Shown piece by piece: positions 1-64,000 of a DNA stretch of 64,000 nt. This DNA is from Thomasclavelia ramosa DSM 1402 (GTDB lineage Bacteria; Bacillota_I; Bacilli_A; Erysipelotrichales; Coprobacillaceae): the NCBI RefSeq assembly GCF_014131695.1, contig NZ_CP036346.1, forward strand, positions 496,001-560,000. The letters are read 5' to 3'. Both the position numbers and the translations under genes were made by a program. The notes under the pieces are model-generated. The model made no database searches. It saw only the letters and a program-made list of their open reading frames with translations, and was not told the origin of the DNA. How positions within the stretch are numbered: position 1 is the stretch's first letter; every line of letters begins with the position of its first letter.

Positions 1-92
1 CCTCGATACATAGTAATTATCCTATATTTTTCTTAATAAGTAAATACTAATTTAGATTTTTTCTAAGGATATAAAGCTAATTTTCTAAAAAA

Positions 93-150
93 TATCACAT
101 TTGTTATGGAAATAATGAAATTAATTTATGAATTTCATATATATGTGATA
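93..150. repeat. Nested imperfect inverted repeat
   Basis: The arms TATCACAT (93-100) and ATGTGATA (143-150) enclose a second pair, ATGAAATT (115-122) and AATTTCAT (131-138). The region is noncoding and lies beyond the terminator of the P60 hydrolase. It could be the terminator of a gene to the left of the window or a weak hairpin. The outer half-sites resemble the TGTGA element found at 28843-28864. Confidence 0.35.
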
Positions 151-176
151 AAAAAGATGAGCAAGCTTGCTCATCT
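150..176 (-). terminator. Rho-independent terminator of the NlpC/P60 gene
   Basis: A perfect 20-nt palindrome (GATGAGCAAG at 156-165 pairing with CTTGCTCATC at 166-175) lies just past the stop of the minus-strand hydrolase gene. Read on the minus strand, it is followed by a run of T. Confidence 0.8.
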
Positions 177-183
177 AATTGTA

Positions 184-1386
184 TTAATACAATCTACGAA
201 CGTCATACCATTCTTTTTGCCAATATGAATAACCAAGATCCGCTACTTGAACAGGTTTACCTGTTTGTGGAGCATGAACCATGTTACCACCACCGATATA
301 AATACCGACATGGTGAATTCCGCTGGTACTTCCATTACTGCTAAATAAGATGATATCTCCGGCCTGCATGTTATTACGAGAAACAGATACCCCTTTACTA
401 GCTAGCGATTTGGTATTATTAGAACCAATGTTGACACCTGATTGATAATAAGCCCAGTTGACTAAACCTGAGCAGTCAAATGCAGTGTGGTTTGGATTAG
501 CGATTTCAGACATGCTGTGACATCCACCCCATACATACATATAACCAACGCGAGTTAAAGCCTTTTGTGCAATTGCGTTTCCAACTGCAGAATCACCAGA
601 AACAACGCTTCCGCCAGAAACTTGTGATTTTTCAGTAGCAGCTAATAGTGCAGCGATATTATCAGTGATTTTTTGACTTGAATCGGCCGCTTGAGCAGCT
701 GCTTTTTCTTGCGCAATCAAATCAGCGTTTTGTTTTTCAAATAGAGCTTGATATTCTTGTTGTAGTGCCTGCTTTGATGATTTTTGACTTTCAATATTAG
801 CTTTGGCAGTAACAACCGTAGCTTTTTGTGTTTCTACTTGTTCTTTTTCATCAGCTAGTTGTGCAACTAATTCATCATCATACGATGTTATTTCATTAAC
901 GCTGTCAATTCGGGCAAACATATCAGTGAAGCTAGAAGCCCCAAAGATAAAGTCAATATATGAATTATTGTTATTGTATGATTGCATTGAATACATACGT
1001 TCTTTTACTTCTTCTTCTTTTTTAGCTATACTTGCTTCTAAATTTGAAATTGAAGTTTGTAAATATTCAATTTCTTTTTGTTTTTCAGCAATTTGATCAT
1101 TTAATGCACTAATTTCACTTGAGATACTATTCAAACTATTTTGAGTATCAGATACTTTGCTTTTTGAATCACTTACTTGAGATTTCAATTCTTTATTTTT
1201 ATTTTTCAAGTATGTATTGAATTCTTTACAAGTGTTCAAGTTATTAGTTGAAAGATTTGAAGATGAGCATAATTTCATGTACTTATCTTCTTGCCCGGAA
1301 AAATCAGTTGCCTGAACAGGAGTGGGAATAGTTACTAATGAAAGCATTGTACAGACTCCTAAAGCAGTGACGAATACTTTTTTCAT
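184..1386 (-). CDS. Secreted NlpC/P60 peptidoglycan endopeptidase with coiled coil
   Basis: This 400-residue secreted cell wall hydrolase probably cuts peptide stems of peptidoglycan. It starts with a Sec signal peptide (MKKVF plus a hydrophobic stretch, cleavage likely near PVQA-TD). A long coiled coil rich in K, E, Q and S follows (about residues 40-250), of the kind seen in PcsB/CwlO-type hydrolases. The C-terminal NlpC/P60 domain carries the catalytic Cys in AFDCSGLVNWAY and the His in GIHHVGIYIG. The start is the ATG at 1386, which has GGAGG at a good distance; a TTG five codons upstream overlaps the ribosome binding site and is less likely. It stands alone and diverges from a GH25 gene. 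By analogy with PcsB/CwlO the coiled coil may hold the enzyme inactive until a partner such as FtsEX releases it, but that is inference. Confidence 0.9.
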   Translation of the reverse strand: MKKVFVTALGVCTMLSLVTIPTPVQATDFSGQEDKYMKLCSSSNLSTNNLNTCKEFNTYLKNKNKELKSQVSDSKSKVSDTQNSLNSISSEISALNDQIAEKQKEIEYLQTSISNLEASIAKKEEEVKERMYSMQSYNNNNSYIDFIFGASSFTDMFARIDSVNEITSYDDELVAQLADEKEQVETQKATVVTAKANIESQKSSKQALQQEYQALFEKQNADLIAQEKAAAQAADSSQKITDNIAALLAATEKSQVSGGSVVSGDSAVGNAIAQKALTRVGYMYVWGGCHSMSEIANPNHTAFDCSGLVNWAYYQSGVNIGSNNTKSLASKGVSVSRNNMQAGDIILFSSNGSTSGIHHVGIYIGGGNMVHAPQTGKPVQVADLGYSYWQKEWYDVRRLY

Positions 1387-1568
1387 TTCATCGACCTCCA
1401 ATTTATATATATTATTTAGTTTTATATTCAGTTTTAAAGATGGCGTATTTAATCCATACCAATGTGATTATAACATAATATTCATTGTTTCGCATTAAAA
1501 TGATAAAAAAGTCTAGAAAGTCACACATTTTTGACAATTGCTCATATATTATTAATGGAGGTGGAAGA

Positions 1569-2579
1569 ATGACGACACATGGAATTGATGTCTCACAATA
1601 TCAGGGGGTAATTGATTGGGAAATTGTTCAAGATCGAGTTGATTTTGCAATTCTTAGATGTGGTTTTGGTCAAGATCGAACAGATCAAGATGATCGTTTG
1701 TTTAAAAGAAATGCAGACGAGTGTACACGATTAGGAATACCGTTTGGTGTTTACTTATATTCATATGCTAAAAATAGTAGTGATGCTAGAGGGGAAGCAC
1801 AACATGTTTTACGTCTAGTGAAAAACTATAAGATGGCATATCCAGTGTATTATGATTTAGAAGATAATAATACGACTGGAAAGCAATCAAATGATGTGAT
1901 TGCAAATATCGCTAAAACATTTGCTGATGAATTAGAAGCCAATGGATATTATGTTGGGATGTATGCTTCACTATACTGGTGGAACACTAAATTAACGGAT
2001 CCGATTTTTGATAATTATACACGGTGGGTTGCTAACTATGCTGCTGAGTTAAATTATGATAAACCGTATGATATGTGGCAATATAGTTCGACTGGATGGG
2101 TTCAAGGGGTACCAACAATTGTTGATATGAATTATTGTTATGCTGATTTTCCAGCTATTATTAAACGTGCAGGTAAGAATAATTTTGATATTGATACAGC
2201 AGTGGAACAATATAAATTAGGTGATACAGTAAGATTTAGCTATGTCTTTTTAACTAGTGAATCTTCTAATCCGTTACGGCCATATCGTAATGTTGGAAAG
2301 ATAACTCGAATTGTAAAAAATACTCGAAATCCTTATTTAATAGGTAATGATCAAGGCTGGGTCAATGACCAGGTAATTGAAGGTAGGGTAAGCTATTTGT
2401 CAAATCCTAATTATGTTGGAGATAGTTTAGTTGGAGCCCTTCAGCAAATTAATGTTGATACAAGTTTTGAAAATCGTCAACATTTAGCAAAACTTAATGG
2501 AATTACTAATTATGTAGGTAGTGCGGCGCAAAATTTACAATTATTGCAATTATTAAAAGAAGGAAAACTAATTAGTTAG
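1569..2579 (+). CDS. GH25 family lysozyme-like muramidase
   Basis: This is a 336-residue glycoside hydrolase family 25 protein that cleaves the MurNAc-GlcNAc bond of peptidoglycan. The N-terminal barrel shows HGIDVSQYQGVIDWE (the catalytic Asp comes early), the YYDLED acidic pair near residue 95, and the closing MWQYSSTG strand near residue 175. The last ~120 residues are a separate part. They contain an SH3-like stretch (GDTVRF, VGKITRIV) and a short cell-wall-binding-like repeat ending QNLQLLQLLKEGKL. The start is the ATG at 1569 after GGAGGTGGAAGA; the reading frame is open 28 codons further upstream but has no better site. No signal peptide is visible at this start, as in phage endolysins, so export would need another route. 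No other phage genes are nearby. Confidence 0.88.
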   Translation: MTTHGIDVSQYQGVIDWEIVQDRVDFAILRCGFGQDRTDQDDRLFKRNADECTRLGIPFGVYLYSYAKNSSDARGEAQHVLRLVKNYKMAYPVYYDLEDNNTTGKQSNDVIANIAKTFADELEANGYYVGMYASLYWWNTKLTDPIFDNYTRWVANYAAELNYDKPYDMWQYSSTGWVQGVPTIVDMNYCYADFPAIIKRAGKNNFDIDTAVEQYKLGDTVRFSYVFLTSESSNPLRPYRNVGKITRIVKNTRNPYLIGNDQGWVNDQVIEGRVSYLSNPNYVGDSLVGALQQINVDTSFENRQHLAKLNGITNYVGSAAQNLQLLQLLKEGKLIS

Positions 2580-2580
2580 A

Positions 2581-3081
2581 TTATCTAACTAATTTAGTTT
2601 CCCATTCTTTTAAAACCTTGATATGCAGTTCTTCATCTTCAATGATTCGATTTAAAATCGCAACAATATAGGGATCTTTGATGATGCTAGCTTGATACAT
2701 ATACTTATCAATTGCCTGATATTCAGCGTCTATTGCTGTTTTTAGTACTTCCTCTAGTGAATTAGGATAATTTAAATATGATGGTGACCAATAAGTACAT
2801 TGATCATTTAGACAGCTCCACCAGCGGGGGTCTAAACCTAATTCTAAGGCAAGGGTCATGAAGATGTCTAAATGATGCATCTCGACCATAGAAATATTTA
2901 AAAATGTTTTTTTTAGTTCTAAAAAATCTTCGCCAGCAATACTATGGTTATAAATATATTGACAAATTGCAGATGTTTCAGAATTCATCCCACCGACATT
3001 ATCAAGGATCATTAAACCATAAGTTTCATTTGGCACAGTTACTTTTATTTCGGGGTAAGGCTTATTTACTTTAGTATCCAT
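2581..3081 (-). CDS. Ferritin-like di-iron protein
   Basis: A 166-residue four-helix ferritin-like protein. The metal ligands are visible in order: E in GGMNSETSA, the ExxH pair MVEMHHLD, E in AIDAEYQAI, and the last ExxH in EDEELHIKVL. This is the rubrerythrin/ferritin-like pattern without a rubredoxin domain, so a role in peroxide handling or iron binding is likely but the substrate is unknown. The start is the ATG at 3081 behind GAGGTGAAGAAC; a frame extension of 17 codons has no ribosome binding site. The gene converges on the GH25 gene with only one base between the stops. Confidence 0.8.
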   Translation of the reverse strand: MDTKVNKPYPEIKVTVPNETYGLMILDNVGGMNSETSAICQYIYNHSIAGEDFLELKKTFLNISMVEMHHLDIFMTLALELGLDPRWWSCLNDQCTYWSPSYLNYPNSLEEVLKTAIDAEYQAIDKYMYQASIIKDPYIVAILNRIIEDEELHIKVLKEWETKLVR

Positions 3082-3210
3082 GTTCTTCACCTCATATAAA
3101 AATATGCTGAATACAATAAGATATGAATACAAATGAAATAATTTTTACACTTAAAGATATAAATATTGAAAATAACTAAGATAATAGTCAAAATTATTGT
3201 AATTATCAAG

Positions 3211-3256
3211 TTACTAACAGAAATATTATATGTCATAGTAATATTTCTGTTAGTAA
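3211..3256. repeat. Perfect 18-bp inverted repeat
   Basis: The left arm TTACTAACAGAAATATTA (3211-3228) is exactly complementary to 3239-3256, with a 10-nt loop. It lies in noncoding DNA between the ferritin-like gene and a decayed membrane gene. It lacks a long T-run on either strand, so it is not a typical terminator. It could be a structured RNA element or part of a small mobile repeat. Confidence 0.6.
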
Positions 3257-3332
3257 AAAGAATAATGGGGTTATAGTCGCTCAAGCTATTAAAATCATTT
3301 AAAAACAAGCTGAGAATAAGGAATGTTTCAAC

Positions 3333-3560
3333 TTACAAGAGACCACTATAATTATTTTTTATGCGGACATTCCTTAAGAAAATTAATCCGATGATAAATA
3401 TACCAAATACTCATAAGGCTATTAATGCAATTAAAAGATTAGCGATAGTACTGGTAAAATAATAACAACTATACCCATAGATAATAATTGCACTGATGAT
3501 ATATATTAATATTCTCACTCCAATATCACAATATAATTTATCAAAATTAATGATAGCGAA
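3333..3560 (-). pseudogene. Remnant of a small membrane protein gene
   Basis: The minus strand can be read for about 76 codons as a hydrophobic protein with two or three likely membrane helices, for example ILIYIISAIIIYGYS and VFGIFIIGLIFL. A TGA interrupts the frame between the helices. No start codon or ribosome binding site is present, and another TGA precedes the first codon. I read this as a decayed gene, not a functional one. The family is not recognised. Confidence 0.4.
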
Positions 3561-3670
3561 TCATAGTAAATATTGATTAACTTAATCGACTGCTGGTATA
3601 CAAAAATTAATAATTAAAATAAGGTTATAATATTATTGAGCTTACATAGAATATGATGAGGGGGGATTAT

Positions 3671-4480
3671 GTGTTTTATCTAAAATCATCAGATAATGCC
3701 AAATTAGCGGTAGAGGATATTAATCCAGCTCATCAAAAGACAGTAGTTTTAGTGCATGGCTGGCCAATTTGCCAAGAAATGTATGAATATCAAAAAGATA
3801 TTTTAAACGATTGTCGATACCGCATCATTAGTTATGATATTCGTGGATTAGGAATGTCACAAGTTATGGGCAGGGGCTATGATTATGACCAATTAGCGAT
3901 AGATCTGCATAGTGTTTTAATAACCTTAAATGTCCATAATGTGACATTAGTAGGATTTTCAATGGGTGGGGCGATTTGTGTTCGTTATATGAGTAAATTT
4001 GGAAAAGAACGAGTAAGTAAACTAGTTTTGGCTGGTGCTGCAGTGCCTTCATATACTCGTACAATTCATAATCCCGAAGGACAAAGTATCGATGCGGTAA
4101 ATCAACTGATTGAGCAGTGTTATACTAATCGACCTAAAATGGTTCATGATTTCGGACAAAATGTTTTTGCATTAAATCATGGCAGTGAATTTATGAACTG
4201 GTTTACATCAATTTGTTTAAAGGGATCAGGAATAGGAACGATCCAAACAGCAATTTCTTTACGAGATGAAGATGTGTATCAAGATTTGTTTGAGATTAAG
4301 GTCACTACTTTAATCATGCATGGAGTGCTTGATAAAATTTGTCCTTTTTCGTTTGCTTTAATCATGCATGAATGTATAGAAGATTCGATTTTATGCAAGT
4401 TTGAATATAGTGGACATGGGATTTTTTATGATGAACGAGAACGTTTTAATCAAGTATTAATTGATTTTATTGAACAATAA
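3671..4480 (+). CDS. Alpha/beta hydrolase
   Basis: This 269-residue alpha/beta-fold hydrolase has an oxyanion motif VLVHGWP near residue 30. The nucleophile elbow is VGFSMGG (Ser near 95), an acidic residue follows in GVLDKICPF, and the catalytic His is in SGHGIFYDE near the C terminus. The layout is that of small-molecule esterases, peroxidases or haloperoxidase-like enzymes; the substrate cannot be told. I chose the GTG at 3671 because GAGGGGGGAT ends six bases before it. The in-frame ATG at 3653 lies upstream of that ribosome binding site. It is a single-gene unit, ending in a shared hairpin with the GNAT gene. Confidence 0.85.
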   Translation: MFYLKSSDNAKLAVEDINPAHQKTVVLVHGWPICQEMYEYQKDILNDCRYRIISYDIRGLGMSQVMGRGYDYDQLAIDLHSVLITLNVHNVTLVGFSMGGAICVRYMSKFGKERVSKLVLAGAAVPSYTRTIHNPEGQSIDAVNQLIEQCYTNRPKMVHDFGQNVFALNHGSEFMNWFTSICLKGSGIGTIQTAISLRDEDVYQDLFEIKVTTLIMHGVLDKICPFSFALIMHECIEDSILCKFEYSGHGIFYDERERFNQVLIDFIEQ

Positions 4481-4515
4481 AACCTGCACTTTGTAATGCA
4501 GGTTAAAGAATTTTT
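4481..4515. terminator. Bidirectional terminator hairpin
   Basis: The arms AACCTGCA (4481-4488) and TGCAGGTT (4497-4504) form a hairpin between the convergent hydrolase and GNAT genes. Downstream bases are T-rich on the minus strand and weakly so on the plus strand. Confidence 0.65.
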
Positions 4516-4997
4516 TCATATGCTCGTCGAGTTTCTTTATTTTCTAAATAAATAGTGCCACAATATTCAAATCCATATTTAATCAAGAAACGCTGCATCG
4601 AAAGATTATCATCATGAGTATCCATACGGATACTTGGTTTTTTAGGATAAAGTTTTAATCCTTCATCAATAATGATTTTTGCCAAGCCTTTACCTTTTTG
4701 ATCATTTCGTATCGCGATGCGATGAACTACAATGTATGCATTATCTTGAAGCCATTTCCCTTCTATATAATTATAACTAGGTTCAAGCTCTTTAGAGATC
4801 ATCGCAGTTGCGACTATTTCTCCGTTATCTTCAAGCACATAAGCTTCATGGCGGCTAATATCATTAATAATAGTTAATTCATCAGGATAACCATCTTGCC
4901 ATTGGTTGATTCCTTGCTCTTTAAAATATACTTTAGCTTGATTGATAATTGTCATGACAGCGGTTAAATCATTAGTAGTAGTTAATCTTAATTTCAT
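4503..4997 (-). CDS. GNAT family N-acetyltransferase
   Basis: A 164-residue GCN5-related acetyltransferase that would transfer an acetyl group from acetyl-CoA to an amine. The start MKLRLTTTNDLTAVMTII is the usual first strand and helix. The acetyl-CoA pyrophosphate loop is seen in RNDQKGKGLAKIIID (Q/RxxGxG/A form), followed by the DTHDDNLSMQRFLIKYGFEYCG region typical of this family. The start is the ATG at 4997 behind AAGGATG. The acceptor substrate is unknown. Confidence 0.85.
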   Translation of the reverse strand: MKLRLTTTNDLTAVMTIINQAKVYFKEQGINQWQDGYPDELTIINDISRHEAYVLEDNGEIVATAMISKELEPSYNYIEGKWLQDNAYIVVHRIAIRNDQKGKGLAKIIIDEGLKLYPKKPSIRMDTHDDNLSMQRFLIKYGFEYCGTIYLENKETRRAYEKIL

Positions 4998-5113
4998 CTA
5001 ATCACATCCTTGTTTATTAATATAACATAACCATATAAAAATAGAAATTACTATTTAGAAAATAGTAGAGAAATGCTGTTAAAGAGCATATAATGATAGC
5101 TGGAGGTGGTTAG

Positions 5114-5896
5114 ATGATAGATTTAAAAAATGCTAAAAGATTGTTTGATGAATATGTAGCGAATTATGATAAAGATAATCCTAAAGTTGCCTTAAAGATA
5201 GAACATACTTATCGTGTTATGGAGGCCTCAAAAAATGTTGCAGTGAGTCTCGGGTTAGATCAAGATGAAATAGACTTAGCATCATTAATTGGATTATTAC
5301 ATGATATTGGGAGATTTGAACAATTAAAACGTTATAATTGTTTTATTGATAGTAAAACAATTGATCATGCATTATTAGGTGTTCAAATTTTATTTGATGA
5401 TAATTTAATTAGTAAATTTGATATTGATCAAAAAGATTATCCACTGATCTACAAAGCTATTTTTAATCATAATAAATATAAAATTGCTGAGGGATTAAGT
5501 GAACATGAGATGCTCCACTGTAAAATAATTCGTGATGCTGACAAAATCGATATCTTTAAAACAGGTTTGTTAGAAACGTTCGAAGCATTTTTGGATGCTG
5601 GACAAGAGATTTTAGAAAATGACATCATTACTGAATCGATATATGAAACATTTATGAATAGTGAATCAATTCTTAGTACCACTCGTAAAACTGACTTGGA
5701 TCGCTGGGTATCCTTTTTGGCCTTGATATTTGATTTGAATTATCAGTATAGTTGTAATTATGTTTATCAACAAGATTATATTACAAAATTAGTTAAACGA
5801 CTTAATTATCAAAATAGTGATACTTTTAAGAAGATGTTAAATATAATGAACCATGCTAATGAATATTTAAAAGAAAAGAGTGATCTTAATAATTAA
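5114..5896 (+). CDS. HD domain phosphohydrolase
   Basis: A 260-residue metal-dependent HD-superfamily phosphohydrolase. The signature is KIEHTYRVM, the paired GLLHDIGRFEQ (the HD residues, near 75), FNHNKY, and IIRDADKIDIF with the last Asp (near 145). The substrate is probably a nucleotide or another phosphate ester, but it is not identifiable. The start ATG at 5114 follows GGAGGTGG. The stop codon lies inside its terminator hairpin. A decayed copy of the same gene follows directly, so the gene arose or was copied by tandem duplication. Confidence 0.87.
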   Translation: MIDLKNAKRLFDEYVANYDKDNPKVALKIEHTYRVMEASKNVAVSLGLDQDEIDLASLIGLLHDIGRFEQLKRYNCFIDSKTIDHALLGVQILFDDNLISKFDIDQKDYPLIYKAIFNHNKYKIAEGLSEHEMLHCKIIRDADKIDIFKTGLLETFEAFLDAGQEILENDIITESIYETFMNSESILSTTRKTDLDRWVSFLALIFDLNYQYSCNYVYQQDYITKLVKRLNYQNSDTFKKMLNIMNHANEYLKEKSDLNN

Positions 5897-5908
5897 GATC
5901 ACTTTTTT
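5879..5908 (+). terminator. Terminator of the HD phosphohydrolase
   Basis: AGTGATCTTA and its complement, ending at 5903, form a hairpin followed by TTTTTT. The gene's stop codon is inside the hairpin. Confidence 0.8.
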
Positions 5909-5919
5909 GAGGTAAGTTA

Positions 5920-6438
5920 ATGATAAAAATAGAGTATGCATATAAAGAATTTAATACTTATGTCAGTGAATATGATTTCGATGTCTCTTTATTATTTTAA
6001 GATAGGTTGATTGAAAAATTTAGTGATATTTATAATAATGAGCAAATTATTTATAAAGCAATCATAAAGCACAATAAATATGTGATTTGAATGGGATTAG
6101 ATACTCATGAATTACTGCATGCAAAGATTATCCGTGATGCTAACAAAATCGATAAGCTGGAAATTAATCTACTCTCCCGCTAGAAACAATTTATTATAAG
6201 GGAAAAGAAGAAATAGAAAAACAATTGATTAGTGAGAGCAGTGTACCAGTCATTTTTGAATCATGAAATGATTTTAAGCAGCTGTCAGCAAAATGATTTA
6301 GATATTTGGTTACCACATTTAGTATTTGTATTTGATTTGAATTTTAAATATAGTTTTCAAGAGGTTTTAAAACACCAATATATTGATAATTTGTATAAAC
6401 GTTTAGACTATCAAAACATTGATACTAAAAAAAGATGA
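5920..6438 (+). pseudogene. Decayed tandem copy of the HD phosphohydrolase
   Basis: The sequence starts with GAGGTAAG and an ATG. It can be aligned by eye to the upstream HD gene through NHNKY-like (KHNKYVI), ELLHAKIIRDANKIDKLE, and the C-terminal DLDIWLPHLVFVFDLNFKYSF and YKRLDYQN regions. The part that holds the HD motif itself is deleted near 5998. There are also in-frame stops (TAA near 5998, TGA near 6088, TAG near 6181) and frameshifts. The 68-residue open stretch at its end is only the C-terminal fragment. Confidence 0.85.
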
Positions 6439-6482
6439 GTATTATCTATTAAGTGGTAATGAATTATACATATGAACATGCT

Positions 6483-6512
6483 AAATAGTCCAGAAGATCT
6501 TCTGGACTATTT
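6483..6512. terminator. Bidirectional terminator (perfect palindrome)
   Basis: A 30-nt perfect palindrome centred on AGATCT, with AAA before and TTT after it, lies between the HD pseudogene and the convergent radical SAM gene. It serves as an intrinsic terminator in both directions. Confidence 0.8.
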
Positions 6513-6513
6513 T

Positions 6514-7407
6514 TTAAAATAAACTCAATTGTTCCGATGATGCAGTTTGTTTATAACCATTTATAATATCTTCCATCTTATAAATGATATTATATTTGTG
6601 ACATTCTTCAATAAATATATTTTTTAATTCATAAAGTCGTGGGCTGTTGCATAAATAAGTATTACCGAATTGTTTTATATAGCGTTCCTTACAGCCGGGA
6701 AATAAATGATCTAGCTGCGTATAGAAATAATCACGTTGATGATCTCGTAAAGTCACACCAAACATAGGATAAACAAAGCTGGCATTGGCTAAATGTGCGC
6801 GATAGATGATTTCTCGAATATTTTCAGGGGTATCGTTAATAAATGGCAAAATCGGTGTCATTAAAACCCCAGCATAAATATTGTGTTGGCGTAATTGTTT
6901 AATTGTTTCAAATCGTTTTGATGAAATTGAAACATTTGGTTCGATCAATTTTGCTAATGAATCATCACCACAAGTAATGGTCATACAAATTAGGACAGAT
7001 TGTTTATCATTAATTTGTTTTATGAGTTCAAGATCGTTAATGAGCGTATGACTTTTAGTCGTTATCATTACACCAAAATTGGTTTGCTTTATTATTTTTA
7101 AAGCTTGATGAGTTATCTTTAATTGTTGTTCATAATGATTATAGGGATCAGACATGGCTCCAATTGCAATCACCCCTTTTCTTTTTTTAGAACAAAGTTC
7201 TTTAGAAAGTAGGGTGAGTACGTTATGTTTTACTTTAATTTGATCAAAGTTTGAGATTTGATAACAATCACTACGACTGTCACAATAAATACAACCGTGA
7301 TGACATCCTTGGTAGAGATTCATGTTGTAGTCAAAACCAAACCAAAAATGATTTTTATCGGCTTTGTTTTGAATGATTGTCTTAGCTTTTATTTCGGGTA
7401 TTTTCAT
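6514..7407 (-). CDS. SplB-like radical SAM protein
   Basis: A 297-residue radical SAM protein of the COG1533 (SplB, spore photoproduct lyase-like) family. The [4Fe-4S] motif is CHHGCIYC (Cys-x3-Cys-x2-Cys, about residues 35-42). It is preceded by the NLYQGC sequence typical of this family. Other family features are IAIGAMSDPYNHYE and the MTTKSHTLINDLE segment. The true spore lyase carries an extra C-terminal Cys at a set position; from the sequence alone I cannot say that this protein repairs spore DNA, and many homologues have no known function. The start ATG at 7407 follows AGGAGGGCACAATTA. It is transcribed away from acpP. Confidence 0.85.
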   Translation of the reverse strand: MKIPEIKAKTIIQNKADKNHFWFGFDYNMNLYQGCHHGCIYCDSRSDCYQISNFDQIKVKHNVLTLLSKELCSKKRKGVIAIGAMSDPYNHYEQQLKITHQALKIIKQTNFGVMITTKSHTLINDLELIKQINDKQSVLICMTITCGDDSLAKLIEPNVSISSKRFETIKQLRQHNIYAGVLMTPILPFINDTPENIREIIYRAHLANASFVYPMFGVTLRDHQRDYFYTQLDHLFPGCKERYIKQFGNTYLCNSPRLYELKNIFIEECHKYNIIYKMEDIINGYKQTASSEQLSLF

Positions 7408-7542
7408 TAATTGTGCCCTCCTAAAAAAGACTATAACATAAAAAAATGACGATTAAAACATAAAAAAAACGAAAAAAAATATTACTTGAAACACCTTGAT
7501 TTTACTAGGTTTTGGGTTAATTCGACAGTCTTCGATAAAAGT

Positions 7543-7555
7543 TTTGAACATCAAA
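7543..7555. promoter_or_regulatory. FabT-like operator at the fatty acid operon promoter
   Basis: The palindrome TTTGAACATCAAA fits TTTGAnnnTCAAA, the core of known FabT sites in streptococci. It ends three bases before the -35 box of acpP. The operon encodes a FabT-like MarR regulator, and the same pattern recurs before accB. Confidence 0.65.
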
Positions 7556-7558
7556 CTA

Positions 7559-7586
7559 TTTACAAATGTTTTGATTTTGTTATAAT
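7559..7586 (+). promoter_or_regulatory. Promoter of acpP and the fatty acid operon
   Basis: The -35 TTTACA (7559-7564) and the -10 TATAAT (7581-7586) are 16 bases apart. The acpP start codon is 32 bases downstream. Confidence 0.75.
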
Positions 7587-7618
7587 GTGACCGTAATATA
7601 CACGAGGAGGAATATAAC

Positions 7619-7846
7619 GTGGAATTTGAAAAAGTAAAAGAAATAATTGTTGATTCTTTAAGCTGTGATGAAGATGCAGTAACTTTAGAAGCTAACTTAA
7701 AAGAAGACTTAGATGCAGATTCATTAGATGCAGTTGAATTAATCATGGCAGTTGAAGAAGAATTTGATATTGAAATCCCTGATGATAAAGCAGCTGAAAT
7801 TAAAACAGTTCAAGATATCGTAGATTATATCAAAGAAAATGCATAA
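7619..7846 (+). CDS. acpP: Acyl carrier protein
   Basis: A 75-residue acyl carrier protein that holds the growing fatty acyl chain on a phosphopantetheine arm. The modification site is Ser35 in [18 protein letters not shown], the classic DSL motif at the start of helix 2. The protein is strongly acidic. The start codon is GTG at 7619, 10 bases after GAGGAGG; no ATG fits. It is the first gene of the fatty acid operon. A terminator-like hairpin follows, so acpP probably gets more transcript than the genes after it, which fits the high demand for ACP. Confidence 0.95.
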
Positions 7847-7861
7847 TAAATGCTGATTTTT

Positions 7862-7893
7862 ATTACCCAGAATAGCTGGGTAATAATTTTTTT
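7862..7893 (+). terminator. Attenuator-like hairpin between acpP and accB
   Basis: The arms ATTACCCAG (7862-7870) and CTGGGTAAT (7876-7884), with a 5-nt loop, are followed by AATTTTTTT. No clear promoter is seen before accB, so partial read-through is likely. Confidence 0.75.
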
Positions 7894-7903
7894 AAAAAAT
7901 TAC

Positions 7904-7916
7904 TTTGATATTCAAA
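7904..7916. promoter_or_regulatory. Second FabT-like operator, upstream of accB
   Basis: The palindrome TTTGATATTCAAA has the same half-sites and spacing as the site at 7543-7555. It lies 16 bases before the accB start codon, between the hairpin and the ribosome binding site. It could act on a weak internal promoter or as a block to elongating polymerase. Confidence 0.6.
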
Positions 7917-7932
7917 ATAAAGGAGAGTATTT

Positions 7933-8376
7933 ATGAAAATAGATTTAGTAAAGCAACTTATAAATGAATTTGAAAACTCAGAAGTTTTTAAAATGAAAGT
8001 AGAGATAGATGATATTAAATTAGAATTAGAAAAAACGCCAGTAGCACCGGTAAATGTTGTAAGTACACCGGTAGTTTCTGCTCCAACGCCTACTTTAGCG
8101 CCAGTGGAGCAAGTAGCAGCTAATGAACCAGCAATCACCGGAACACCGGTTAAATCACCAATTGTTGGGGTTTATTATGCATCTAGTTCACCAACTGCTA
8201 AACCGTATGTAGAAGTAGGCACTAAAGTAAAAGCAGGACAGGTGTTGTGTATTGTTGAAGCAATGAAGGTAATGAATGAAATTAAAGCTCCAATTGATGG
8301 AACAGTAACATCAATCATGGCAAATACTGAAGATTTAGTTGAATTTGATCAAGTGTTAATGATCATTGAAGGGTAG
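7933..8376 (+). CDS. accB: Biotin carboxyl carrier protein of acetyl-CoA carboxylase
   Basis: The 147-residue biotin carrier subunit shuttles carboxybiotin between AccC and the AccDA transferase. The C-terminal biotinyl domain carries the modified Lys112 in VEAMKVMNEI, and a thumb-like loop (YYASSSPTAKPYVEVG) is present. The middle is a Pro/Ala/Val/Thr-rich flexible linker (residues ~40-75). The start is the ATG at 7933 after AGGAGAG. The next gene, accC, starts five bases after its stop. The biotin would be attached by the ligase encoded at 45186-45881. Confidence 0.95.
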   Translation: MKIDLVKQLINEFENSEVFKMKVEIDDIKLELEKTPVAPVNVVSTPVVSAPTPTLAPVEQVAANEPAITGTPVKSPIVGVYYASSSPTAKPYVEVGTKVKAGQVLCIVEAMKVMNEIKAPIDGTVTSIMANTEDLVEFDQVLMIIEG

Positions 8377-8381
8377 TTAAG

Positions 8382-9734
8382 ATGTTTAAGCGAATTTTAA
8401 TTGCCAACCGTGGCGAAATCGCGGTAAGAATAATTCGAACATGCCAAGAATTAGGAATTGAAGCAGTTGCTGTTTATTCAAATGTTGATAGTACTTCATT
8501 GCATGTGCAATTGGCTGATCATGCGGTATGTATAGGTCCTGCCAAGGCAGCGGATAGTTATTTAAATATGAAAAATATTTTAAGTGTAGCGACTGCACTA
8601 GGTTGTGATGCAATTCATCCAGGATTTGGCTTTTTATCAGAAAACTCAACTTTTGCTCGTTTAGTAGAAGAATGTGGAATAACTTTTATTGGGCCTAGTG
8701 GCGATGTTATTGATATGATGGGAAATAAAAGTATGGCCCGTCAAAAAATGATTGAAGCAGGTGTGCCGGTAGTTCCTGGGAGTGATGGGAGTGTAAATAC
8801 TTTACAAGAAGCTAAAGAAGTTGCAAATCAAATTGGTTATCCAGTTTTAATTAAAGCCTCAGCAGGTGGTGGTGGTCGTGGAATGCGAAAAGCCTTTAGC
8901 GAAGAAGAATTTGATGATGCTTATTTAACTGCTAAAGCAGAAGCTAAAGCATGTTTTGGTGATGATGATATGTATTTAGAAAAATTAATTTTAAATCCTA
9001 AACATATTGAATTTCAAATTTTAGCCGATAATTATGGAAATGTTATTCATTTAGGAGAACGCGATTGTTCTATTCAACGACGCAATCAGAAGATGATTGA
9101 AGAGGCACCAAGTAAAGCCTTAACACCGCTGCTCCGACAAAAAATGGGGGAAGATGCAGTTAAAGCGGCTAAAGGAGCAGGTTATCGCAATGCAGGAACG
9201 ATTGAATATGTTTTAGATCAAGATGGAAATTATTATTTTATTGAAATGAATACTCGAATTCAAGTTGAGCATCCAATTACTGAAATGGTGACCGGGGTAG
9301 ATTTAATTAGGGAACAGATTAGAATTGCCGCAAATCAAAAATTAACTTATAAACAAAGTGATATTCATTTAAATGGACATGCGATTGAATGCCGAATCAA
9401 TGCTGAAAATCCACGTGAGGGATTCAGACCGTGTCCGGGAACTGTTAATAGTGTTCATTTACCAGGAGGTTTAGGGGTGAGAATTGATACAACTTTATAT
9501 CAGGGGTATAAAGTTTCATCACATTATGATTCCATGATTGCTAAAGTTATTGTTCATGGTTCTAATCGCTTAGAAGCAATTAGAAGAATGCGTAGAGTTT
9601 TAGCTGAATTAGTTATTGACGGAATTGATACTAACCAAGAATTACAATATTTGATTTTACATACGGGAGAGTATGTAAAAGGAAATTTTGATACAAGTTT
9701 TATTGAAAATAACTTAGATAAGTTGGTGGGATAA
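8382..9734 (+). CDS. accC: Biotin carboxylase subunit of acetyl-CoA carboxylase
   Basis: The 450-residue biotin carboxylase makes carboxybiotin from bicarbonate and ATP. The N terminus, FKRILIANRGEIAVRIIRTC, is diagnostic. It contains the ATP-grasp glycine loop KASAGGGGRGMRKA (near 160) and the metal and catalytic segment YFIEMNTRIQVEHPITEMVTG (near 290). Length and layout are normal for a stand-alone AccC. It lies between accB and accD with gaps of 3-5 bases, so the subunits are co-translated. Confidence 0.96.
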   Translation: MFKRILIANRGEIAVRIIRTCQELGIEAVAVYSNVDSTSLHVQLADHAVCIGPAKAADSYLNMKNILSVATALGCDAIHPGFGFLSENSTFARLVEECGITFIGPSGDVIDMMGNKSMARQKMIEAGVPVVPGSDGSVNTLQEAKEVANQIGYPVLIKASAGGGGRGMRKAFSEEEFDDAYLTAKAEAKACFGDDDMYLEKLILNPKHIEFQILADNYGNVIHLGERDCSIQRRNQKMIEEAPSKALTPLLRQKMGEDAVKAAKGAGYRNAGTIEYVLDQDGNYYFIEMNTRIQVEHPITEMVTGVDLIREQIRIAANQKLTYKQSDIHLNGHAIECRINAENPREGFRPCPGTVNSVHLPGGLGVRIDTTLYQGYKVSSHYDSMIAKVIVHGSNRLEAIRRMRRVLAELVIDGIDTNQELQYLILHTGEYVKGNFDTSFIENNLDKLVG

Positions 9735-9737
9735 TAA

Positions 9738-10610
9738 ATGGAAGAGTTATTTAAGGCACGAAAAGAAAAATTGAATTTATTTAAATCTATTCGTAATAAA
9801 ATGCAAGATAAAAAAAGAATTGATGTACCCGATGGTTTATATACAAAGTGTGATTCTTGCGGAGAGTCGATTTTAAGTGAAGATTTGAAAGAAAGTTATT
9901 ATGTTTGTCCTAAATGTGGAGCACATTTAAAGATGCGGGCATACACGCGATTAAATCTTTTGTATGATGGGGGAAAATATAAAGAATTATATAAAAGTAT
10001 TAAATCAAATGATCCATTAATGTTTCCTGGTTATAAAGAAAAATTAGTAAAATTAGAAGAAACAACAAATCTTGACGAAGCGGTTGTTTGTGCTACAGGA
10101 AGAATTGATGGAAGAAAAGTTGTTGTTTGTGTGATGGATTCTCGTTTTTTAATGGGGAGTATGTCAGGTGCTGTCGGAGAAAAGATTACTAGAGCAATTG
10201 AACATGCGACAAAACGCAAATGTCCAATCATTATTTTTACAACTTCTGGGGGAGCTAGAATGCAAGAGGGAATTATTTCACTAATGCAAATGGCTAAAAC
10301 TAGTGCTGCTCTAGCCAAACATCATGAAGCCGGATTGTTATATATTTCGTATATTACTCATCCTACTACTGGTGGAGTTACTGCTTCTTTTGCCATGCTT
10401 GGGGACATTATTATTGGGGAACCTAAAGCATTAATCGGATTTGCGGGACCAAGAGTAATTGAATCAACAATTAAACAAAAATTACCCGAAGGTTTTCAAA
10501 GAACCGAGTTTATGCAAGATCAAGGATTTATTGATATGATCGTAGAACGTTCTAAAATGCGTGAAACGATTATCAAATTATTAAAAATGCATAGCAGGGG
10601 GGCGCAATAA
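9738..10610 (+). CDS. accD: Acetyl-CoA carboxylase carboxyltransferase subunit beta
   Basis: The 290-residue beta subunit of the carboxyltransferase forms malonyl-CoA together with AccA. The N-terminal zinc ribbon has Cys38, Cys41, Cys57 and Cys60 (CDSC and CPKC). The crotonase-like core has TSGGARMQEGIISLMQMAKT and the GGVTASFAMLGD loop. Its stop overlaps the accA start (ATAATG), which suggests translational coupling and equal amounts of the two transferase subunits. Confidence 0.96.
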   Translation: MEELFKARKEKLNLFKSIRNKMQDKKRIDVPDGLYTKCDSCGESILSEDLKESYYVCPKCGAHLKMRAYTRLNLLYDGGKYKELYKSIKSNDPLMFPGYKEKLVKLEETTNLDEAVVCATGRIDGRKVVVCVMDSRFLMGSMSGAVGEKITRAIEHATKRKCPIIIFTTSGGARMQEGIISLMQMAKTSAALAKHHEAGLLYISYITHPTTGGVTASFAMLGDIIIGEPKALIGFAGPRVIESTIKQKLPEGFQRTEFMQDQGFIDMIVERSKMRETIIKLLKMHSRGAQ

Positions 10611-11560
10611 TGTCACTGCAAGAAAAAGAAATAAAAATTAAAGAAATAGAATTAGAGTTATTAAAATTAAAGGATGACCAAGAGATTGACCACACTTTAC
10701 AAATTCAAGATTTAGAAAATACAAAAGCAAAAATTGAAGCTGAAGCATATCAGGATATTAGTGCTTATGATCGAGTTTATCTTGCTCGTAAAGCTGACCG
10801 TCCTAATGTCCGTGAATATATTGATAATTTATTTGATGATTTTATTGAATTACATGGGGACCGTCTTTACAAAGATGATGGTTCAATTGTCGGTGGATTA
10901 GCAATGTTTAATAATATTCCCTGTACTGTAATTGGACATTTAAAAGGACGAACTTTAGAGGAAAATCTACACTGTAATTTTGGAATGTCTTCACCAGAAG
11001 GGTATCGTAAAGCGATGCGTTTGATGAAACAGGCGGAAAAATTTAATCGACCAATTGTTACATTTGTAGATACACCAGGTGCTTATCCGGGTTTAAAAGC
11101 TGAAAAACATGGAATCGGTGAAGCAATTGCGCGTAATCTAATGGAAATGTCACAGCTGACGGTGCCTATTATTGTGATTGTAATCGGTGAAGGCGGCAGT
11201 GGTGGAGCTTTGGCACTAAGTGTTGGAGATCGTATGGTAATGCTTGAAAATAGTGTTTATTCGGTTTTATCACCAGAAGGCTTTGCATCAATCTTATGGA
11301 AAGATAAAGATGGTTCAAGAGTTCATGAAGCTGCAGAGCTAATGAAATTGACTGCAAATGATTTATATGAAATGAAGATCATTGATAAGATCATCAAAGA
11401 ACCTCGAGGTGGAATTACAAAGAACCGCGAATATGTATACAAACGTTTAAGAATCTATCTTCGAAATACTCTTGAAGAATTGATGAAATTATCAAAAACA
11501 TCATTAGTAAATAAACGTTACAATAAATTTAGAGAAATGGGTCGAATTACGAATGACTAA
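10610..11560 (+). CDS. accA: Acetyl-CoA carboxylase carboxyltransferase subunit alpha
   Basis: The 316-residue alpha subunit of the carboxyltransferase. After a helical N terminus it shows ARKADRPNVREYI, FIELHGDRLYKDDGS, TFVDTPGAYPG and VIGEGGSGGALALSVGD, all standard for AccA. The start overlaps the accD stop, and its own end overlaps the fabT start by eight bases. The length is normal. Confidence 0.96.
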   Translation: MSLQEKEIKIKEIELELLKLKDDQEIDHTLQIQDLENTKAKIEAEAYQDISAYDRVYLARKADRPNVREYIDNLFDDFIELHGDRLYKDDGSIVGGLAMFNNIPCTVIGHLKGRTLEENLHCNFGMSSPEGYRKAMRLMKQAEKFNRPIVTFVDTPGAYPGLKAEKHGIGEAIARNLMEMSQLTVPIIVIVIGEGGSGGALALSVGDRMVMLENSVYSVLSPEGFASILWKDKDGSRVHEAAELMKLTANDLYEMKIIDKIIKEPRGGITKNREYVYKRLRIYLRNTLEELMKLSKTSLVNKRYNKFREMGRITND

Positions 11561-12014
11561 TCGCGATATTTTAAATCGAGAATTAATTAATCAACTGTTT
11601 GTAAGACTGTTTAATCAAATTTTGGATATTGAAACCCAATATATGGTAGGACATGGAGTGGAAGATTTAAGTTTATCAGAACTGCATATTATCGATGCAA
11701 TCAGTTCGCTTTCAAATCCCACGATGTCAACAATTGCTTCTCAGGCGACTTTAACTAATGGAACAATTACGACAGCAATAAAAAAGCTCGAAGCTAAGGG
11801 ATACGTAAAACGTCGTAAAGATGATAATGATCGACGCATTATTCGTGTAGAGCTGACAGCTAAAGGCAATCGTGTTTGCAAAGTACATCGAGACTTTCAC
11901 GAAGAGATGGTAAGTCGTGTCTGTGAAGATAGTCATGTTCTTGATGATGAGTTACTGATTAAATCATTACAACAGTTATTGTATTTCTTTGAAGATATCA
12001 AAGAAAAATATTAG
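11553..12014 (+). CDS. fabT: MarR-family fatty acid repressor (FabT-like)
   Basis: A 153-residue MarR-type winged helix regulator. The recognition region reads TMSTIASQATLTNGTITTAIKKLEAKGYVKRRKDDNDRR, followed by the wing. Its place inside a fatty acid operon next to fabH is that of FabT in streptococci and enterococci, where it binds DNA with acyl-ACP as co-repressor. The two TTTGAnnnTCAAA palindromes at 7543 and 7904 are its likely targets, so the operon would be autoregulated. The start overlaps accA. The FabT name rests on context and operator match, not on sequence alone. Confidence 0.85.
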   Translation: MTNRDILNRELINQLFVRLFNQILDIETQYMVGHGVEDLSLSELHIIDAISSLSNPTMSTIASQATLTNGTITTAIKKLEAKGYVKRRKDDNDRRIIRVELTAKGNRVCKVHRDFHEEMVSRVCEDSHVLDDELLIKSLQQLLYFFEDIKEKY

Positions 12015-12022
12015 GAGATTAT

Positions 12023-12964
12023 ATGAGTGGATTAAAAATATTATCAACTGGTTATTATGCACCACAAAAAGTACTTGATAATTTCGACCTTGAAAAAGTG
12101 GTTGAAACATCAGATGAGTGGATCGTCTCTAGAACCGGGATAAAAAGAAGACATATTGCTGAAAATGAAAGTTGCGTAGAACTTGGGTATCAAGCAGCTT
12201 TAAAGGCAGTTGAAAAAATAGATAAAAGTAAGATTGGATTGATTATCTGTGCAACAATGACACCCGATTATTTTACTCCCAGCACTGCTTGTTTGATTCA
12301 AGAAAGATTAGGTTTGAATGATCAAGAAGTAATGTGCTTTGATTTAAATGCTGCTTGTAGCGGCTTTGTGTATGCCTTAACGGTAGCCCAGGCATTATTA
12401 CAAAACATGGAAGATAAATATGCTTTAGTCATTGGAAGTGAAGAAATTTCCAAAATAATGGATTTCAAAGATCGCAATACTTGTGTTTTGTTTGGTGATG
12501 GGGCTGGAGCCCTTGTAGTTGGAAATGGTGATGGTATTTTTGCTAGCTACAGTAATTCAGCGGGAAATTTAGAAGCATTAAAGGCCCCGGCAATCAGTAA
12601 ATCTAATCAGGATCATTATTTAACGATGGCTGGGCAGGAAGTGTTTAAGTTTGCAATAAAAGTAATTCCTGAAAGTATTAATGCAATCTTAGAAAAAACA
12701 AATTTAACTCTTGATGAGATTGATTACGTTGTCTGTCATCAAGCAAATTATCGGATTATTAAAAATGTATATAAGAAGATGAAGTCTTCAGAAGATAAGT
12801 TTTATATGAATTTGCAAGAATATGGGAATACATCAGCAGCTAGCATTCCTTTGGCTTTAGGTGAAATGAATGAAAAAGGAATGTTAAGACCAGGTGACAA
12901 AATTATTTGTGTTGGTTTTGGTGGTGGTCTTACTTGGGGCGCAACATTAATGGAATGGAGTTAG
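12023..12964 (+). CDS. fabH: Beta-ketoacyl-ACP synthase III
   Basis: A 313-residue condensing enzyme that starts chain synthesis by joining an acyl-CoA primer to malonyl-ACP. The catalytic triad is visible: Cys112 in NAACSGFVYAL, His in VVCHQANYRII (near 238) and Asn in YGNTSAASIPL (near 268). The C-terminal GFGGGLTWGA is typical. The start ATG follows AGGAGATTAT directly after fabT. Primer preference (straight or branched) cannot be read off. Confidence 0.95.
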   Translation: MSGLKILSTGYYAPQKVLDNFDLEKVVETSDEWIVSRTGIKRRHIAENESCVELGYQAALKAVEKIDKSKIGLIICATMTPDYFTPSTACLIQERLGLNDQEVMCFDLNAACSGFVYALTVAQALLQNMEDKYALVIGSEEISKIMDFKDRNTCVLFGDGAGALVVGNGDGIFASYSNSAGNLEALKAPAISKSNQDHYLTMAGQEVFKFAIKVIPESINAILEKTNLTLDEIDYVVCHQANYRIIKNVYKKMKSSEDKFYMNLQEYGNTSAASIPLALGEMNEKGMLRPGDKIICVGFGGGLTWGATLMEWS

Positions 12965-12967
12965 AAG

Positions 12968-13900
12968 ATGAAATTAAATAAATTATTAAATATTGAATAT
13001 CCTTTGATTCAAGGAGGAATGGCAAATATCGCTACCGGTGAATTTGCAGCTAGTGTATCTAATGCTGGCGCACTTGGTTTAATTGGTGCCGGTGGAATGG
13101 ACACTGCTACATTAAAAAAGAATATTGAAATTTGCCGTAATTTAACTGATAAACCTTTTGGTGTCAATATCATGTTGATTAATCCTTGTGCTGATGAGAT
13201 GGCACAATTAGTAATTGATGAAAAAGTGCCGGTCGTAACAACTGGAGCAGGAAATCCTGGTAAATATGTTGCTGCATGGAAAGCAGCAGGAATTAAAGTA
13301 TTGCCAGTTGTTCCAAGTGTAGCTTTAGCAAAGCGCCTTGAAAAATATAACGTTGATGCAATTATTGTTGAAGGAACTGAGGCAGGTGGTCATATAGGTG
13401 AATTAACTACAATGGCATTAGTACCTCAAGTAGTTGAAGCAGTTAGTGTTCCTGTTATAGCAGCTGGTGGAATTGCGAGTGGAAAACAGGTATTGGCAGC
13501 GTATGCTCTAGGGGCTTGTGGAGTACAGGTAGGAACTTGTCTGCTTGCAAGCGAAGAGTGTCCGATTCATGAAAATTATAAACAAGCTGTAATCAAAGCT
13601 AAAGATACAAGCACTACAGTAACTGGAAGAATCGCAGGAACACCAGTACGGGTAATAAAAAATAAAATGGCTAAAGAGTATGTTAAGCGTGAAAAAGAAG
13701 GTGCTGACATGATGGAACTTGAAAAATATACATTAGGTTCACTACGTAGAGCAGTTTTAGAAGGTGACGCCGATACCGGTTCATTAATGGCTGGCCAAGT
13801 AGTCGGAATGATCAATGAAATTAGACCTCTAAAAGTAATTATTAAAGAATTATTTGATGATTGTGATAAGGCATTTAAGAAATTAGAAAGCGAGTTTTAA
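12968..13900 (+). CDS. fabK: Enoyl-ACP reductase II (FMN-dependent FabK)
   Basis: A 310-residue FMN TIM-barrel enoyl reductase that carries out the last step of each elongation cycle using NAD(P)H. It starts LNKLLNIEYPLIQGGMANIATGEFAASVSNAG, which is diagnostic of FabK. It has VEGTEAGGHIGE around the catalytic His, VIAAGGIASGKQV, and GVQVGTCLLASEECP. No FabI is encoded in the operon, so FabK is the likely essential reductase; FabK-dependent species are usually insensitive to triclosan. A second, more distant homologue follows three bases later. Confidence 0.94.
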   Translation: MKLNKLLNIEYPLIQGGMANIATGEFAASVSNAGALGLIGAGGMDTATLKKNIEICRNLTDKPFGVNIMLINPCADEMAQLVIDEKVPVVTTGAGNPGKYVAAWKAAGIKVLPVVPSVALAKRLEKYNVDAIIVEGTEAGGHIGELTTMALVPQVVEAVSVPVIAAGGIASGKQVLAAYALGACGVQVGTCLLASEECPIHENYKQAVIKAKDTSTTVTGRIAGTPVRVIKNKMAKEYVKREKEGADMMELEKYTLGSLRRAVLEGDADTGSLMAGQVVGMINEIRPLKVIIKELFDDCDKAFKKLESEF

Positions 13901-13902
13901 TT

Positions 13903-14967
13903 ATGAAAAAGGTAAATATCGGAGATATGACTCTTGATGTACCAATCATACAAGGTGGCATGGGAGTTGGTATTTCACTTGGAAATTTGGCTGGAAATGT
14001 TGCTTTAAATGGTGGTATGGGTGTTATTTCAACTGCTCATCCTGGTTATCGTGCTGATGATTTTGAAAAAAATCCGCTAGAAGCTAATAAACGTGAGCTA
14101 GCTAATGAAATAAAGAAAGCTAAAGAGATTGCTAAAGGTAAAGGGATGGTTGCAATTAATGCAATGGTCGCAATTACTGACTATGCAGCTTTAGTTGAAG
14201 TAGCTGTAAAAAGTAAAATAGATGCAATTATTTCGGGTGCTGGATTACCTATGAACTTACCAAGTTTTGTTCAAGGAACAAAAGTTAAAATTGCCCCAAT
14301 TGTATCAAGTGGTAAAGCCGCTAAATTGATTTGTAAAACTTGGGATCGTAAATTTAAGGTAGCTCCAGACTTTGTTGTCATTGAAGGAAGTGAAGCTGGT
14401 GGTCATCTAGGCTTTCATAAAGAAGATGTGTTAAATAAAACAACGGCTAAATTAGTAGATATTTTTAAAGAAGTAAAAGAGACTGTTCAACCATTTGTTG
14501 AAAAATATCAAAAGGATATTCCTATTTTTGTAGCTGGTGGTGTTTATGATAGTGAGGATATTCAAAAGTATTTAGATTTAGGTGCTGATGGTGTTCAAAT
14601 GGCAACACGGTTTATTTGTACTGAGGAATGTGATGCAGATATTAAATATAAACAAGCATTTATAAATGCTAAAAAAGGAGATATCGAGATTGTTAAATCA
14701 CCAGTTGGAATGCCGGGAAGAGCCATCATGACGAAGTTGACAAAAAGACTTAAACAAGATGAAAGGATTCCAGTAAAACGCTGTTATAATTGCTTAATTC
14801 CTTGTGATGTTAAAACTACGCCTTATTGTATTAGTGGTGCATTGATCAATGCTGCTAAAGGTAATTTGGATGAGGGATTAGTATTTAGTGGAAGCAATGG
14901 ATATCGTAATGATAAAATTATTTCAGTAAAAGAATTAATGGATGAATTAAAGAGAGGACTAAAATAA
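13903..14967 (+). CDS. Second FabK/nitronate monooxygenase-like flavoenzyme with Cys cluster
   Basis: A 354-residue FMN TIM-barrel protein of the FabK/nitronate monooxygenase family. It has the barrel start VPIIQGGMGVGISLGNLAGNV, the central VIEGSEAGGHLG with the same His as FabK, and GADGVQMATRFICTEECD. Unlike the upstream FabK it has a C-terminal extension with four Cys: Cys294, Cys297, Cys301 and Cys309 (C-x2-C-x3-C-x7-C). The spacing resembles iron-sulfur or zinc sites. It starts three bases after fabK and its stop overlaps fabD, so it is an integral operon member. It could be a second enoyl reductase or act on unusual acyl chains, but that is inference. Confidence 0.85.
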   Translation: MKKVNIGDMTLDVPIIQGGMGVGISLGNLAGNVALNGGMGVISTAHPGYRADDFEKNPLEANKRELANEIKKAKEIAKGKGMVAINAMVAITDYAALVEVAVKSKIDAIISGAGLPMNLPSFVQGTKVKIAPIVSSGKAAKLICKTWDRKFKVAPDFVVIEGSEAGGHLGFHKEDVLNKTTAKLVDIFKEVKETVQPFVEKYQKDIPIFVAGGVYDSEDIQKYLDLGADGVQMATRFICTEECDADIKYKQAFINAKKGDIEIVKSPVGMPGRAIMTKLTKRLKQDERIPVKRCYNCLIPCDVKTTPYCISGALINAAKGNLDEGLVFSGSNGYRNDKIISVKELMDELKRGLK

Positions 14968-15899
14968 TGGGTAAGATTGGATTTGTATATGCTGGTCAAG
15001 GTAGTCAGGTAGTTGGAATGGGTCAATCATTCTATGATAACTATCAAATTGCTAAAGATGTTTTTGATAACATTGACTTAGATATTGATGTAAAGAAATT
15101 ATGCTTTGAAGGTCCCCTTGAAGAACTTTCTTTAACAAGAAATACACAACCATGTATGGTTGCTGTTGCTGTAGTAGCAACTAAGCTATTAAAAGAAAAT
15201 GGAATTGCTCCAGATTATGTAGCAGGATTAAGTCTTGGTGAATATTCAGCTTTAAATGCAGCAGGTGTTTTAGATGATCAAACAGCAATTAATTTAGTAC
15301 GTTTCCGTGGTCAAGCGATGGAAAGAGCGGCAGCAGGAATTGAAAGCAAAATGATTGCAATTATTGGCTTAGATCGCGAATTATTAAATGAAGCAGTTAA
15401 AGAAGCTAGGGCTTTGGGAGTTGTTTCAATTGCTAACTATAATTGTCCAGGACAATTAGTAATTGGTGGTGAGGCTGAGGCAGTTACTAAGGCTAGCGAA
15501 TTAGCATTAGAAAAAGGTGCTCGTCGGGCAATTCCTTTAAATACAAGTGGACCTTTCCATACAGAATTATTAGCACCAGCTAGTAATGAACTTAAAGAAA
15601 AGTTTGTAAGTGTTAATTTTAATGAAATGCAAGTTCCTGTAATATTCAATAGTTCGGCTAAAGAACTTGAGTCTGGAGTTAGTATTGCTCAAATGTTAGA
15701 GAAGCAAGTAATGTCTTCAGTATATTTTGAAGATAGTATTCGTTATATGTTAGAAAACGGGGTTGATACAATTATTGAAATCGGTCCTGGTAAAGTTTTA
15801 AGTGGATTTATTCGTAAGATTGATAAGACAATTAAAACTTATCAAGTTGAAGATCAAGCATCATTAGAAAAAACATTAGCGGGATTAAAAGGAGAATAA
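14967..15899 (+). CDS. fabD: Malonyl-CoA:ACP transacylase
   Basis: A 310-residue enzyme that loads malonyl groups from CoA onto ACP. The start is GFVYAGQGSQVVGMG. The nucleophile Ser is in GLSLGEYSALNAAG (near 89) and the catalytic His is in SGPFHTELL (near 200). The ATG overlaps the stop of the preceding gene (AAATAATGG). The length is normal. Confidence 0.95.
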   Translation: MGKIGFVYAGQGSQVVGMGQSFYDNYQIAKDVFDNIDLDIDVKKLCFEGPLEELSLTRNTQPCMVAVAVVATKLLKENGIAPDYVAGLSLGEYSALNAAGVLDDQTAINLVRFRGQAMERAAAGIESKMIAIIGLDRELLNEAVKEARALGVVSIANYNCPGQLVIGGEAEAVTKASELALEKGARRAIPLNTSGPFHTELLAPASNELKEKFVSVNFNEMQVPVIFNSSAKELESGVSIAQMLEKQVMSSVYFEDSIRYMLENGVDTIIEIGPGKVLSGFIRKIDKTIKTYQVEDQASLEKTLAGLKGE

Positions 15900-15900
15900 G

Positions 15901-16653
15901 ATGAAATTAAAAGATAAAGTAGTTTTAGTAACTGGTGGAGCCCAAGGAATTGGTAAAGAAATTTGTTTAACTTGTGCTCGTGAAGGTGCTAAGATCATTG
16001 TAAATTATGTTAATTTTGGTGATAATAAAAAAATTGCTGAAGCAACTAAATCAGAATTAGAAGCAATCGGTGCGACTGTTATGTTAGCTCAAGCTAATGT
16101 TGCTTCGTTTGAAGAAACAGAAACAATGTTTAAAGAAATCATTAAAGAATTTGGTCGAATCGATGTTCTTGTAAATAATGCTGGAATTACTAAAGATGGA
16201 TTGTTGATGCGAATGAAAGAGAATGATTTTGATGCAGTTATTGATGTTAATTTAAAAGGAACATGGAATTGTATGAAACATGCGACTAAAATTATGATGA
16301 AACAACGTTATGGTCGTATTATTTCAATGTCATCAGTAGTTGGGGTAATGGGAAATGCTGGTCAAGTAAATTATTCAGCAAGTAAAGCTGGAATTATTGG
16401 AATGACAATGTCATTAGCGCGCGAAGTTGGTAGTCGGGGAATTACTGTGAATGCGGTAGCACCAGGTTTTATTCAAACTGCAATGACTGATGTTTTACCT
16501 GAAGATATTAAAGAAAGTATGGCTAAACAAATTCCTTTAGGAACTTTTGGACAAGTAAGAGATATCGCTAATACGGTAGTATTTTTAGCAAGTGATGATG
16601 CTAGATACATTACTGGTCAAACTATCCATGTTGATGGCGGAATGGCAATGTAA
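15901..16653 (+). CDS. fabG: 3-oxoacyl-ACP reductase
   Basis: A 250-residue short-chain dehydrogenase that reduces the 3-keto group with NADPH. It shows the nucleotide loop [11 protein letters not shown], the NNAG motif, the Ser in SMSSVVG, and the YSASK catalytic Tyr/Lys pair near 150. The C terminus [19 protein letters not shown] is diagnostic of FabG. The ATG follows GGAGAATAAG, one base after the fabD stop. Confidence 0.95.
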
Positions 16654-16664
16654 GGAGAGAGACA

Positions 16665-17906
16665 ATGGAAAGAAGAAGAGTTGTAGTAACAGGGCTTGGA
16701 GCAATTAATGCAATTGGTCATAATGTTGAAGAAACTTGGAAAAGTATTAAAGAAGGTGTTTGTGGAATTGACGAAATCACAAACTATGATAAAGAATTAA
16801 CAAAAGTAAAAATTGCAGGTGAAGTAAAAAATTTTAATGCTGCTGATTATTTAGATAAAAAAGCAGTTCGAAAAATGGATCGCTTTACTCAATTTGGTGT
16901 AATTGCTGCTAAAGAGGCTTTTAAGGATGCTGGTTTAAAGATTGAAGAGATTGATGCTGACCGTTTTGGTGTAGTTGTGTCAAGCGGAATTGGAGGGCTT
17001 GCAACAATTGAGAAAGATCATACTAAGGGGTTAGAAAAAGGTTATGATCGTGTTTCGCCATTCTTTGTGCCAATGTCAATTACAAATTTGGCAGCGGGAA
17101 ATATTGCAATTGAATTAGGGGCAAAAGGATTATGTACTTGTCCGGTCACAGCTTGCGCTGGTGGAACTAATGCGATTGGTGATGCGTTTAGAAATATCCG
17201 TGATGGTTATCAAGAAATTATGGTTGCTGGTGGGGCAGAAGCTAGTATTACTCCACTTGGTATTGGAGGCTTTTCATCAATGAAAGCTCTTTGTGATAAT
17301 AATGATCCGAAACGGGCGTCAATTCCTTTTGACGAGGAACGTTGTGGATTTGTTATGGGTGAGGGTGCTGGAATTGTTGTACTTGAAGAATTAGAACATG
17401 CTAAAGCTCGTGGCGCTCATATCTATTGTGAAATGGTCGGATATGGTGTCAGTTGTGATGCTCATCATATTACTGCACCTTTAGAAGATGGCTCTGGTGG
17501 GGCTAAAGCGATGATCAATGCAATCAAGGATGCTGGTTTAGTAGCTGAAGACGTAACTTATATTAATGCACATGGAACTAGTACCCCTTTAAATGATAAA
17601 GGTGAAACAATGGCAATTAAATCTGCTTTAGGTGAAGCTGCTAAAAAGGTTGCTATTTCTTCGACGAAAGGAAATACGGGGCATTGTTTAGGTGCTGCCG
17701 GGGGAATCGAGGGGGTAATTTGTGTTAAAGCAATCGAAGAGGGATTTATTCCAGCTACGATTAATTATCAAAAACCAGATCCATTATGTGATTTAGATAT
17801 CGTTCCAAATACTGGTAGAAATCAAGATGTTAATGTAGCTATGTCAAATTCATTAGGATTTGGTGGTCATAATGCGACTATCATCTTTAAGAAATATGGA
17901 GAATAA
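16665..17906 (+). CDS. fabF: 3-oxoacyl-ACP synthase II
   Basis: A 413-residue elongating condensing enzyme. The catalytic Cys is in [15 protein letters not shown] (near 164). The two His are in [14 protein letters not shown] (near 303) and [15 protein letters not shown] (near 340). No fabB-like second gene is present in the window, so this is probably the main elongation enzyme. The start ATG follows AAGGAGAGAGACA. The end of the gene carries the ribosome binding site for fabZ. Confidence 0.95.
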
Positions 17907-17910
17907 GAAA

Positions 17911-18336
17911 ATGGAACTAAATAGTAATCAAATTCAAGAAATCAATCCGCACCGTTATCCTTTTGCTTTAGTAGATCGAATTACTGATTACCAGCCTGGA
18001 CAGTGGGCAAAAGGAATTAAATGTGTCAGTGTTAATGAAATGCATTTTTGTGGTCATTTTCCTGAGCATCATGTTATGCCAGGAGTATTGATTGTTGAGG
18101 CATTAGCTCAAGTTGGGTGTATTGCAATTCTTTCTAAAGAAGAAAATAAAGGTAAAATTGCTTTCTTTGGGGGCATTAATAAGTGTAAGTTTAAAGGTCA
18201 AGTAACGCCTGGTGATGTTTTAGAAATGGAATGTACTCTAACTAAACAAAAAGGACCAATTGGAATTGGTGATGCTGTTGCTAAGGTAAATGGTAAGGTA
18301 GTTTGTAAAGCTGAACTTATATTTGCTGTTCAATAA
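17911..18336 (+). CDS. fabZ: 3-hydroxyacyl-ACP dehydratase
   Basis: A 141-residue hot-dog-fold dehydratase. The catalytic His is in CGHFPEHHVMPGVLIVEALAQVG and the Glu follows in the same helix. I placed the start at the ATG at 17911, which has GGAGAATAAGAAA before it, overlapping the fabF end; a longer frame inside fabF has no good ribosome binding site. No FabA or FabM homologue is seen here, so the source of unsaturated chains is unclear. It is the last gene of the operon. Confidence 0.93.
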   Translation: MELNSNQIQEINPHRYPFALVDRITDYQPGQWAKGIKCVSVNEMHFCGHFPEHHVMPGVLIVEALAQVGCIAILSKEENKGKIAFFGGINKCKFKGQVTPGDVLEMECTLTKQKGPIGIGDAVAKVNGKVVCKAELIFAVQ

Positions 18337-18345
18337 TAATTAATT

Positions 18346-18369
18346 GGATAACGAAAGTTATCCTTTTTT
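18346..18369 (+). terminator. Terminator of the fatty acid operon
   Basis: The arms GGATAAC and GTTATCC with a GAAA tetraloop are followed by TTTTTT. This is a textbook intrinsic terminator 10 bases after the fabZ stop. Confidence 0.9.
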
Positions 18370-18437
18370 GTTGTAAATCATATTAATTGACGTAATGGTT
18401 ATAATAGATATAATCATTATAGTATCTGGAGGTGCTT

Positions 18438-19298
18438 ATGAATAATATCCGTAAAGGGATGATGTGTATAATTTTAGCCGCTTTCTTTTTTGCAGCAATG
18501 AATGTATTTGTAAAATTAGCTGGCGATTTACCATCAATTCAAAAAAGTTTTTTTAGAAATTTGGTAGCTGCTTTATTTGCTTTTTTTATCCTATTAAAAA
18601 GTAAACAGGGATTTACATATAAACAAAAAGATTTACCGATGCTTTTATTACGCTCAGTCTTTGGAACGTTGGGAATTCTTTGTAATTTTTATGCAGTTGA
18701 TCATCTTTTAGTTAGTGATGCTTCGATGCTTAATAAATTATCACCATTTTTTGTAATTATTTGTTCCTCTTTGTTTTTAAAAGAAAAAGCGACAAGAATA
18801 CAAAAAATATCAATTATCGTAGCTTTCATTGGAAGCTTGTTTGTAATCAAACCATCTTTTAATCTTTTAAATAATGTGGATTCAATTATTGGTGTTTTGG
18901 GGGCATTAGGAGCAGGAATAGCTTATACTTGTGTGCGGAAGCTAGGTAAGCAGGGGGTAAATGGTGCAAAAATTGTATTTTTCTTTTCATGCTTTTCTTG
19001 TCTCAGTGTGTTACCATATTTAATAATTAATTATCAGCCGATGAGTTTAGAACAGTTTTTAATCTTACTAGGTGCAGGGTTAATGGCAGCTGGTGGTCAA
19101 TTTGCAATTACTGCGGCGTATAATAATGCAGCTGGCAAGGATATTTCAATCTATGATTATAGTCAAATATTATTTGCAGCGATATTAGGATTTATTTTCT
19201 TAAATCAAATTCCTGATATATGGAGCATAGTTGGATATATCATTATTATTGGTGCTGCTTTAGGAGTTTATTTATATCAACGAAGAATAGCTAATTAG
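18438..19298 (+). CDS. DMT-family (EamA) transporter
   Basis: A 286-residue membrane protein with about ten helices and the two-repeat EamA layout. The N-terminal half has MMCIILAAFFFAAMNVFVK and SIQKSFFRNLVAALFAFF; the second half has GALGAGIAYTCVRKLG and the C-terminal QILFAAILGFIFLNQIPD. These are features of the drug/metabolite transporter superfamily, whose members export or import small metabolites; the substrate is unknown. The start is the ATG at 18438 after TGGAGGTGCTT. It is a single gene with its own terminator; the stop lies within the palindrome. Confidence 0.88.
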   Translation: MNNIRKGMMCIILAAFFFAAMNVFVKLAGDLPSIQKSFFRNLVAALFAFFILLKSKQGFTYKQKDLPMLLLRSVFGTLGILCNFYAVDHLLVSDASMLNKLSPFFVIICSSLFLKEKATRIQKISIIVAFIGSLFVIKPSFNLLNNVDSIIGVLGALGAGIAYTCVRKLGKQGVNGAKIVFFFSCFSCLSVLPYLIINYQPMSLEQFLILLGAGLMAAGGQFAITAAYNNAAGKDISIYDYSQILFAAILGFIFLNQIPDIWSIVGYIIIIGAALGVYLYQRRIAN

Positions 19299-19309
19299 CT
19301 ATTTTTTTT
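19286..19309 (+). terminator. Terminator of the EamA transporter
   Basis: The palindrome AATAGCTAATTAGCTATT (19286-19303) runs into a T-tract. The stop codon of the gene is inside it. Confidence 0.75.
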
Positions 19310-19339
19310 ATGCAAACATATTGACATTTATTTTTTTGC

Positions 19340-19368
19340 TTGACGGAGTATTTATAGTGTGTTAAGAT
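19340..19368 (+). promoter_or_regulatory. Promoter of the sulfur amino acid operon leader
   Basis: The -35 TTGACG (19340-19345) and the -10 TAAGAT (19363-19368) are 17 bases apart. This predicts a start near 19375 and a leader of about 210 nt before the first full gene. A nearby TTGACA at 19321-19326 has no matching -10. Confidence 0.7.
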
Positions 19369-19419
19369 ACTTTACATAGCAAACCTATCGATATAGTAGG
19401 AAAAGAAGAGGAGCGAACG

Positions 19420-19515
19420 ATGATGTTAAAAAGCAGAAGAGATATGATGTATATGTGTATGTGCAGCTGTATACAAAAGTATAGGGTACATTTTCGTGTA
19501 TGCAAATATTCTTAA
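19420..19515 (+). CDS. Met/Cys-rich leader peptide of the sulfur amino acid operon
   Basis: A 31-codon open frame with a good ribosome binding site (AAGAGGAG, seven bases before the first ATG) is read as MMLKSRRDMMYMCMCSCIQK and then YRVHFRVCKYS. It has six Met and four Cys, and the MMYMCMCSC core is far too biased to be chance. It lies between a promoter and an intrinsic terminator, directly upstream of genes for Met/Cys uptake and metabolism. The natural reading is a leader peptide that senses charged tRNA-Cys and/or tRNA-Met: stalling at the Met/Cys run would favour an antiterminator, and free translation would allow the terminator. A second in-frame ATG is the next codon. The peptide itself probably has no function. 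Confidence 0.75.
   Translation: MMLKSRRDMMYMCMCSCIQKYRVHFRVCKYS
19486..19494 (+). promoter_or_regulatory. Candidate antiterminator strand
   Basis: GTACATTTT in the end of the leader frame can pair with GGGATGTTTAC (19537-19547) in the 5' arm of the terminator, with one two-base bulge and three G-U pairs. A ribosome stalled on the last Cys codon of the cluster (19468-19470) would leave it free, and a ribosome at the stop codon would cover or have melted it. This is a paper prediction only. Confidence 0.4.
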
Positions 19516-19534
19516 TACTATATTAAATGGGGTA

Positions 19535-19570
19535 GTGGGATGTTTACATAAACATCCCACTTTTGTTATT
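19535..19570 (+). terminator. Intrinsic terminator (attenuator) of the sulfur amino acid leader
   Basis: The arms GTGGGATGTT (19535-19544) and AACATCCCAC (19551-19560) form a perfect 10-bp stem followed by TTTTGTTATT. It lies 19 bases after the leader peptide stop and 18 bases before the M20 gene, so it must be read through for the operon to be expressed. Confidence 0.85.
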
Positions 19571-19587
19571 AAAAAGGGGGAATTAGA

Positions 19588-20742
19588 ATGGAAGACGACA
19601 GTTTACAAAAAGAATTAGAATATCAATTTGAGTGGTTTCATCGTAATCCGGAATTATCTTATGAGGAATATGAAACTACTAAAAGAATTAAAACATTATT
19701 ACAAGAGCATGATATTGAAGTTTTAGATTTACCATTAAAAACTGGATTAGTTGCAGTTATTAGAGGTGGATACCCTGGTAAAGTAATTGCTTTACGAAGT
19801 GATATTGATGCTTTACCAGTTAATGAGGAAACGACATTAAGCTATAAGTCAGAGATTGAAGGAAAGATGCATGCTTGTGGTCATGATTTTCATTTAACAA
19901 CGATTTATGGTGTTGCTTTATTGTTAAATGAAAATGCTGCTCAATTACATGGAACAGTAAAATTATTATTTCAACCGGCTGAAGAGTCTTCATTAGGAGC
20001 TCTAAAAATTATTGAGACAGGGGTTTTAGATGATGTTAATGCAATTTTTGGAATTCATAGTACTTCGCAGTTTGAAGTGGGAACAATTGGAATTAAAGCG
20101 GGGACAGTTTCAGCTGCTGTTGATCGATTTAAAATTAATTTGAAGGGCTTTGGAAGCCATGCAGCCCATCCACAAATGGCTAAAGATCCAATCGTTGCAG
20201 CTGCTGCATTAGTTAACAGCTTACAAACGATCGTTAGTCGAAATATGGATCCTTTTAATAGTAGTGTTTTAAGTATTACACATCTTCAAGCAGGGAATAC
20301 GTGGAATGTTATTCCTGAACAAGCCTTAATTGAAGGGACTGTTAGAACGCTGACTAGCGAGGAGAGGGAGCTGTTTGGAAAACGATTAAAGGAAATAACT
20401 TATGGGATTAGCCAAGCCTATGATCTTGATACAGAAATTGAGTGGATAGCGGGGCCTCCTGCAACCGTCAATGATGAGGAATGGAGTAATTTTGCTAAAG
20501 CAATTGCTCAAGCAGAAAAAATTGCTATAGGGATACCCGAAGCAACTTTAGGAGGCGAAGATTTTGCATTTTATCTTGAAAAAATCAGGGGAACATTTAT
20601 TAAAATCGGAACCGGAAAGACCTATCCTAATCATCATCCGAAGTTTAAGGTAAATCCTGCAGCTTTATCGTTAGCTGCAAAATATCTTAGCCAATTGGCG
20701 AAACAGGCTCTTTTAAAATTGGAGGCAGATGAGAATGATTAA
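19588..20742 (+). CDS. M20 family metallo-amidohydrolase
   Basis: A 384-residue amidohydrolase of the M20/ama/HipO group that removes acyl groups from N-acyl amino acids. The metal ligands are in MHACGHDFH (near 90), PAEESS (near 130), GIHST, and GGEDFAFY near the C terminus. The dimerisation domain lies in the middle. As the first gene of a Met/Cys operon it probably frees methionine or cysteine from N-acyl or related conjugates, as YxeP-like enzymes do in sulfur salvage; that is context inference. The start ATG follows AAAGGGGGAATTAG. Its end overlaps the start of metN. Confidence 0.88.
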   Translation: MEDDSLQKELEYQFEWFHRNPELSYEEYETTKRIKTLLQEHDIEVLDLPLKTGLVAVIRGGYPGKVIALRSDIDALPVNEETTLSYKSEIEGKMHACGHDFHLTTIYGVALLLNENAAQLHGTVKLLFQPAEESSLGALKIIETGVLDDVNAIFGIHSTSQFEVGTIGIKAGTVSAAVDRFKINLKGFGSHAAHPQMAKDPIVAAAALVNSLQTIVSRNMDPFNSSVLSITHLQAGNTWNVIPEQALIEGTVRTLTSEERELFGKRLKEITYGISQAYDLDTEIEWIAGPPATVNDEEWSNFAKAIAQAEKIAIGIPEATLGGEDFAFYLEKIRGTFIKIGTGKTYPNHHPKFKVNPAALSLAAKYLSQLAKQALLKLEADEND

Positions 20743-21757
20743 AATTGAACACGTAAATAAGACTTTTACAACTAAAAGTGGTGAAGTTCCAGCATTGCAA
20801 GATGTCTCTCTAGAAGTAGAAGCGGGTGATATTTACGGTGTAATCGGTTATTCTGGGGCTGGTAAATCAACGTTATTACGAATGGTAAATTTATTGGAAC
20901 GTCCTGAAAATGGGGCAATCTATATTAATAATCAAAATATTATAGATTTAAAAGAACGAGAATTAAATATTTTACGAAAAGATATAGGTATGATTTTTCA
21001 ACAGTTTAATTTATTAGAATCACAAACAGTCTATCAAAACATTGCTATCCCATTGATTCTTTCAAAACTGGATAAAAAAGCTATTGAAGTAAGAGTTAAA
21101 CAATTATTATCTTTTGTGGAATTGGAAGATAAGCGTGATACTTATGTATCACAACTGTCTGGGGGTCAAAAACAAAGAATTGGTATTGCTAGAGCATTAG
21201 CTACAGAACCTAAGATTTTACTCTGTGATGAGGCAACTAGTGCTTTAGATCCACAGACAACAGAAGCAATTTTATTGCTGCTTAAAAAAATTAATTGTGA
21301 ACTTGGGATAACAATTTTGTTAATAACTCATGAGATGAATGTAATCAAGAAAATTTGTAATAAAGTAGCGGTAATGAAATCTGGTAAAATCATTGAGAAA
21401 GGTGATACTTTAGAGGTTTTTAGTAATCCACAACAAGAAATGACAAAGAGATTTGTTGAAACAGTTATTAGCAATGTAATTCCAACCACACTTTTAAAAG
21501 AATTAGATTATCGGTATCCGGTTTTAAAACTTACTTTTTTTGGTGAAAGTACAAAGCATGATGTAATTTCTAAAATTAATAAGCATTTTAAAATTATAAC
21601 AACAATTTTATTTGCTTCAGTTAATGAAGTAGGAGAAGATATTTTAGGAATTTTAACAATTCAGTTAAAAGGTGAACAGGATGAAGTTATTCGAGCGATA
21701 AATTATATTCAAAAACAAGATGTGAAGATAGAGAGGGTGGAATTGAATTATGATTGA
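20735..21757 (+). CDS. metN: Methionine/cystine ABC transporter ATPase
   Basis: The 340-residue ATP-binding subunit of a MetNIQ importer. It shows Walker A GYSGAGKST (near 38), the Q-loop, signature LSGGQKQR, Walker B ILLCDEATSALD, and a C-terminal NIL-type sensor domain (about residues 250-340) that in MetN binds methionine and slows transport. The ATG at 20735 was chosen because GGAGG ends nine bases upstream; the ATG six bases earlier is too close to it. It overlaps the M20 gene and is overlapped by metI. Confidence 0.92.
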   Translation: MIKIEHVNKTFTTKSGEVPALQDVSLEVEAGDIYGVIGYSGAGKSTLLRMVNLLERPENGAIYINNQNIIDLKERELNILRKDIGMIFQQFNLLESQTVYQNIAIPLILSKLDKKAIEVRVKQLLSFVELEDKRDTYVSQLSGGQKQRIGIARALATEPKILLCDEATSALDPQTTEAILLLLKKINCELGITILLITHEMNVIKKICNKVAVMKSGKIIEKGDTLEVFSNPQQEMTKRFVETVISNVIPTTLLKELDYRYPVLKLTFFGESTKHDVISKINKHFKIITTILFASVNEVGEDILGILTIQLKGEQDEVIRAINYIQKQDVKIERVELNYD

Positions 21758-22418
21758 AAATTATTTAAATATACCTGCTGATAAATTACTTGAAGCGGCA
21801 GGCCAGACAATTTATATGTTGGGAATATCATTATTTTTTGGAACCTTGATAGGAATACCGCTAGGCTTACTTTTAGTCCTTACTAGAAAAAATGGAGTTA
21901 AAGCCAATCATACAATTCATTTTCTTGTGAGTGGGTTAGTAAATATTGTTAGATCTGTGCCATTTGTAATCTTATTAGTATTTATTGCTCCGCTAACAAA
22001 AGTGCTGGTTGGAACAAGAATAGGAACAAAGGCTGCAATTGTTCCATTAGTATTTTATATTGCACCATATTTGGCTCGTTTGATAGAAAGTTCTATATTA
22101 GAAGTTCAACCGGGAATTTTAGAAGCTGCTAAAGCAATGGGGGCAAATACTTTGGAAATCATTCGTTATTTTTTATTACCAGAGGCGAAAGCTTCGTTAG
22201 TTTTAGCACTTACTACTGGAACGATCGGTTTATTGGGGGCAACTGCTATGGCTGGAACAATCGGCGGCGGTGGTGTTGGTGATTTAGCATTAACTTATGG
22301 TTATCAGCGTTTTAATAATACTCTAATGTTTGTTACCGTAATCATTTTAATTATCTTTGTACAATTAATTCAAACATTGGGAAATCATTTATCTAAAAAA
22401 ATTAGAACACATGAATAG
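21750..22418 (+). CDS. metI: Methionine ABC transporter permease
   Basis: The 222-residue MetI-type permease has five likely membrane helices. The EAA loop with ESSILEVQPGILEAAKAMGA contacts the ATPase. TAMAGTIGGGGVGDLALTYGYQRFN is a hallmark of MetI. The start overlaps the metN end by eight bases and the stop overlaps an ATG before metQ, so the three transport genes are coupled. Confidence 0.93.
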   Translation: MIENYLNIPADKLLEAAGQTIYMLGISLFFGTLIGIPLGLLLVLTRKNGVKANHTIHFLVSGLVNIVRSVPFVILLVFIAPLTKVLVGTRIGTKAAIVPLVFYIAPYLARLIESSILEVQPGILEAAKAMGANTLEIIRYFLLPEAKASLVLALTTGTIGLLGATAMAGTIGGGGVGDLALTYGYQRFNNTLMFVTVIILIIFVQLIQTLGNHLSKKIRTHE

Positions 22419-22428
22419 GGGAAGAAAA

Positions 22429-23241
22429 ATGAAAAAGAGAATATTGAGTTTATTATTAGTGATGGTTTTTGTTTTGGCCGGATGCCAAAGTAGTAGTGAT
22501 AAAAGTGAAGATAAGACAACAATTATCTATGGTAAGGCAGCGGGGCCATATACAGTCTTATTTGAAGATGCCATTATTCCAATTTTGAAAAAAGAAGGTT
22601 ATCAATTTAAATGCATCGAATTTTCAGATTTATTGCAAAATGATACAGCCTTAAATGAAGGCGAGATAGATGTCAATGTTGAGCAGCATACAGCTTACAT
22701 GAAAAATTTTAATGAATCACAAGATGGTGATTTAGTAGCTTTGACAGCAATTCCAACTGTACCTGCAGGAATTTTCTCAAATACTCATAAAAGCTTAGAG
22801 GAAATTAAAAAGGGCGCTAAGATTGCTGTACCAAACGATGCTTCAAATACATCTAGAGCATATGTTTTATTACAAAAAGCAAAGTATATTACTTTAGATC
22901 CAGATGTGGATATTAGTTCCGTGACAAAAGATGATATTATTAAAAATCCTTATGAAATAGAGTTTACAGAAATGGATTCAACAATGATTCCTCAAGCTTT
23001 AGATGAGTTTGATTATGCTGTAATCACCGGCAGCATAGTTTATAATGCAGGAATTGATGCTTCGAGTGCGTTATTACAGGAGGATGTTTTAGAACATTTA
23101 TTGTTACAAGTAGTTGTAAAAGAAAAAAATAAAGATACAAAATGGGCTAAAGCAATTGTTGAAGCTTATCGTTCAAAAGAATTTAAAGAATATTTAGATA
23201 AAAATAATAATGGTTTATGGTATGTACCTAGCTATAATTAA
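22429..23241 (+). CDS. metQ: MetQ-type substrate-binding lipoprotein
   Basis: A 270-residue lipoprotein that delivers substrate to MetNI. The signal peptide MKKRILSLLLVMVFVLAGC ends in a lipobox (LAGC). The mature domain shows IPTVPAGIFSNTHKSLEEI and KIAVPNDASNTSRAYVLLQ, typical of the NlpA/MetQ family. The ATG at 22429 follows AGGGGAAGAAAA; an ATG at 22411 is part of the overlap with metI and has no proper ribosome binding site. D/L-Met, cystine or peptides are all possible ligands in the family. Confidence 0.92.
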   Translation: MKKRILSLLLVMVFVLAGCQSSSDKSEDKTTIIYGKAAGPYTVLFEDAIIPILKKEGYQFKCIEFSDLLQNDTALNEGEIDVNVEQHTAYMKNFNESQDGDLVALTAIPTVPAGIFSNTHKSLEEIKKGAKIAVPNDASNTSRAYVLLQKAKYITLDPDVDISSVTKDDIIKNPYEIEFTEMDSTMIPQALDEFDYAVITGSIVYNAGIDASSALLQEDVLEHLLLQVVVKEKNKDTKWAKAIVEAYRSKEFKEYLDKNNNGLWYVPSYN

Positions 23242-23297
23242 AAGGGGATAAGTGTGAAAGAAATTTATAAAAAAAGCCGACCTAAAAAATTAAAAAT

Positions 23298-24300
23298 TCA
23301 TGATGAACTCGTTTGTTGAATAGAAGATAAATTGATTTGGCTTATATCAATATCCATGGATTTCAATAATTCTAATGCTTGATGAGTGGTTATCTTCTGG
23401 TTGCCTGGTTTTGGATTTTTTAATGATTCATAATCAGATGGATTGAAGTTTTCACCAGTTTTTGTCATATGGTATATAGAAATAAGAATCATTCTAGCGG
23501 TCGCTATAATAGCTTTCTTATGACCACGTCGTTTCTTAATACGATTATACTTGATTCTGAAATATGTTTCTTTTTCACTCTTGATAGCCGAAAGAGCACA
23601 TTGAACAAGAAGTGGTTTCAAATACTAACCAGTTTTGAATATATTCGTCAAGATTATTCATGTGTTTTATAGTGCAGTTGATTTTGAATCTTTGGTCAGA
23701 TTCAATGTGAGAATTCTGAATGGCTTGAAAAATTTGATCAGATTTCTTTGAAACAGAACCCTTGAGAATTTTCTTAAGATTGTCTTCAGTGATAATATCA
23801 CTTTTGAGAATCTCATCCATGGCAGCTTTACAATTCTTTCCTAAATGATCAGTAGAGACAGAAGCTAAGGCAATATTAGAAACAGTCATACAGTTTTGAT
23901 AACGATTGCGTTCAGAAGAGCGCTTATTGACAAGTTTAATGCGATAATGTGATATTTTTCTAAGTTCTCTAATGTTTTTAGGTGGAATAAAAGAGTACTT
24001 GAGAAGATCTTGTTTAAAGATGTTAGCAATCCATTTTGAATCTTTCTTATCGGTTTTCTTACTTCTAATCACCTTCACGTATTTAGGATGAGTAAGAAAA
24101 ATATTGAGTTCAGATTCAAGGATATTAAAGACAGGAATCCAGTACTTACTGGTAGATTCCATGCAAACATCAAAACAGTTGTTTGATTTAAGCCAGTTTA
24201 AAAGATTCAACAAATCAGAGTTAAAAGTAGAAAACTGCTTTTGAATATAGGTCGTGACATTATTATCACCAGAAGCAGCGATGGCCGCTACAAAAAATAA
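23298..24300 (-). pseudogene. Inactive IS110-family transposase
   Basis: Two minus-strand reading frames form one broken IS110-family transposase. The N-terminal part (24213 back to ~23620) reads FDVCMESTSKYWIPVFN, then LTHPKYVKVIRSKKTDKKDS, both typical of the DEDD domain. The C-terminal part reads KPLLVQCALSAI and RRGHKKAIIATARMIL, typical of the transposase_20 region. The frames join out of register near 23620, and the intervening SWAGL-type segment is missing, so there is an internal deletion. The start codon is also lost: GGAGG is followed by an open frame with no ATG, and the expected first Asp (GIDVS-like) reads AIAAS. It cannot move by itself. Confidence 0.85.
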
Positions 24301-24309
24301 AACCTCCTT

Positions 24310-24545
24310 TCAAAGAAAGAAGAAGTGGTACTGACTGTCATCTAGCAATATGACCAAATTGGTAATATATCAATAATAAGTGTCCAGGCTCTGAGTCCTA
24401 ATTATTTGTGCTCGAAAAGATGACGGCGACTTATAATTATACAAGATATTCTAACGAGTAGAATTACCTACTCTACTTCTCGTGCTCTGTAGTATACTAC
24501 CTCCCTTTCATTATAGCAGGGGGTAGTAGAGTAGAAGGAATCAGA
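24310..24545 (-). ncRNA. Candidate bridge RNA region of the IS110 element
   Basis: IS110 elements carry their guide (bridge) RNA in the noncoding end upstream of the transposase. Here that region, read on the minus strand, has a TATAAT (24508-24513) followed by a self-complementary GTAGTATACTAC, then GAGTAG and CTACTC around a short loop near 24449-24471. A further run of complementary CTACTCTACT/AGTAGAGTAG segments lies close by. The structure is suggestive; no guide loops were assigned. Confidence 0.35.
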
Positions 24546-24602
24546 ATGTCTTTCAAGAAATATTTGTGTCCATGCGCTTAGCGTGGGGAAATGGAGAAAA
24601 GT

Positions 24603-25760
24603 ATGAAATATGAATTTGAAACTCGTTGTATTCATCCTGCAAATTTAGAATTGAAACAGCATCCTTATGGTGCTGTTTCAATTCCAATATACCAAACAGC
24701 AATTTTTTCTCATCCTGGGATTGGGGAAAGCAGAGGGCATAACTACTCTCGTGAAAGTAATCCAACAAGAGCTTATTTAGAAGAGATTATTTCCAATTTA
24801 GAGGGCGCAGTTGATACAGTTGCTTGTTCTAGTGGAATGGCAGCAATTTCATTGGTACTAGAACTTTTTAGTAGTGGTGATCATTTGATATGTTCAAATG
24901 ATTTATATGGCGGTTCAACTCGACTATTTACTTTGCAGCAAAATAAAGGTTTAAAATTCAGTTATGTTGATACAACTAATTTAAAGAGTTTTAAGCAGTA
25001 TATTCGTCCTCAAACAAAAGCTGTTTTTATTGAAACGCCGAGTAACCCAACAATGCAAATAAGTGATTTAAAAAAAATTAGTGCCTTGTGTCAAGCCCAC
25101 AAGCTGTTACTAATTGTTGATAATACCTTCCTTTCACCATATTTTCAAAATCCATTATTATTAGGTGCTGATATTGTAATTCATAGTGCTACTAAGTTTC
25201 TAAGTGGGCATAATGATATTATTGCTGGAAGTATTTCGACTGGTGATCATAAACTAGCTAAAAGGATTAGAGAAGTTTCAAAGACAGTTGGAAATAGCTT
25301 GTCACCACTAGATTGTTATTTATTGATTCGGGGGATCAAGACGCTGGCAATCAGACAAAAATCGCAACAAGAAAATGCGCTGAAAATTTCAAACTGGTTA
25401 AATCGGCATCCGCGGGTTAGCAAAGTTTATTATCCTGGTTTAATAGAGCATCCAGGATATGAAATCAATAGAAATCAAGCCCGCGGCTTTGGCAGCATGA
25501 TAGCCTTTAGTGTTGAAAATCATTTTTTAGCAAAAAAGATTTTAGAAAATGTACAATTAATTACTTATGCAGAAAGTCTTGGAGGTGTGGAGTCATTGAT
25601 TACTTATCCAATGATTCAAACCCATGGTGATGTTCCAGCAGAAATTAGAGCTAAATTAGGAATTACAGATAATTTTTTGCGATTATCAGTAGGAATAGAA
25701 AATATTGATGATTTATTAGCTGATTTGAGGCAGGCTTTTGGTGATAATGATGAAATCTAA
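24603..25760 (+). CDS. Cystathionine gamma-synthase/lyase family PLP enzyme
   Basis: A 385-residue PLP enzyme of the Cys/Met metabolism family (MetB/MetC/MegL-like). It shows YSRESNPTRAYLEE near the N terminus, SSGMAAISLVLELF, the VDNTFLSPYFQNPL Asp, and the PLP lysine in HSATKFLSGHNDI (near 195). The C-terminal AESLGGVESLITYPMIQTH is typical. It could make cystathionine from an activated homoserine, or break cystathionine or Met; sequence alone does not separate these. The ATG at 24603 is preceded by GGAGAAAAGT. It overlaps the next gene and lies just downstream of the IS110 remnant. Confidence 0.9.
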   Translation: MKYEFETRCIHPANLELKQHPYGAVSIPIYQTAIFSHPGIGESRGHNYSRESNPTRAYLEEIISNLEGAVDTVACSSGMAAISLVLELFSSGDHLICSNDLYGGSTRLFTLQQNKGLKFSYVDTTNLKSFKQYIRPQTKAVFIETPSNPTMQISDLKKISALCQAHKLLLIVDNTFLSPYFQNPLLLGADIVIHSATKFLSGHNDIIAGSISTGDHKLAKRIREVSKTVGNSLSPLDCYLLIRGIKTLAIRQKSQQENALKISNWLNRHPRVSKVYYPGLIEHPGYEINRNQARGFGSMIAFSVENHFLAKKILENVQLITYAESLGGVESLITYPMIQTHGDVPAEIRAKLGITDNFLRLSVGIENIDDLLADLRQAFGDNDEI

Positions 25761-26931
25761 TTTTGATTCAATAATAAACCGTACTAATACAAACTCCTTA
25801 AAGTATGATTTCACTAGTGAAAGAGAACGTCCTGATGATATTTTACCGTTATGGGTGGCAGATATGGATTTTATCGTTGCTCCAGAAATACAACAACGAT
25901 TATATGATGTGGTAAATCATGGTATTTATGGATATAGTGATAGTAAGGATGGTTATTATCAAGCTATTTATAGTTGGTATCGGTCAAAATTTAATTACGA
26001 AATAAAAAAGGAATGGATAGTTAAGACGCCTGGTGTTGTATTTGCTTTAGCACAAGCAGTGCGGGCATTTACTAAATTGGGTGATGGAGTAATTATTCAA
26101 ACACCAGTATATTATCCTTTTAAAGAAGTAATTATTGATAACGGAAGACGTGTTATAACAAATTCTTTAGTTTTAAAAAACGCTCATTATGAAATAGACT
26201 TTGATGATTTTGAAGAGAAGATTAAGAAAGAAAAAGTAAAATTGTTTATTTTATGTTCGCCACATAATCCAGTTGGTCGAGTTTGGAAAAAAGATGAGCT
26301 ATTAAAATTAGGGCAAATCTGCCTTAAAAATGATGTTAAAATTATTAGTGATGAAATCCATAGTGATTTTATTTATCCGGGGCATCAGCATCATGTTTTT
26401 GCATCATTAAAGACAGAATTACAGAATATTACAATAACCTGTACGGCTCCTACTAAAACTTTTAATTTGGCCGGATTACAAATTTCAAATATTTTTATTG
26501 CCGATGAAAAATTGAGATTACAATTTAAAAAAGCTATTGCCAGTACTGGTTATAGCCAGTGTAATTTGTTTGGATTAGCAGCTTGCCAGACAGCTTATGA
26601 ATCGTGTTCAAGCTGGCTTGAAGATTTAAAGCAATATTTATTTGAAAATACACGGTTTGTAGATGAATATTTGAAAGAACACATACCATTGATAAAGTTG
26701 ATTATCCCGGAGGGAACTTATTTGCTTTGGCTTGATTTTAGAAGATTACAAATTTCAGATAAAGAATTAAATGATTTATTGATTGAACATGCTCGATTAT
26801 GGCTAGATAGTGGAACGATGTTTGGAAAAGAAGGAAAAGGGTTTCAAAGAATTAACATTGCTTGCCCAAGAGCATATTTAAGACAAGCTTTGAATCAATT
26901 GAAAAATGCACTTGAAGAAATTGAATATTAA
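25750..26931 (+). CDS. PatB/MalY-type cystathionine beta-lyase
   Basis: A 393-residue fold-type I PLP enzyme of the MalY/PatB group, which act as C-S beta-lyases on cystathionine and related thioethers. Features are DILPLWVADMDF, KTPGVVFALAQAVRAF, LCSPHNPVGRVW, SDEIHSDFIYPGHQH, and the PLP lysine in CTAPTKTFNLAGLQ (near 233). Together with the preceding enzyme it would complete the pathway from cysteine or homoserine to homocysteine, or release sulfide and ammonia from thioethers. The start overlaps the previous gene; ATG ATG at 25747/25750 are both possible and I used the second for ribosome spacing. Confidence 0.9.
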   Translation: MKSNFDSIINRTNTNSLKYDFTSERERPDDILPLWVADMDFIVAPEIQQRLYDVVNHGIYGYSDSKDGYYQAIYSWYRSKFNYEIKKEWIVKTPGVVFALAQAVRAFTKLGDGVIIQTPVYYPFKEVIIDNGRRVITNSLVLKNAHYEIDFDDFEEKIKKEKVKLFILCSPHNPVGRVWKKDELLKLGQICLKNDVKIISDEIHSDFIYPGHQHHVFASLKTELQNITITCTAPTKTFNLAGLQISNIFIADEKLRLQFKKAIASTGYSQCNLFGLAACQTAYESCSSWLEDLKQYLFENTRFVDEYLKEHIPLIKLIIPEGTYLLWLDFRRLQISDKELNDLLIEHARLWLDSGTMFGKEGKGFQRINIACPRAYLRQALNQLKNALEEIEY

Positions 26932-27205
26932 TATTTTAAGTATCAATTTCTTGAAATATTATTAAAGTAATTATTGGTATAGTGGTTAGTTAGGTATATG
27001 ACTTGTAAAAATGATTTATTATAAAAAACAATGCTCTAACTGAAATGTAGAATAGATTTGTTTTAGTTGATTTGATAAAGATTTCTAAATCTTTGTAATA
27101 GAGATTAAAAGTATAATATATTTAGACTAAAATACTTGAAATCTAGATTTCTTTTGGAGAAACTAATTAAAGTTTAATCAGATTAAATGCTTATTTTTTT
27201 AAATA
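26932..27205. other. AT-rich intergenic stretch without recognised genes
   Basis: No frame with a ribosome binding site is visible. It contains the self-complementary GAAATCTAGATTTC near 27140 followed by TTTT, which might end the sulfur amino acid operon. Nothing else is supported. Confidence 0.5.
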
Positions 27206-27270
27206 TGCTATAATAGTCATATAAGGTATCACGGACCCTCTCCCATATAATTCGTGATACCTTTTATTTT
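27206..27270 (+). ncRNA. Candidate small hairpin RNA with C-rich loop
   Basis: An extended -10 element (TG-C-TATAAT, 27206-27214) is followed about seven bases later by AAGGTATCACG (27223-27233). This pairs perfectly with CGTGATACCTT (27253-27263) and runs into TTATTTT. The 19-nt loop contains CCCTCTCCC, which is complementary to Shine-Dalgarno sequences. The predicted product is about 45 nt, a single hairpin that is its own terminator. It could also be just the terminator of an unseen transcript. Confidence 0.45.
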
Positions 27271-27272
27271 GT

Positions 27273-27831
27273 TTAGAATATATTTTCAATAAAATAATAT
27301 TGCTTAGTATTTATGGTATAAATATAGTACATTTTACTACTATCAGACTGTTCAAATATTTTCCGATAATAAAGTTCATCAAAGTTTGGATGTGTGTTGC
27401 CAGGGACTGATAAAGAATGAAATAGATCAAGAATTTGCTTTTCTAAATAATGATTTTTAGATGTATTGAATCCATGATAAAAATCCATATAGTTTTTATT
27501 TGTAAATACGTAATGACTAAAAAATCAATGTACTAAAAATCATGAAAATAATTATTTTATTTTTTCGATTTATGTTATTGTAACTGTTAATACGATTGTG
27601 AAGATTCATTTCATAGTAATATTGATTATCTTGAGTATTGAGATGTTCACCAGCTAATAATTCGTTAATAGTAATGCCTAAGATATCGCGAAAATCGTGA
27701 TAAAATGAAGCATCGATAAAATTTCGACCATTTTGATATAGCTTTATTTGTTACATTTAGTTTTTCAATCTGGGTTAAGTTTTTTCTTTACAGCATGTCG
27801 CAATAAATTTTCCAATTTTAATACAATCCAT
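27273..27831 (-). pseudogene. Broken Xre/Cro-type regulator
   Basis: Read on the minus strand from 27831, the sequence begins MDCIKIGKFIATC. It can be followed across frameshifts through VTNKAISKW, DILGITINELLAGEHL, and a hydrophobic stretch IIIFMIFS. This is the usual order in helix-turn-helix regulators with a C-terminal membrane or dimer part. Several frameshifts and stops break it, including TAA just after KEKT. The last open piece (27273-27488) may be its C-terminal end or unrelated. Confidence 0.65.
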
Positions 27832-27978
27832 CTATTGATTTCTCCTTTATATTTTGATTATAACGAGTTTTAATTAATTTATAAATCTACCAATAGTTGA
27901 TTTATAAAAACTAATAATAAAATTATTTTTTAAATAGGAAGATTAAGTGATAAAATTATTTGTAAAGGAGCTGATATT

Positions 27979-28797
27979 ATGAATAGCCAGTATAAAATAG
28001 GGGATATTTCACGATTGTTTAATTTATCAAGTGAAATGATTAGGTATTATGAAAAAATGGGAATTATTGATCCTATAAGAGATGAAAAGAATGGGTATCG
28101 CTATTATAGTATTTTTGACATATATATTTTATTAGAATGTTTACAGTATCAGAATTTAGGAATGAAAATAAAAGAAATTCCTAATTTTATTAATTTTAAT
28201 TATAGAGAAAAGCTTCAAAATCAGTTACATATTTTCCAAAGGCGACTAAATAAAGAGATTGATTATAAAGTCATGTTGAAAAAACGAGTCACAGAGTTGG
28301 CAATGCAACTGGAGGTAGCTGATTTAAATTTATCAAATTATTGGGTAAAGAAAATTAATAAAAAATATGCTTTTGATTTTGTAGATGGAATTGGTGATGA
28401 TTATGATAAAGTTAATACTAGTGAAGATAATATTCGATTTTTATTAAATGATAAATATATTAATTTTATTGATAGTTATGTTTGTTTTAATAAAGATAAA
28501 GATGAATGGTATTTTGCTATTGATGAGGAATATTTTAATGGATTAAGTATTTCTTATAAAAAGAAGTATACAATTATTCCGGCTCATTATTGTTTATGCA
28601 CGGTAATAGAAATGGGACCGTTAGGACAGTTTAGTCATGAGTGTTATGAAGCAGCAGTAATGTATGCTCAAGATAAAGGTTATCATGTACAGTTACCAAT
28701 ACGGGGGATTATTAGGGGGCGTGGATATGAAGGTGATCGTTTTAAACGGTATTTAGAAATACAAATTCCGATTATAAAAAACTCTCAAATAGCTTGA
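27979..28797 (+). CDS. MerR-family regulator with effector-binding domain
   Basis: A 272-residue MerR-type activator. The N-terminal winged helix reads YKIGDISRLFNLSSEMIRYYEKMGIIDP (residues 4-31), with a dimer helix after it (to ~115). The C-terminal half looks like a GyrI/BmrR-type small-molecule pocket, with hydrophobic strands such as YTIIPAHYCLCTVIEMG. Such proteins respond to drugs or metabolites. It lies 140 bases upstream of an enoate reductase in the same orientation, so that gene is a likely target. The start is the ATG at 27979 after AAAGGAGCTGATATT. Confidence 0.85.
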   Translation: MNSQYKIGDISRLFNLSSEMIRYYEKMGIIDPIRDEKNGYRYYSIFDIYILLECLQYQNLGMKIKEIPNFINFNYREKLQNQLHIFQRRLNKEIDYKVMLKKRVTELAMQLEVADLNLSNYWVKKINKKYAFDFVDGIGDDYDKVNTSEDNIRFLLNDKYINFIDSYVCFNKDKDEWYFAIDEEYFNGLSISYKKKYTIIPAHYCLCTVIEMGPLGQFSHECYEAAVMYAQDKGYHVQLPIRGIIRGRGYEGDRFKRYLEIQIPIIKNSQIA

Positions 28798-28806
28798 GAG
28801 TTTTTT
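28780..28806 (+). terminator. Terminator of the MerR gene
   Basis: The arms AACTCTCAA (28780-28788) and TTGAGAGTT (28794-28802) are followed by TTTT. The stop codon is inside the hairpin. Confidence 0.85.
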
Positions 28807-28842
28807 ATGTTGTTTTAGTAAAATATATGTGATTAAAAAAGA

Positions 28843-28864
28843 ATATGTGAATAATATCACATAT
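28843..28864. promoter_or_regulatory. TGTGA-N6-TCACA palindrome upstream of an enoate reductase
   Basis: ATATGTGA, six bases, then TCACATAT form a perfect 8-bp inverted repeat. The core TGTGA-N6-TCACA is the type bound by Crp/Fnr family proteins and overlaps the Rex consensus of some Firmicutes. A further half-site (ATATGTGATT) lies at 28825-28834. It is 73 bases before the enoate reductase start codon. Confidence 0.55.
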
Positions 28865-28937
28865 AATAAATTAGAGTTGACCTTCAAATCATTTGATACT
28901 GTAAAATAAAGTTATAAAAGGATTGGAGGATATTAAA

Positions 28938-30878
28938 ATGGCTTTAAAAAAATTATTTACCCCTTATCAAATAGGAACTGTAAAAATTCCTAATCGTTTA
29001 GTAGTTCCGGCAATGGTGACAAATTATTGTACGATTGAAGGTAAAATTACTGAGCGTTATATGAAATATATTGAAGAAAAGGCTAAAGGCGGCTGGGGTT
29101 TGATTATTACTGAGGATTATGCAGTTCAACAATATGGTAAAGGATATCAAAGAATTCCCGGTTTATATAAAGATGAATTGATTGAAGGAAATAAACAATT
29201 AACAACGATGGTTCATAAGTATGAATCAAAAATCTTTTGTCAAATGTATCATCCAGGTAGACAAACTACTAGAATTGCTAATGAAGATCATATGCCAGTT
29301 GCTCCTTCAGCAATTGAATGTCCCTTATGTCAAGAACAACCAAGAGATATCACAGTTGCTGAAATCAATCAATTAGTAAAAGATTTTGGTAGTGCTGCTA
29401 AACGCGCTAAAGAAGCTGGTTTTGATGGAATTGAGCTACACTGTGCCCATGGTTATTTATTAGCGGAGTTTTTATCACCATTTGTCAATAAGCGAGTTGA
29501 TAACTATGGTGGTTGTCTACAGAATAGAGTACGAATAGTTGCTGAAATTTATTTAGAAATGAGAAAACAAGTTGGTGATGATTTTCCAATTATCGTCCGT
29601 CTTTCTGGTAATGAATATGTTCATGGTGGAAGAACTGAAGCAGAAACTTATGAATTATGTATGATTTTTGAAGAATTAGGTTTTGATGGTATTCATATTT
29701 CTAATGGCTCTTATGCTTCACCTGGAAATAGAGCAGTAATTGCTCCAATGTTTACGGAACATGCATTGAATATGGAGATATCAGCACAAGTAAAGAAATT
29801 GGTTGATTTACCAGTAATTGTAACTAATCGAATTAACGATCCGCAAATGGCAGATACATTAATTAACATGGATAAAGCTGATTTTATTGGAATGGGGCGT
29901 GGTTCATTGACTGATCCAGATTTACCTAATAAAGCAAAGGCAGAAAAATATGGGAATATTAAAATGTGTATCGGGTGTCTACAAGGATGTGAAATGCCAT
30001 TATTTTTTAATCAAGAAGTCACTTGCTTAGTTAATCCACGGGTAGGACGTGAATATGAAAATTCAATGAACATTGTAGAAAAAGCAAAAAAAGTAATGAT
30101 TGTTGGAGGGGGACCTGCTGGTCTGCAGGCGGCTGAAACTGCGGCAATGATAGGTCACAATGTAACTGTTTATGAGGCTCAGGAAGAAGTTGGCGGTCAA
30201 TTTAGATCTGCAGCTTATCCAATTGGTAAAGGAGAATTAACAACATTAATATCTGTATTTAAAAAGAATTTAGAGGATCTGCATGTAAAAGTACATTTAA
30301 ATACTTTAGTAACAAAAGAGATGATTGAACAAGAAAACCCGGATGCTATTATTTTGGCTACTGGAGCAAGACCGCTGGTGCCGGCAGTCAAAGGTATCGA
30401 TAAAGAAAATGTAGTCAATGCTGAAGATGTGTTATTAGGAAAAATCGCTACAAAAGTTGAGCATATCGTTGTTTGCGGAGGGGGCGAAGTTGGTTGTGAA
30501 ACTGCCACATTTATTGCTCAAACGCATCGTCATGTAACAGTTCTAGAAATGAAACCAGCTGTTTTGACTGATATGGATCCCATTAATATGAGCTGTCTAT
30601 TACCAATTATGAATGAATCAGGAGTAACTGCCAGAGCTAATTGTACTGTGACAGAAATTTTAGATGATGGAGTGGCATTTATTAATGAACAGGGAGAAAA
30701 AGAAGTTATTTCTGCTGACTTAGTTGTCTTAGCATTTGGATATAAAGCCTATAATCCGTTAGAAAAAATTGCAAATGAATTATGTGAAGATGTTCAAGTA
30801 GTAGGTGGCGCAATTAAGGCAGGTAATGCTTTACCAGCAGTTAAAGAAGGTTATGAAGCTGCTTTAAATATAAAATAA
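28938..30878 (+). CDS. 2-enoate reductase-like FMN/[4Fe-4S]/FAD enzyme (copy 1)
   Basis: A 646-residue enzyme of the 2,4-dienoyl-CoA reductase/2-enoate reductase family (same layout as FadH, BaiCD/BaiH). Residues 1-335 are an old-yellow-enzyme FMN barrel, with HCAHGYLLAEFLSP carrying the canonical catalytic Tyr (near 168). An iron-sulfur motif follows: Cys344, Cys347, Cys351, Cys363 (C-x2-C-x3-C-x11-C). The C-terminal half has two dinucleotide loops, IVGGGPAGLQAAE and VVCGGGEVGCETA, for FAD and NAD(P)H. It reduces an activated C=C bond in some alpha,beta-unsaturated acid, ketone or CoA ester. The ATG at 28938 follows GGAGGATATTAAA. Confidence 0.9.
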   Translation: MALKKLFTPYQIGTVKIPNRLVVPAMVTNYCTIEGKITERYMKYIEEKAKGGWGLIITEDYAVQQYGKGYQRIPGLYKDELIEGNKQLTTMVHKYESKIFCQMYHPGRQTTRIANEDHMPVAPSAIECPLCQEQPRDITVAEINQLVKDFGSAAKRAKEAGFDGIELHCAHGYLLAEFLSPFVNKRVDNYGGCLQNRVRIVAEIYLEMRKQVGDDFPIIVRLSGNEYVHGGRTEAETYELCMIFEELGFDGIHISNGSYASPGNRAVIAPMFTEHALNMEISAQVKKLVDLPVIVTNRINDPQMADTLINMDKADFIGMGRGSLTDPDLPNKAKAEKYGNIKMCIGCLQGCEMPLFFNQEVTCLVNPRVGREYENSMNIVEKAKKVMIVGGGPAGLQAAETAAMIGHNVTVYEAQEEVGGQFRSAAYPIGKGELTTLISVFKKNLEDLHVKVHLNTLVTKEMIEQENPDAIILATGARPLVPAVKGIDKENVVNAEDVLLGKIATKVEHIVVCGGGEVGCETATFIAQTHRHVTVLEMKPAVLTDMDPINMSCLLPIMNESGVTARANCTVTEILDDGVAFINEQGEKEVISADLVVLAFGYKAYNPLEKIANELCEDVQVVGGAIKAGNALPAVKEGYEAALNIK

Positions 30879-30910
30879 TTATCTAATAGCATAATTTAAA
30901 TCTTAAAAGA

Positions 30911-30941
30911 AAAAGAGCATTCGTTATGAATGCTCATTATT
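30911..30941 (-). terminator. Hairpin between copy 1 and the 42-residue small gene
   Basis: The arms GAGCATTC (30915-30922) and GAATGCTC (30928-30935). The T-rich tail is better on the minus strand, so it mainly ends the small gene; it may also serve the convergent reductase. Confidence 0.7.
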
Positions 30942-30943
30942 AT

Positions 30944-31072
30944 TTATTTCTTTTTAAAAAACTTAAAGAATTTTGAAAAGTTTTCACAATTGAAATATCC
31001 TTCATCACGAACCCAAGTTGGGCAAGTATCAAAGTTGTCAGTTAGTACGTAATATCCATAAGAAATGTTCAT
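30944..31072 (-). CDS. Small 42-residue protein of unknown function
   Basis: This short gene starts with an ATG at 31072 behind a very strong ribosome binding site (GGAGGGACATAAC). It encodes MNISYGYYVLTDNFDTCPTW followed by VRDEGYFNCENFSKFF and a Lys-rich tail. It is aromatic-rich with two Cys and no membrane helix. Its own terminator follows directly. It diverges from the PucR-type regulator, with a 25-nt palindrome in the shared upstream region, so the two are probably co-regulated. I do not recognise the family. Confidence 0.6.
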   Translation of the reverse strand: MNISYGYYVLTDNFDTCPTWVRDEGYFNCENFSKFFKFFKKK

Positions 31073-31167
31073 GTTATGTCCCTCCTAGATGTTCTATTTT
31101 TAATACAATTATATTATATATTAATATTTTAATAATTATAGAGACAGAAATAATAAAAAAATAAGAT

Positions 31168-31192
31168 TTATTTGTGCATCATGCACAAATAA
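31168..31192. promoter_or_regulatory. Perfect 25-nt palindrome in the divergent region before the PucR-type gene
   Basis: TTATTTGTGCAT (31168-31179) and its exact complement (31181-31192) flank a single C. It lies directly upstream of a possible -10 (TAAAAT, 31196-31201) and 32 bases before the regulator's start codon. It is a likely operator for autoregulation. Confidence 0.65.
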
Positions 31193-31223
31193 TGGTAAAA
31201 TAAATATAAAGGAAGTGAGTAAA

Positions 31224-32423
31224 ATGGGATTTACGATTGAAGATGCGTTAGTACAAACTCAAGAGCAATATCATTTAAAATTGTTAGCTGGTCGTGAGGG
31301 CTGTTCAAATGCGATGAGTTGGGTTCACATGATTGAGGATACGACAATTATTCAACAATTATGGGGAAAAGAATTGGCAGTTACAACAGGTTTAGGATTT
31401 CAAAGTCACGATTCGTTATTTGATTTTATCAAGTGTTTGGTTAAATACCATAGTGTTGGATTAGTTATCAATACAGGTAAATATATATTTGAAATTCCTC
31501 AAGATATAATTGACTATTGTAATGAGCAGGATTTTCCGCTGTTAACGACACCCTGGGAAGTACACATGGCAGATTTAATTAAGGATTTTAGTATGCGCTG
31601 TTTATATTCACAACGAGAAGACAATCAGATTTCAAAATTATTTCAGAATGTTTTTACAACTCCTCAAGTTGTTGAGGAGGTTCGGCAGCAATTGTTAGGT
31701 GCATTTGATGTGGATGGTTTTTTTCAAGTTGTTTTAATTGGAATTGAAGATTCTGATCAGTTTGATGCAATTGAACGACGTAGAGTTTCTTTTCAATTGG
31801 AATTATGTTTTGAAAAAATACAAAGCCCATATACATTTTTTTGGTTTGATGGATATTTTGTATTAATTGTAAATAATTTAGATCCGGATTCATTAGAGAA
31901 AATTACTGATAAAATGTATAAAAGAACAAAGAAGCGAATGCCTTCAAGATTTATTCACTTAGGTATTGGAACGCCAATGACAGATTTTAGACAAGTAATC
32001 TTAAGTTATAAACGAGCTCGAGCTGCAGTTGCAATGGCAGAACAATTTAAATATCCGATGATTCTTTTTGAAGAGATGGGAGTTTATCAAATCTTATTTT
32101 CAATCGAGGATAAACAAATTTTATCAGGAATGTATCAGCATTTATTAAAGCCTTTAATAGATTATGATCAAAAACATCATAGTGAATTAGAAAAGACATT
32201 GTTCTATTACCTGATTCATGATGGCAGTCAAGTAGCGATGGCCAAAAATTTATATATGCACCGAAATACGATTAATTATAGAATGACTAAAGTCAAGGAA
32301 TTATTAAATTGCCAGTTAGATACATTTGAAGAAAAAATGCCATATATGTTAGCTTTATATATCAAAAAAGTCATTCAAGAAGATATTAACAAAGATAAAG
32401 ATTTATTTGCTGCAATACAATAA
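31224..32423 (+). CDS. PucR-family transcriptional regulator
   Basis: A 399-residue regulator with the PucR layout. The N-terminal ligand domain (GFTIEDALVQTQEQYHLKLLAG...MSWVHMIED) comes first, then a GGDEF-like middle (residues ~140-290), and a C-terminal helix-turn-helix with MAKNLYMHRNTINYRMTKVKELL (PF13556-type). Relatives control purine, amino acid or aromatic catabolism. The start is the ATG at 31224; the GTG nine bases earlier is part of the ribosome binding region AAGGAAGTGAG. It lies close to enoate reductase copy 1 and the 42-residue gene, which may be targets. Confidence 0.88.
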   Translation: MGFTIEDALVQTQEQYHLKLLAGREGCSNAMSWVHMIEDTTIIQQLWGKELAVTTGLGFQSHDSLFDFIKCLVKYHSVGLVINTGKYIFEIPQDIIDYCNEQDFPLLTTPWEVHMADLIKDFSMRCLYSQREDNQISKLFQNVFTTPQVVEEVRQQLLGAFDVDGFFQVVLIGIEDSDQFDAIERRRVSFQLELCFEKIQSPYTFFWFDGYFVLIVNNLDPDSLEKITDKMYKRTKKRMPSRFIHLGIGTPMTDFRQVILSYKRARAAVAMAEQFKYPMILFEEMGVYQILFSIEDKQILSGMYQHLLKPLIDYDQKHHSELEKTLFYYLIHDGSQVAMAKNLYMHRNTINYRMTKVKELLNCQLDTFEEKMPYMLALYIKKVIQEDINKDKDLFAAIQ

Positions 32424-32547
32424 TCATAGCTAACAGTTCATATTAGATTTCTATGTTTCATTTTTTGACACAACCAAAAATTATATAGTATTTATATTTT
32501 TTTTAACTATGATAACTTTAAAGTGTTAAGAAATGAGGGATTAAATA

Positions 32548-33441
32548 ATGAAATATTTATGTTTAGATTTTGGTGGCACCGGAGTTAAATATGCAATTAT
32601 TGATGAAAACTTTCAGTTATATGATGTAAATAAAGAAAATAAAATATTTCAAAGTCATGATGAAATGATTACCTGGGTAGTGGATTTATTTAAAACTATA
32701 CACATGAAATTATCCGGAATTGCGATTAGTTATTGTGGGGAAATGAATCCCTTTACAGGTTTAATAAAAAATGGTGGTAGTTATAGATTTAATGATAATA
32801 AAAATATTAAACAAATCCTTTGGAGTAAATGCCACGTACCAGTTTCGATTGAAAATGATGGTAATTGTGCGGCATTAGCAGAATTGTATAGAGGCTCATT
32901 AAAAGAAACGAGTAATGGGGCAGTACTAGTATTGGGTACTGGAGTTGGATGCGCAATTATTATTAACGGGGAATTATATCGTGGGTGTAATTATTTTGCT
33001 GGAGCAGCTACGTTTTCTTTAATTGATTCTAAACATGACTTTGATTGGCAAAATACATTTGGATTGATTGGCGGTGTAGGTTATTTAACGAGAAATTATG
33101 AAAAACGATTTGCATTAGAGCGAAATTCGATCGATGGATTAGCCTTTTTTAACAAGGCTAATCATAATGATATTGCTAGTTTAGAAATACTACGGGATTA
33201 TACTAAAAATCTTGCAAGATATATTTTTAATATGCAAATGTTATTAGATTTAGAGAATATTAGTATTGGTGGAGGGATTAGTACTCAGCCGTTATTATTA
33301 ACAATGTTAAAGAAAGAAGTGAGTGATTTATTTGATTGCATCCCAGTTCCGGTAACTCCACCAGAGATCAAAGTGTGTCATTATTATAATGATGCAAATT
33401 TGATTGGAGCTTTTTGCTGGTACAAGAAAGCTAATTTTTAA
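32548..33441 (+). CDS. ROK-family sugar kinase or regulator
   Basis: A 297-residue ROK protein. The phosphate-1 loop LDFGGTGVKYAIID is at the N terminus. ENDGNCAALAELYRGS with the catalytic Asp follows near 110, and VLGTGVGCAIIINGELYRGC is the ATP loop. The usual ROK zinc motif (CxCGxxGC) is not visible, as in some atypical ROK kinases. It has no DNA-binding domain, so it is a kinase of a hexose or amino sugar rather than a repressor. It heads a set of genes for two RpiR-like regulators and a PTS permease. Confidence 0.87.
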   Translation: MKYLCLDFGGTGVKYAIIDENFQLYDVNKENKIFQSHDEMITWVVDLFKTIHMKLSGIAISYCGEMNPFTGLIKNGGSYRFNDNKNIKQILWSKCHVPVSIENDGNCAALAELYRGSLKETSNGAVLVLGTGVGCAIIINGELYRGCNYFAGAATFSLIDSKHDFDWQNTFGLIGGVGYLTRNYEKRFALERNSIDGLAFFNKANHNDIASLEILRDYTKNLARYIFNMQMLLDLENISIGGGISTQPLLLTMLKKEVSDLFDCIPVPVTPPEIKVCHYYNDANLIGAFCWYKKANF

Positions 33442-33496
33442 ATGAATAAATTTAATTAATATTATATAATGGTAATAATGAGTGGAGGAAGATAAT

Positions 33497-34261
33497 ATGT
33501 TTATGTGCTTAGCTTATTTTTTATCAATTGTTAATAACTCTAATAATAAAGATTTAAATTATTATATTGCCAAATATATTATAGAAAATATTAATCATAT
33601 AGGAAGTATTACTTTACAAGATGTGGCTGATGGCTGTTTTGTTTCAGTTCCAACAGTAAAACAGTTTTTAAAAAAATTTGGTTATTCTAATTATTCGATT
33701 TTTAAAGAAAGATTAGAAAGTGAATTGGATGTTCGTAAAGATCAAATATATCGAGGTTATAAGATTTTTAACAAAAAACGATTAGCTGCGGCGGTTTCAC
33801 ATTTAGTTGATTATCCATTAGAATTCAATGATAAAATGAAATTAAAGTTGATCATTAAAGAAATAGCTCAAAGTCAGAGAGTTATTATTGTTGCTTCCCC
33901 TACGATAACTCCAATTCTTTTTAATTTTCAAATTGATATGATTTCAATGGGGAAGACAGTGATAATGTCGTCTTTATTAAAAGATAATTCTATTGAAATA
34001 GAGGATAATGATTTAATTATATTGATTTCAGGTACTGGTAGACTTTTTTTATCTGATGATAATTTAGTGTCGATTTTAGGAAATAAAGCTAATAAAGTTA
34101 TTATTTTTTCAGGCGAAACAAAAATAAATTTTCATTACAATGTTTTTGAGGTAATTAATATATTATCTAATAATGAAATGTTTGAGACTGAGTATTTGTT
34201 GTTGTATTATTTTGATTTGATTAAATTTTATTATCACGAGATTATTTATCAGGAGCAGTGA
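33497..34261 (+). CDS. RpiR-family regulator (first of two)
   Basis: A 254-residue regulator with an N-terminal RpiR helix-turn-helix: ITLQDVADGCFVSVPTVKQFLKKFGYSNYSIFKERL (residues ~40-75). The C-terminal part is SIS-like (RVIIVASPTITPILFNF, DLIILISGTG) and would bind a sugar phosphate. The start is the ATG at 33497 after GGAGGAAGATA. It is followed four bases later by a second, shorter relative, so the two may form a heteromer or control one another. Confidence 0.82.
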   Translation: MFMCLAYFLSIVNNSNNKDLNYYIAKYIIENINHIGSITLQDVADGCFVSVPTVKQFLKKFGYSNYSIFKERLESELDVRKDQIYRGYKIFNKKRLAAAVSHLVDYPLEFNDKMKLKLIIKEIAQSQRVIIVASPTITPILFNFQIDMISMGKTVIMSSLLKDNSIEIEDNDLIILISGTGRLFLSDDNLVSILGNKANKVIIFSGETKINFHYNVFEVINILSNNEMFETEYLLLYYFDLIKFYYHEIIYQEQ

Positions 34262-34265
34262 TAAA

Positions 34266-34952
34266 ATGATCGATATACTTTTAGATATATCAATGAATGC
34301 AAAAATCAATAATACGGATCAAATTCTTGTTAAATATTTTTTAAACCAAAGGGAAAAGCTAATAGAACTATCTTTAGAGGATGTTATTTATGATACCGGT
34401 CTATCTAAATCATCAATCATTAGATTTTGTAAAAGTATAAAAACTAGTCATTTCACGGATTTTAAAAAGACTTTTGTAAGAGAATTTAATGCTGTGATTT
34501 GTGATTTTATTTATTTGCTCGATGATCGTGATAAACTTGATGATTTAGTTATAGCATGTAATCATTGTCATCAAATTATTTTATTTGGTGAGCGAGAAGC
34601 AATGTTGATTTGGAAAATGTATTTGAAATATTTTTATGTATTAGGTTATGATATTTATATAATTAATGAAGAAGATAACAATTTAGCTATTAATATGGAT
34701 GAACATACGTTATATTTTTATAGTCATCTTCAGATAAGTTTAGAAAAATACTATGATTATAATATATCCAATGCTTTGATCAGGAATATTTATAGACATT
34801 TAAATGACGAAAATAATTATATCATATCTTTAAAGAGCTCGTATACTCATAAACGTTTTTTAGAGATACACGAACAGCCAAGGATTAAGAAGAAATTTGA
34901 ATTAATGAAGATTATTGAAAGCTTATTAGCAAGATTAAATAACCAAGGATAA
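34266..34952 (+). CDS. RpiR-like regulator (second of two)
   Basis: A 228-residue protein. LSLEDVIYDTGLSKSSIIRFCKSIKTSHFTDFKKTF is an RpiR-type helix-turn-helix (residues ~38-75). The rest is a shortened SIS-like fold with HQIILFGEREAMLIWKMYLKYF. The ATG is four bases after the first regulator's stop, so they are one unit. A hairpin terminator follows before the permease gene. Confidence 0.78.
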   Translation: MIDILLDISMNAKINNTDQILVKYFLNQREKLIELSLEDVIYDTGLSKSSIIRFCKSIKTSHFTDFKKTFVREFNAVICDFIYLLDDRDKLDDLVIACNHCHQIILFGEREAMLIWKMYLKYFYVLGYDIYIINEEDNNLAINMDEHTLYFYSHLQISLEKYYDYNISNALIRNIYRHLNDENNYIISLKSSYTHKRFLEIHEQPRIKKKFELMKIIESLLARLNNQG

Positions 34953-34998
34953 GTATTAAAGTTTCAAAAAATGAAACCTTAGCACTTATTTTTTTTAT
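34949..34998 (+). terminator. Terminator after the second RpiR-like gene
   Basis: AAGTATTAAAGTTTC and GAAACCTTAGCACTT form an imperfect stem followed by ATTTTTTTT. Confidence 0.75.
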
Positions 34999-35094
34999 TG
35001 GTTTTTATTTTGGACTAATGAAAAGTTTTATGTACTCTTAAATGATTATACTTCTAGATAAAATGTAGTTATAAAGTTAGGAGGAGGAAAAATT

Positions 35095-36420
35095 ATGAAT
35101 GATTTTATCCAAAATAAAGTTATACCTTTTGCACAGAAGATTGAAAACAATTTTATTTTAAGTGCAATAAGTGGCGCATTTATGAAAGTGATGCCAGCGT
35201 TATTAGGAGGAGCTGTATTTTCATTATTTCAGGGTTTACCATTGGGAGACTGGTATACAAATTTTTTATCGTCTACTGGAATATCTGATGCTTTAGCTGT
35301 AGGGGTTGCTGTTTGTAATTTAACAGCATTATATTTCATTTTTGCTTTAGGTTATAATTTAGGTGAAAAGTTTAATGTTAATCCATTTCAAACAGCAATT
35401 GTTTCGTTATTATCACTATTGTTGGTTACACCATTTTCTTATAACAATGTTGATAATACAAATGGAGCTGTAACATTGATAAAAAATGTTATCCCAGTTG
35501 ATAACTTAGGTGCTAGTGGTATCTTCACTGCCATGTTATGTGGGATTATTGGGGCATATGTTTTTGCTTTTGCCGTTAATCATAATTGGAAAATAAAATT
35601 ACCAGATTCGGTACCGGAAATGGTTTCTAAACCATTTGAAGCTGTTGTTCCAGCATTTTTAGTATCAGCCTTGTTTTTATTGGTAAGGTCTGGATTTGCT
35701 GTAACATCTTATGGAAATATTCAAAATTTTATTTATACTATGGTTCAAGCGCCTTTAGTAAGTTTAGGTAATAGTTTTCCAGCCATGTTGATTAGTATGT
35801 TAATATTATTGCTGTTATGGTGGGTTGGAATTCATGGTACTTCAGTTGTACTTTCTGTCATGATGGTAATTTGGATGGAACCAGCAATTACAAATTTAAA
35901 TAATTATATGGCCGGAGAACCTGTAACCTTAGTCACAACTTATATGTTTTTCTTTGTTTTTTGTCAGTTTATTGGTGGACCAGGATGTTTATTTGGGCTT
36001 ACTTGCGATATGGCAATATTTGCTAAAAGCGAACGTTTTAAAGCGTTTGGAAAAGTGTGTTTTGTTCCGGGGATGTTTAATATCGTAGAGCCTGTTATTT
36101 TTGGTTTTCCAATCGTATTAAATCCAATTATGTTTATTCCGTTTATTTTAACACCACTTGTATTTATGATTATTGGTTATTTGTTGATGGTTACAGGTGT
36201 TGTGAATATTCCCGCCTTAATGTTAAGTGTAATGACAATTCCAGGTCCAATTGCGGGATTTATTTTAGGTGGGGGAATTAGTTTAGGAATCATGATTGTA
36301 ATTATGTGCTTGTTATCATGTATAATTTATTACCCATTTTTTAAGATTTGTGACAATCAGGCTTTAGAAGCAGAGAAAAAAAGTAATCAAGAAAAAACAC
36401 TTGAAGAAAACAAAATCTAG
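35095..36420 (+). CDS. PTS EIIC component, lactose/cellobiose family
   Basis: A 441-residue membrane permease of the PTS lactose/N,N'-diacetylchitobiose/beta-glucoside (Lac) family with about ten helices. The core WWVGIHGTSVVLSVMMVIW and FNIVEPVIFGFPIVLNPIMFIPFILTP are the family hallmarks. It moves and phosphorylates a disaccharide or glycoside together with EIIB and EIIA, neither of which is encoded next to it. The start ATG follows AGGAGGAGGAAAAATT. The gene after it has no known place in PTS transport. Confidence 0.9.
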   Translation: MNDFIQNKVIPFAQKIENNFILSAISGAFMKVMPALLGGAVFSLFQGLPLGDWYTNFLSSTGISDALAVGVAVCNLTALYFIFALGYNLGEKFNVNPFQTAIVSLLSLLLVTPFSYNNVDNTNGAVTLIKNVIPVDNLGASGIFTAMLCGIIGAYVFAFAVNHNWKIKLPDSVPEMVSKPFEAVVPAFLVSALFLLVRSGFAVTSYGNIQNFIYTMVQAPLVSLGNSFPAMLISMLILLLLWWVGIHGTSVVLSVMMVIWMEPAITNLNNYMAGEPVTLVTTYMFFFVFCQFIGGPGCLFGLTCDMAIFAKSERFKAFGKVCFVPGMFNIVEPVIFGFPIVLNPIMFIPFILTPLVFMIIGYLLMVTGVVNIPALMLSVMTIPGPIAGFILGGGISLGIMIVIMCLLSCIIYYPFFKICDNQALEAEKKSNQEKTLEENKI

Positions 36421-36435
36421 AAATGAGGAAAAATT

Positions 36436-37371
36436 ATGAGCAACGTAAAAAGATTGATTAATGCTTCAAAGAGTGAGATAAACAAAATGGGTCCTTTAGA
36501 ATTAAAAGAATCTATCTATAAATCGGAAGGTCGAGTTATCATGGGACAACATTTAATTTTTGCTGGCCCAGGGACGGTAATGGGTGTGACAAATGCTGAA
36601 TTGCTTTGTTCGTTTGGTGCAGATATGGTTATGCTTAATACTATAGATTTAGATAATTTTGAAAATAATCCAGGATTGTGCGGCTTAACTATCAAAGAGC
36701 TTAAAGAAAAATGCAATTGTCCAATTGGTGTTTATTTAGGGTGTCCTAAGAAGGGAGAAAAGCGTTCTGATGAAAAAACACTTTACCGATTGGCTGGAAT
36801 GTTAGCAACAAAAGAACATATTTTAAAAGCAGTTGCTTTAGGAGTGGATTTTATTGTATTGGGTGGTAATCCAGGTTCTGGAACATCGATTGAAGATGTA
36901 ATTGAAGCAACCAAATTAGTAAAAGAAATATGTGGAGATGATATTTTCTTGTTTGCTGGCAAGTGGGAAGATGGTATCGAAGAAAAGGTACTAGGTGATC
37001 CTTTAGCAGCATATGATACCAAAGATGTTATTAAAAGACTTATTGATGCTGGTGCTGACTGTATCGATTTACCAGCTCCAGGGACTAGAGCAGGAATCAC
37101 AGTAGATATGATTAGAGAATTAGTAGAATATATTCATCGCTATAAACCAGGTACTTTAGCCATGAGTTTTTTAAATAGTTCGGTCGAATGTGCCGATGAG
37201 GATACAATTCGGCAGGTTGCCCTTTTAATGAAACAAACCGGATGTGATATTCATGCTATCGGGGATGGAGGCTTTGGCGGATGTACTTGGCCAGAAAATA
37301 TTTATCAATTATCAGTATCAATCAAAGGAAAAAATTATACGTGGTTTAGAATGGCTAGTAATAGTAGATAG
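36436..37371 (+). CDS. TIM-barrel-like protein of uncharacterised family, linked to PTS
   Basis: A 311-residue soluble protein. It starts VKRLINASKSEINKMGPLELKESI, then has GRVIMGQHLIFAGPGTVMGVTNAE, a GVDFIVLGGNPGSGTS loop and a phosphate-loop-like GADCIDLPAPGTRAG, and a Gly-rich GDGGFGGCTWPENIYQLS. The alternating beta/alpha pattern suggests a TIM barrel. I believe this is the family now called DUF7916 but could not verify it. It is co-directional with, and 15 bases after, a PTS EIIC gene; it may act on the imported sugar phosphate. Function unknown. Confidence 0.65.
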   Translation: MSNVKRLINASKSEINKMGPLELKESIYKSEGRVIMGQHLIFAGPGTVMGVTNAELLCSFGADMVMLNTIDLDNFENNPGLCGLTIKELKEKCNCPIGVYLGCPKKGEKRSDEKTLYRLAGMLATKEHILKAVALGVDFIVLGGNPGSGTSIEDVIEATKLVKEICGDDIFLFAGKWEDGIEEKVLGDPLAAYDTKDVIKRLIDAGADCIDLPAPGTRAGITVDMIRELVEYIHRYKPGTLAMSFLNSSVECADEDTIRQVALLMKQTGCDIHAIGDGGFGGCTWPENIYQLSVSIKGKNYTWFRMASNSR

Positions 37372-37383
37372 TTAATAAGAATA

Positions 37384-37430
37384 AAAAAGAATTAATCTTA
37401 AACATTTAAATGTTATGATTAATTCTTTTT
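37384..37430. terminator. Bidirectional terminator
   Basis: AAAAAGAATTAATC (37384-37397) pairs with GATTAATTCTTTTT (37417-37430). A second inner pair is AACATTT/AAATGTT. It separates the convergent TIM-barrel and enoate reductase genes. Confidence 0.85.
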
Positions 37431-37449
37431 AGTCTAGATAATAAGAGTT

Positions 37450-39375
37450 TTAAATACTGTTGGCTGCTAAATAACCTTGAGTAATGGCATTATTAATATC
37501 AGCAGCTTTTTCATTGCAGTCACCAACAAGATGAATATCAATATTGTGAGCTGTTAATTCACTGACATCAAATGGATTAGGTTTAGCTCCAGTAGCTAAA
37601 ATAACATAATCACATGGAATCGTTAATTCACCATCGCCATTAGCAGCTTTGATACAATCGTTTTTAATTTCAATTACCTTTGTTTTAGTCAATAATTTAA
37701 CTTGATGTTTTTCAAAATCTTCAAACATTACTGGCTTTACAGTTGATGATTCTTCTTTTGCAATTTCTTCAAGCATTTCTATGACAGTAACGTCCAAGCC
37801 CATTTGTGCTAAAAATTCTGCAGTTTCCGCTCCGACTAGACCACCGCCAATAATCGCTACATGGCCACTAGGGAATTGTTCATAGTTAAGAACTTTCCAA
37901 GCATCTAACACATGAGTTAAATCACTGCCAGGAATTGGTAGGGAAGCATTATTGGCACCAACAGCGATGATAACACTATCAGGATGTTCGTTTAATATAT
38001 CTGTACTAGTTGCTTTTTTACCTAATCTTAAATCAACATTCAATATTTTCATTTCATTTGATAAGTAATTGATAGCCCGATTCATTTCAGCTTTACGTGG
38101 TGGAATCGCTGCAATATTAAGTTGACCACCTAATCTAGTGTCTTGTTCAAATAAAATAACATCATGTCCTTTTGTTTTTGCTACCCGAGCAGCTTCTAAA
38201 CCTGCTGGTCCCCCTCCAACAACTACAATTTTTTTCTTTGTTGCTGCTGGGGTAATTATTCGTTTGTATTCATAACCATTTTCAGCATTTAAAACACAGC
38301 TTAAAAATTGTCTATTTTGGATTGCATCGGTACAGCCTTTATTACACATCATACAATGACGAATTCGAGCAGCTTCATTATTTTTTAATTTTTTAACATA
38401 ATCAGGATCAGCTAATAATGAACGACCTAAACCAATAATGTCACAAATCCCGTTATCAATCAAGGATTCACCATTTTGGGGAGTAAGGATTCGTCCAACA
38501 GAAGACACTGGAATCGTAACAACATCTTTAATTTGTTTTGTATATTTATTCATAAAACAGTATGGTTGAGTTCCCATTGCAGGAATGGTATCATTCATAT
38601 TTCCAGTATGATTGGCTTGACCAACATGGATCATATCAACTCCATGAGCCTCTAAGATAGTAGCCAATTTAATAGCTTCATCAATTTTTAGGCCTCCTTT
38701 ACCACGAAGCGGATTTTCAGTGATAATTGGCAGTTTATAATCGATGCAAATATCTGGAGCATTTTCTTTAATTACTTTGACAACTTCGAGAGCAAAGCGA
38801 ATACGGTTTTCAAATGAACCACCATAATTATCATTTCGGTGATTTAGAATGGTTGAGCAAAGGGAACCGACAAGACGATCACCATGAACCTCAATAACAT
38901 CCACCCCCGCGGCGGCAGCACGCTTAACACAAGCGCCGATTTTATCAATAATTGCTGTAAGCTGGGCTTCAGTTACTTCATCGATATAATGTAGCATGTC
39001 ATGATGTAATTTAGCACGTGCAGCCTGCATATCACCTTTTCTAAATAATTCTGCTAGAGCATCAACATCATATTCAGGATGAAAGATTTGAATCCCTAGT
39101 TTGCAATCATACTCATGTAAGGCATCGCTTAATTTTTTGAAAGCTTCGATTTGACCGTCATGAAAAAGTTTAGGTGTAGGGGAAACAGTATTGACTGGAG
39201 CAACATCACCTAAAACAATATAAGCAACATCGCCTTGCGCTAAACGTTTATAGAAATTAAAACTTTGTTCACCGATTGAACCATCTCTTTCTTCATACCC
39301 GGTTGTCATTGGGGGAAACATAATTCGGTTTTTTAAAGTAATTTTTCCAACTTTAATAGGTTTTAGTAAATTCAT
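37450..39375 (-). CDS. 2-enoate reductase-like enzyme (copy 2)
   Basis: A 641-residue member of the FMN/[4Fe-4S]/FAD enoate reductase family. The N-terminal barrel starts LLKPIKVGKITLKNRIMFPPM. The Cys motif is C-x2-C-x3-C-x11-C in HCMMCNKGC...SC (near 345). FAD and pyridine nucleotide loops are VVVGGGPAGLEAAR and AIIGGGLVGAETAE. The segment that normally reads HxAHGYL is HGDRLVGSL here, so the catalytic Tyr of the FadH type is absent. The substrate or the proton donor must differ. The start ATG at 39375 follows AAAGGAGAAAATAT, 16 bases after the copy 3 stop, so copies 3 and 2 form one operon. Confidence 0.88.
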   Translation of the reverse strand: MNLLKPIKVGKITLKNRIMFPPMTTGYEERDGSIGEQSFNFYKRLAQGDVAYIVLGDVAPVNTVSPTPKLFHDGQIEAFKKLSDALHEYDCKLGIQIFHPEYDVDALAELFRKGDMQAARAKLHHDMLHYIDEVTEAQLTAIIDKIGACVKRAAAAGVDVIEVHGDRLVGSLCSTILNHRNDNYGGSFENRIRFALEVVKVIKENAPDICIDYKLPIITENPLRGKGGLKIDEAIKLATILEAHGVDMIHVGQANHTGNMNDTIPAMGTQPYCFMNKYTKQIKDVVTIPVSSVGRILTPQNGESLIDNGICDIIGLGRSLLADPDYVKKLKNNEAARIRHCMMCNKGCTDAIQNRQFLSCVLNAENGYEYKRIITPAATKKKIVVVGGGPAGLEAARVAKTKGHDVILFEQDTRLGGQLNIAAIPPRKAEMNRAINYLSNEMKILNVDLRLGKKATSTDILNEHPDSVIIAVGANNASLPIPGSDLTHVLDAWKVLNYEQFPSGHVAIIGGGLVGAETAEFLAQMGLDVTVIEMLEEIAKEESSTVKPVMFEDFEKHQVKLLTKTKVIEIKNDCIKAANGDGELTIPCDYVILATGAKPNPFDVSELTAHNIDIHLVGDCNEKAADINNAITQGYLAANSI

Positions 39376-39391
39376 ATATTTTCTCCTTTGA

Positions 39392-41347
39392 TTAAATATT
39401 TTTACATAAATGATATGCGTCACTTATAGCATTTTTAATTTTTCCTGGGGTTGCAGCGTCACCTAAGACGTTGTAGCTAAGTTGCATTTGATCGAGGGTT
39501 TTTTTTAACTCATGATCAGCATAATAACCAGTAGCTTCAATGATTGTATCAACATTCTCAATTGTAATAGTATTGCCATCTTTTTGATATTCGAGAGTTG
39601 TTGGTGTAACTTTAACGACTCTACTATCAGTAATAATGTTCACGCCTTTATCAGCCATCCTTTGAACTAAAATACTTCGTGATGGTGAAGTATCATCCAT
39701 AATAATATTTGATTTCATTTCAATAACAGTTACTTTTTTATTATTTGGATGGCGGTCATTAACTAATGGGGCAACAAAATCAGCAACTTCACAGCCAACA
39801 GAGCCTCCTCCAACAACGACAATATTTTTACCTGTCCACATTTTGCCAAGAAGCACATCTTGTCCGGTACCAGTATGAGGATGATTTTTAAAAATATCAA
39901 GTCGTAATGGTTTGGCTCCGGTTGCGACGATGATATGATCATAATGATGCTGTGATAAATAGGCTTGATCAACAATCGTGTTTAATTCAATTTTGATATT
40001 ACAATCGATTACTCGTTTAATGAAATATTTAGTAGTTTGAGCAAAGTGCTGTTTAGCAATAGGATAACCTGCAACGATCATTGCGCCGCCTAATGTATGA
40101 TGACGTTCAGCAAGGGTAACTTTGTGTCCACGCTTTGATAAAATATAAGCTGCCTCTAATCCAGCTGGACCTCCTCCGATAACTAGGATATTTTGGGATA
40201 TTGTCGCAGGTGTTACAGTTTCTTCATTCTCACTTGTCAATGATGGATTAATTCCACATTCAACATGATCTTTTAACATGGTCGAGCTTAAACATCCCAA
40301 GCATCCAATACATGGACGAATATCATCTTCTTGACCATTTTTGATCTTATTAACAAAATCAGGATCACATAAGAGTGAGCGACCTACCATACATACGTCT
40401 GCTAAATCTCTTTCTAAAACTTCTTCGAGAATCCAAGGTTCATTCAAACGTCCTACGGTTGAAACAGGGATATTAACACATTTTTTTATTTCTCGTGCGC
40501 TGTCAATATGACTCGCTTGTGGTGTTCCAGGGGGTGCAATTGAGCTGCCGCGGTGGATAGTAGTTCCCCCAGAAACATGGATCATATCAACTTGAGCAGC
40601 TTCTAATCTTTTAGCAATATAACATCCTTCGTGTAATGATTGTCCGCCGGCTTCATAATCATCACCGCTGATACGAACAATAATAGCGAAATCACGCCCA
40701 CATTTTTTTCGAACATTTGCAATTACTTCTAAAAGTAGACGAATGCGATGAGTTATGTCACCACCGTATTCATCAATTCGTTTATTATAGAGTGGAGATA
40801 AAAATCCTCCTAGTAATGCATGTGCGTGTGCAGCATGAATTTCAACACCATCTATTCCTGCTTTTTTTAACCGTAAGGCACCATCACCAAATTGTTCAAC
40901 AATTATACTGATTTCTTCTTTTGTCAAAGGTCGCGGAGGAGTTTTAGCATAGTATGGACCAACCTCACTTGGACCAACTAATTGTGGTGTTTCCGGGAAA
41001 GGAATTGCCATATATGCTGGGTGTAGTAGTTGGGCTACGACCTTACTATCATACTTATGAATTTCATTAGCTAATTTTTGCCATCCTTCAAGATAGGAAT
41101 CATCTTGAACTGATAAAGTATGAGCAATATATTTGTAGGTTGGCTCAATCATTGTTACTTCAGTTACAATCAGACCAACGCCACCTTTTGCTCTTCTGCT
41201 ATAGTAATAGATCATTTCATCAGTAACATACCCATCTTTTGTTGCAAAGTTTGTTGACATTGGCGACATAAAAATTCGATTTTTTACTTCCAGCTGATTA
41301 ATTTTTATTGGTTGAAAGAGTTTTTGATATTTATTTTCCAAATTCAT
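39392..41347 (-). CDS. 2-enoate reductase-like enzyme (copy 3)
   Basis: A 651-residue paralogue of copy 2, first gene of the pair. The barrel begins LFQPIKINQLEVKNRIFMSPM. The substrate loop is HAAHAHALLGGFLSP: the His pair is kept but the Tyr is replaced. The cluster motif is CIGCLGC...EC, C-x2-C-x2-C-x11-C, one residue shorter than in copies 1 and 2 and like the spacing I recall for trimethylamine dehydrogenase. FAD and NAD loops are VIGGGPAGLEAAY and VVVGGGSVGCEVA. The start is the ATG at 41347 after GGGAGGT. An AraC-type regulator lies directly upstream in the same direction. Confidence 0.88.
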   Translation of the reverse strand: MNLENKYQKLFQPIKINQLEVKNRIFMSPMSTNFATKDGYVTDEMIYYYSRRAKGGVGLIVTEVTMIEPTYKYIAHTLSVQDDSYLEGWQKLANEIHKYDSKVVAQLLHPAYMAIPFPETPQLVGPSEVGPYYAKTPPRPLTKEEISIIVEQFGDGALRLKKAGIDGVEIHAAHAHALLGGFLSPLYNKRIDEYGGDITHRIRLLLEVIANVRKKCGRDFAIIVRISGDDYEAGGQSLHEGCYIAKRLEAAQVDMIHVSGGTTIHRGSSIAPPGTPQASHIDSAREIKKCVNIPVSTVGRLNEPWILEEVLERDLADVCMVGRSLLCDPDFVNKIKNGQEDDIRPCIGCLGCLSSTMLKDHVECGINPSLTSENEETVTPATISQNILVIGGGPAGLEAAYILSKRGHKVTLAERHHTLGGAMIVAGYPIAKQHFAQTTKYFIKRVIDCNIKIELNTIVDQAYLSQHHYDHIIVATGAKPLRLDIFKNHPHTGTGQDVLLGKMWTGKNIVVVGGGSVGCEVADFVAPLVNDRHPNNKKVTVIEMKSNIIMDDTSPSRSILVQRMADKGVNIITDSRVVKVTPTTLEYQKDGNTITIENVDTIIEATGYYADHELKKTLDQMQLSYNVLGDAATPGKIKNAISDAYHLCKNI

Positions 41348-41404
41348 ACCTCCCTTATAAAGATATGATAGCACTTACATATATATAAAACATATTATAT
41401 CAAT

Positions 41405-41432
41405 TAAAAAACATATACATTTTCGTATATGC
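41405..41432 (-). terminator. Terminator of the AraC-type gene
   Basis: On the minus strand CATATAC and GTATATG form a stem with a short loop, followed by TTTTTT. A TATAAT for the next gene (copy 3) lies 3' of it on the same strand. Confidence 0.7.
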
Positions 41433-42311
41433 TTATAATAACTTAATATTTTTCTTATATTCACGTGGACTGACCCCTGTGATTTGTTTAAAAGTTTTAG
41501 ATAGATGATAGGCTGATGAATATCCCAGGTCATTTGCAATCATTGTAACACTTTTACCATGAGCCAGCATTCTTTGAGCATAGAGAACTTTTTGTTGATG
41601 AATATAAGTTAGTGGAGGAATTGCTAAAATTGCAATAAAAGATTTATATAACATACTTGTTGAAACACCTAGTTGTAAAGCCATTGCGGTTAGTTTAATT
41701 GGTTCATGAAGATGGTCATGAATATACTTAATGGCATCATTAACTAATTCGATATGTGGTAAATCTGTTATTTGTGAAATATGGTCATTATTCCTTTTAA
41801 GCTGAGCGCGGATTATCTCTACAACAACTCGAATCAAAGCAGAGGTTATAATGCTTGAATAGCCAATTTCTTTTTCACTAGCTTCGATTAATAAACGTTC
41901 TAGCATTTCTTTGAAGTCTTTTATTTCTTCTTTATATATTAAATGCCCGTGTTTTGTTAAGAGAGTAATAAATTGTTGGCGCAATGATAGGGGTTCAATA
42001 TCAAAATGAAAAAAATAATAGCTGTAGTTAGTATTTCCAGTATTTATTGAAGTGTTGAGCTTATAGGGTTCGATGATGAGAAAGCTGTGGGGTGGGCAGG
42101 TGTATTTTTTATTGCCAATGGTTGTAATAGACCCACCTTCTCGATAATAGACAATTTCAATATCATCAGTAATATAATTTGCTCTAGTATCGTGATTACT
42201 TTGCCAAAGTCCAAATTTATTGATAGTAAAACTAATCTTACCAAGTAAATCAGTTAACTCATCACTTTGGAATTGGGTATATTGATTTTGGGTTTGAATA
42301 TACATCGTCAT
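41433..42311 (-). CDS. AraC-family transcriptional regulator
   Basis: A 292-residue AraC/XylS-type activator. The N-terminal half is a cupin-like ligand domain (GGSITTIGNKKYTCPPHSFLII, then SYYFFHFD). The C terminus has two helix-turn-helix units: IKLTAMALQLGVSTSMLYKSF (near 200) and SVTMIANDLGYSSAYHLSKTFKQITGVSPREYKK (near 250). It lies upstream of the enoate reductase pair in the same direction, so it is their likely regulator. The start ATG at 42311 follows AAGGTGGTGTAATT. Confidence 0.88.
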   Translation of the reverse strand: MTMYIQTQNQYTQFQSDELTDLLGKISFTINKFGLWQSNHDTRANYITDDIEIVYYREGGSITTIGNKKYTCPPHSFLIIEPYKLNTSINTGNTNYSYYFFHFDIEPLSLRQQFITLLTKHGHLIYKEEIKDFKEMLERLLIEASEKEIGYSSIITSALIRVVVEIIRAQLKRNNDHISQITDLPHIELVNDAIKYIHDHLHEPIKLTAMALQLGVSTSMLYKSFIAILAIPPLTYIHQQKVLYAQRMLAHGKSVTMIANDLGYSSAYHLSKTFKQITGVSPREYKKNIKLL

Positions 42312-42441
42312 AATTACACCACCTTTGATTATTATTGTACTACTTTTTTAGTGGAAGGAGAATTTTTATCATAAAATTAAGTTGATTTGTATTGATGTTT
42401 TAAGGTTGATATGTATAAATAAAGGTAATAGGAGGGATTGG

Positions 42442-45114
42442 ATGTTAGAACAAATTTTGCATTTCAAGGGCACTTGGCGCAGTTATCAACAACGTGTTCT
42501 TGATAAATATGACCGTTATAGTCAAGATCGTAAAATTCATATTGTTGCTGCACCTGGTTCAGGAAAAACAACTTTGGGAATTGAATTAATAAAAAGAATC
42601 GATTACTCGGCTTTAATCTTAGTCCCATCAATAACGATTCGTGAACAATGGGTAGAGCGTATTTGTGAAGCTTTTTTAGTTAAACAAGAAAATCGCGATC
42701 AATATCTTTCTCAAGATTTAAAAAAACCAAAATTAATTACTGTCGTGACATATCAGGCACTACATAGTGCGATGAGTCATTATTGTGGTGAACTAGTAGA
42801 GACTAATGATGAATTTAAAACAGTTGAAGAAGTTGATTATCATAATTTTGATGTAATCAGTAATTTTAAAGAATGCCAATTAGGAACTTTATGTCTAGAT
42901 GAATGTCATCATCTTCGAAGTGAGTGGTGGAAATCATTAGAAGAATTTAAAAAAGCATTTAATAATATTTTCACAGTGGCTCTAACAGCAACTCCGCCAT
43001 ATGATTCTAATCTAAGCATGTGGACTAGGTATATGGATATGTGTGGTGATATTGATGAAGAGATAACAGTTCCAGAATTAGTTAAAGATGGTACTTTATG
43101 TCCACATCAAGATTATGTTTATTTCAATTATCCGGCCTCTCAAGAAAAACAAAAATTAAGTATCTTTGAGGAAAATAGTCAAAGTATTTTGGAGCAGCTA
43201 ATACAAGATGAATATTTTTGTAAGGCTATTATGAGTCATCGCTTTTTTACTGAGGAAGTAAGTGATGATGAGCTATTAGATGATCCGAGCTATTTATCAG
43301 CAATGATAATTTTTTTAAATACTAAGGGAGTGTGCAGTGCGAATAAGTATCAAAAGCTTTTAGGATATAAATCGTTAGAACCCTTATCACTTAAATGGTT
43401 AGAAATTTTACTGCAAGGCTTTTTATATGATGATATTGCTTCATATCGAGTTGAAGAACAATACCGTGATGAATTGATTCGTGAATTGAAGTCTAAAGGT
43501 TTAATCGAAAAACGAAAAGTTTCTTTGTGTTTAAATCAAGCAATTGAAAAAATGCTAATAAATTCGGTTGGTAAATGTGAAAGCATTAAAGAAATTGTTA
43601 ATTATGAATATAAAACGATGAAACAAGAATTACGACTTTTGATTCTTACTGATTATATTCGAAAAGAATACGAACGGGCATTAGGTGATGAAAGCAAAGA
43701 TGTGAATAATTTAGGCGTTTTACCATTTTTTGAACAACTAAGGCGTGATAGTGCTAAAAATAAGACAGCAATTAAATTTGGTGTTTTATGTGGCACAATG
43801 ATTATTATCCCCAAGGATGCTCAAACAGCATTAATAGAATTAGTTGAAGAACCTAGTAAAATCAGCTTCCATCAAATTGGAAAATTAGATGATTATGTAA
43901 AAGTTGAAATTAGTGGAAACCGTAATTTTATAACAGGGGTAATCAGTGAGGTATTTGCGCAGGGTTATATGCAAGTTTTGATAGGAACTAAATCTTTACT
44001 TGGAGAAGGTTGGGATTCACCGTGTGTTAATTCGCTTATTTTGGCTAGCTTTGTAGGCTCATATATGTTAAGTAATCAAATGCGTGGACGAGCTATTAGA
44101 GTTTTTGAGAAAACGCCCAATAAAACAAGTAATATTTGGCATTTAGTTTGTGTTAGACCAAAAGAAAAGTTAACGGGTCATTATGATGATGGCGGTAGTG
44201 AAGATTTTCAAACGCTTGCAAGGAGAATGGAACATTTTTTAGGGTTGCATTATCAGCAGGATATAATTGAAAATGGAATCTTGCGACTTAGCGCAATTAA
44301 ATTGCCATTTAGTCCAGGAAATATAAAAAAAATTAATAGAGATATGCTTAAACTATCTTCAAAGCGTAGTCAATTAAAGAAAAGATGGGAAGATTCGTTA
44401 GCTGTCTATGACAAAATTGAAATTGTTGAAGAAACTGAAGTTAAAGAAGAATTTATAACTGTCGTTATGTTTATGGATGCTTTAAGAACTTTACTGATAA
44501 TTGTTTTTAGTGGGATTATTGGTGCTGTCATTGGAATACCATTTCTAAAATCATTGACCTTGATAGATATTTTAGAATATCTAGTGGTGATAATTTATGT
44601 TGGAATATTTGTTATGAGTATTCTTTTGAGCATCAAAAAACTTTATACATTAGCAAATCCTTTAGGTCGTTTAGAAATATTTGGCAAAGGAATTAGAAAT
44701 GCGTTAGAAAAAACCAATCAGCTGGATTCTTTGAATAGTCGCGTTGAAACAGATTCTTTTAATGCGATACATGCAATATATTTATTAGGGGGAACAGGGC
44801 ATGATAAGGCTTTGTTTGCCAAATGCATCAATGAATTTTTTGCATCTATTGATAATCAACGTTATATTCTTTATAATCCTAAACGAAAAAATAAATTAGA
44901 TTGTTATTTTGCAATTCCTGATAGTTTTGCTAAAAGAAAAGAAGATGCGCATATATTTGCTGGCTATATGAAGCCGTTTATTGGTAATTATCAGGTTATT
45001 TATACTCGTAATGAAAGTGGTAGAAAAATACTGCTAGAAGCCCGGGTTAGCGCTTTAGCTAATCGTCAAGATCGTTGTTTCACTAGAAAAAAAGTAAAGG
45101 GTGCATTAGAATAA
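42442..45114 (+). CDS. SF2 helicase-like protein with transmembrane segments
   Basis: An 890-residue superfamily 2 DEAD/DEAH-type protein. Motif I is AAPGSGKTT (residues 36-44), motif II is DECH (153-156), motif III TATPP (182-186). The C-terminal helicase half has GTKSLLGEGWDSPCVNSLIL and the arginine finger region SNQMRGRAIR (near 550). After the helicase core, residues ~677-730 hold two strongly hydrophobic helices (ALRTLLIIVFSGIIGAVIG and LEYLVVIIYVGIFVMSILL), then ~150 more soluble residues. A helicase with membrane anchors is unusual. It is a single gene with GGAGG before the ATG at 42442. Function unknown; an immune or nucleic-acid-uptake role is possible but not shown. Confidence 0.82.
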   Translation: MLEQILHFKGTWRSYQQRVLDKYDRYSQDRKIHIVAAPGSGKTTLGIELIKRIDYSALILVPSITIREQWVERICEAFLVKQENRDQYLSQDLKKPKLITVVTYQALHSAMSHYCGELVETNDEFKTVEEVDYHNFDVISNFKECQLGTLCLDECHHLRSEWWKSLEEFKKAFNNIFTVALTATPPYDSNLSMWTRYMDMCGDIDEEITVPELVKDGTLCPHQDYVYFNYPASQEKQKLSIFEENSQSILEQLIQDEYFCKAIMSHRFFTEEVSDDELLDDPSYLSAMIIFLNTKGVCSANKYQKLLGYKSLEPLSLKWLEILLQGFLYDDIASYRVEEQYRDELIRELKSKGLIEKRKVSLCLNQAIEKMLINSVGKCESIKEIVNYEYKTMKQELRLLILTDYIRKEYERALGDESKDVNNLGVLPFFEQLRRDSAKNKTAIKFGVLCGTMIIIPKDAQTALIELVEEPSKISFHQIGKLDDYVKVEISGNRNFITGVISEVFAQGYMQVLIGTKSLLGEGWDSPCVNSLILASFVGSYMLSNQMRGRAIRVFEKTPNKTSNIWHLVCVRPKEKLTGHYDDGGSEDFQTLARRMEHFLGLHYQQDIIENGILRLSAIKLPFSPGNIKKINRDMLKLSSKRSQLKKRWEDSLAVYDKIEIVEETEVKEEFITVVMFMDALRTLLIIVFSGIIGAVIGIPFLKSLTLIDILEYLVVIIYVGIFVMSILLSIKKLYTLANPLGRLEIFGKGIRNALEKTNQLDSLNSRVETDSFNAIHAIYLLGGTGHDKALFAKCINEFFASIDNQRYILYNPKRKNKLDCYFAIPDSFAKRKEDAHIFAGYMKPFIGNYQVIYTRNESGRKILLEARVSALANRQDRCFTRKKVKGALE

Positions 45115-45185
45115 AACTTTATAATAAATATTTGTTGTTTTCCTAAATTTCTAATATAATAGAAGTATAGTAATGGGGTGATATT

Positions 45186-45881
45186 ATGAGTTATATTGAA
45201 TTAGACGAAGTCGATTCTACAAATGATTACGTAAAACGTAATTTAAATAAACTTCCTAATCTAAGTGTAGTTCGTTGTAATTATCAAACAAATGGTCGGG
45301 GTCGGAATGGACACGTTTGGCAAAGTAAGAATGGTGATGACTTGCTGATGAGTATTTTGGTAAAAGATTTTAAAAAACCTCAAGACCTTCATAAAATGAC
45401 ACAGCTAGTTGCTTGTAGTGTGGCGGGGTTACTAGATCGTTATGGAATAAAAGCTAAAATTAAGTGGCCCAATGATATTTATGTTGATGATTTAAAGATT
45501 TGTGGAATCTTAGTAGAGGCAATCTATCAAACTGATTTAGAAGGGGTTGTAGTTGGAGTTGGATTAAATGTTAATTCAATAAACGGTGATTATGCTTCAA
45601 TGAAGATGAAAACTGGCCAGACATATCAAGTTAAATCACTAATGATAGCAATGTTAACATATTTTAAGATATACTATAGTCTTTATCAGCAAGGTTCGTA
45701 TGATAAAATTCTTGATTATGCTAATGATATTGCTTATTTAAAGGATAAACAGGTTGAATTTCAAGATTATGGTTTAGTTACATTTACTAAGTTGAATGAA
45801 AATGGTACAGTTAATTTTGTGGATTCAAATCATCGGGAACATAATATTTTAATAAATGAAATATCTTTGCATAAAGATTAA
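45186..45881 (+). CDS. birA: Biotin-[acetyl-CoA-carboxylase] ligase
   Basis: A 231-residue biotin protein ligase that attaches biotin to AccB. The substrate loop is NYQTNGRGRNGHVWQS (GRGRNGR-type) near 37, followed by LLMSILVK and KIKWPNDIYVDDLKICGILVEA with the catalytic Lys. The DNA-binding domain found in bifunctional BirA is missing, so this one does not act as a repressor. A TATAAT element lies ~25 bases before the start. Acetyl-CoA carboxylase genes are ~35 kb away in the window. Confidence 0.9.
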   Translation: MSYIELDEVDSTNDYVKRNLNKLPNLSVVRCNYQTNGRGRNGHVWQSKNGDDLLMSILVKDFKKPQDLHKMTQLVACSVAGLLDRYGIKAKIKWPNDIYVDDLKICGILVEAIYQTDLEGVVVGVGLNVNSINGDYASMKMKTGQTYQVKSLMIAMLTYFKIYYSLYQQGSYDKILDYANDIAYLKDKQVEFQDYGLVTFTKLNENGTVNFVDSNHREHNILINEISLHKD

Positions 45882-45916
45882 AAAGTTGTAATGAATAAAG
45901 CATTACAACTTTTTTA
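45880..45916. terminator. Bidirectional terminator after birA
   Basis: AAAAAGTTGTAATG and CATTACAACTTTTT form a 14-bp stem with a 7-nt loop, serving birA and the convergent PRD regulator. Confidence 0.9.
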
Positions 45917-47815
45917 AACATGATTTTCTAAATAAACTGATAATTCATCAAATGTTTTGATTTTCAACATTTCATCAAAAGACTCATCATCTAATAAAAG
46001 ATCAATAATTGAAGAATAGATTGTATTGAAAGTCATTATGTCTTTTTCATTTATTGAAATAAGCATGACTAAATGAACGGAGGTATCACCCCAAGGAATT
46101 GCTTTGTCATTCAATAAAAAAGTAATTCGGGTTTTTACATCACCAAAATGAATTGCATGAGGAACTGCAAATTTATTAAAAAATGAAGTTGTTGATATTT
46201 TTTCGCGTTCAAATACACTATCAACAAAATCTGTTTTAGCATCACCATGTTTTAACATTTGACTGCATAAAAATAAAATAGCATCCTTTTTACATGTAAA
46301 ATCAACATTTCTAAAAAAGAGTTTAGGATCAATGTATTTAGATAATTCCTTTTTTAGCAGATCTTTTTTCTTTTTCTCTTTTAATAGATTGATTTTAAGA
46401 TTCAATTTATCAATATCTTGTGATAATAGCAAGGGGCTGATTACCATACAATCGGGGCTTTCATAGTCATTAATAGTAGAAATCAAAAAATCAAAATGAT
46501 AGTCTTGAATATTCTTTTTAGAAGAAATAAAACTAATTAATTGTACATTATCACCAAAGTTTAATAAAAATTGATTGGCAAAATGCTTTCGTAAATCATT
46601 ATACTCTGGACAAATACATAGTGCTTTTAAATATTGTTTATTTTCTTCATTGGATTGAATCATTAAACCTAAATGAATTGCCAATAGGCCAATTTCGTTA
46701 ATATTCACTGTAATATTGAAACTTTCTTGAAATTTATAGGCAAAATAAACAGCTAACTCATAAATGAAAGGATGGGTATTTTTAAGGTTATTATGGAAGT
46801 CATTTTGAAAGTAAAGCGAAGAATGATTTCTAAAAAATAAACGATGAATATGTAAAGCAAAATGATTTAAAGACATTTGATAATTAAGTTGCAATGAAAA
46901 GTGTTCAACAAGATCATCGAGAATTTCTTTAATTTTATAAACAAAACTATAATCATTATATAAAATTTGGGTTTCATAATTTTCTTCGTTTATTTTAATC
47001 GAGCCAATACAAAGGACTTGCATATATTCATTATCTGTTTGAGCAAAATGAAGATTAAAATATTCTTCTAGGTTATGACATAGGTCTTTGGACAGCTGGC
47101 AAATAATTTCGTCATTTGATAAGGAGTATGAAAACGGCAGGGGTTCGATGTCGCTTCCAACAAAAATTCTTTGAAGCGTGATAGATGTATTCATCACAAG
47201 ATTTTGATAGTGAATATCGTCAACTCGAATATTATATTTCTTTAAAACAGAGTCGATTATAGCTTCTACTTCAGAAAGATGAAAATCTTGAAAATACTGT
47301 TGAAAGTGTTGTAGGCTAGTTATTGGTTGTGAAGCTTCAATCCCAATTAAATGAGCAAAAAGAGCTCTTTTATCATATTCACTACCATGTAACGAAAAAA
47401 TATCATTTTTTCGTTCAACTGTTAGATGATATTTGTTTAAAAGCGGTTTGATTGTTTTAATACAGCGAGCAACACTGGATTCACTCATATAACAATTTTC
47501 TGATAACTCTAATAAGTGACATGATGGGTGATTAAGCAGATATTGTAAAATTATATTGGTAGACTTTGATTGTTCGGATATTTTAATATCATTTATAAGC
47601 ATATGGGCATTTTCGCTTAATAAAGTTAATTGATAGCCATTTTTGGATGAAGAAATATGAAAATCCTCAATATTTTTATTAATTTGAAAAATATCGTTTC
47701 TAAGTGTTCTAGGACTAATATCTAGTAATCTTGATAGCGTATTAGCACTTAGTGGAACGGTATTTTTTTGTAATAGACGAATAATTAAAAATTGTCTAGA
47801 GGTAAGTTCAAGCAA
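45914..47815 (-). CDS. PRD-containing PTS regulator (BglG/MtlR type)
   Basis: A 633-residue transcription regulator. It has two N-terminal helix-turn-helix segments (SRLLDISPRTLRNDIFQINKN and CYMSESSVARCIKTIKPLLN), two PRD domains in the middle (residues ~170-390, with conserved His such as LAIHLGLMI), an EIIB-like part, and a C-terminal EIIA-type domain (about 490-633) with the His in VPHAIHFGDV. PTS proteins phosphorylate such domains, so its activity follows sugar supply. It diverges from an enoate reductase-EIIC-EIIB operon and is the likely regulator of it. I chose the TTG at 47815 because AAGGAG ends seven bases upstream; a GTG at 47824 is too close. Confidence 0.87.
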   Translation of the reverse strand: MLELTSRQFLIIRLLQKNTVPLSANTLSRLLDISPRTLRNDIFQINKNIEDFHISSSKNGYQLTLLSENAHMLINDIKISEQSKSTNIILQYLLNHPSCHLLELSENCYMSESSVARCIKTIKPLLNKYHLTVERKNDIFSLHGSEYDKRALFAHLIGIEASQPITSLQHFQQYFQDFHLSEVEAIIDSVLKKYNIRVDDIHYQNLVMNTSITLQRIFVGSDIEPLPFSYSLSNDEIICQLSKDLCHNLEEYFNLHFAQTDNEYMQVLCIGSIKINEENYETQILYNDYSFVYKIKEILDDLVEHFSLQLNYQMSLNHFALHIHRLFFRNHSSLYFQNDFHNNLKNTHPFIYELAVYFAYKFQESFNITVNINEIGLLAIHLGLMIQSNEENKQYLKALCICPEYNDLRKHFANQFLLNFGDNVQLISFISSKKNIQDYHFDFLISTINDYESPDCMVISPLLLSQDIDKLNLKINLLKEKKKKDLLKKELSKYIDPKLFFRNVDFTCKKDAILFLCSQMLKHGDAKTDFVDSVFEREKISTTSFFNKFAVPHAIHFGDVKTRITFLLNDKAIPWGDTSVHLVMLISINEKDIMTFNTIYSSIIDLLLDDESFDEMLKIKTFDELSVYLENHV

Positions 47816-47876
47816 AATAATCACTCCTTTATCATATTATAACAAACTTCTTGATAGAAATCTTAAAATTGTGATT

Positions 47877-47906
47877 CAGCTTTTGCCATGATCGTGGCAA
47901 AAGCTG
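47877..47906. promoter_or_regulatory. Perfect 12-bp palindrome in the divergent promoter of the PTS/enoate reductase operon
   Basis: CAGCTTTTGCCA (47877-47888), a 6-nt spacer, and TGGCAAAAGCTG (47895-47906). A third half-site, GCAAAAGCT, follows at 47915-47923 in the right-arm direction. It sits between the PRD regulator and copy 4 genes and is the likely operator of that regulator. Confidence 0.65.
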
Positions 47907-47961
47907 GTTTGGATGCAAAAGCTATTTGACATACAATAAGAGAGCAAGGAGGAGTTAGAAA

Positions 47962-49956
47962 ATGAATCAGTATTATCCACATTTATTTCAACCATTAAGA
48001 GTTAATACAATGATGTTGAAAAATAGAATTATTGCATCAACGATGGGGATTCCCAAGAGCCATGAATTATTATCTACGACTCACTATGGAAATGTTAGTA
48101 TTATAGATAAGTCTGTAGGTGGAGCAGCAATGACTTTTGTATCAATTGAATCTGCGGCTAATGCCAATGGTGAATTTCCAAAACATGATCGCGATGGTAT
48201 TCGTGAATCTATTTCAGTAGCCCGTCAGTATGGGGCTAAGGTTGGAACTTGGTGTGTACCACGACTAAAACAAGATGCAGCTAATGATATTCGAGCTCAT
48301 TATGATGGTAAGCAGGTTTTAGCACCATCACCATATTTAACAAGAAGTGGCGCTCGTGCAGTTGAATTAACGCTTGAAGATATTCAGGGAATTATGAAAC
48401 AGGCAAGAAATGATGCATTGGCAATCAAACGATTTGGTTTTGATTTTATCTATTTGTACGTTGGATATGAAGAATTAACAACCCAGTTTTTATCTCCAGT
48501 ATTTAATAAAAGAACAGATGAATATGGGGGTTCGCTAGAAAATCGTATGCGCTTTACAATAGAGCACGTTAAAACGATTCGTAATGCTGTTGGCACAGAC
48601 TTTCCAATTGTTATATTGTTAGGAGCGAGTGATTATTTAAAAGGGTCTTATCAATTTGAAGAAATGTTGGAATTATTAAAAAGAATCGAAGATGATGTTG
48701 ATTTGATCAATGTATCAGCTGGGATGGATATGATTCCAGGATATTTTCCAGAAGATCAAATAATAGAGCCTGAATTAGGATTGGAAGCTTGGTATAGTGT
48801 TAATGGGAAACATTGTCAAAGTATTTTTGAACCGCATCTAACTAATGTTCATTGGGCAAAATTAGTTAAACAAAACTTTCCTAATAAACTAGTCGGTGTA
48901 ATTGGTTCAATAATGACGCCAAAAGAAGCTGAGCAATTATTACAAGAAGGTGTAGTTGATATTATTTCAATGGGTAGACCTCTAGTCGCAGATCCATTTT
49001 TACCACGAAAGGCAATGCAGGGGCAAAGCGATGATATTGTACCATGTATTCGCTGTTTACAATGCTATCATAGTGCTACAGAACATACAAATGTACAATG
49101 CTCTGTAAACCCTCGATATCGTCGGGAACATCGGGTACCATTAAAGTTAGAAAAAAGTGAGATTATTAAAAAAGTGATTGTCGTTGGTGGTGGTCCTGCT
49201 GGTTGTAAAGCTGCAATAACTGCACATGATCGGGGACATCAAGTTATTTTGATTGAACAACGTGATAAATTGGGGGGACAATTAAATTTGGCCCAACATG
49301 AAATGCATAAACAGGAATTAAAAGCATATCGAGATTATCTAGAAAACCAAATTAACAAGCGAGATATTCAAGTTATGTATAAAACGACCGCTACTAAAAA
49401 TTTATTAGAGCAACTAAATGGTGATGTGGTGCTTGTTGCCATTGGAGCTTCACCAATTCGCCTCCATTTCCCAGGGGAACAATTAGAATATGTTGATTAT
49501 TTTGAAAACATTTATCCTAAATTGGATTCTTTAAAAGATAATGTTTGTATTGTCGGCGGAGGACAAGTTGGAATAGAGTTAGCAGTAGAGTTATTAGAAC
49601 GTGGAAAATTAGTAACAGTAATAGAAATGACTGACCAAATAGCTAGTCAAGGGCATATTTTATATCGAGCAGGATTAAGGCGTTTGTTAAAACGATTTGA
49701 AAAACAGTTGACCATTTTAATAAATAGTCAATGCTTAGGATTTAGTGAAAGCGGAGTTAAAATAATAAATAAAAATGGCGAATCTATTATTAAATGTGAT
49801 AATGCCATAATTGCTGTTGGAATGAAACCAAATCGTGAGGAAGCTTTTAAATTGTATGGAATAGCTGATGAAACGATGATGTTTGGTGATTGTGAAAAGT
49901 TAGGACAAGTAGTTGGAGCAACTAATGATGCGTATTTTATTGCAGCAAATATATAG
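47962..49956 (+). CDS. 2-enoate reductase-like enzyme (copy 4), PTS-linked
   Basis: A 664-residue FMN/[4Fe-4S]/FAD enzyme, the most divergent of the four. The barrel starts LFQPLRVNTMMLKNRIIAST. The cluster motif CIRCLQC...QC is C-x2-C-x2-C-x11-C. The HxAHGYL loop is replaced by LYVGYEELTTQFLSP, so both His residues are lost. The dinucleotide loops VVGGGPAGCKAAI and IVGGGQVGIELAV are intact. It is the first gene of an operon with PTS EIIC and EIIB, so its substrate is probably an imported glycoside or a product of it. The ATG follows AAGGAGGAGTTAGAAA. Confidence 0.87.
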   Translation: MNQYYPHLFQPLRVNTMMLKNRIIASTMGIPKSHELLSTTHYGNVSIIDKSVGGAAMTFVSIESAANANGEFPKHDRDGIRESISVARQYGAKVGTWCVPRLKQDAANDIRAHYDGKQVLAPSPYLTRSGARAVELTLEDIQGIMKQARNDALAIKRFGFDFIYLYVGYEELTTQFLSPVFNKRTDEYGGSLENRMRFTIEHVKTIRNAVGTDFPIVILLGASDYLKGSYQFEEMLELLKRIEDDVDLINVSAGMDMIPGYFPEDQIIEPELGLEAWYSVNGKHCQSIFEPHLTNVHWAKLVKQNFPNKLVGVIGSIMTPKEAEQLLQEGVVDIISMGRPLVADPFLPRKAMQGQSDDIVPCIRCLQCYHSATEHTNVQCSVNPRYRREHRVPLKLEKSEIIKKVIVVGGGPAGCKAAITAHDRGHQVILIEQRDKLGGQLNLAQHEMHKQELKAYRDYLENQINKRDIQVMYKTTATKNLLEQLNGDVVLVAIGASPIRLHFPGEQLEYVDYFENIYPKLDSLKDNVCIVGGGQVGIELAVELLERGKLVTVIEMTDQIASQGHILYRAGLRRLLKRFEKQLTILINSQCLGFSESGVKIINKNGESIIKCDNAIIAVGMKPNREEAFKLYGIADETMMFGDCEKLGQVVGATNDAYFIAANI

Positions 49957-49968
49957 GAGGAAAATAAA

Positions 49969-51201
49969 ATGAAAAAATTACAAGATAAACTTATTGAAGT
50001 GGGCAATAAGTTAGCAACACAAAGGCATTTGCAATCGATTAGTTTTGGATTAATGGCAATAATGCCATTAACGATTTTTGGGAGTATTTTCCAGCTTATT
50101 TCAGCATTACCAGATATATTTCCATTCATACCTAGTTATAGTGAGACGATAAAGGATGCAATTTTATTCCCGTATAATATGGTTTTCGGTTTATTTGGAG
50201 TCATTGCAGTATGCGCTATCGCTTATTACCATGCACGAACATATAAACTTGATTTATTACAAGCGCCGATTGTATCGCTGTTATCATTTATTGTTTTGGC
50301 AGCACCAATTGTTGATAATAATATGGATGCAACTTATCTAGGATCACAAGGAATCTTTTTAGCAATTTTTGTTGCTTTGGTAACCGTGGAAATCATGCAA
50401 TTACTAAAGAGACGTAATATTCAAATTAAATTACCTGATAGTGTTCCTCCAGCAGTAGCTGCTTCATTTGATGCGATTATTCCGATGTGCTTGATCGTTG
50501 CTGGTTTCTATGGATTATCTTTACTTTGTCAAAATTTTACAGGGATGCTATTACCATCTTGGATAATGAGTTTATTAACACCGGCGATTCAAGGTTCTGA
50601 ATCATTATGGTTCTGTATGTTGATGGCATTTATTATTGCATTTTTACAATTCTTGGGAGTACATGGGTTTAATGTTGTATCTGGAATAATTCTTCCGTTA
50701 TTGATTGCCAATACAGGTGCTAATGCTGCTGCTTATGCAGCCGGAGAAACTGCTACAAAAATATTCACTTTACCAATGTTCCAAATGTCTGGAGTATTTT
50801 GTTACATAATTCCTCTATTATTCTTAAAATGTAAAAGTGAGCGATTAAGATCAATGGGGAAAATATCGATTGTTCCAGCAATTTTTAATATTGCGGAACC
50901 AATTCAATATGGAGCTCCAATTATGTTTAATCCAATTTTAGGAATTCCATGGATTGCTTTTTACACAATCAATATGGGAATAATTTGGTGCTGTATGAAT
51001 TTTGGCATTATGGGTAAAGCTGTAATTGCTGCTAGTTCTAATATTCCGATGCCGTTTTTCCAATACTTGTGTACTTTAGATTGGCGTGCGGTGCTTATCT
51101 TTGTTGTAATGTTCATTGTATCTGGCCTTATTTGGTATCCATTCATCAAAGTATACGATAAGAAATGTCTTGATGAAGAAAATAATTTGCAGGCTGAATA
51201 A
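49969..51201 (+). CDS. PTS EIIC component, cellobiose family
   Basis: A 410-residue PTS permease of the Lac family. Typical motifs are FLQFLGVHGFNVVSGIILPLLI (near 230) and FNIAEPIQYGAPIMFNPILGIPW (near 305). It has about ten membrane helices. It starts 12 bases after the enoate reductase stop and ends on the first base of the EIIB start codon, so the three genes are coupled. It is related to but clearly different from the EIIC at 35095. Confidence 0.9.
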   Translation: MKKLQDKLIEVGNKLATQRHLQSISFGLMAIMPLTIFGSIFQLISALPDIFPFIPSYSETIKDAILFPYNMVFGLFGVIAVCAIAYYHARTYKLDLLQAPIVSLLSFIVLAAPIVDNNMDATYLGSQGIFLAIFVALVTVEIMQLLKRRNIQIKLPDSVPPAVAASFDAIIPMCLIVAGFYGLSLLCQNFTGMLLPSWIMSLLTPAIQGSESLWFCMLMAFIIAFLQFLGVHGFNVVSGIILPLLIANTGANAAAYAAGETATKIFTLPMFQMSGVFCYIIPLLFLKCKSERLRSMGKISIVPAIFNIAEPIQYGAPIMFNPILGIPWIAFYTINMGIIWCCMNFGIMGKAVIAASSNIPMPFFQYLCTLDWRAVLIFVVMFIVSGLIWYPFIKVYDKKCLDEENNLQAE

Positions 51202-51503
51202 TGAAGCGGATATATATCTTTTGTGCACAGGGAGTTTCAACAAGTATTTTAGTTAATTGTATGAAAAGGTATATTAGTCAAGAGGGGTATAATTATGAAG
51301 TATATGCTTATCCAATCTTAAAAATTAATGAATTGGGGAAATATGCTGATTATATTTTTATTGCTCCTCAAATAAAACATGATTTGTATCGAGTTAAGGA
51401 ATTATTGCCAGAAAAACCGATCGAAGTAATTGATCCATTCGTTTATGGTCAGATGAATGGTCAAGAATTAGTAGTTCAAATAGTTGAAAAACTCGGAAAA
51501 TAA
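51201..51503 (+). CDS. PTS EIIB component, lactose/cellobiose type
   Basis: A 100-residue EIIB domain. The phosphorylated Cys is in IFCAQGVSTSILVN (residue 8 in MKRIYIFC), followed by the typical IAPQIKHDLYRVKELL and IDPFVYGQMNG. It passes phosphate to the sugar at EIIC. No EIIA gene is in this operon; the phosphate must come from an EIIA encoded elsewhere. The start overlaps the EIIC stop. Confidence 0.92.
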   Translation: MKRIYIFCAQGVSTSILVNCMKRYISQEGYNYEVYAYPILKINELGKYADYIFIAPQIKHDLYRVKELLPEKPIEVIDPFVYGQMNGQELVVQIVEKLGK

Positions 51504-51548
51504 TAAAGATGTCTGCTTTTTTATAATAAAGCAGGCATCTTTATTTTT
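51504..51548. terminator. Terminator of the PTS/enoate reductase operon
   Basis: TAAAGATGTCTGCTTT (51504-51519) and AAAGCAGGCATCTTTA (51528-51543) form a 16-bp stem with one G-U pair, followed by TTTTT. The convergent GTPase gene may use it too. Confidence 0.85.
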
Positions 51549-52488
51549 AATCAAATGTCACATATTGGTTTTTTAATGGAGGGACTACATCGAGGTGCTC
51601 CACTGTTAATATAGGAACATTCATTTGATATTCCGGATCATAATCAACTGTAATTTTTCCTTCAACAACGATCCATTCTTCAGGAATCAATTTATTTGCT
51701 AGCTTACTAATACAGACAAGCCCAATCAATGAGGTATCTTCTTCACAGCATACCATAGCTTGACGCCCTAGGACAAAACCATCTTCAATGACACGATCTA
51801 GACCGATAAACTTACCTTTAATTTTGACTGTTTTACCATTATATTTATCAGGATGATCCATAGCGTCCATACAAAAGATTCCAAAATCATGATCTTGTAT
51901 ATCTAAATGTTCTTTATTAATATCAAATGGTAATTCTTCTTCAGGATTCATTGTATCTATAGTGCCGTTAGCTAATTCATAAATGATTTGAGCATTACTG
52001 TTAATCGCTTTAATATTATTTCTTAACATGGATTTTCTAATATTTGGATCGTAGCGATTAAAAATAACAAGATCACTAAAGACAACCTGACTATATACAA
52101 GAGAACGCATATTATTTAAATACATTGAAAAAGTAGTAGTATCAAAAGTTGTTAATACTTGGACCACTTTCCAGTTTTCAGGAATCGTTTCTTTTACAAA
52201 AATATTCAGGTCCATCATTCCATTAGCTTCAATCATGATTTGAGTAGGACGATATTCTAATTCTAAATGTTTTAGATCATAGGTGGTAAAATTTTCAAAA
52301 TCTAATGTTACCAATGAAGTATTAGATTTTTTTAAATAAATATCATTATAGGCAACTTCACCTTCTTCAAAACTAATTAATAAGGTGTCTTCTTCACTAT
52401 AAAAATCAGGATTCATTAAAGTATCATTAATAAATGAGGTTTTACCACTATCTAGAAAGCCTGCGAAAATATATACTCTTGTTTCCAT
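51547..52488 (-). CDS. CobW-type GTPase fused to a TIGR03943-like domain
   Basis: A 313-residue protein. The N-terminal CobW/COG0523-like GTPase domain begins METRVYIFAGFLDSGKTSFIND (P-loop at ~12-17) and is shortened; the CxCC metal motif of classic members is absent. The C-terminal ~100 residues (NGKTVKIKGKFIGLDR, FVLGRQAMVCCEEDTS, IPEEWIVVEGKITVDYD) match the TIGR03943/DUF1980-like family, whose members usually pair with a membrane permease. The start overlaps the stop of the preceding CobW gene by one base. Function is probably metal trafficking, but the metal is not known. Confidence 0.8.
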   Translation of the reverse strand: METRVYIFAGFLDSGKTSFINDTLMNPDFYSEEDTLLISFEEGEVAYNDIYLKKSNTSLVTLDFENFTTYDLKHLELEYRPTQIMIEANGMMDLNIFVKETIPENWKVVQVLTTFDTTTFSMYLNNMRSLVYSQVVFSDLVIFNRYDPNIRKSMLRNNIKAINSNAQIIYELANGTIDTMNPEEELPFDINKEHLDIQDHDFGIFCMDAMDHPDKYNGKTVKIKGKFIGLDRVIEDGFVLGRQAMVCCEEDTSLIGLVCISKLANKLIPEEWIVVEGKITVDYDPEYQMNVPILTVEHLDVVPPLKNQYVTFD

Positions 52489-53528
52489 TAAGCGACCTCA
52501 TCGAATAATCTATCTAATTTTATTTTATCTAATTTTTCGCCAATGACACAAATTCGACCTGTAAAGTCAGGTTTTCCTATACGAATTTCATATTCTCCAG
52601 GGACTAAATCAAAATACCACCAATCACCTTCAATACTATCGACATATCCTTTAGCTCTTAAAATATTTCCATAGGCGGAACTGTCACTTAGTTCTTTTAA
52701 GATTTTTTCTAATTGAGATTTAGAATATTTTTTAGGTGTCTGTTTACCCCAACTGGTGAAAACTTCATCAGCATGATGGTGCTCATGACCACACTCACAA
52801 TTATGATCATGATGATGTTCGTGATTATGATGATGTTCGTGATTATGATGATGTTCATGATCGTGGTGATGATCATGATGATGGGCACATATAGGACAAA
52901 TATCTAATTGTTCCAACAATTCATCACGAAGATTATCACTATTACTAAAGGCATTAGTTAGTATTTCTTTGGTAAGCTGATCCCATGGGGTTGTAATGAC
53001 ATTAGCTTGATTATTATGTTCTTTAATAATTTTTAAACACTCATCTAGCTGAAATTCTGTTATATCTTGAGTTCGGCTTAAAATAATAAGTGAGGCGTAC
53101 TCGATTTGATTATTAAAAAACTCTCCAAAATTCTTTGTGTATAATCGACATTTTTTAGCATCGATAACAGCAATATAATTATCAAGTTCTAATTCATGAC
53201 TATGTACATCACTAACAGCTTTAATTACATCTGACAATTTTCCAACACCAGAAGGTTCGATGATAATTCGATCAGGATGATATGTTTCTAATACTTCTTT
53301 TAATGAAGCTTCAAAGTCACCAACTAGACTGCAACAAATACACCCTGAATTAATTTCAGTTACTTCAATTCCAGCATTATTCATAAAAGTTCCATCAATT
53401 CCAATTTCACCAAATTCATTTTCAATTAAGACAATTTGTTCTCCTGGATATACATCACTAATTAATTTTTTTATGAATGTAGTTTTACCAGCTCCAAGGA
53501 AACCAGATATAATATCTACTTTTGTCAT
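52488..53528 (-). CDS. CobW-type metallochaperone GTPase with His-rich region
   Basis: A 346-residue GTPase of the CobW/ZigA family, which deliver metals, mostly zinc, to target proteins. It has the P-loop GFLGAGKTTFIKKL (near 8), the metal motif GCICCSLVGDFE (CxCC), and the ENEFGEIGID switch. A His-rich stretch (residues ~210-245) is built from near-identical HNHEHH units encoded by an 18-nt tandem repeat. A CobW C-terminal domain follows. The second ATG (53528) was chosen because GGAG directly abuts the first. It is co-transcribed with the fused GTPase. No Zur-type operator was seen upstream. Confidence 0.87.
   Translation of the reverse strand: MTKVDIISGFLGAGKTTFIKKLISDVYPGEQIVLIENEFGEIGIDGTFMNNAGIEVTEINSGCICCSLVGDFEASLKEVLETYHPDRIIIEPSGVGKLSDVIKAVSDVHSHELELDNYIAVIDAKKCRLYTKNFGEFFNNQIEYASLIILSRTQDITEFQLDECLKIIKEHNNQANVITTPWDQLTKEILTNAFSNSDNLRDELLEQLDICPICAHHHDHHHDHEHHHNHEHHHNHEHHHDHNCECGHEHHHADEVFTSWGKQTPKKYSKSQLEKILKELSDSSAYGNILRAKGYVDSIEGDWWYFDLVPGEYEIRIGKPDFTGRICVIGEKLDKIKLDRLFDEVA
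52798..52882. repeat. 18-nt tandem repeat encoding the His-rich segment
   Basis: The unit GATGATGTTCGTGATTAT, with slight changes, repeats in phase three times, flanked by shorter partial units. Being an in-frame 18-mer, it can expand or shrink without frameshift. Confidence 0.75.
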
Positions 53529-53737
53529 ATAGTTCATCTCCTTTTTGTCTTTATATTATAACATCATGTATTTTATGGTTCAAATATTGTAGCCTATAGA
53601 ATTATGTCCTTTTTTTTCTTAATAAGACAAGAAACTATTTTAATTGGCAATTATCTAATAAAAATGATATTCTTTATAAAGAGAGTGAATGGAATCTTTT
53701 AGAGAAATAATTTTCAAATTATAAAGGGGGAAAAATA

Positions 53738-54466
53738 ATGCCAACAGGAGTCATTATTAATAGTTTATCAATTGTATTAGGGGGAATATTTGGTGCATTA
53801 TTAGGTCATAAATTAAGTCATAGACTTAAGACAGAAATAACCTTGATTTTTGGGATTTGTGCTATGGCTATGGGAATCAATGCAATTGGATTAATGGAAA
53901 ATATGCCGGCAGTAATCTTTTCAATAATTATTGGAACTATTGTGGGATTATCACTGCACTTTAGTGATTGGATCAATAAGGGAGCAATTTTAATGCAAAA
54001 GCCAATTGCCAAAATATTTAAAAATAATGGTAGTGATTTAAGTTCGGAAGAGTTTCAATCTACTTTAATTACTATTATTGTGTTATTTTGTGCTAGTGGA
54101 ACAGGAATTTATGGCTCCTTAACTTCAGGAATGACGGGTGATAATGGAGTTTTGATTTCTAAATCAATTCTTGATTTTTTTACTGCTGTGATTTTTGCTT
54201 GTAATTTAGGGTATGTGGTATCTGTAATTGCCATTCCGCAGTTTGTAATCTTTTTTATTTTATTTTTATCAGCAAAGTTTATTTTTCCATTGACTACACC
54301 AGCAATGATCAATGATTTTAAAGCTTGTGGTGGCTTTTTAATGATTGCTACAGGATTTAGAATGATCAAGGTTAAAGAATTTCCAATTGCGGATATGATT
54401 CCTGCAATGGTTATTGTTATGCCAATTAGCTGGTTATGGGTCAATTATATTATGACGGTTATATAA
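53738..54466 (+). CDS. DUF554 family membrane protein
   Basis: A 242-residue integral membrane protein of the DUF554 (YdfK) family with about seven helices. The start MPTGVIINSLSIVLGGIFGALLGHKL and the conserved IIGTIVGLSLHFSDWINK and FCASGTGIYGSLTSGMTGDN segments are family signatures. Its function is not established. It is a single gene behind AAAGGGGGAAAAATA, diverging from the GTPase pair, with its own terminator. Confidence 0.87.
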   Translation: MPTGVIINSLSIVLGGIFGALLGHKLSHRLKTEITLIFGICAMAMGINAIGLMENMPAVIFSIIIGTIVGLSLHFSDWINKGAILMQKPIAKIFKNNGSDLSSEEFQSTLITIIVLFCASGTGIYGSLTSGMTGDNGVLISKSILDFFTAVIFACNLGYVVSVIAIPQFVIFFILFLSAKFIFPLTTPAMINDFKACGGFLMIATGFRMIKVKEFPIADMIPAMVIVMPISWLWVNYIMTVI

Positions 54467-54514
54467 AAGTATTGTGATTGTACTAAAAGTACAAAAATCA
54501 CAGTATTTTTTTTA
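54466..54514 (+). terminator. Terminator of the DUF554 gene
   Basis: AAGTATTGTGATT and AATCACAGTATTTT pair around an inner GTAC/GTAC step, followed by a T-run. Confidence 0.8.
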
Positions 54515-54601
54515 TTTTCTTAGTACTTTGTTTCCAGAATATTATAAATATATTTAAATAATAAATAGTTATGTTATAACAAGGAAAAGGAGGCAAAATC
54601 A

Positions 54602-55543
54602 ATGAATTTTGGAATTATTGGATTTGGGAATATTGCAAGAAAATTTGTTAAAAGTATTGAATACACTGACGAAGGAAAGATTTATGCAATTGCATCTCAT
54701 TCCTTAACAAGTGATGATGAATATGTAAAAGCTCACCCAGAAGTTAAAATATATCAAGATTATGACGAATTATTACAGGATCGAGAACTTGATGCTGTAT
54801 ACATTGCCTTACCTCATAAATATCATAAGGAATGGATCTTAAAAGCACTTGATAATCATATTGCGGTATTATCAGAAAAACCAATGGTATTGACAGTTGC
54901 AGATATTGAGGAGATTAAAACAAAAGTATATACGGAAAAAGGATATTGCTTAGAAGCATTAAAGACTAAATTTAATATTGGTTTAGAACATTTAAAACAG
55001 GATTTATCATTGATTGGTAAAATCAAACAAATTGAAGCTAATTTTTGTTTTGATGCTACTGCTCACCAAACTACCTCATATTTATTTAACGTTGATCAAG
55101 GTGGGGCACTGAATGACGTAGGAAGTTATTTGCTTGGTTTTGTATTAGCTTTGGTGGATTCAGATATAAAGAATGTTAATTCACAGATTGATATTGTTGC
55201 TGGAGTTGAATGGTATTTTAAAGCAAAAATTAATTTTAATAATGAATGTACTGCGATTGTGGAAGGGGCAATTGATCGTAATAAAGAGCGTTTAGCAATT
55301 ATCGAAGGTGAATTTGGAAAAATAGAGATTCCAATGTTTAATCGTATTATTGATTATAAAATCATAAAAAATGATGGTACTGTGGTTGAACGCAATTATC
55401 CAATTATTGGAGATGATATGACTATGGAGATTCAGTGCTTTATTGATGATGTACGAGCTCATAAAACTGAGAGTGCACTTCATAGTTTGGAAGATACAAA
55501 AAGGATATTGGAATTAACAGAAATAATTAGGGAGGCAAATTAA
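54602..55543 (+). CDS. Gfo/Idh/MocA family oxidoreductase (first)
   Basis: A 313-residue NAD(P)-dependent oxidoreductase. The Rossmann loop is GIIGFGNIARKFVKS and the EKP motif is LSEKPMVLTV (near 97). The middle has EALKTKFNIGLEHLK. A sugar, inositol or related polyol is the likely substrate in this family. The start ATG follows GGAGGCAAAATCA. The next gene starts on the base after its stop and encodes a homologue, so they form an operon with the VOC protein after it. Confidence 0.87.
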   Translation: MNFGIIGFGNIARKFVKSIEYTDEGKIYAIASHSLTSDDEYVKAHPEVKIYQDYDELLQDRELDAVYIALPHKYHKEWILKALDNHIAVLSEKPMVLTVADIEEIKTKVYTEKGYCLEALKTKFNIGLEHLKQDLSLIGKIKQIEANFCFDATAHQTTSYLFNVDQGGALNDVGSYLLGFVLALVDSDIKNVNSQIDIVAGVEWYFKAKINFNNECTAIVEGAIDRNKERLAIIEGEFGKIEIPMFNRIIDYKIIKNDGTVVERNYPIIGDDMTMEIQCFIDDVRAHKTESALHSLEDTKRILELTEIIREAN

Positions 55544-56524
55544 ATGAAATTAGGTATTTTAGGAACAGGGATGATTGTTAAAGACTTATTAACAACTATA
55601 AATAAGTTAAAGATTGAATCAATTTCGATTTTAGGGACTGAACAAACTAAGAAAGAGACTACTATTCTCGCTAAGCAATATCATCTAGATCATTGTTATT
55701 ATGACTATGATGAAATGTTGCGAAGTGAAATCGATACAGTGTATGTTGCCTTGCCAAATCATTTACATTTTAGTTTTGCTAAAAAAGCTTTATTAAAAGG
55801 TAAGCATGTAATAATGGAAAAACCTATTACTTCAAATGTTAAGGAATTGGAAGAATTAAAAGAAATTGCTCAAGAAAACGATCTAATTATTTTAGAAGCA
55901 GTTAATATCCATTATTTACCTGCTTTTAAAAAATTGAAAGAAGATATAAAGAGAATTGGAAATATTAAAATCATGAATTTTAATTATAGTCAATATTCTT
56001 CACGATATGATGCTTTTAAACAAGGAACAATTTTACCGGCATTTGATTATCATAAATCAGGTGGAGCTTTGATGGATATCAATGTTTATAATGTTAATGC
56101 AATAATAAGTTTATTTGGTCAACCAGTAAGTATTGGGTATATGGCAAATATTGAGAATCAAATTGATACAAGTGGTATTCTAATGTACGATTATGGTTCG
56201 TTTAAGGGGATAAGTATAGGGGCTAAAGATTGCAAAGCACCGATTATTTCAACGATTCAAGGTGATAAAGGGGTTATTAAAATTGATAAACCTGTTAATC
56301 AGATGACCGGATATCAAATTATTTTTAACGATGGCACTGAAGAAATTTATCGAGTTGATGATTGTGAACATCGCTTATATTATGAATTTATTGAATTTAT
56401 TAGAATCATTGATAATAATGATTATGATTTTGCTAAAAAGATGCTGGAATTAAGTTTAATAGTAGCTAAAGTCATGAATGAGGCAAGAAATCAAGAAAAA
56501 ATAGTATTTACAAATGATAATTAA
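55544..56524 (+). CDS. Gfo/Idh/MocA family oxidoreductase (second)
   Basis: A 326-residue homologue of the preceding protein. It has the loop LGILGTGMIVKDLL, the EKP motif IMEKPITSNV (near 97), and a C-terminal substrate domain with GGALMDINVYNVNAI. The two enzymes are related but far from identical, so they may act in sequence or on different isomers. The start ATG overlaps the TAA region of the previous gene (TAAATG). Confidence 0.87.
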   Translation: MKLGILGTGMIVKDLLTTINKLKIESISILGTEQTKKETTILAKQYHLDHCYYDYDEMLRSEIDTVYVALPNHLHFSFAKKALLKGKHVIMEKPITSNVKELEELKEIAQENDLIILEAVNIHYLPAFKKLKEDIKRIGNIKIMNFNYSQYSSRYDAFKQGTILPAFDYHKSGGALMDINVYNVNAIISLFGQPVSIGYMANIENQIDTSGILMYDYGSFKGISIGAKDCKAPIISTIQGDKGVIKIDKPVNQMTGYQIIFNDGTEEIYRVDDCEHRLYYEFIEFIRIIDNNDYDFAKKMLELSLIVAKVMNEARNQEKIVFTNDN

Positions 56525-56536
56525 AGGAGAAGACAA

Positions 56537-57031
56537 ATGGAATTTAAAAGCTTGATGCATGTATCTTTTTTCACTGATCAAATGGATGTGATGAGAGACT
56601 TTTATGAAAATAAGTTAGGATTAAAAGTTAAAATTGTAACAAGGGCGGGACTTTATAAAGGACTAAATCGTGGTAAATATAGTGAAGTAGCTGAAGTTGA
56701 TCCAAACAGAATTATCATTGTTTATATTGAAATTGCCCCTGGACAGTTTATTGAACTATTTCCAAAGGATGAAGGACAAGCGCCACATGATGAGTGGAAC
56801 CAGAGGCTGGGGTATTCACACTTTGCGTTATTGGTTGAGGATATAGAAAAAACTTATCGAGAACTAGTTGAATGTGGAGTTGCAATAGATACACCTATTT
56901 CTAAAGGTCCATCACATACCTATCAAATGTGGGTGCATGATCCTGATGGTAATAAATTTGAAATTATGCAGTATACTGATAAGTCATTTCAAGTAGTGGG
57001 GCACATTGAAGAAGAGATATCTGAAGATTAA
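56537..57031 (+). CDS. VOC/glyoxalase superfamily protein
   Basis: A 164-residue vicinal-oxygen-chelate fold protein. The N-terminal repeat reads LMHVSFFTDQMDVMRDFYENKLGLKV with the first metal His, and the second repeat has RLGYSHFALLVEDIEKTYREL with another His and WVHDPDGNKFEIMQY with the final Glu. Such proteins include epimerases, dioxygenases and glyoxalases. In this operon a sugar-acid or epimerase-like step would fit, but the reaction is unknown. A hairpin terminator follows. Confidence 0.85.
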   Translation: MEFKSLMHVSFFTDQMDVMRDFYENKLGLKVKIVTRAGLYKGLNRGKYSEVAEVDPNRIIIVYIEIAPGQFIELFPKDEGQAPHDEWNQRLGYSHFALLVEDIEKTYRELVECGVAIDTPISKGPSHTYQMWVHDPDGNKFEIMQYTDKSFQVVGHIEEEISED

Positions 57032-57035
57032 TAGT

Positions 57036-57070
57036 AGGTATAGTTTGGTAACAAACTATACCTTGTTTTT
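57036..57070 (+). terminator. Terminator of the Gfo/Idh-VOC operon
   Basis: AGGTATAGTTTG (57036-57047) and CAAACTATACCT (57052-57063) with a 4-nt loop, followed by TGTTTTT. Confidence 0.88.
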
Positions 57071-57150
57071 ATTTATGAAGAAATAATAATGAGAGAAGGA
57101 ATTGATTAGTATTTTGCTTTAGTTATGTTATACTGTTGCTAGGTGATAAA

Positions 57151-58287
57151 ATGAAATGTTTAATAGAGAAGAAATGTGGTAGCTGTAAATACATTAATAC
57201 TGATTACCAGAGACAATTAAAGATTAAAACAGATTATTGTAAGAAGCTGTTAAAAGATAATAAATTAGACATGTATGAAGTCAAGGATACTATTGGAATG
57301 GGGCATCCTTATGAATACCGTAATAAAATAATTGTTGCTTTTAATCATAGATATGAATTTGGCTTTTATGAAGAGGATAGTCATAAGATTATTCCTTATG
57401 ATCGTTGTCTTCTTCATGAAGAACTCAGTGATATGATTATTAAGAAGATTCAAAGCTTATTAAAACGATATCGAGTTAGTATTTATGATGAAAATCGTAA
57501 TCGCGGATTATTGCGTCATGTATTAATTCGACGTGCTCTTGTTACTAATCAGACAATGGTAGTACTAGTTTGCAATGATAATGTATTTAAAGGATCCAAA
57601 AATTTTTGTAATGAGTTGATTAAAAATTTTCCAAGTATTAAGACGGTTGTATTAAATGTAAATAAACGTAAAACGAGTGTGGTTTTAGGTAATGAAGAAA
57701 AGATTCTTTATGGTAAGGGATTTATAGTTGATGAATTGTGTGGTTTGAAGTTTAAGATTTCGCCAAAATCATTTTATCAAATTAATCATCAACAGTGTGA
57801 ATTACTGTATTCTAAAGCTCTAGATTTATTGAATTTAACAGGTCAAGAAAGAATTATAGATGCTTATTGTGGAATTGGGACAATTGGAATGATTGTAGCT
57901 AATAGAACTAAGGAAGTTACTGGTGTGGAATTAAATAAAGATGCAGTTAAAGATGCCATCAATAATGCTAAAATGAATAAGATTGAAAATATTAAATTTA
58001 TTAATGATGATGCTTCTGCTTTTATGATTAAATTAGCTAAACAGAAGCAAAAAGTTGATTGTGTAATTATGGATCCCCCACGCAGTGGCAGTACGCAGGA
58101 ATTTATGGATGCTGTAAAAATCTTGAATCCTAAACAAGTTGTTTATATTTCTTGTGATCCAAGTACTCAGGTAAGGGACATCAAGTATTTTGCAAAAATT
58201 GGCTATCGTGGTGAGGTAATGTATCCGGTTGACATGTTCCCTCATACTAGCCATGTTGAGACAATCGTACTGCTATCAAAAATATAA
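57151..58287 (+). CDS. RNA uracil-C5 methyltransferase (RlmD/RumA-like)
   Basis: A 378-residue SAM-dependent methyltransferase that modifies a uracil in RNA. The N-terminal Cys motif Cys3-x5-Cys9-x2-Cys12 with a likely fourth Cys near 86 (YDRCLLHEEL) matches the [4Fe-4S] site of RlmD. The SAM motif is DAYCGIGTIGM, the substrate motif is DPPRSG, and the catalytic Cys is in YISCDPSTQVRD (near 335). It lacks the usual N-terminal TRAM RNA-binding domain. The ATG at 57151 follows AGGTGATAAA; a TTG 15 bases earlier is less likely. Confidence 0.88.
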   Translation: MKCLIEKKCGSCKYINTDYQRQLKIKTDYCKKLLKDNKLDMYEVKDTIGMGHPYEYRNKIIVAFNHRYEFGFYEEDSHKIIPYDRCLLHEELSDMIIKKIQSLLKRYRVSIYDENRNRGLLRHVLIRRALVTNQTMVVLVCNDNVFKGSKNFCNELIKNFPSIKTVVLNVNKRKTSVVLGNEEKILYGKGFIVDELCGLKFKISPKSFYQINHQQCELLYSKALDLLNLTGQERIIDAYCGIGTIGMIVANRTKEVTGVELNKDAVKDAINNAKMNKIENIKFINDDASAFMIKLAKQKQKVDCVIMDPPRSGSTQEFMDAVKILNPKQVVYISCDPSTQVRDIKYFAKIGYRGEVMYPVDMFPHTSHVETIVLLSKI

Positions 58288-58293
58288 AAGTTT

Positions 58294-58320
58294 AGAGCGT
58301 AATTTAGTTGCGCTTTTTTT
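58294..58320 (+). terminator. Terminator of the RNA methyltransferase
   Basis: AGCGTAA and TTGCGCT (one G-U pair) form a stem followed by TTTTTTT. Confidence 0.75.
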
Positions 58321-58422
58321 ATTAAATAATGAAAATAAGTGAGAATATAAAAAATCTTTATTTTAATAGATATGAAGATTATTCTTTTATTAGGATTAAT
58401 TATTAGATTAAGAAGGATTGTG

Positions 58423-58666
58423 ATGATTTATAATATTGCAAATAAAATGATTAAATATGCTAATGGAAATAACTATAACATTAAACATTTCTTAAAAGTG
58501 CATGCTTATGCTAAAACATTGGTGAATTAGTAAAACTGAATCAGCAAGACTTAAAAGCTCTTGAAACAGCAGCAATTATTCCGTTGAAGATATAAGAAAT
58601 TTTATGGAAAAAATATTTAAAACAAAAACGGGTATTGAATTATTAAAATCGATACATCAAGTATAA
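58423..58666 (+). pseudogene. Fragment of a small HD phosphohydrolase gene
   Basis: It starts MIYNIANKMIKYANGN, then HFLKVHAYAKT, and continues in another frame as GELVKLNQQDLKALETAAIIP. These resemble the first third of small HD proteins, but the HD motif region is deleted, and the frame is broken by a TAG at about 58529. The end reads GIELLKSIHQV. Confidence 0.65.
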
Positions 58667-58702
58667 GCATAGTAATTACAAAAGAATAGAAGATAAAAAT
58701 TT

Positions 58703-59372
58703 ATGACGTCAGTAATACAACAAGCAATGGTATTTATTTTGATTATCTTTTTAGCATGTTTTATAAAATTAAGAGGATATATTAAAGAAAGTGATTCGTA
58801 TGTTCTTGCTTTACTTATAACAAACATTACATGTCCATGGACATTGCTTGCGGGAACCGTGAGATTCGATTGACATCAAATATCATGCTTTTTATTATTC
58901 TAGAAATTTTAAATAATATAATTATGGCGGTTGTTGGCTATCATGTTAAATTAAGAGATTCCAAAACAATGAAAGGTGTCTCTATGTTAAATGCTTCTGT
59001 ATATAACATTGGAAGCTTTGTTTTGCCGTTTGTTCAAGCGATAATGCCATCTTTGACAATAACTTATTTAAGTACTTTTAATATTGGAGCAATCTTCATG
59101 GTGCTGGTAGCATCTATGTGATAAGTGACTATGTTGTAAATGGAGAAAATCATTTTAGAATCAAATCTTTTTAAAACATTGTTTTCATCAATAGCTTTAG
59201 ATATTTATTTGATTGACTTTATTCTAATGATTATGAGGATAGAAATTCCAAATTCAAAAAAGGCATATTTACTCTCACTGGTATTTTGATAATTAGATAC
59301 ATTGGAGCTGTTTTACTTAGTCTCTTTACCTATGTGTTTGTGCTTTTACTTTTAATAAGCAAAATATTGTAA
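58703..59372 (+). pseudogene. Broken AEC-family (auxin efflux carrier-like) transporter
   Basis: The sequence begins MTSVIQQAMVFILIIFLACF, continues with SYVLALLITNITCPWTLL, then NIMLFIILEILNNIIMAVVG and VSMLNASVYNIGSFVLPFVQ, all typical of AEC permeases. Frameshifts near 58870 and 59115 and several stops break it; the C-terminal hydrophobic VFVLLLLISKIL is still visible at the end. A 96-residue open stretch at 58831-59121 is only the middle part. Confidence 0.7.
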
Positions 59373-59395
59373 ATAGTTTTATTTTTTGAAAGCCC

Positions 59396-59423
59396 TTGCA
59401 AAAAATAAATTATATGATAAAAT
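59396..59423 (+). promoter_or_regulatory. Promoter of the beta-glucoside operon
   Basis: -35 TTGCAA (59396-59401) and -10 TAAAAT (59418-59423), 16 bases apart. Transcription would start ~12 bases before the RNA antiterminator. Confidence 0.65.
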
Positions 59424-59438
59424 ATAAGTGTCAATTAA

Positions 59439-60998
<1,560 letters not shown>

Positions 60999-61017
60999 TA
61001 AATGTAGAGGATTAGAT

Positions 61018-61857
61018 ATGAAAAATAAATACTATAGAATTAATAAAATCTTAAATAATAATGCCATTGAAATATTAGAAAATGGAACAGAAATAATTAT
61101 TATTGGTAATGGCGTAGGATTTAATCATAAAGTTAATGATTATATAACAATGAAAGAAAATTACAAGCTTTATACGTTACAAAATAATTTATTGAAAATT
61201 CAATTTAAAGCCTTACTGAATGAAATTCCATTTAAATGTATTGAATTGACCCAAGAAATTATAGATATGGCAAAAACTGATTTAAATAGAAATTTTAATC
61301 AAGGATTATTAGTATCGCTATCAGACCATATTAACTTTGTTTCCAAAAATTATCTAAAGGGTTATGGTAGTTATAGTTTAGTTAGTGAAGAAATAAAAAG
61401 ATTCTATCATGAAGAATATGAAGTCGGCCTTAAAGCATTAGATTTGATTAATAGATATTATCAAATAAATTTAAATAAAAAAGAGGCAAGTGCTATAGCA
61501 TTTCACTTAATTAATGCTGAGTTTAATAATAATGTAAGCAAAACAACGAGTATTTTAAAGAGCATAGATGATATTTTAAATATAATTGAAGCTAATTTTG
61601 GTCTTGAACTACCGGAAGATTCACTGTATTACTCTAGGCTAGTGATTCATCTTAAATTTTTTATGCAGCGGGTGATAAAGGGTGAAAGTGATGATGAGAA
61701 TTTTGAAAAATTAATAATAAGTGCTAAGTCAGATATTAATAAAAAAATAGGTATTACGTTAGATTCAATCGAAAGATATTTAAATGAAGAATTTGATTAT
61801 GTACTATCAGAGGCGGAACGATTTTATTTATTAGTACATATTTCAAGAATAATATAG
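61018..61857 (+). CDS. licT: BglG/LicT-type transcription antiterminator
   Basis: A 279-residue antiterminator. The N-terminal RNA-binding domain (MKNKYYRINKILNNNAIEIL...IGNGVGFNHKVND) is followed by two PRD domains (about 65-170 and 171-279). The PRD His residues are in LVSLSDHINFVSK, IAFHLINAE, LVIHLKFFM and LLVHISRII. When phosphorylated by HPr and not by the EII, it binds the RAT at 59443 and lets transcription pass the terminator. It lies between the glucosidase and EIIBC genes. The name follows the domain layout and the matching RAT. Confidence 0.88.
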   Translation: MKNKYYRINKILNNNAIEILENGTEIIIIGNGVGFNHKVNDYITMKENYKLYTLQNNLLKIQFKALLNEIPFKCIELTQEIIDMAKTDLNRNFNQGLLVSLSDHINFVSKNYLKGYGSYSLVSEEIKRFYHEEYEVGLKALDLINRYYQINLNKKEASAIAFHLINAEFNNNVSKTTSILKSIDDILNIIEANFGLELPEDSLYYSRLVIHLKFFMQRVIKGESDDENFEKLIISAKSDINKKIGITLDSIERYLNEEFDYVLSEAERFYLLVHISRII

Positions 61858-61868
61858 AGGAGAATAAT

Positions 61869-63278
61869 ATGGATTATAAAGAAATAGCCGATCAAATCAT
61901 TATAGCGATTGGCGGACAGGATAATGTTAAATATGTAACCCACTGTGTTACAAGATTACGATTTGTATTAAAAAATAAAAATCTAGTTAATCAAGATAAG
62001 ATTAATGAAATTGATGGAGTATTGGGCTCAACCTTTGGTGCCGGTCAATTTCAAATAATTATGGGGAAAAATTTATCTGCGACATTTACTCAAGTAGTTA
62101 AAAATTATAATTTTGAAGTAGCAGAAATTATTGATGAAATTTTGGATGAAGATATTAAAGAAAAAGATGATTCGCCAATTTGGAAAAGAGGAATAAAAAA
62201 TATTTTCAATTTCTTATCTGCATGTGTTACACCAATGATTCCTGGGCTTACTGTAGCTGGATTAATAAAAGTATTTTTGGTACTAACCTCATTAGCGTGG
62301 CCGGAAATTGTTGATAATCAAACATATCTAGTTATAAATGGTATTGTTAATACTTCTTTCTACTTTATGCCTGTTTTTGTAGCATACGGTGCAGCAATCA
62401 GATTAGGAAGTACACCTATTTATTCAATGATAGTAGCTTGTCTACTGATCCATCCAGATATTATTGGGATGTTAAGTGCTGAAGAGCCCTTAAAAATATT
62501 AGGCTTCACAGCTTATTCAGCAAGTTATGCTTCATCTTTTTTACCAGCAATATTATCAACTGTAGCAGTTGCAAATATTGAAAAGCTTTTGAATAAGTAT
62601 TTACCGGGAATGTTTAAAGGAATTTTTGTTGGTGGATTAACACTTGTTCTTGCAAGTCTTTTAACCCTTACTGTATTAGGCCCAATTGGTTTTTTTGCTG
62701 GTGAATATTTTATTAATTTCTTAGTTTGGATGCAAAGCACGATTGGTCCATTTGCGCTTGGAGCTCTCGGTGGTGTATTGCCATTTGTAATAATGTCAGG
62801 AATGCATACTGTTTTTGGCCCTGTAATGATGCAAAGTATTGCATCATTAGGTTATGAAGGTTTTTTAAGGCCAACACAATTTGTTCATAATGTTGCTGAG
62901 GGAGGAGCTTGTTTTGGGGTAGCACTAAAAACTAAGAATCCAGAATTACGTTCACAAGCGATTAGTAGTGGTGTCGGGGCTATTCTAGCCGGGGTATCAG
63001 AGCCGGCTATCTACGGAATCAATCTGCGTCTAAAAAAGCCAATGTATGGTGTTATGGCTGGTGGTGCAGTTGGCGGTTGTATTGCTGGATTTTTTGGAGT
63101 AAAGGCATTTGCTTATGGTAATCCTAGTATTTTGGCACTTCCTATTTATGGGGAAACGATTATTGGCGTCATTATCGCAATTATTGCGGCATTTGTTGTA
63201 TCTAGTGTGGTGAGTTATTTCTCAGGATTTGAAGATGTTCCAGTAAAAAATAAAAACTTCCAACAAAATAGTCATTAG
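61869..63278 (+). CDS. PTS beta-glucoside EIIBC component
   Basis: A 469-residue two-domain permease of the BglF family. The EIIB domain (1-85) has the phosphorylated Cys in VTHCVTRLRF (near 26). A linker leads to the EIIC domain with ~10 helices, including FNFLSACVTPMIPGLTVAGLIK and the GVSEPAIYGINLRLKKPM loop. The EIIA domain that follows in many BglF proteins is here a separate gene. It imports and phosphorylates a beta-glucoside. Confidence 0.92.
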   Translation: MDYKEIADQIIIAIGGQDNVKYVTHCVTRLRFVLKNKNLVNQDKINEIDGVLGSTFGAGQFQIIMGKNLSATFTQVVKNYNFEVAEIIDEILDEDIKEKDDSPIWKRGIKNIFNFLSACVTPMIPGLTVAGLIKVFLVLTSLAWPEIVDNQTYLVINGIVNTSFYFMPVFVAYGAAIRLGSTPIYSMIVACLLIHPDIIGMLSAEEPLKILGFTAYSASYASSFLPAILSTVAVANIEKLLNKYLPGMFKGIFVGGLTLVLASLLTLTVLGPIGFFAGEYFINFLVWMQSTIGPFALGALGGVLPFVIMSGMHTVFGPVMMQSIASLGYEGFLRPTQFVHNVAEGGACFGVALKTKNPELRSQAISSGVGAILAGVSEPAIYGINLRLKKPMYGVMAGGAVGGCIAGFFGVKAFAYGNPSILALPIYGETIIGVIIAIIAAFVVSSVVSYFSGFEDVPVKNKNFQQNSH

Positions 63279-63298
63279 CAAATTTAGGAGTTAATACT

Positions 63299-63787
63299 AT
63301 GATAAAGATATTTAAATCATTAAAAAATAATCAAAAAAATACAAATAATGTATATGCAGTTGTAAATGGAGTCAGTTTTAATCTTGAATATGTTGATGAC
63401 AATGTATTTTCAAAAAAAGTAATGGGAGAAGGGGTTGCTATTGTTCCGACCTCGTCAGAGGTCTGTGCCCCTTGCGCAGGAGTATTAACGACATTATTTC
63501 CTACTGGTCATGCTTTTGGAATTACACGAGATGACGGTGTTGAAATCTTGGTTCATATTGGACTAGATACCGTTAATTTAAAAGGAAAAGGATTTACAAT
63601 ATTAAAAAAGAAAAATCAAAAAGTTGGAGCTGGTGAAAAAATTATTAAACTAGATCTTAATTATTTAAGAAATGAAAATATTGACTATACAATTATGATT
63701 GTTTTTCTAGATACTAAAGGAAAAACATTAAAATTAGAAAAATATGGTAAAGTAACGGCTGGAAAGTCGATTATCACGGTTATGTAG
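63299..63787 (+). CDS. PTS glucose-type EIIA component
   Basis: A 162-residue Crr-type EIIA. The phosphorylated His is in VEILVHIGLDTVNLKGKGF (near 82), with the other active-site His in PTGHAFGI (near 67). MGEGVAIVP and CAPCAGVLTTLF are the usual N-terminal features. It passes phosphate from HPr to the EIIB domain encoded just upstream. It is the last gene of the operon. Confidence 0.92.
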   Translation: MIKIFKSLKNNQKNTNNVYAVVNGVSFNLEYVDDNVFSKKVMGEGVAIVPTSSEVCAPCAGVLTTLFPTGHAFGITRDDGVEILVHIGLDTVNLKGKGFTILKKKNQKVGAGEKIIKLDLNYLRNENIDYTIMIVFLDTKGKTLKLEKYGKVTAGKSIITVM

Positions 63788-63792
63788 GAATA

Positions 63793-63826
63793 AAGAGAAA
63801 CAAGGCGGTAGCTTTGTTTCTTTTAA
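63793..63826 (+). terminator. Terminator of the beta-glucoside operon
   Basis: GAAACAA (63797-63803) and TTGTTTC (63814-63820) form a stem followed by TTTT. Confidence 0.75.
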
Positions 63827-63879
63827 TAGTTGCCAAAATTAATGTTTAATTATGATTTTTATAAAGATTAAATTGGAGA

Positions 63880-63915
63880 TTAAAAAGAAATTTATTTCTT
63901 TTTATCCTTTTTTTA
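63880..63915. terminator. Second hairpin with T-run near the window end
   Basis: AAAAAGAAAT and ATTTCTTTTT pair around a short loop, followed by a T-run. It may be a second terminator or end a convergent gene beyond the window. A TATAAT-like element close to 63976 hints at a promoter for a gene outside. Confidence 0.45.
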
Positions 63916-64000
63916 TATTAAATTGAAAAATTATTATCAGAATAACGGCAATTGGTCTCTTTTCTATGAATTTTATAATATAATAAAGGTATGTATAATC

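Follow-up and report, generated by a model that had tools for sequence, protein, structure and literature searches.

The sulfur-scavenging operon of Thomasclavelia ramosa DSM 1402 probably begins with a transcription attenuator that works through the ribosome, like those of trp, his and leu, and senses cysteine starvation, as judged from its sequence and from folding models. A short leader frame and two competing RNA folds are kept in three species of the genus, and a ribosome reading the leader therefore probably switches the operon on at cysteine shortage. The locus lies in the window, the whole stretch of 64,000 nucleotides analysed here, which comes from a 3.25-Mb genome (G000). Counterparts occur in two other species of the same genus (G003 and G004). 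The control region carries the following features:

19340..19368, + strand: promoter TTGACG-17-TAAGAT with TG before the -10 element, a 9 of 12 match, similar and aligned in both relatives
19384..19400, + strand: 5'-UTR inverted repeat CCTA-N9-TAGG, present in three species whose loops differ, folding in the models
19420..19515, + strand: leader peptide ORF of 31 codons, MMLKSRRDMMYMCMCSCIQKYRVHFRVCKYS*, with homologues of equal length and frame in G003 and G004
19453..19470, + strand: control-codon core M12-C13-M14-C15-S16-C17, invariant in three species
19490..19499, + strand: conserved UUUUCGUGUA segment, pairing in models with the leader start region or in a hairpin with 19487-19493
19502..19511, + strand: antiterminator 5' strand GCAAAUAUUC, leader codons 28-31, identical in three species
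19534..19561, + strand: intrinsic terminator stem-loop, z -6.4, with compensatory change in two pairs

The frame of 31 codons with its own ribosome binding site and Met/Cys core, described in the original prediction, is seen directly in the DNA. A Shine-Dalgarno sequence, GAGGAG, lies 7 nt 5' of the ATG at 19420, the stop codon is at 19513, and all three species have a short leader ORF of 31 codons with a Shine-Dalgarno sequence and an ATG. Its occurrence exceeds chance, since among 20,000 dinucleotide shuffles of 19375-19533 a Shine-Dalgarno-preceded frame with CxCxC appears in 0.035% (p = 0.00035) and a Met/Cys-rich frame in 0.03%. With nine genes of the window as background (2.0% Met, 1.3% Cys), codons 2-24 contain 5, 5 and 4 Met in the three species (p 8e-5 to 1e-3) and 3, 4 and 3 Cys (p 2e-4 to 3e-3); for the window leader the over-representation has p 8e-5 for Met and p 3e-3 for Cys. 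The expected enrichment of control codons thus holds for both amino acids, with CxCxC kept in all three species. The leader peptide has no match in Pfam or NCBIfam.

Comparison with the relatives adds to this picture. In G003 and G004 the leader reads MNTxxKxNQNMMCMCSCIQMYRV[CY]FRV[CR]KYS*, is likewise 31 codons long with its core at codons 12-17, and is followed by the terminator and then by M20-metN-metI-metQ-gamma-lyase-PatB, in the same order as in the window. The Met/Cys codons and the terminator, which the original prediction proposed to look for in related genomes, are therefore present in both relatives that have the operon. The M20 proteins of window and relatives are 70% identical, and over the final 20 residues of the leader the window and G004 agree at 18. 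Over the first 11 codons the sequences have diverged. A start shifted by 1 nt is compensated there by a gap of 1 nt ahead of the core, and the constant length of the leader despite the moved start speaks for translation of the frame. Some Met codons sit at different places in the species (M9 and M10 in the window, M11 and M20 in the relatives), at a similar number. Codons 17-31 are conserved as much for the RNA as for the peptide, so their conservation is no proof that the peptide matters.

The promoter match alone is at chance level, with 6 such sites found against 7.6 expected, and it is aligned in the relatives. The proposal that the operon has a promoter of its own gains from this promoter-like site, present in the window and aligned in both relatives, which places the predicted transcription start at about 19375. 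Just 3' of the predicted start, the CCTA-N9-TAGG repeat is a candidate 5' stem-loop or regulator operator. Between the leader and the M20 start at 19588 lies the terminator. It is present as predicted, and it is strong and kept in relatives, its stem being 12 bp rather than the 10 bp first proposed; the T-rich tail, which runs to about 19570, is modest in the window and better in the relatives. All 9/9 compared pairs are kept in the three species, with compensatory changes A-U/G-C and C-G/U-A. This covariation is equalled in 66/500 shuffles and that of the antiterminator in 154/500, each a control without power, given three sequences of which two are close; for this reason no significant covariation is claimed for either helix.

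A competing antiterminator exists, as had been expected, being common to the three species and weak in the window alone. Its core pairs AAUAUUC with GGAUGUU, joining 19502-19511 to the terminator 5' arm at 19538-19544 in one register in all three species, and it excludes the terminator because both folds use 19538-19544. The antiterminator fold has z of -1.6 in the window (p 0.07) and of -4.6 and -3.7 in the relatives, and by mononucleotide shuffle the window duplex alone gives p 0.27. The strand originally assigned to this role, 19486-19494, is probably not the right one: its partner in the folds is 19495-19503 or the start of the leader, and in the models 19502-19511 competes best with the terminator in each of the three species. 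The neighbouring conserved segment at 19490-19499 is complementary to about 19411-19425, the leader's own start region (p 0.087, 0.043 and 0.011 in the three species against shuffles). Pairing of UUUUCGUGUA may, according to the models, mask the leader start codon once the first ribosome has passed, limiting translation to the pioneer ribosome.

A stall map, in which the RNA 3' of the ribosome was folded as far as the terminator loop for each A-site codon with an assumed footprint, separates two states in silico. With the A site at codons 2-24 the antiterminator probability is at least 0.86, and from codon 26 to the stop it is 0; the outcome at codon 25 varies with the footprint assumed. The antiterminator strand is free while the A site is at core codons 12-17 and is covered once the ribosome has reached the stop codon, and the geometry therefore fits a classical attenuator. 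The direction of switching proposed earlier, from stall to read-through, agrees with this in silico map. At equilibrium both the window and the G003 RNA prefer the finished terminator to the antiterminator. Because the full terminator is the more stable fold in these two, the switch must be kinetic and depend on the order in which the strands are made, as in trp. In RNA free of ribosomes the terminator is favoured in the window and the antiterminator in G004, and when upstream RNA is allowed to pair around the ribosome, the window 5' UTR displaces the antiterminator in the folding model.

In the E. coli trp, his and leu leaders, there are control codons, one RNA strand is covered when the ribosome has reached the stop codon, and an antiterminator competes with a terminator. 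The present locus differs in the amino acid sensed, in having the antiterminator strand inside the last leader codons, and in a nearby segment able to mask the start of the leader as well. From its parts we infer that the leader is translated, that the ribosome stalls on it, that polymerase reads through and which amino acid is sensed, cysteine being the most likely signal. RNA polymerase would start at about 19375 and a ribosome would begin to translate the leader ORF. With ample charged tRNA-Cys, this ribosome would reach the stop codon at 19513, its footprint would cover 19502-19511, and the terminator at 19534-19561 could form, leaving the operon off. When charged tRNA-Cys (possibly also tRNA-Met) is short, the ribosome would stall at codons 12-17, the last leader codons could pair with the emerging 5' arm of the terminator, and polymerase would read into the M20 deacylase gene and the rest of the operon, which comprises these genes:

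19588..20742, + strand: M20-family amidohydrolase (deacylase), first structural gene, TIGR01891 above cut-off and PF01546
20729..21757, + strand: metN, ABC transporter ATPase, best NCBIfam match TIGR02314, below cut-off
21750..22418, + strand: metI, ABC transporter permease, NF008049 just below cut-off
22411..23241, + strand: metQ/NlpA-family substrate-binding lipoprotein, NCBIfam match below cut-off
24591..25760, + strand: cystathionine gamma-synthase/lyase family PLP enzyme, below each equivalog cut-off
25738..26931, + strand: PatB-family C-S lyase, TIGR04350 above cut-off

The earlier identification of M20, metNIQ, gamma-synthase/lyase and PatB genes downstream is broadly borne out by NCBIfam and Pfam. 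Together, the deacylase, the MetNIQ-type transporter and the two C-S bond enzymes would take up organic sulfur compounds and either release cysteine and homocysteine or convert one into the other.

The surroundings of these genes differ among the three genomes. In the window, metQ and the gamma-lyase gene are kept apart by an insertion at 23242-24590 that contains a broken IS110-type transposase (PF01548), whose remnants form overlapping reverse frames at 23575-24213 and 23298-23621. In both relatives the gamma-lyase gene is directly 3' of metQ, and the distal genes beyond the insertion may have lost attenuator control in the window strain. Upstream of the operon lies an EamA-type transporter gene in the window, as against an ispD-like gene in both relatives (ispD by sequence reading), and in each of the three genomes the upstream gene comes with a terminator-like inverted repeat of its own. 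In the window this is the terminator-like AGCTAATTAGCT plus T8 at 19287-19311, which overlaps the end of the EamA transporter gene and separates it from the operon. Since the upstream genes differ and each has its own terminator-like repeat, leader and operon form a unit that persists in different neighbourhoods.

Dual sensing of methionine and cysteine by the same attenuator, as first suggested, is possible. The stall map cannot distinguish Met from Cys because all core Met and Cys codons fall within the permissive range, and it favours neither of them, nor any other amino acid, up to codon 24. An OR gate in which both kinds of codon exert control, nested in the main reading, is a tentative option: enrichment in the stall-permissive codons 2-24 is as high for Met as for Cys, some Met positions vary between species at a similar number, every codon up to 24 is permissive, and the operon handles both amino acids. 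Against this, the Met codons sit in a TATG/TGTATG simple-repeat stretch, and Met shortage also cuts initiation, leaving a ribosome-free window RNA that folds the terminator. Initiator and elongator tRNA-Met are charged by one common synthetase. The fuller proposal of a two-input Met/Cys (OR) leader in a lineage whose other devices are T-boxes and a SAM riboswitch, with a start masked by a later segment and the decision made mainly by the pioneer ribosome, is doubtful.

Other explanations move the switch away from empty A-site codons or away from the ribosome altogether. Control at the promoter by a DNA-binding regulator of the CymR or LysR type, with leader and terminator secondary or constitutive, would account for the CCTA-N9-TAGG inverted repeat kept in three species. 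It is improbable as the main mechanism, for it leaves an in-frame, Shine-Dalgarno-bearing Cys-rich ORF with a linked terminator and antiterminator unexplained, and such control can coexist with attenuation. Arrest by the nascent peptide or by a small molecule (SAM, cysteine or a metal acting on the Cys-rich chain) would fit the conservation of the whole core and of the downstream peptide IQxYRVxFRV, which goes beyond Met and Cys. The conserved downstream stretch doubles, however, as an RNA strand of the alternative hairpins, which explains its conservation without a peptide effect; a core at codons 12-17 is also short for a tunnel-arrest peptide, and arrest of this kind seems very improbable. 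Least credible of all is a functional Cys-rich microprotein whose transcript is merely ended by the terminator. The peptide is conserved and its length fixed, as a microprotein would require, yet the N-terminal third is unconserved, the last codons double as antiterminator, and the ORF, matching nothing in Pfam or NCBIfam, is always in cis to the operon. Attenuation through stalling at Cys codons is the preferred reading.

Within the genus, other devices are common. T-box matches number 22 in G000 and 18-22 per genome across nine genus genomes, none of them listed in the window's part of the genome, and the same nine genomes have one SAM riboswitch each, that of G000 preceding metK. The window contains no match to any Rfam family, including T-box RF00230 and SAM riboswitch RF00162, and the operon accordingly uses neither device.

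Genome searches point to a narrow distribution. Among 43 genomes of the family, the M20 gene (E < 1e-60) occurs in only 3, and the leader is found in those 3 and in none of the other 40. The MCMCSC-I codon pattern matched only the window among 392 genomes of its own phylum. When the leader peptide was searched against 391 genomes from the class of a Lachnospiraceae relative and 398 from that of a Bacillus relative, the three matches were weak, lay inside unrelated loci and reflect chance. Only noise was obtained in 16 genomes with M20 relatives, plasmids and viral contigs contained no leader homologue, and M20 relatives of other groups (37-56% identity) had no comparable leader upstream in those checked. 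Overall, some 1200 sampled genomes gave no homologue beyond the genus, and in such a sample a diverged Cys leader would escape detection.

The original prediction treated leader-peptide attenuation as foreign to Firmicutes, a view that is out of date given the precedents of Rli60 in Listeria (PMC5864092) and of the hisS/hisZ leaders in bacilli (PMC2965389). In Listeria monocytogenes, Rli60 is the ilv-leu leader, for which ribosome-mediated attenuation was shown experimentally and start and RBS mutants super-attenuate (PMC5864092). Like the present locus, it combines a Firmicute leader ORF bearing control codons with a terminator and an antiterminator; unlike it, Rli60 senses branched-chain amino acids through a 13-aa leader of other sequence, before another operon (PMC5864092). 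In bacilli, His leader peptides replace T-boxes before hisZ and hisS*, according to a 2010 Genome Biology analysis, which makes them regular leader peptides in Firmicutes that differ in their His codons and their tRNA synthetase genes (PMC2965389). For cysteine, uORFC-8-2 before Rhodobacterales cysS is a candidate for Cys-tRNA-sensing attenuation that resembles this leader in placing a Cys-codon uORF before an intrinsic terminator (PMC8632094). It belongs to Alphaproteobacteria, has tandem Cys at 14-15 and precedes a tRNA synthetase gene rather than a scavenging operon, and the passages of that source dealing with it describe no alternation with Met (PMC8632094). Actinobacterial cys operons and cbs likewise have Cys codons in short ORFs before sulfur genes; there the Cys runs lie near the stop codon, no terminator is conserved and Rho has been suggested (PMC1262725), whereas here the core occupies codons 12-17 of 31 and an intrinsic terminator and antiterminator are present. 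In the library searched there was no paper on Met control codons in leader peptides, nor on this locus.

Collectively, these comparisons suggest that the leader is probably a lineage-specific switch of a known type, in a lineage that normally uses other devices. That no Rfam, Pfam or NCBIfam family matches this leader, and that no homologue appeared outside the genus, indicates that leader-peptide attenuators may be private to a few species and escape family models. The genus has about 20 T-boxes per genome, and one of its sulfur-scavenging operons seems to rely on an enterobacterial-style Cys/Met ribosome switch, which would add cysteine to the amino acids sensed by Bacillota leader peptides with intrinsic terminators and makes the locus a compact test of Met codons as control codons.
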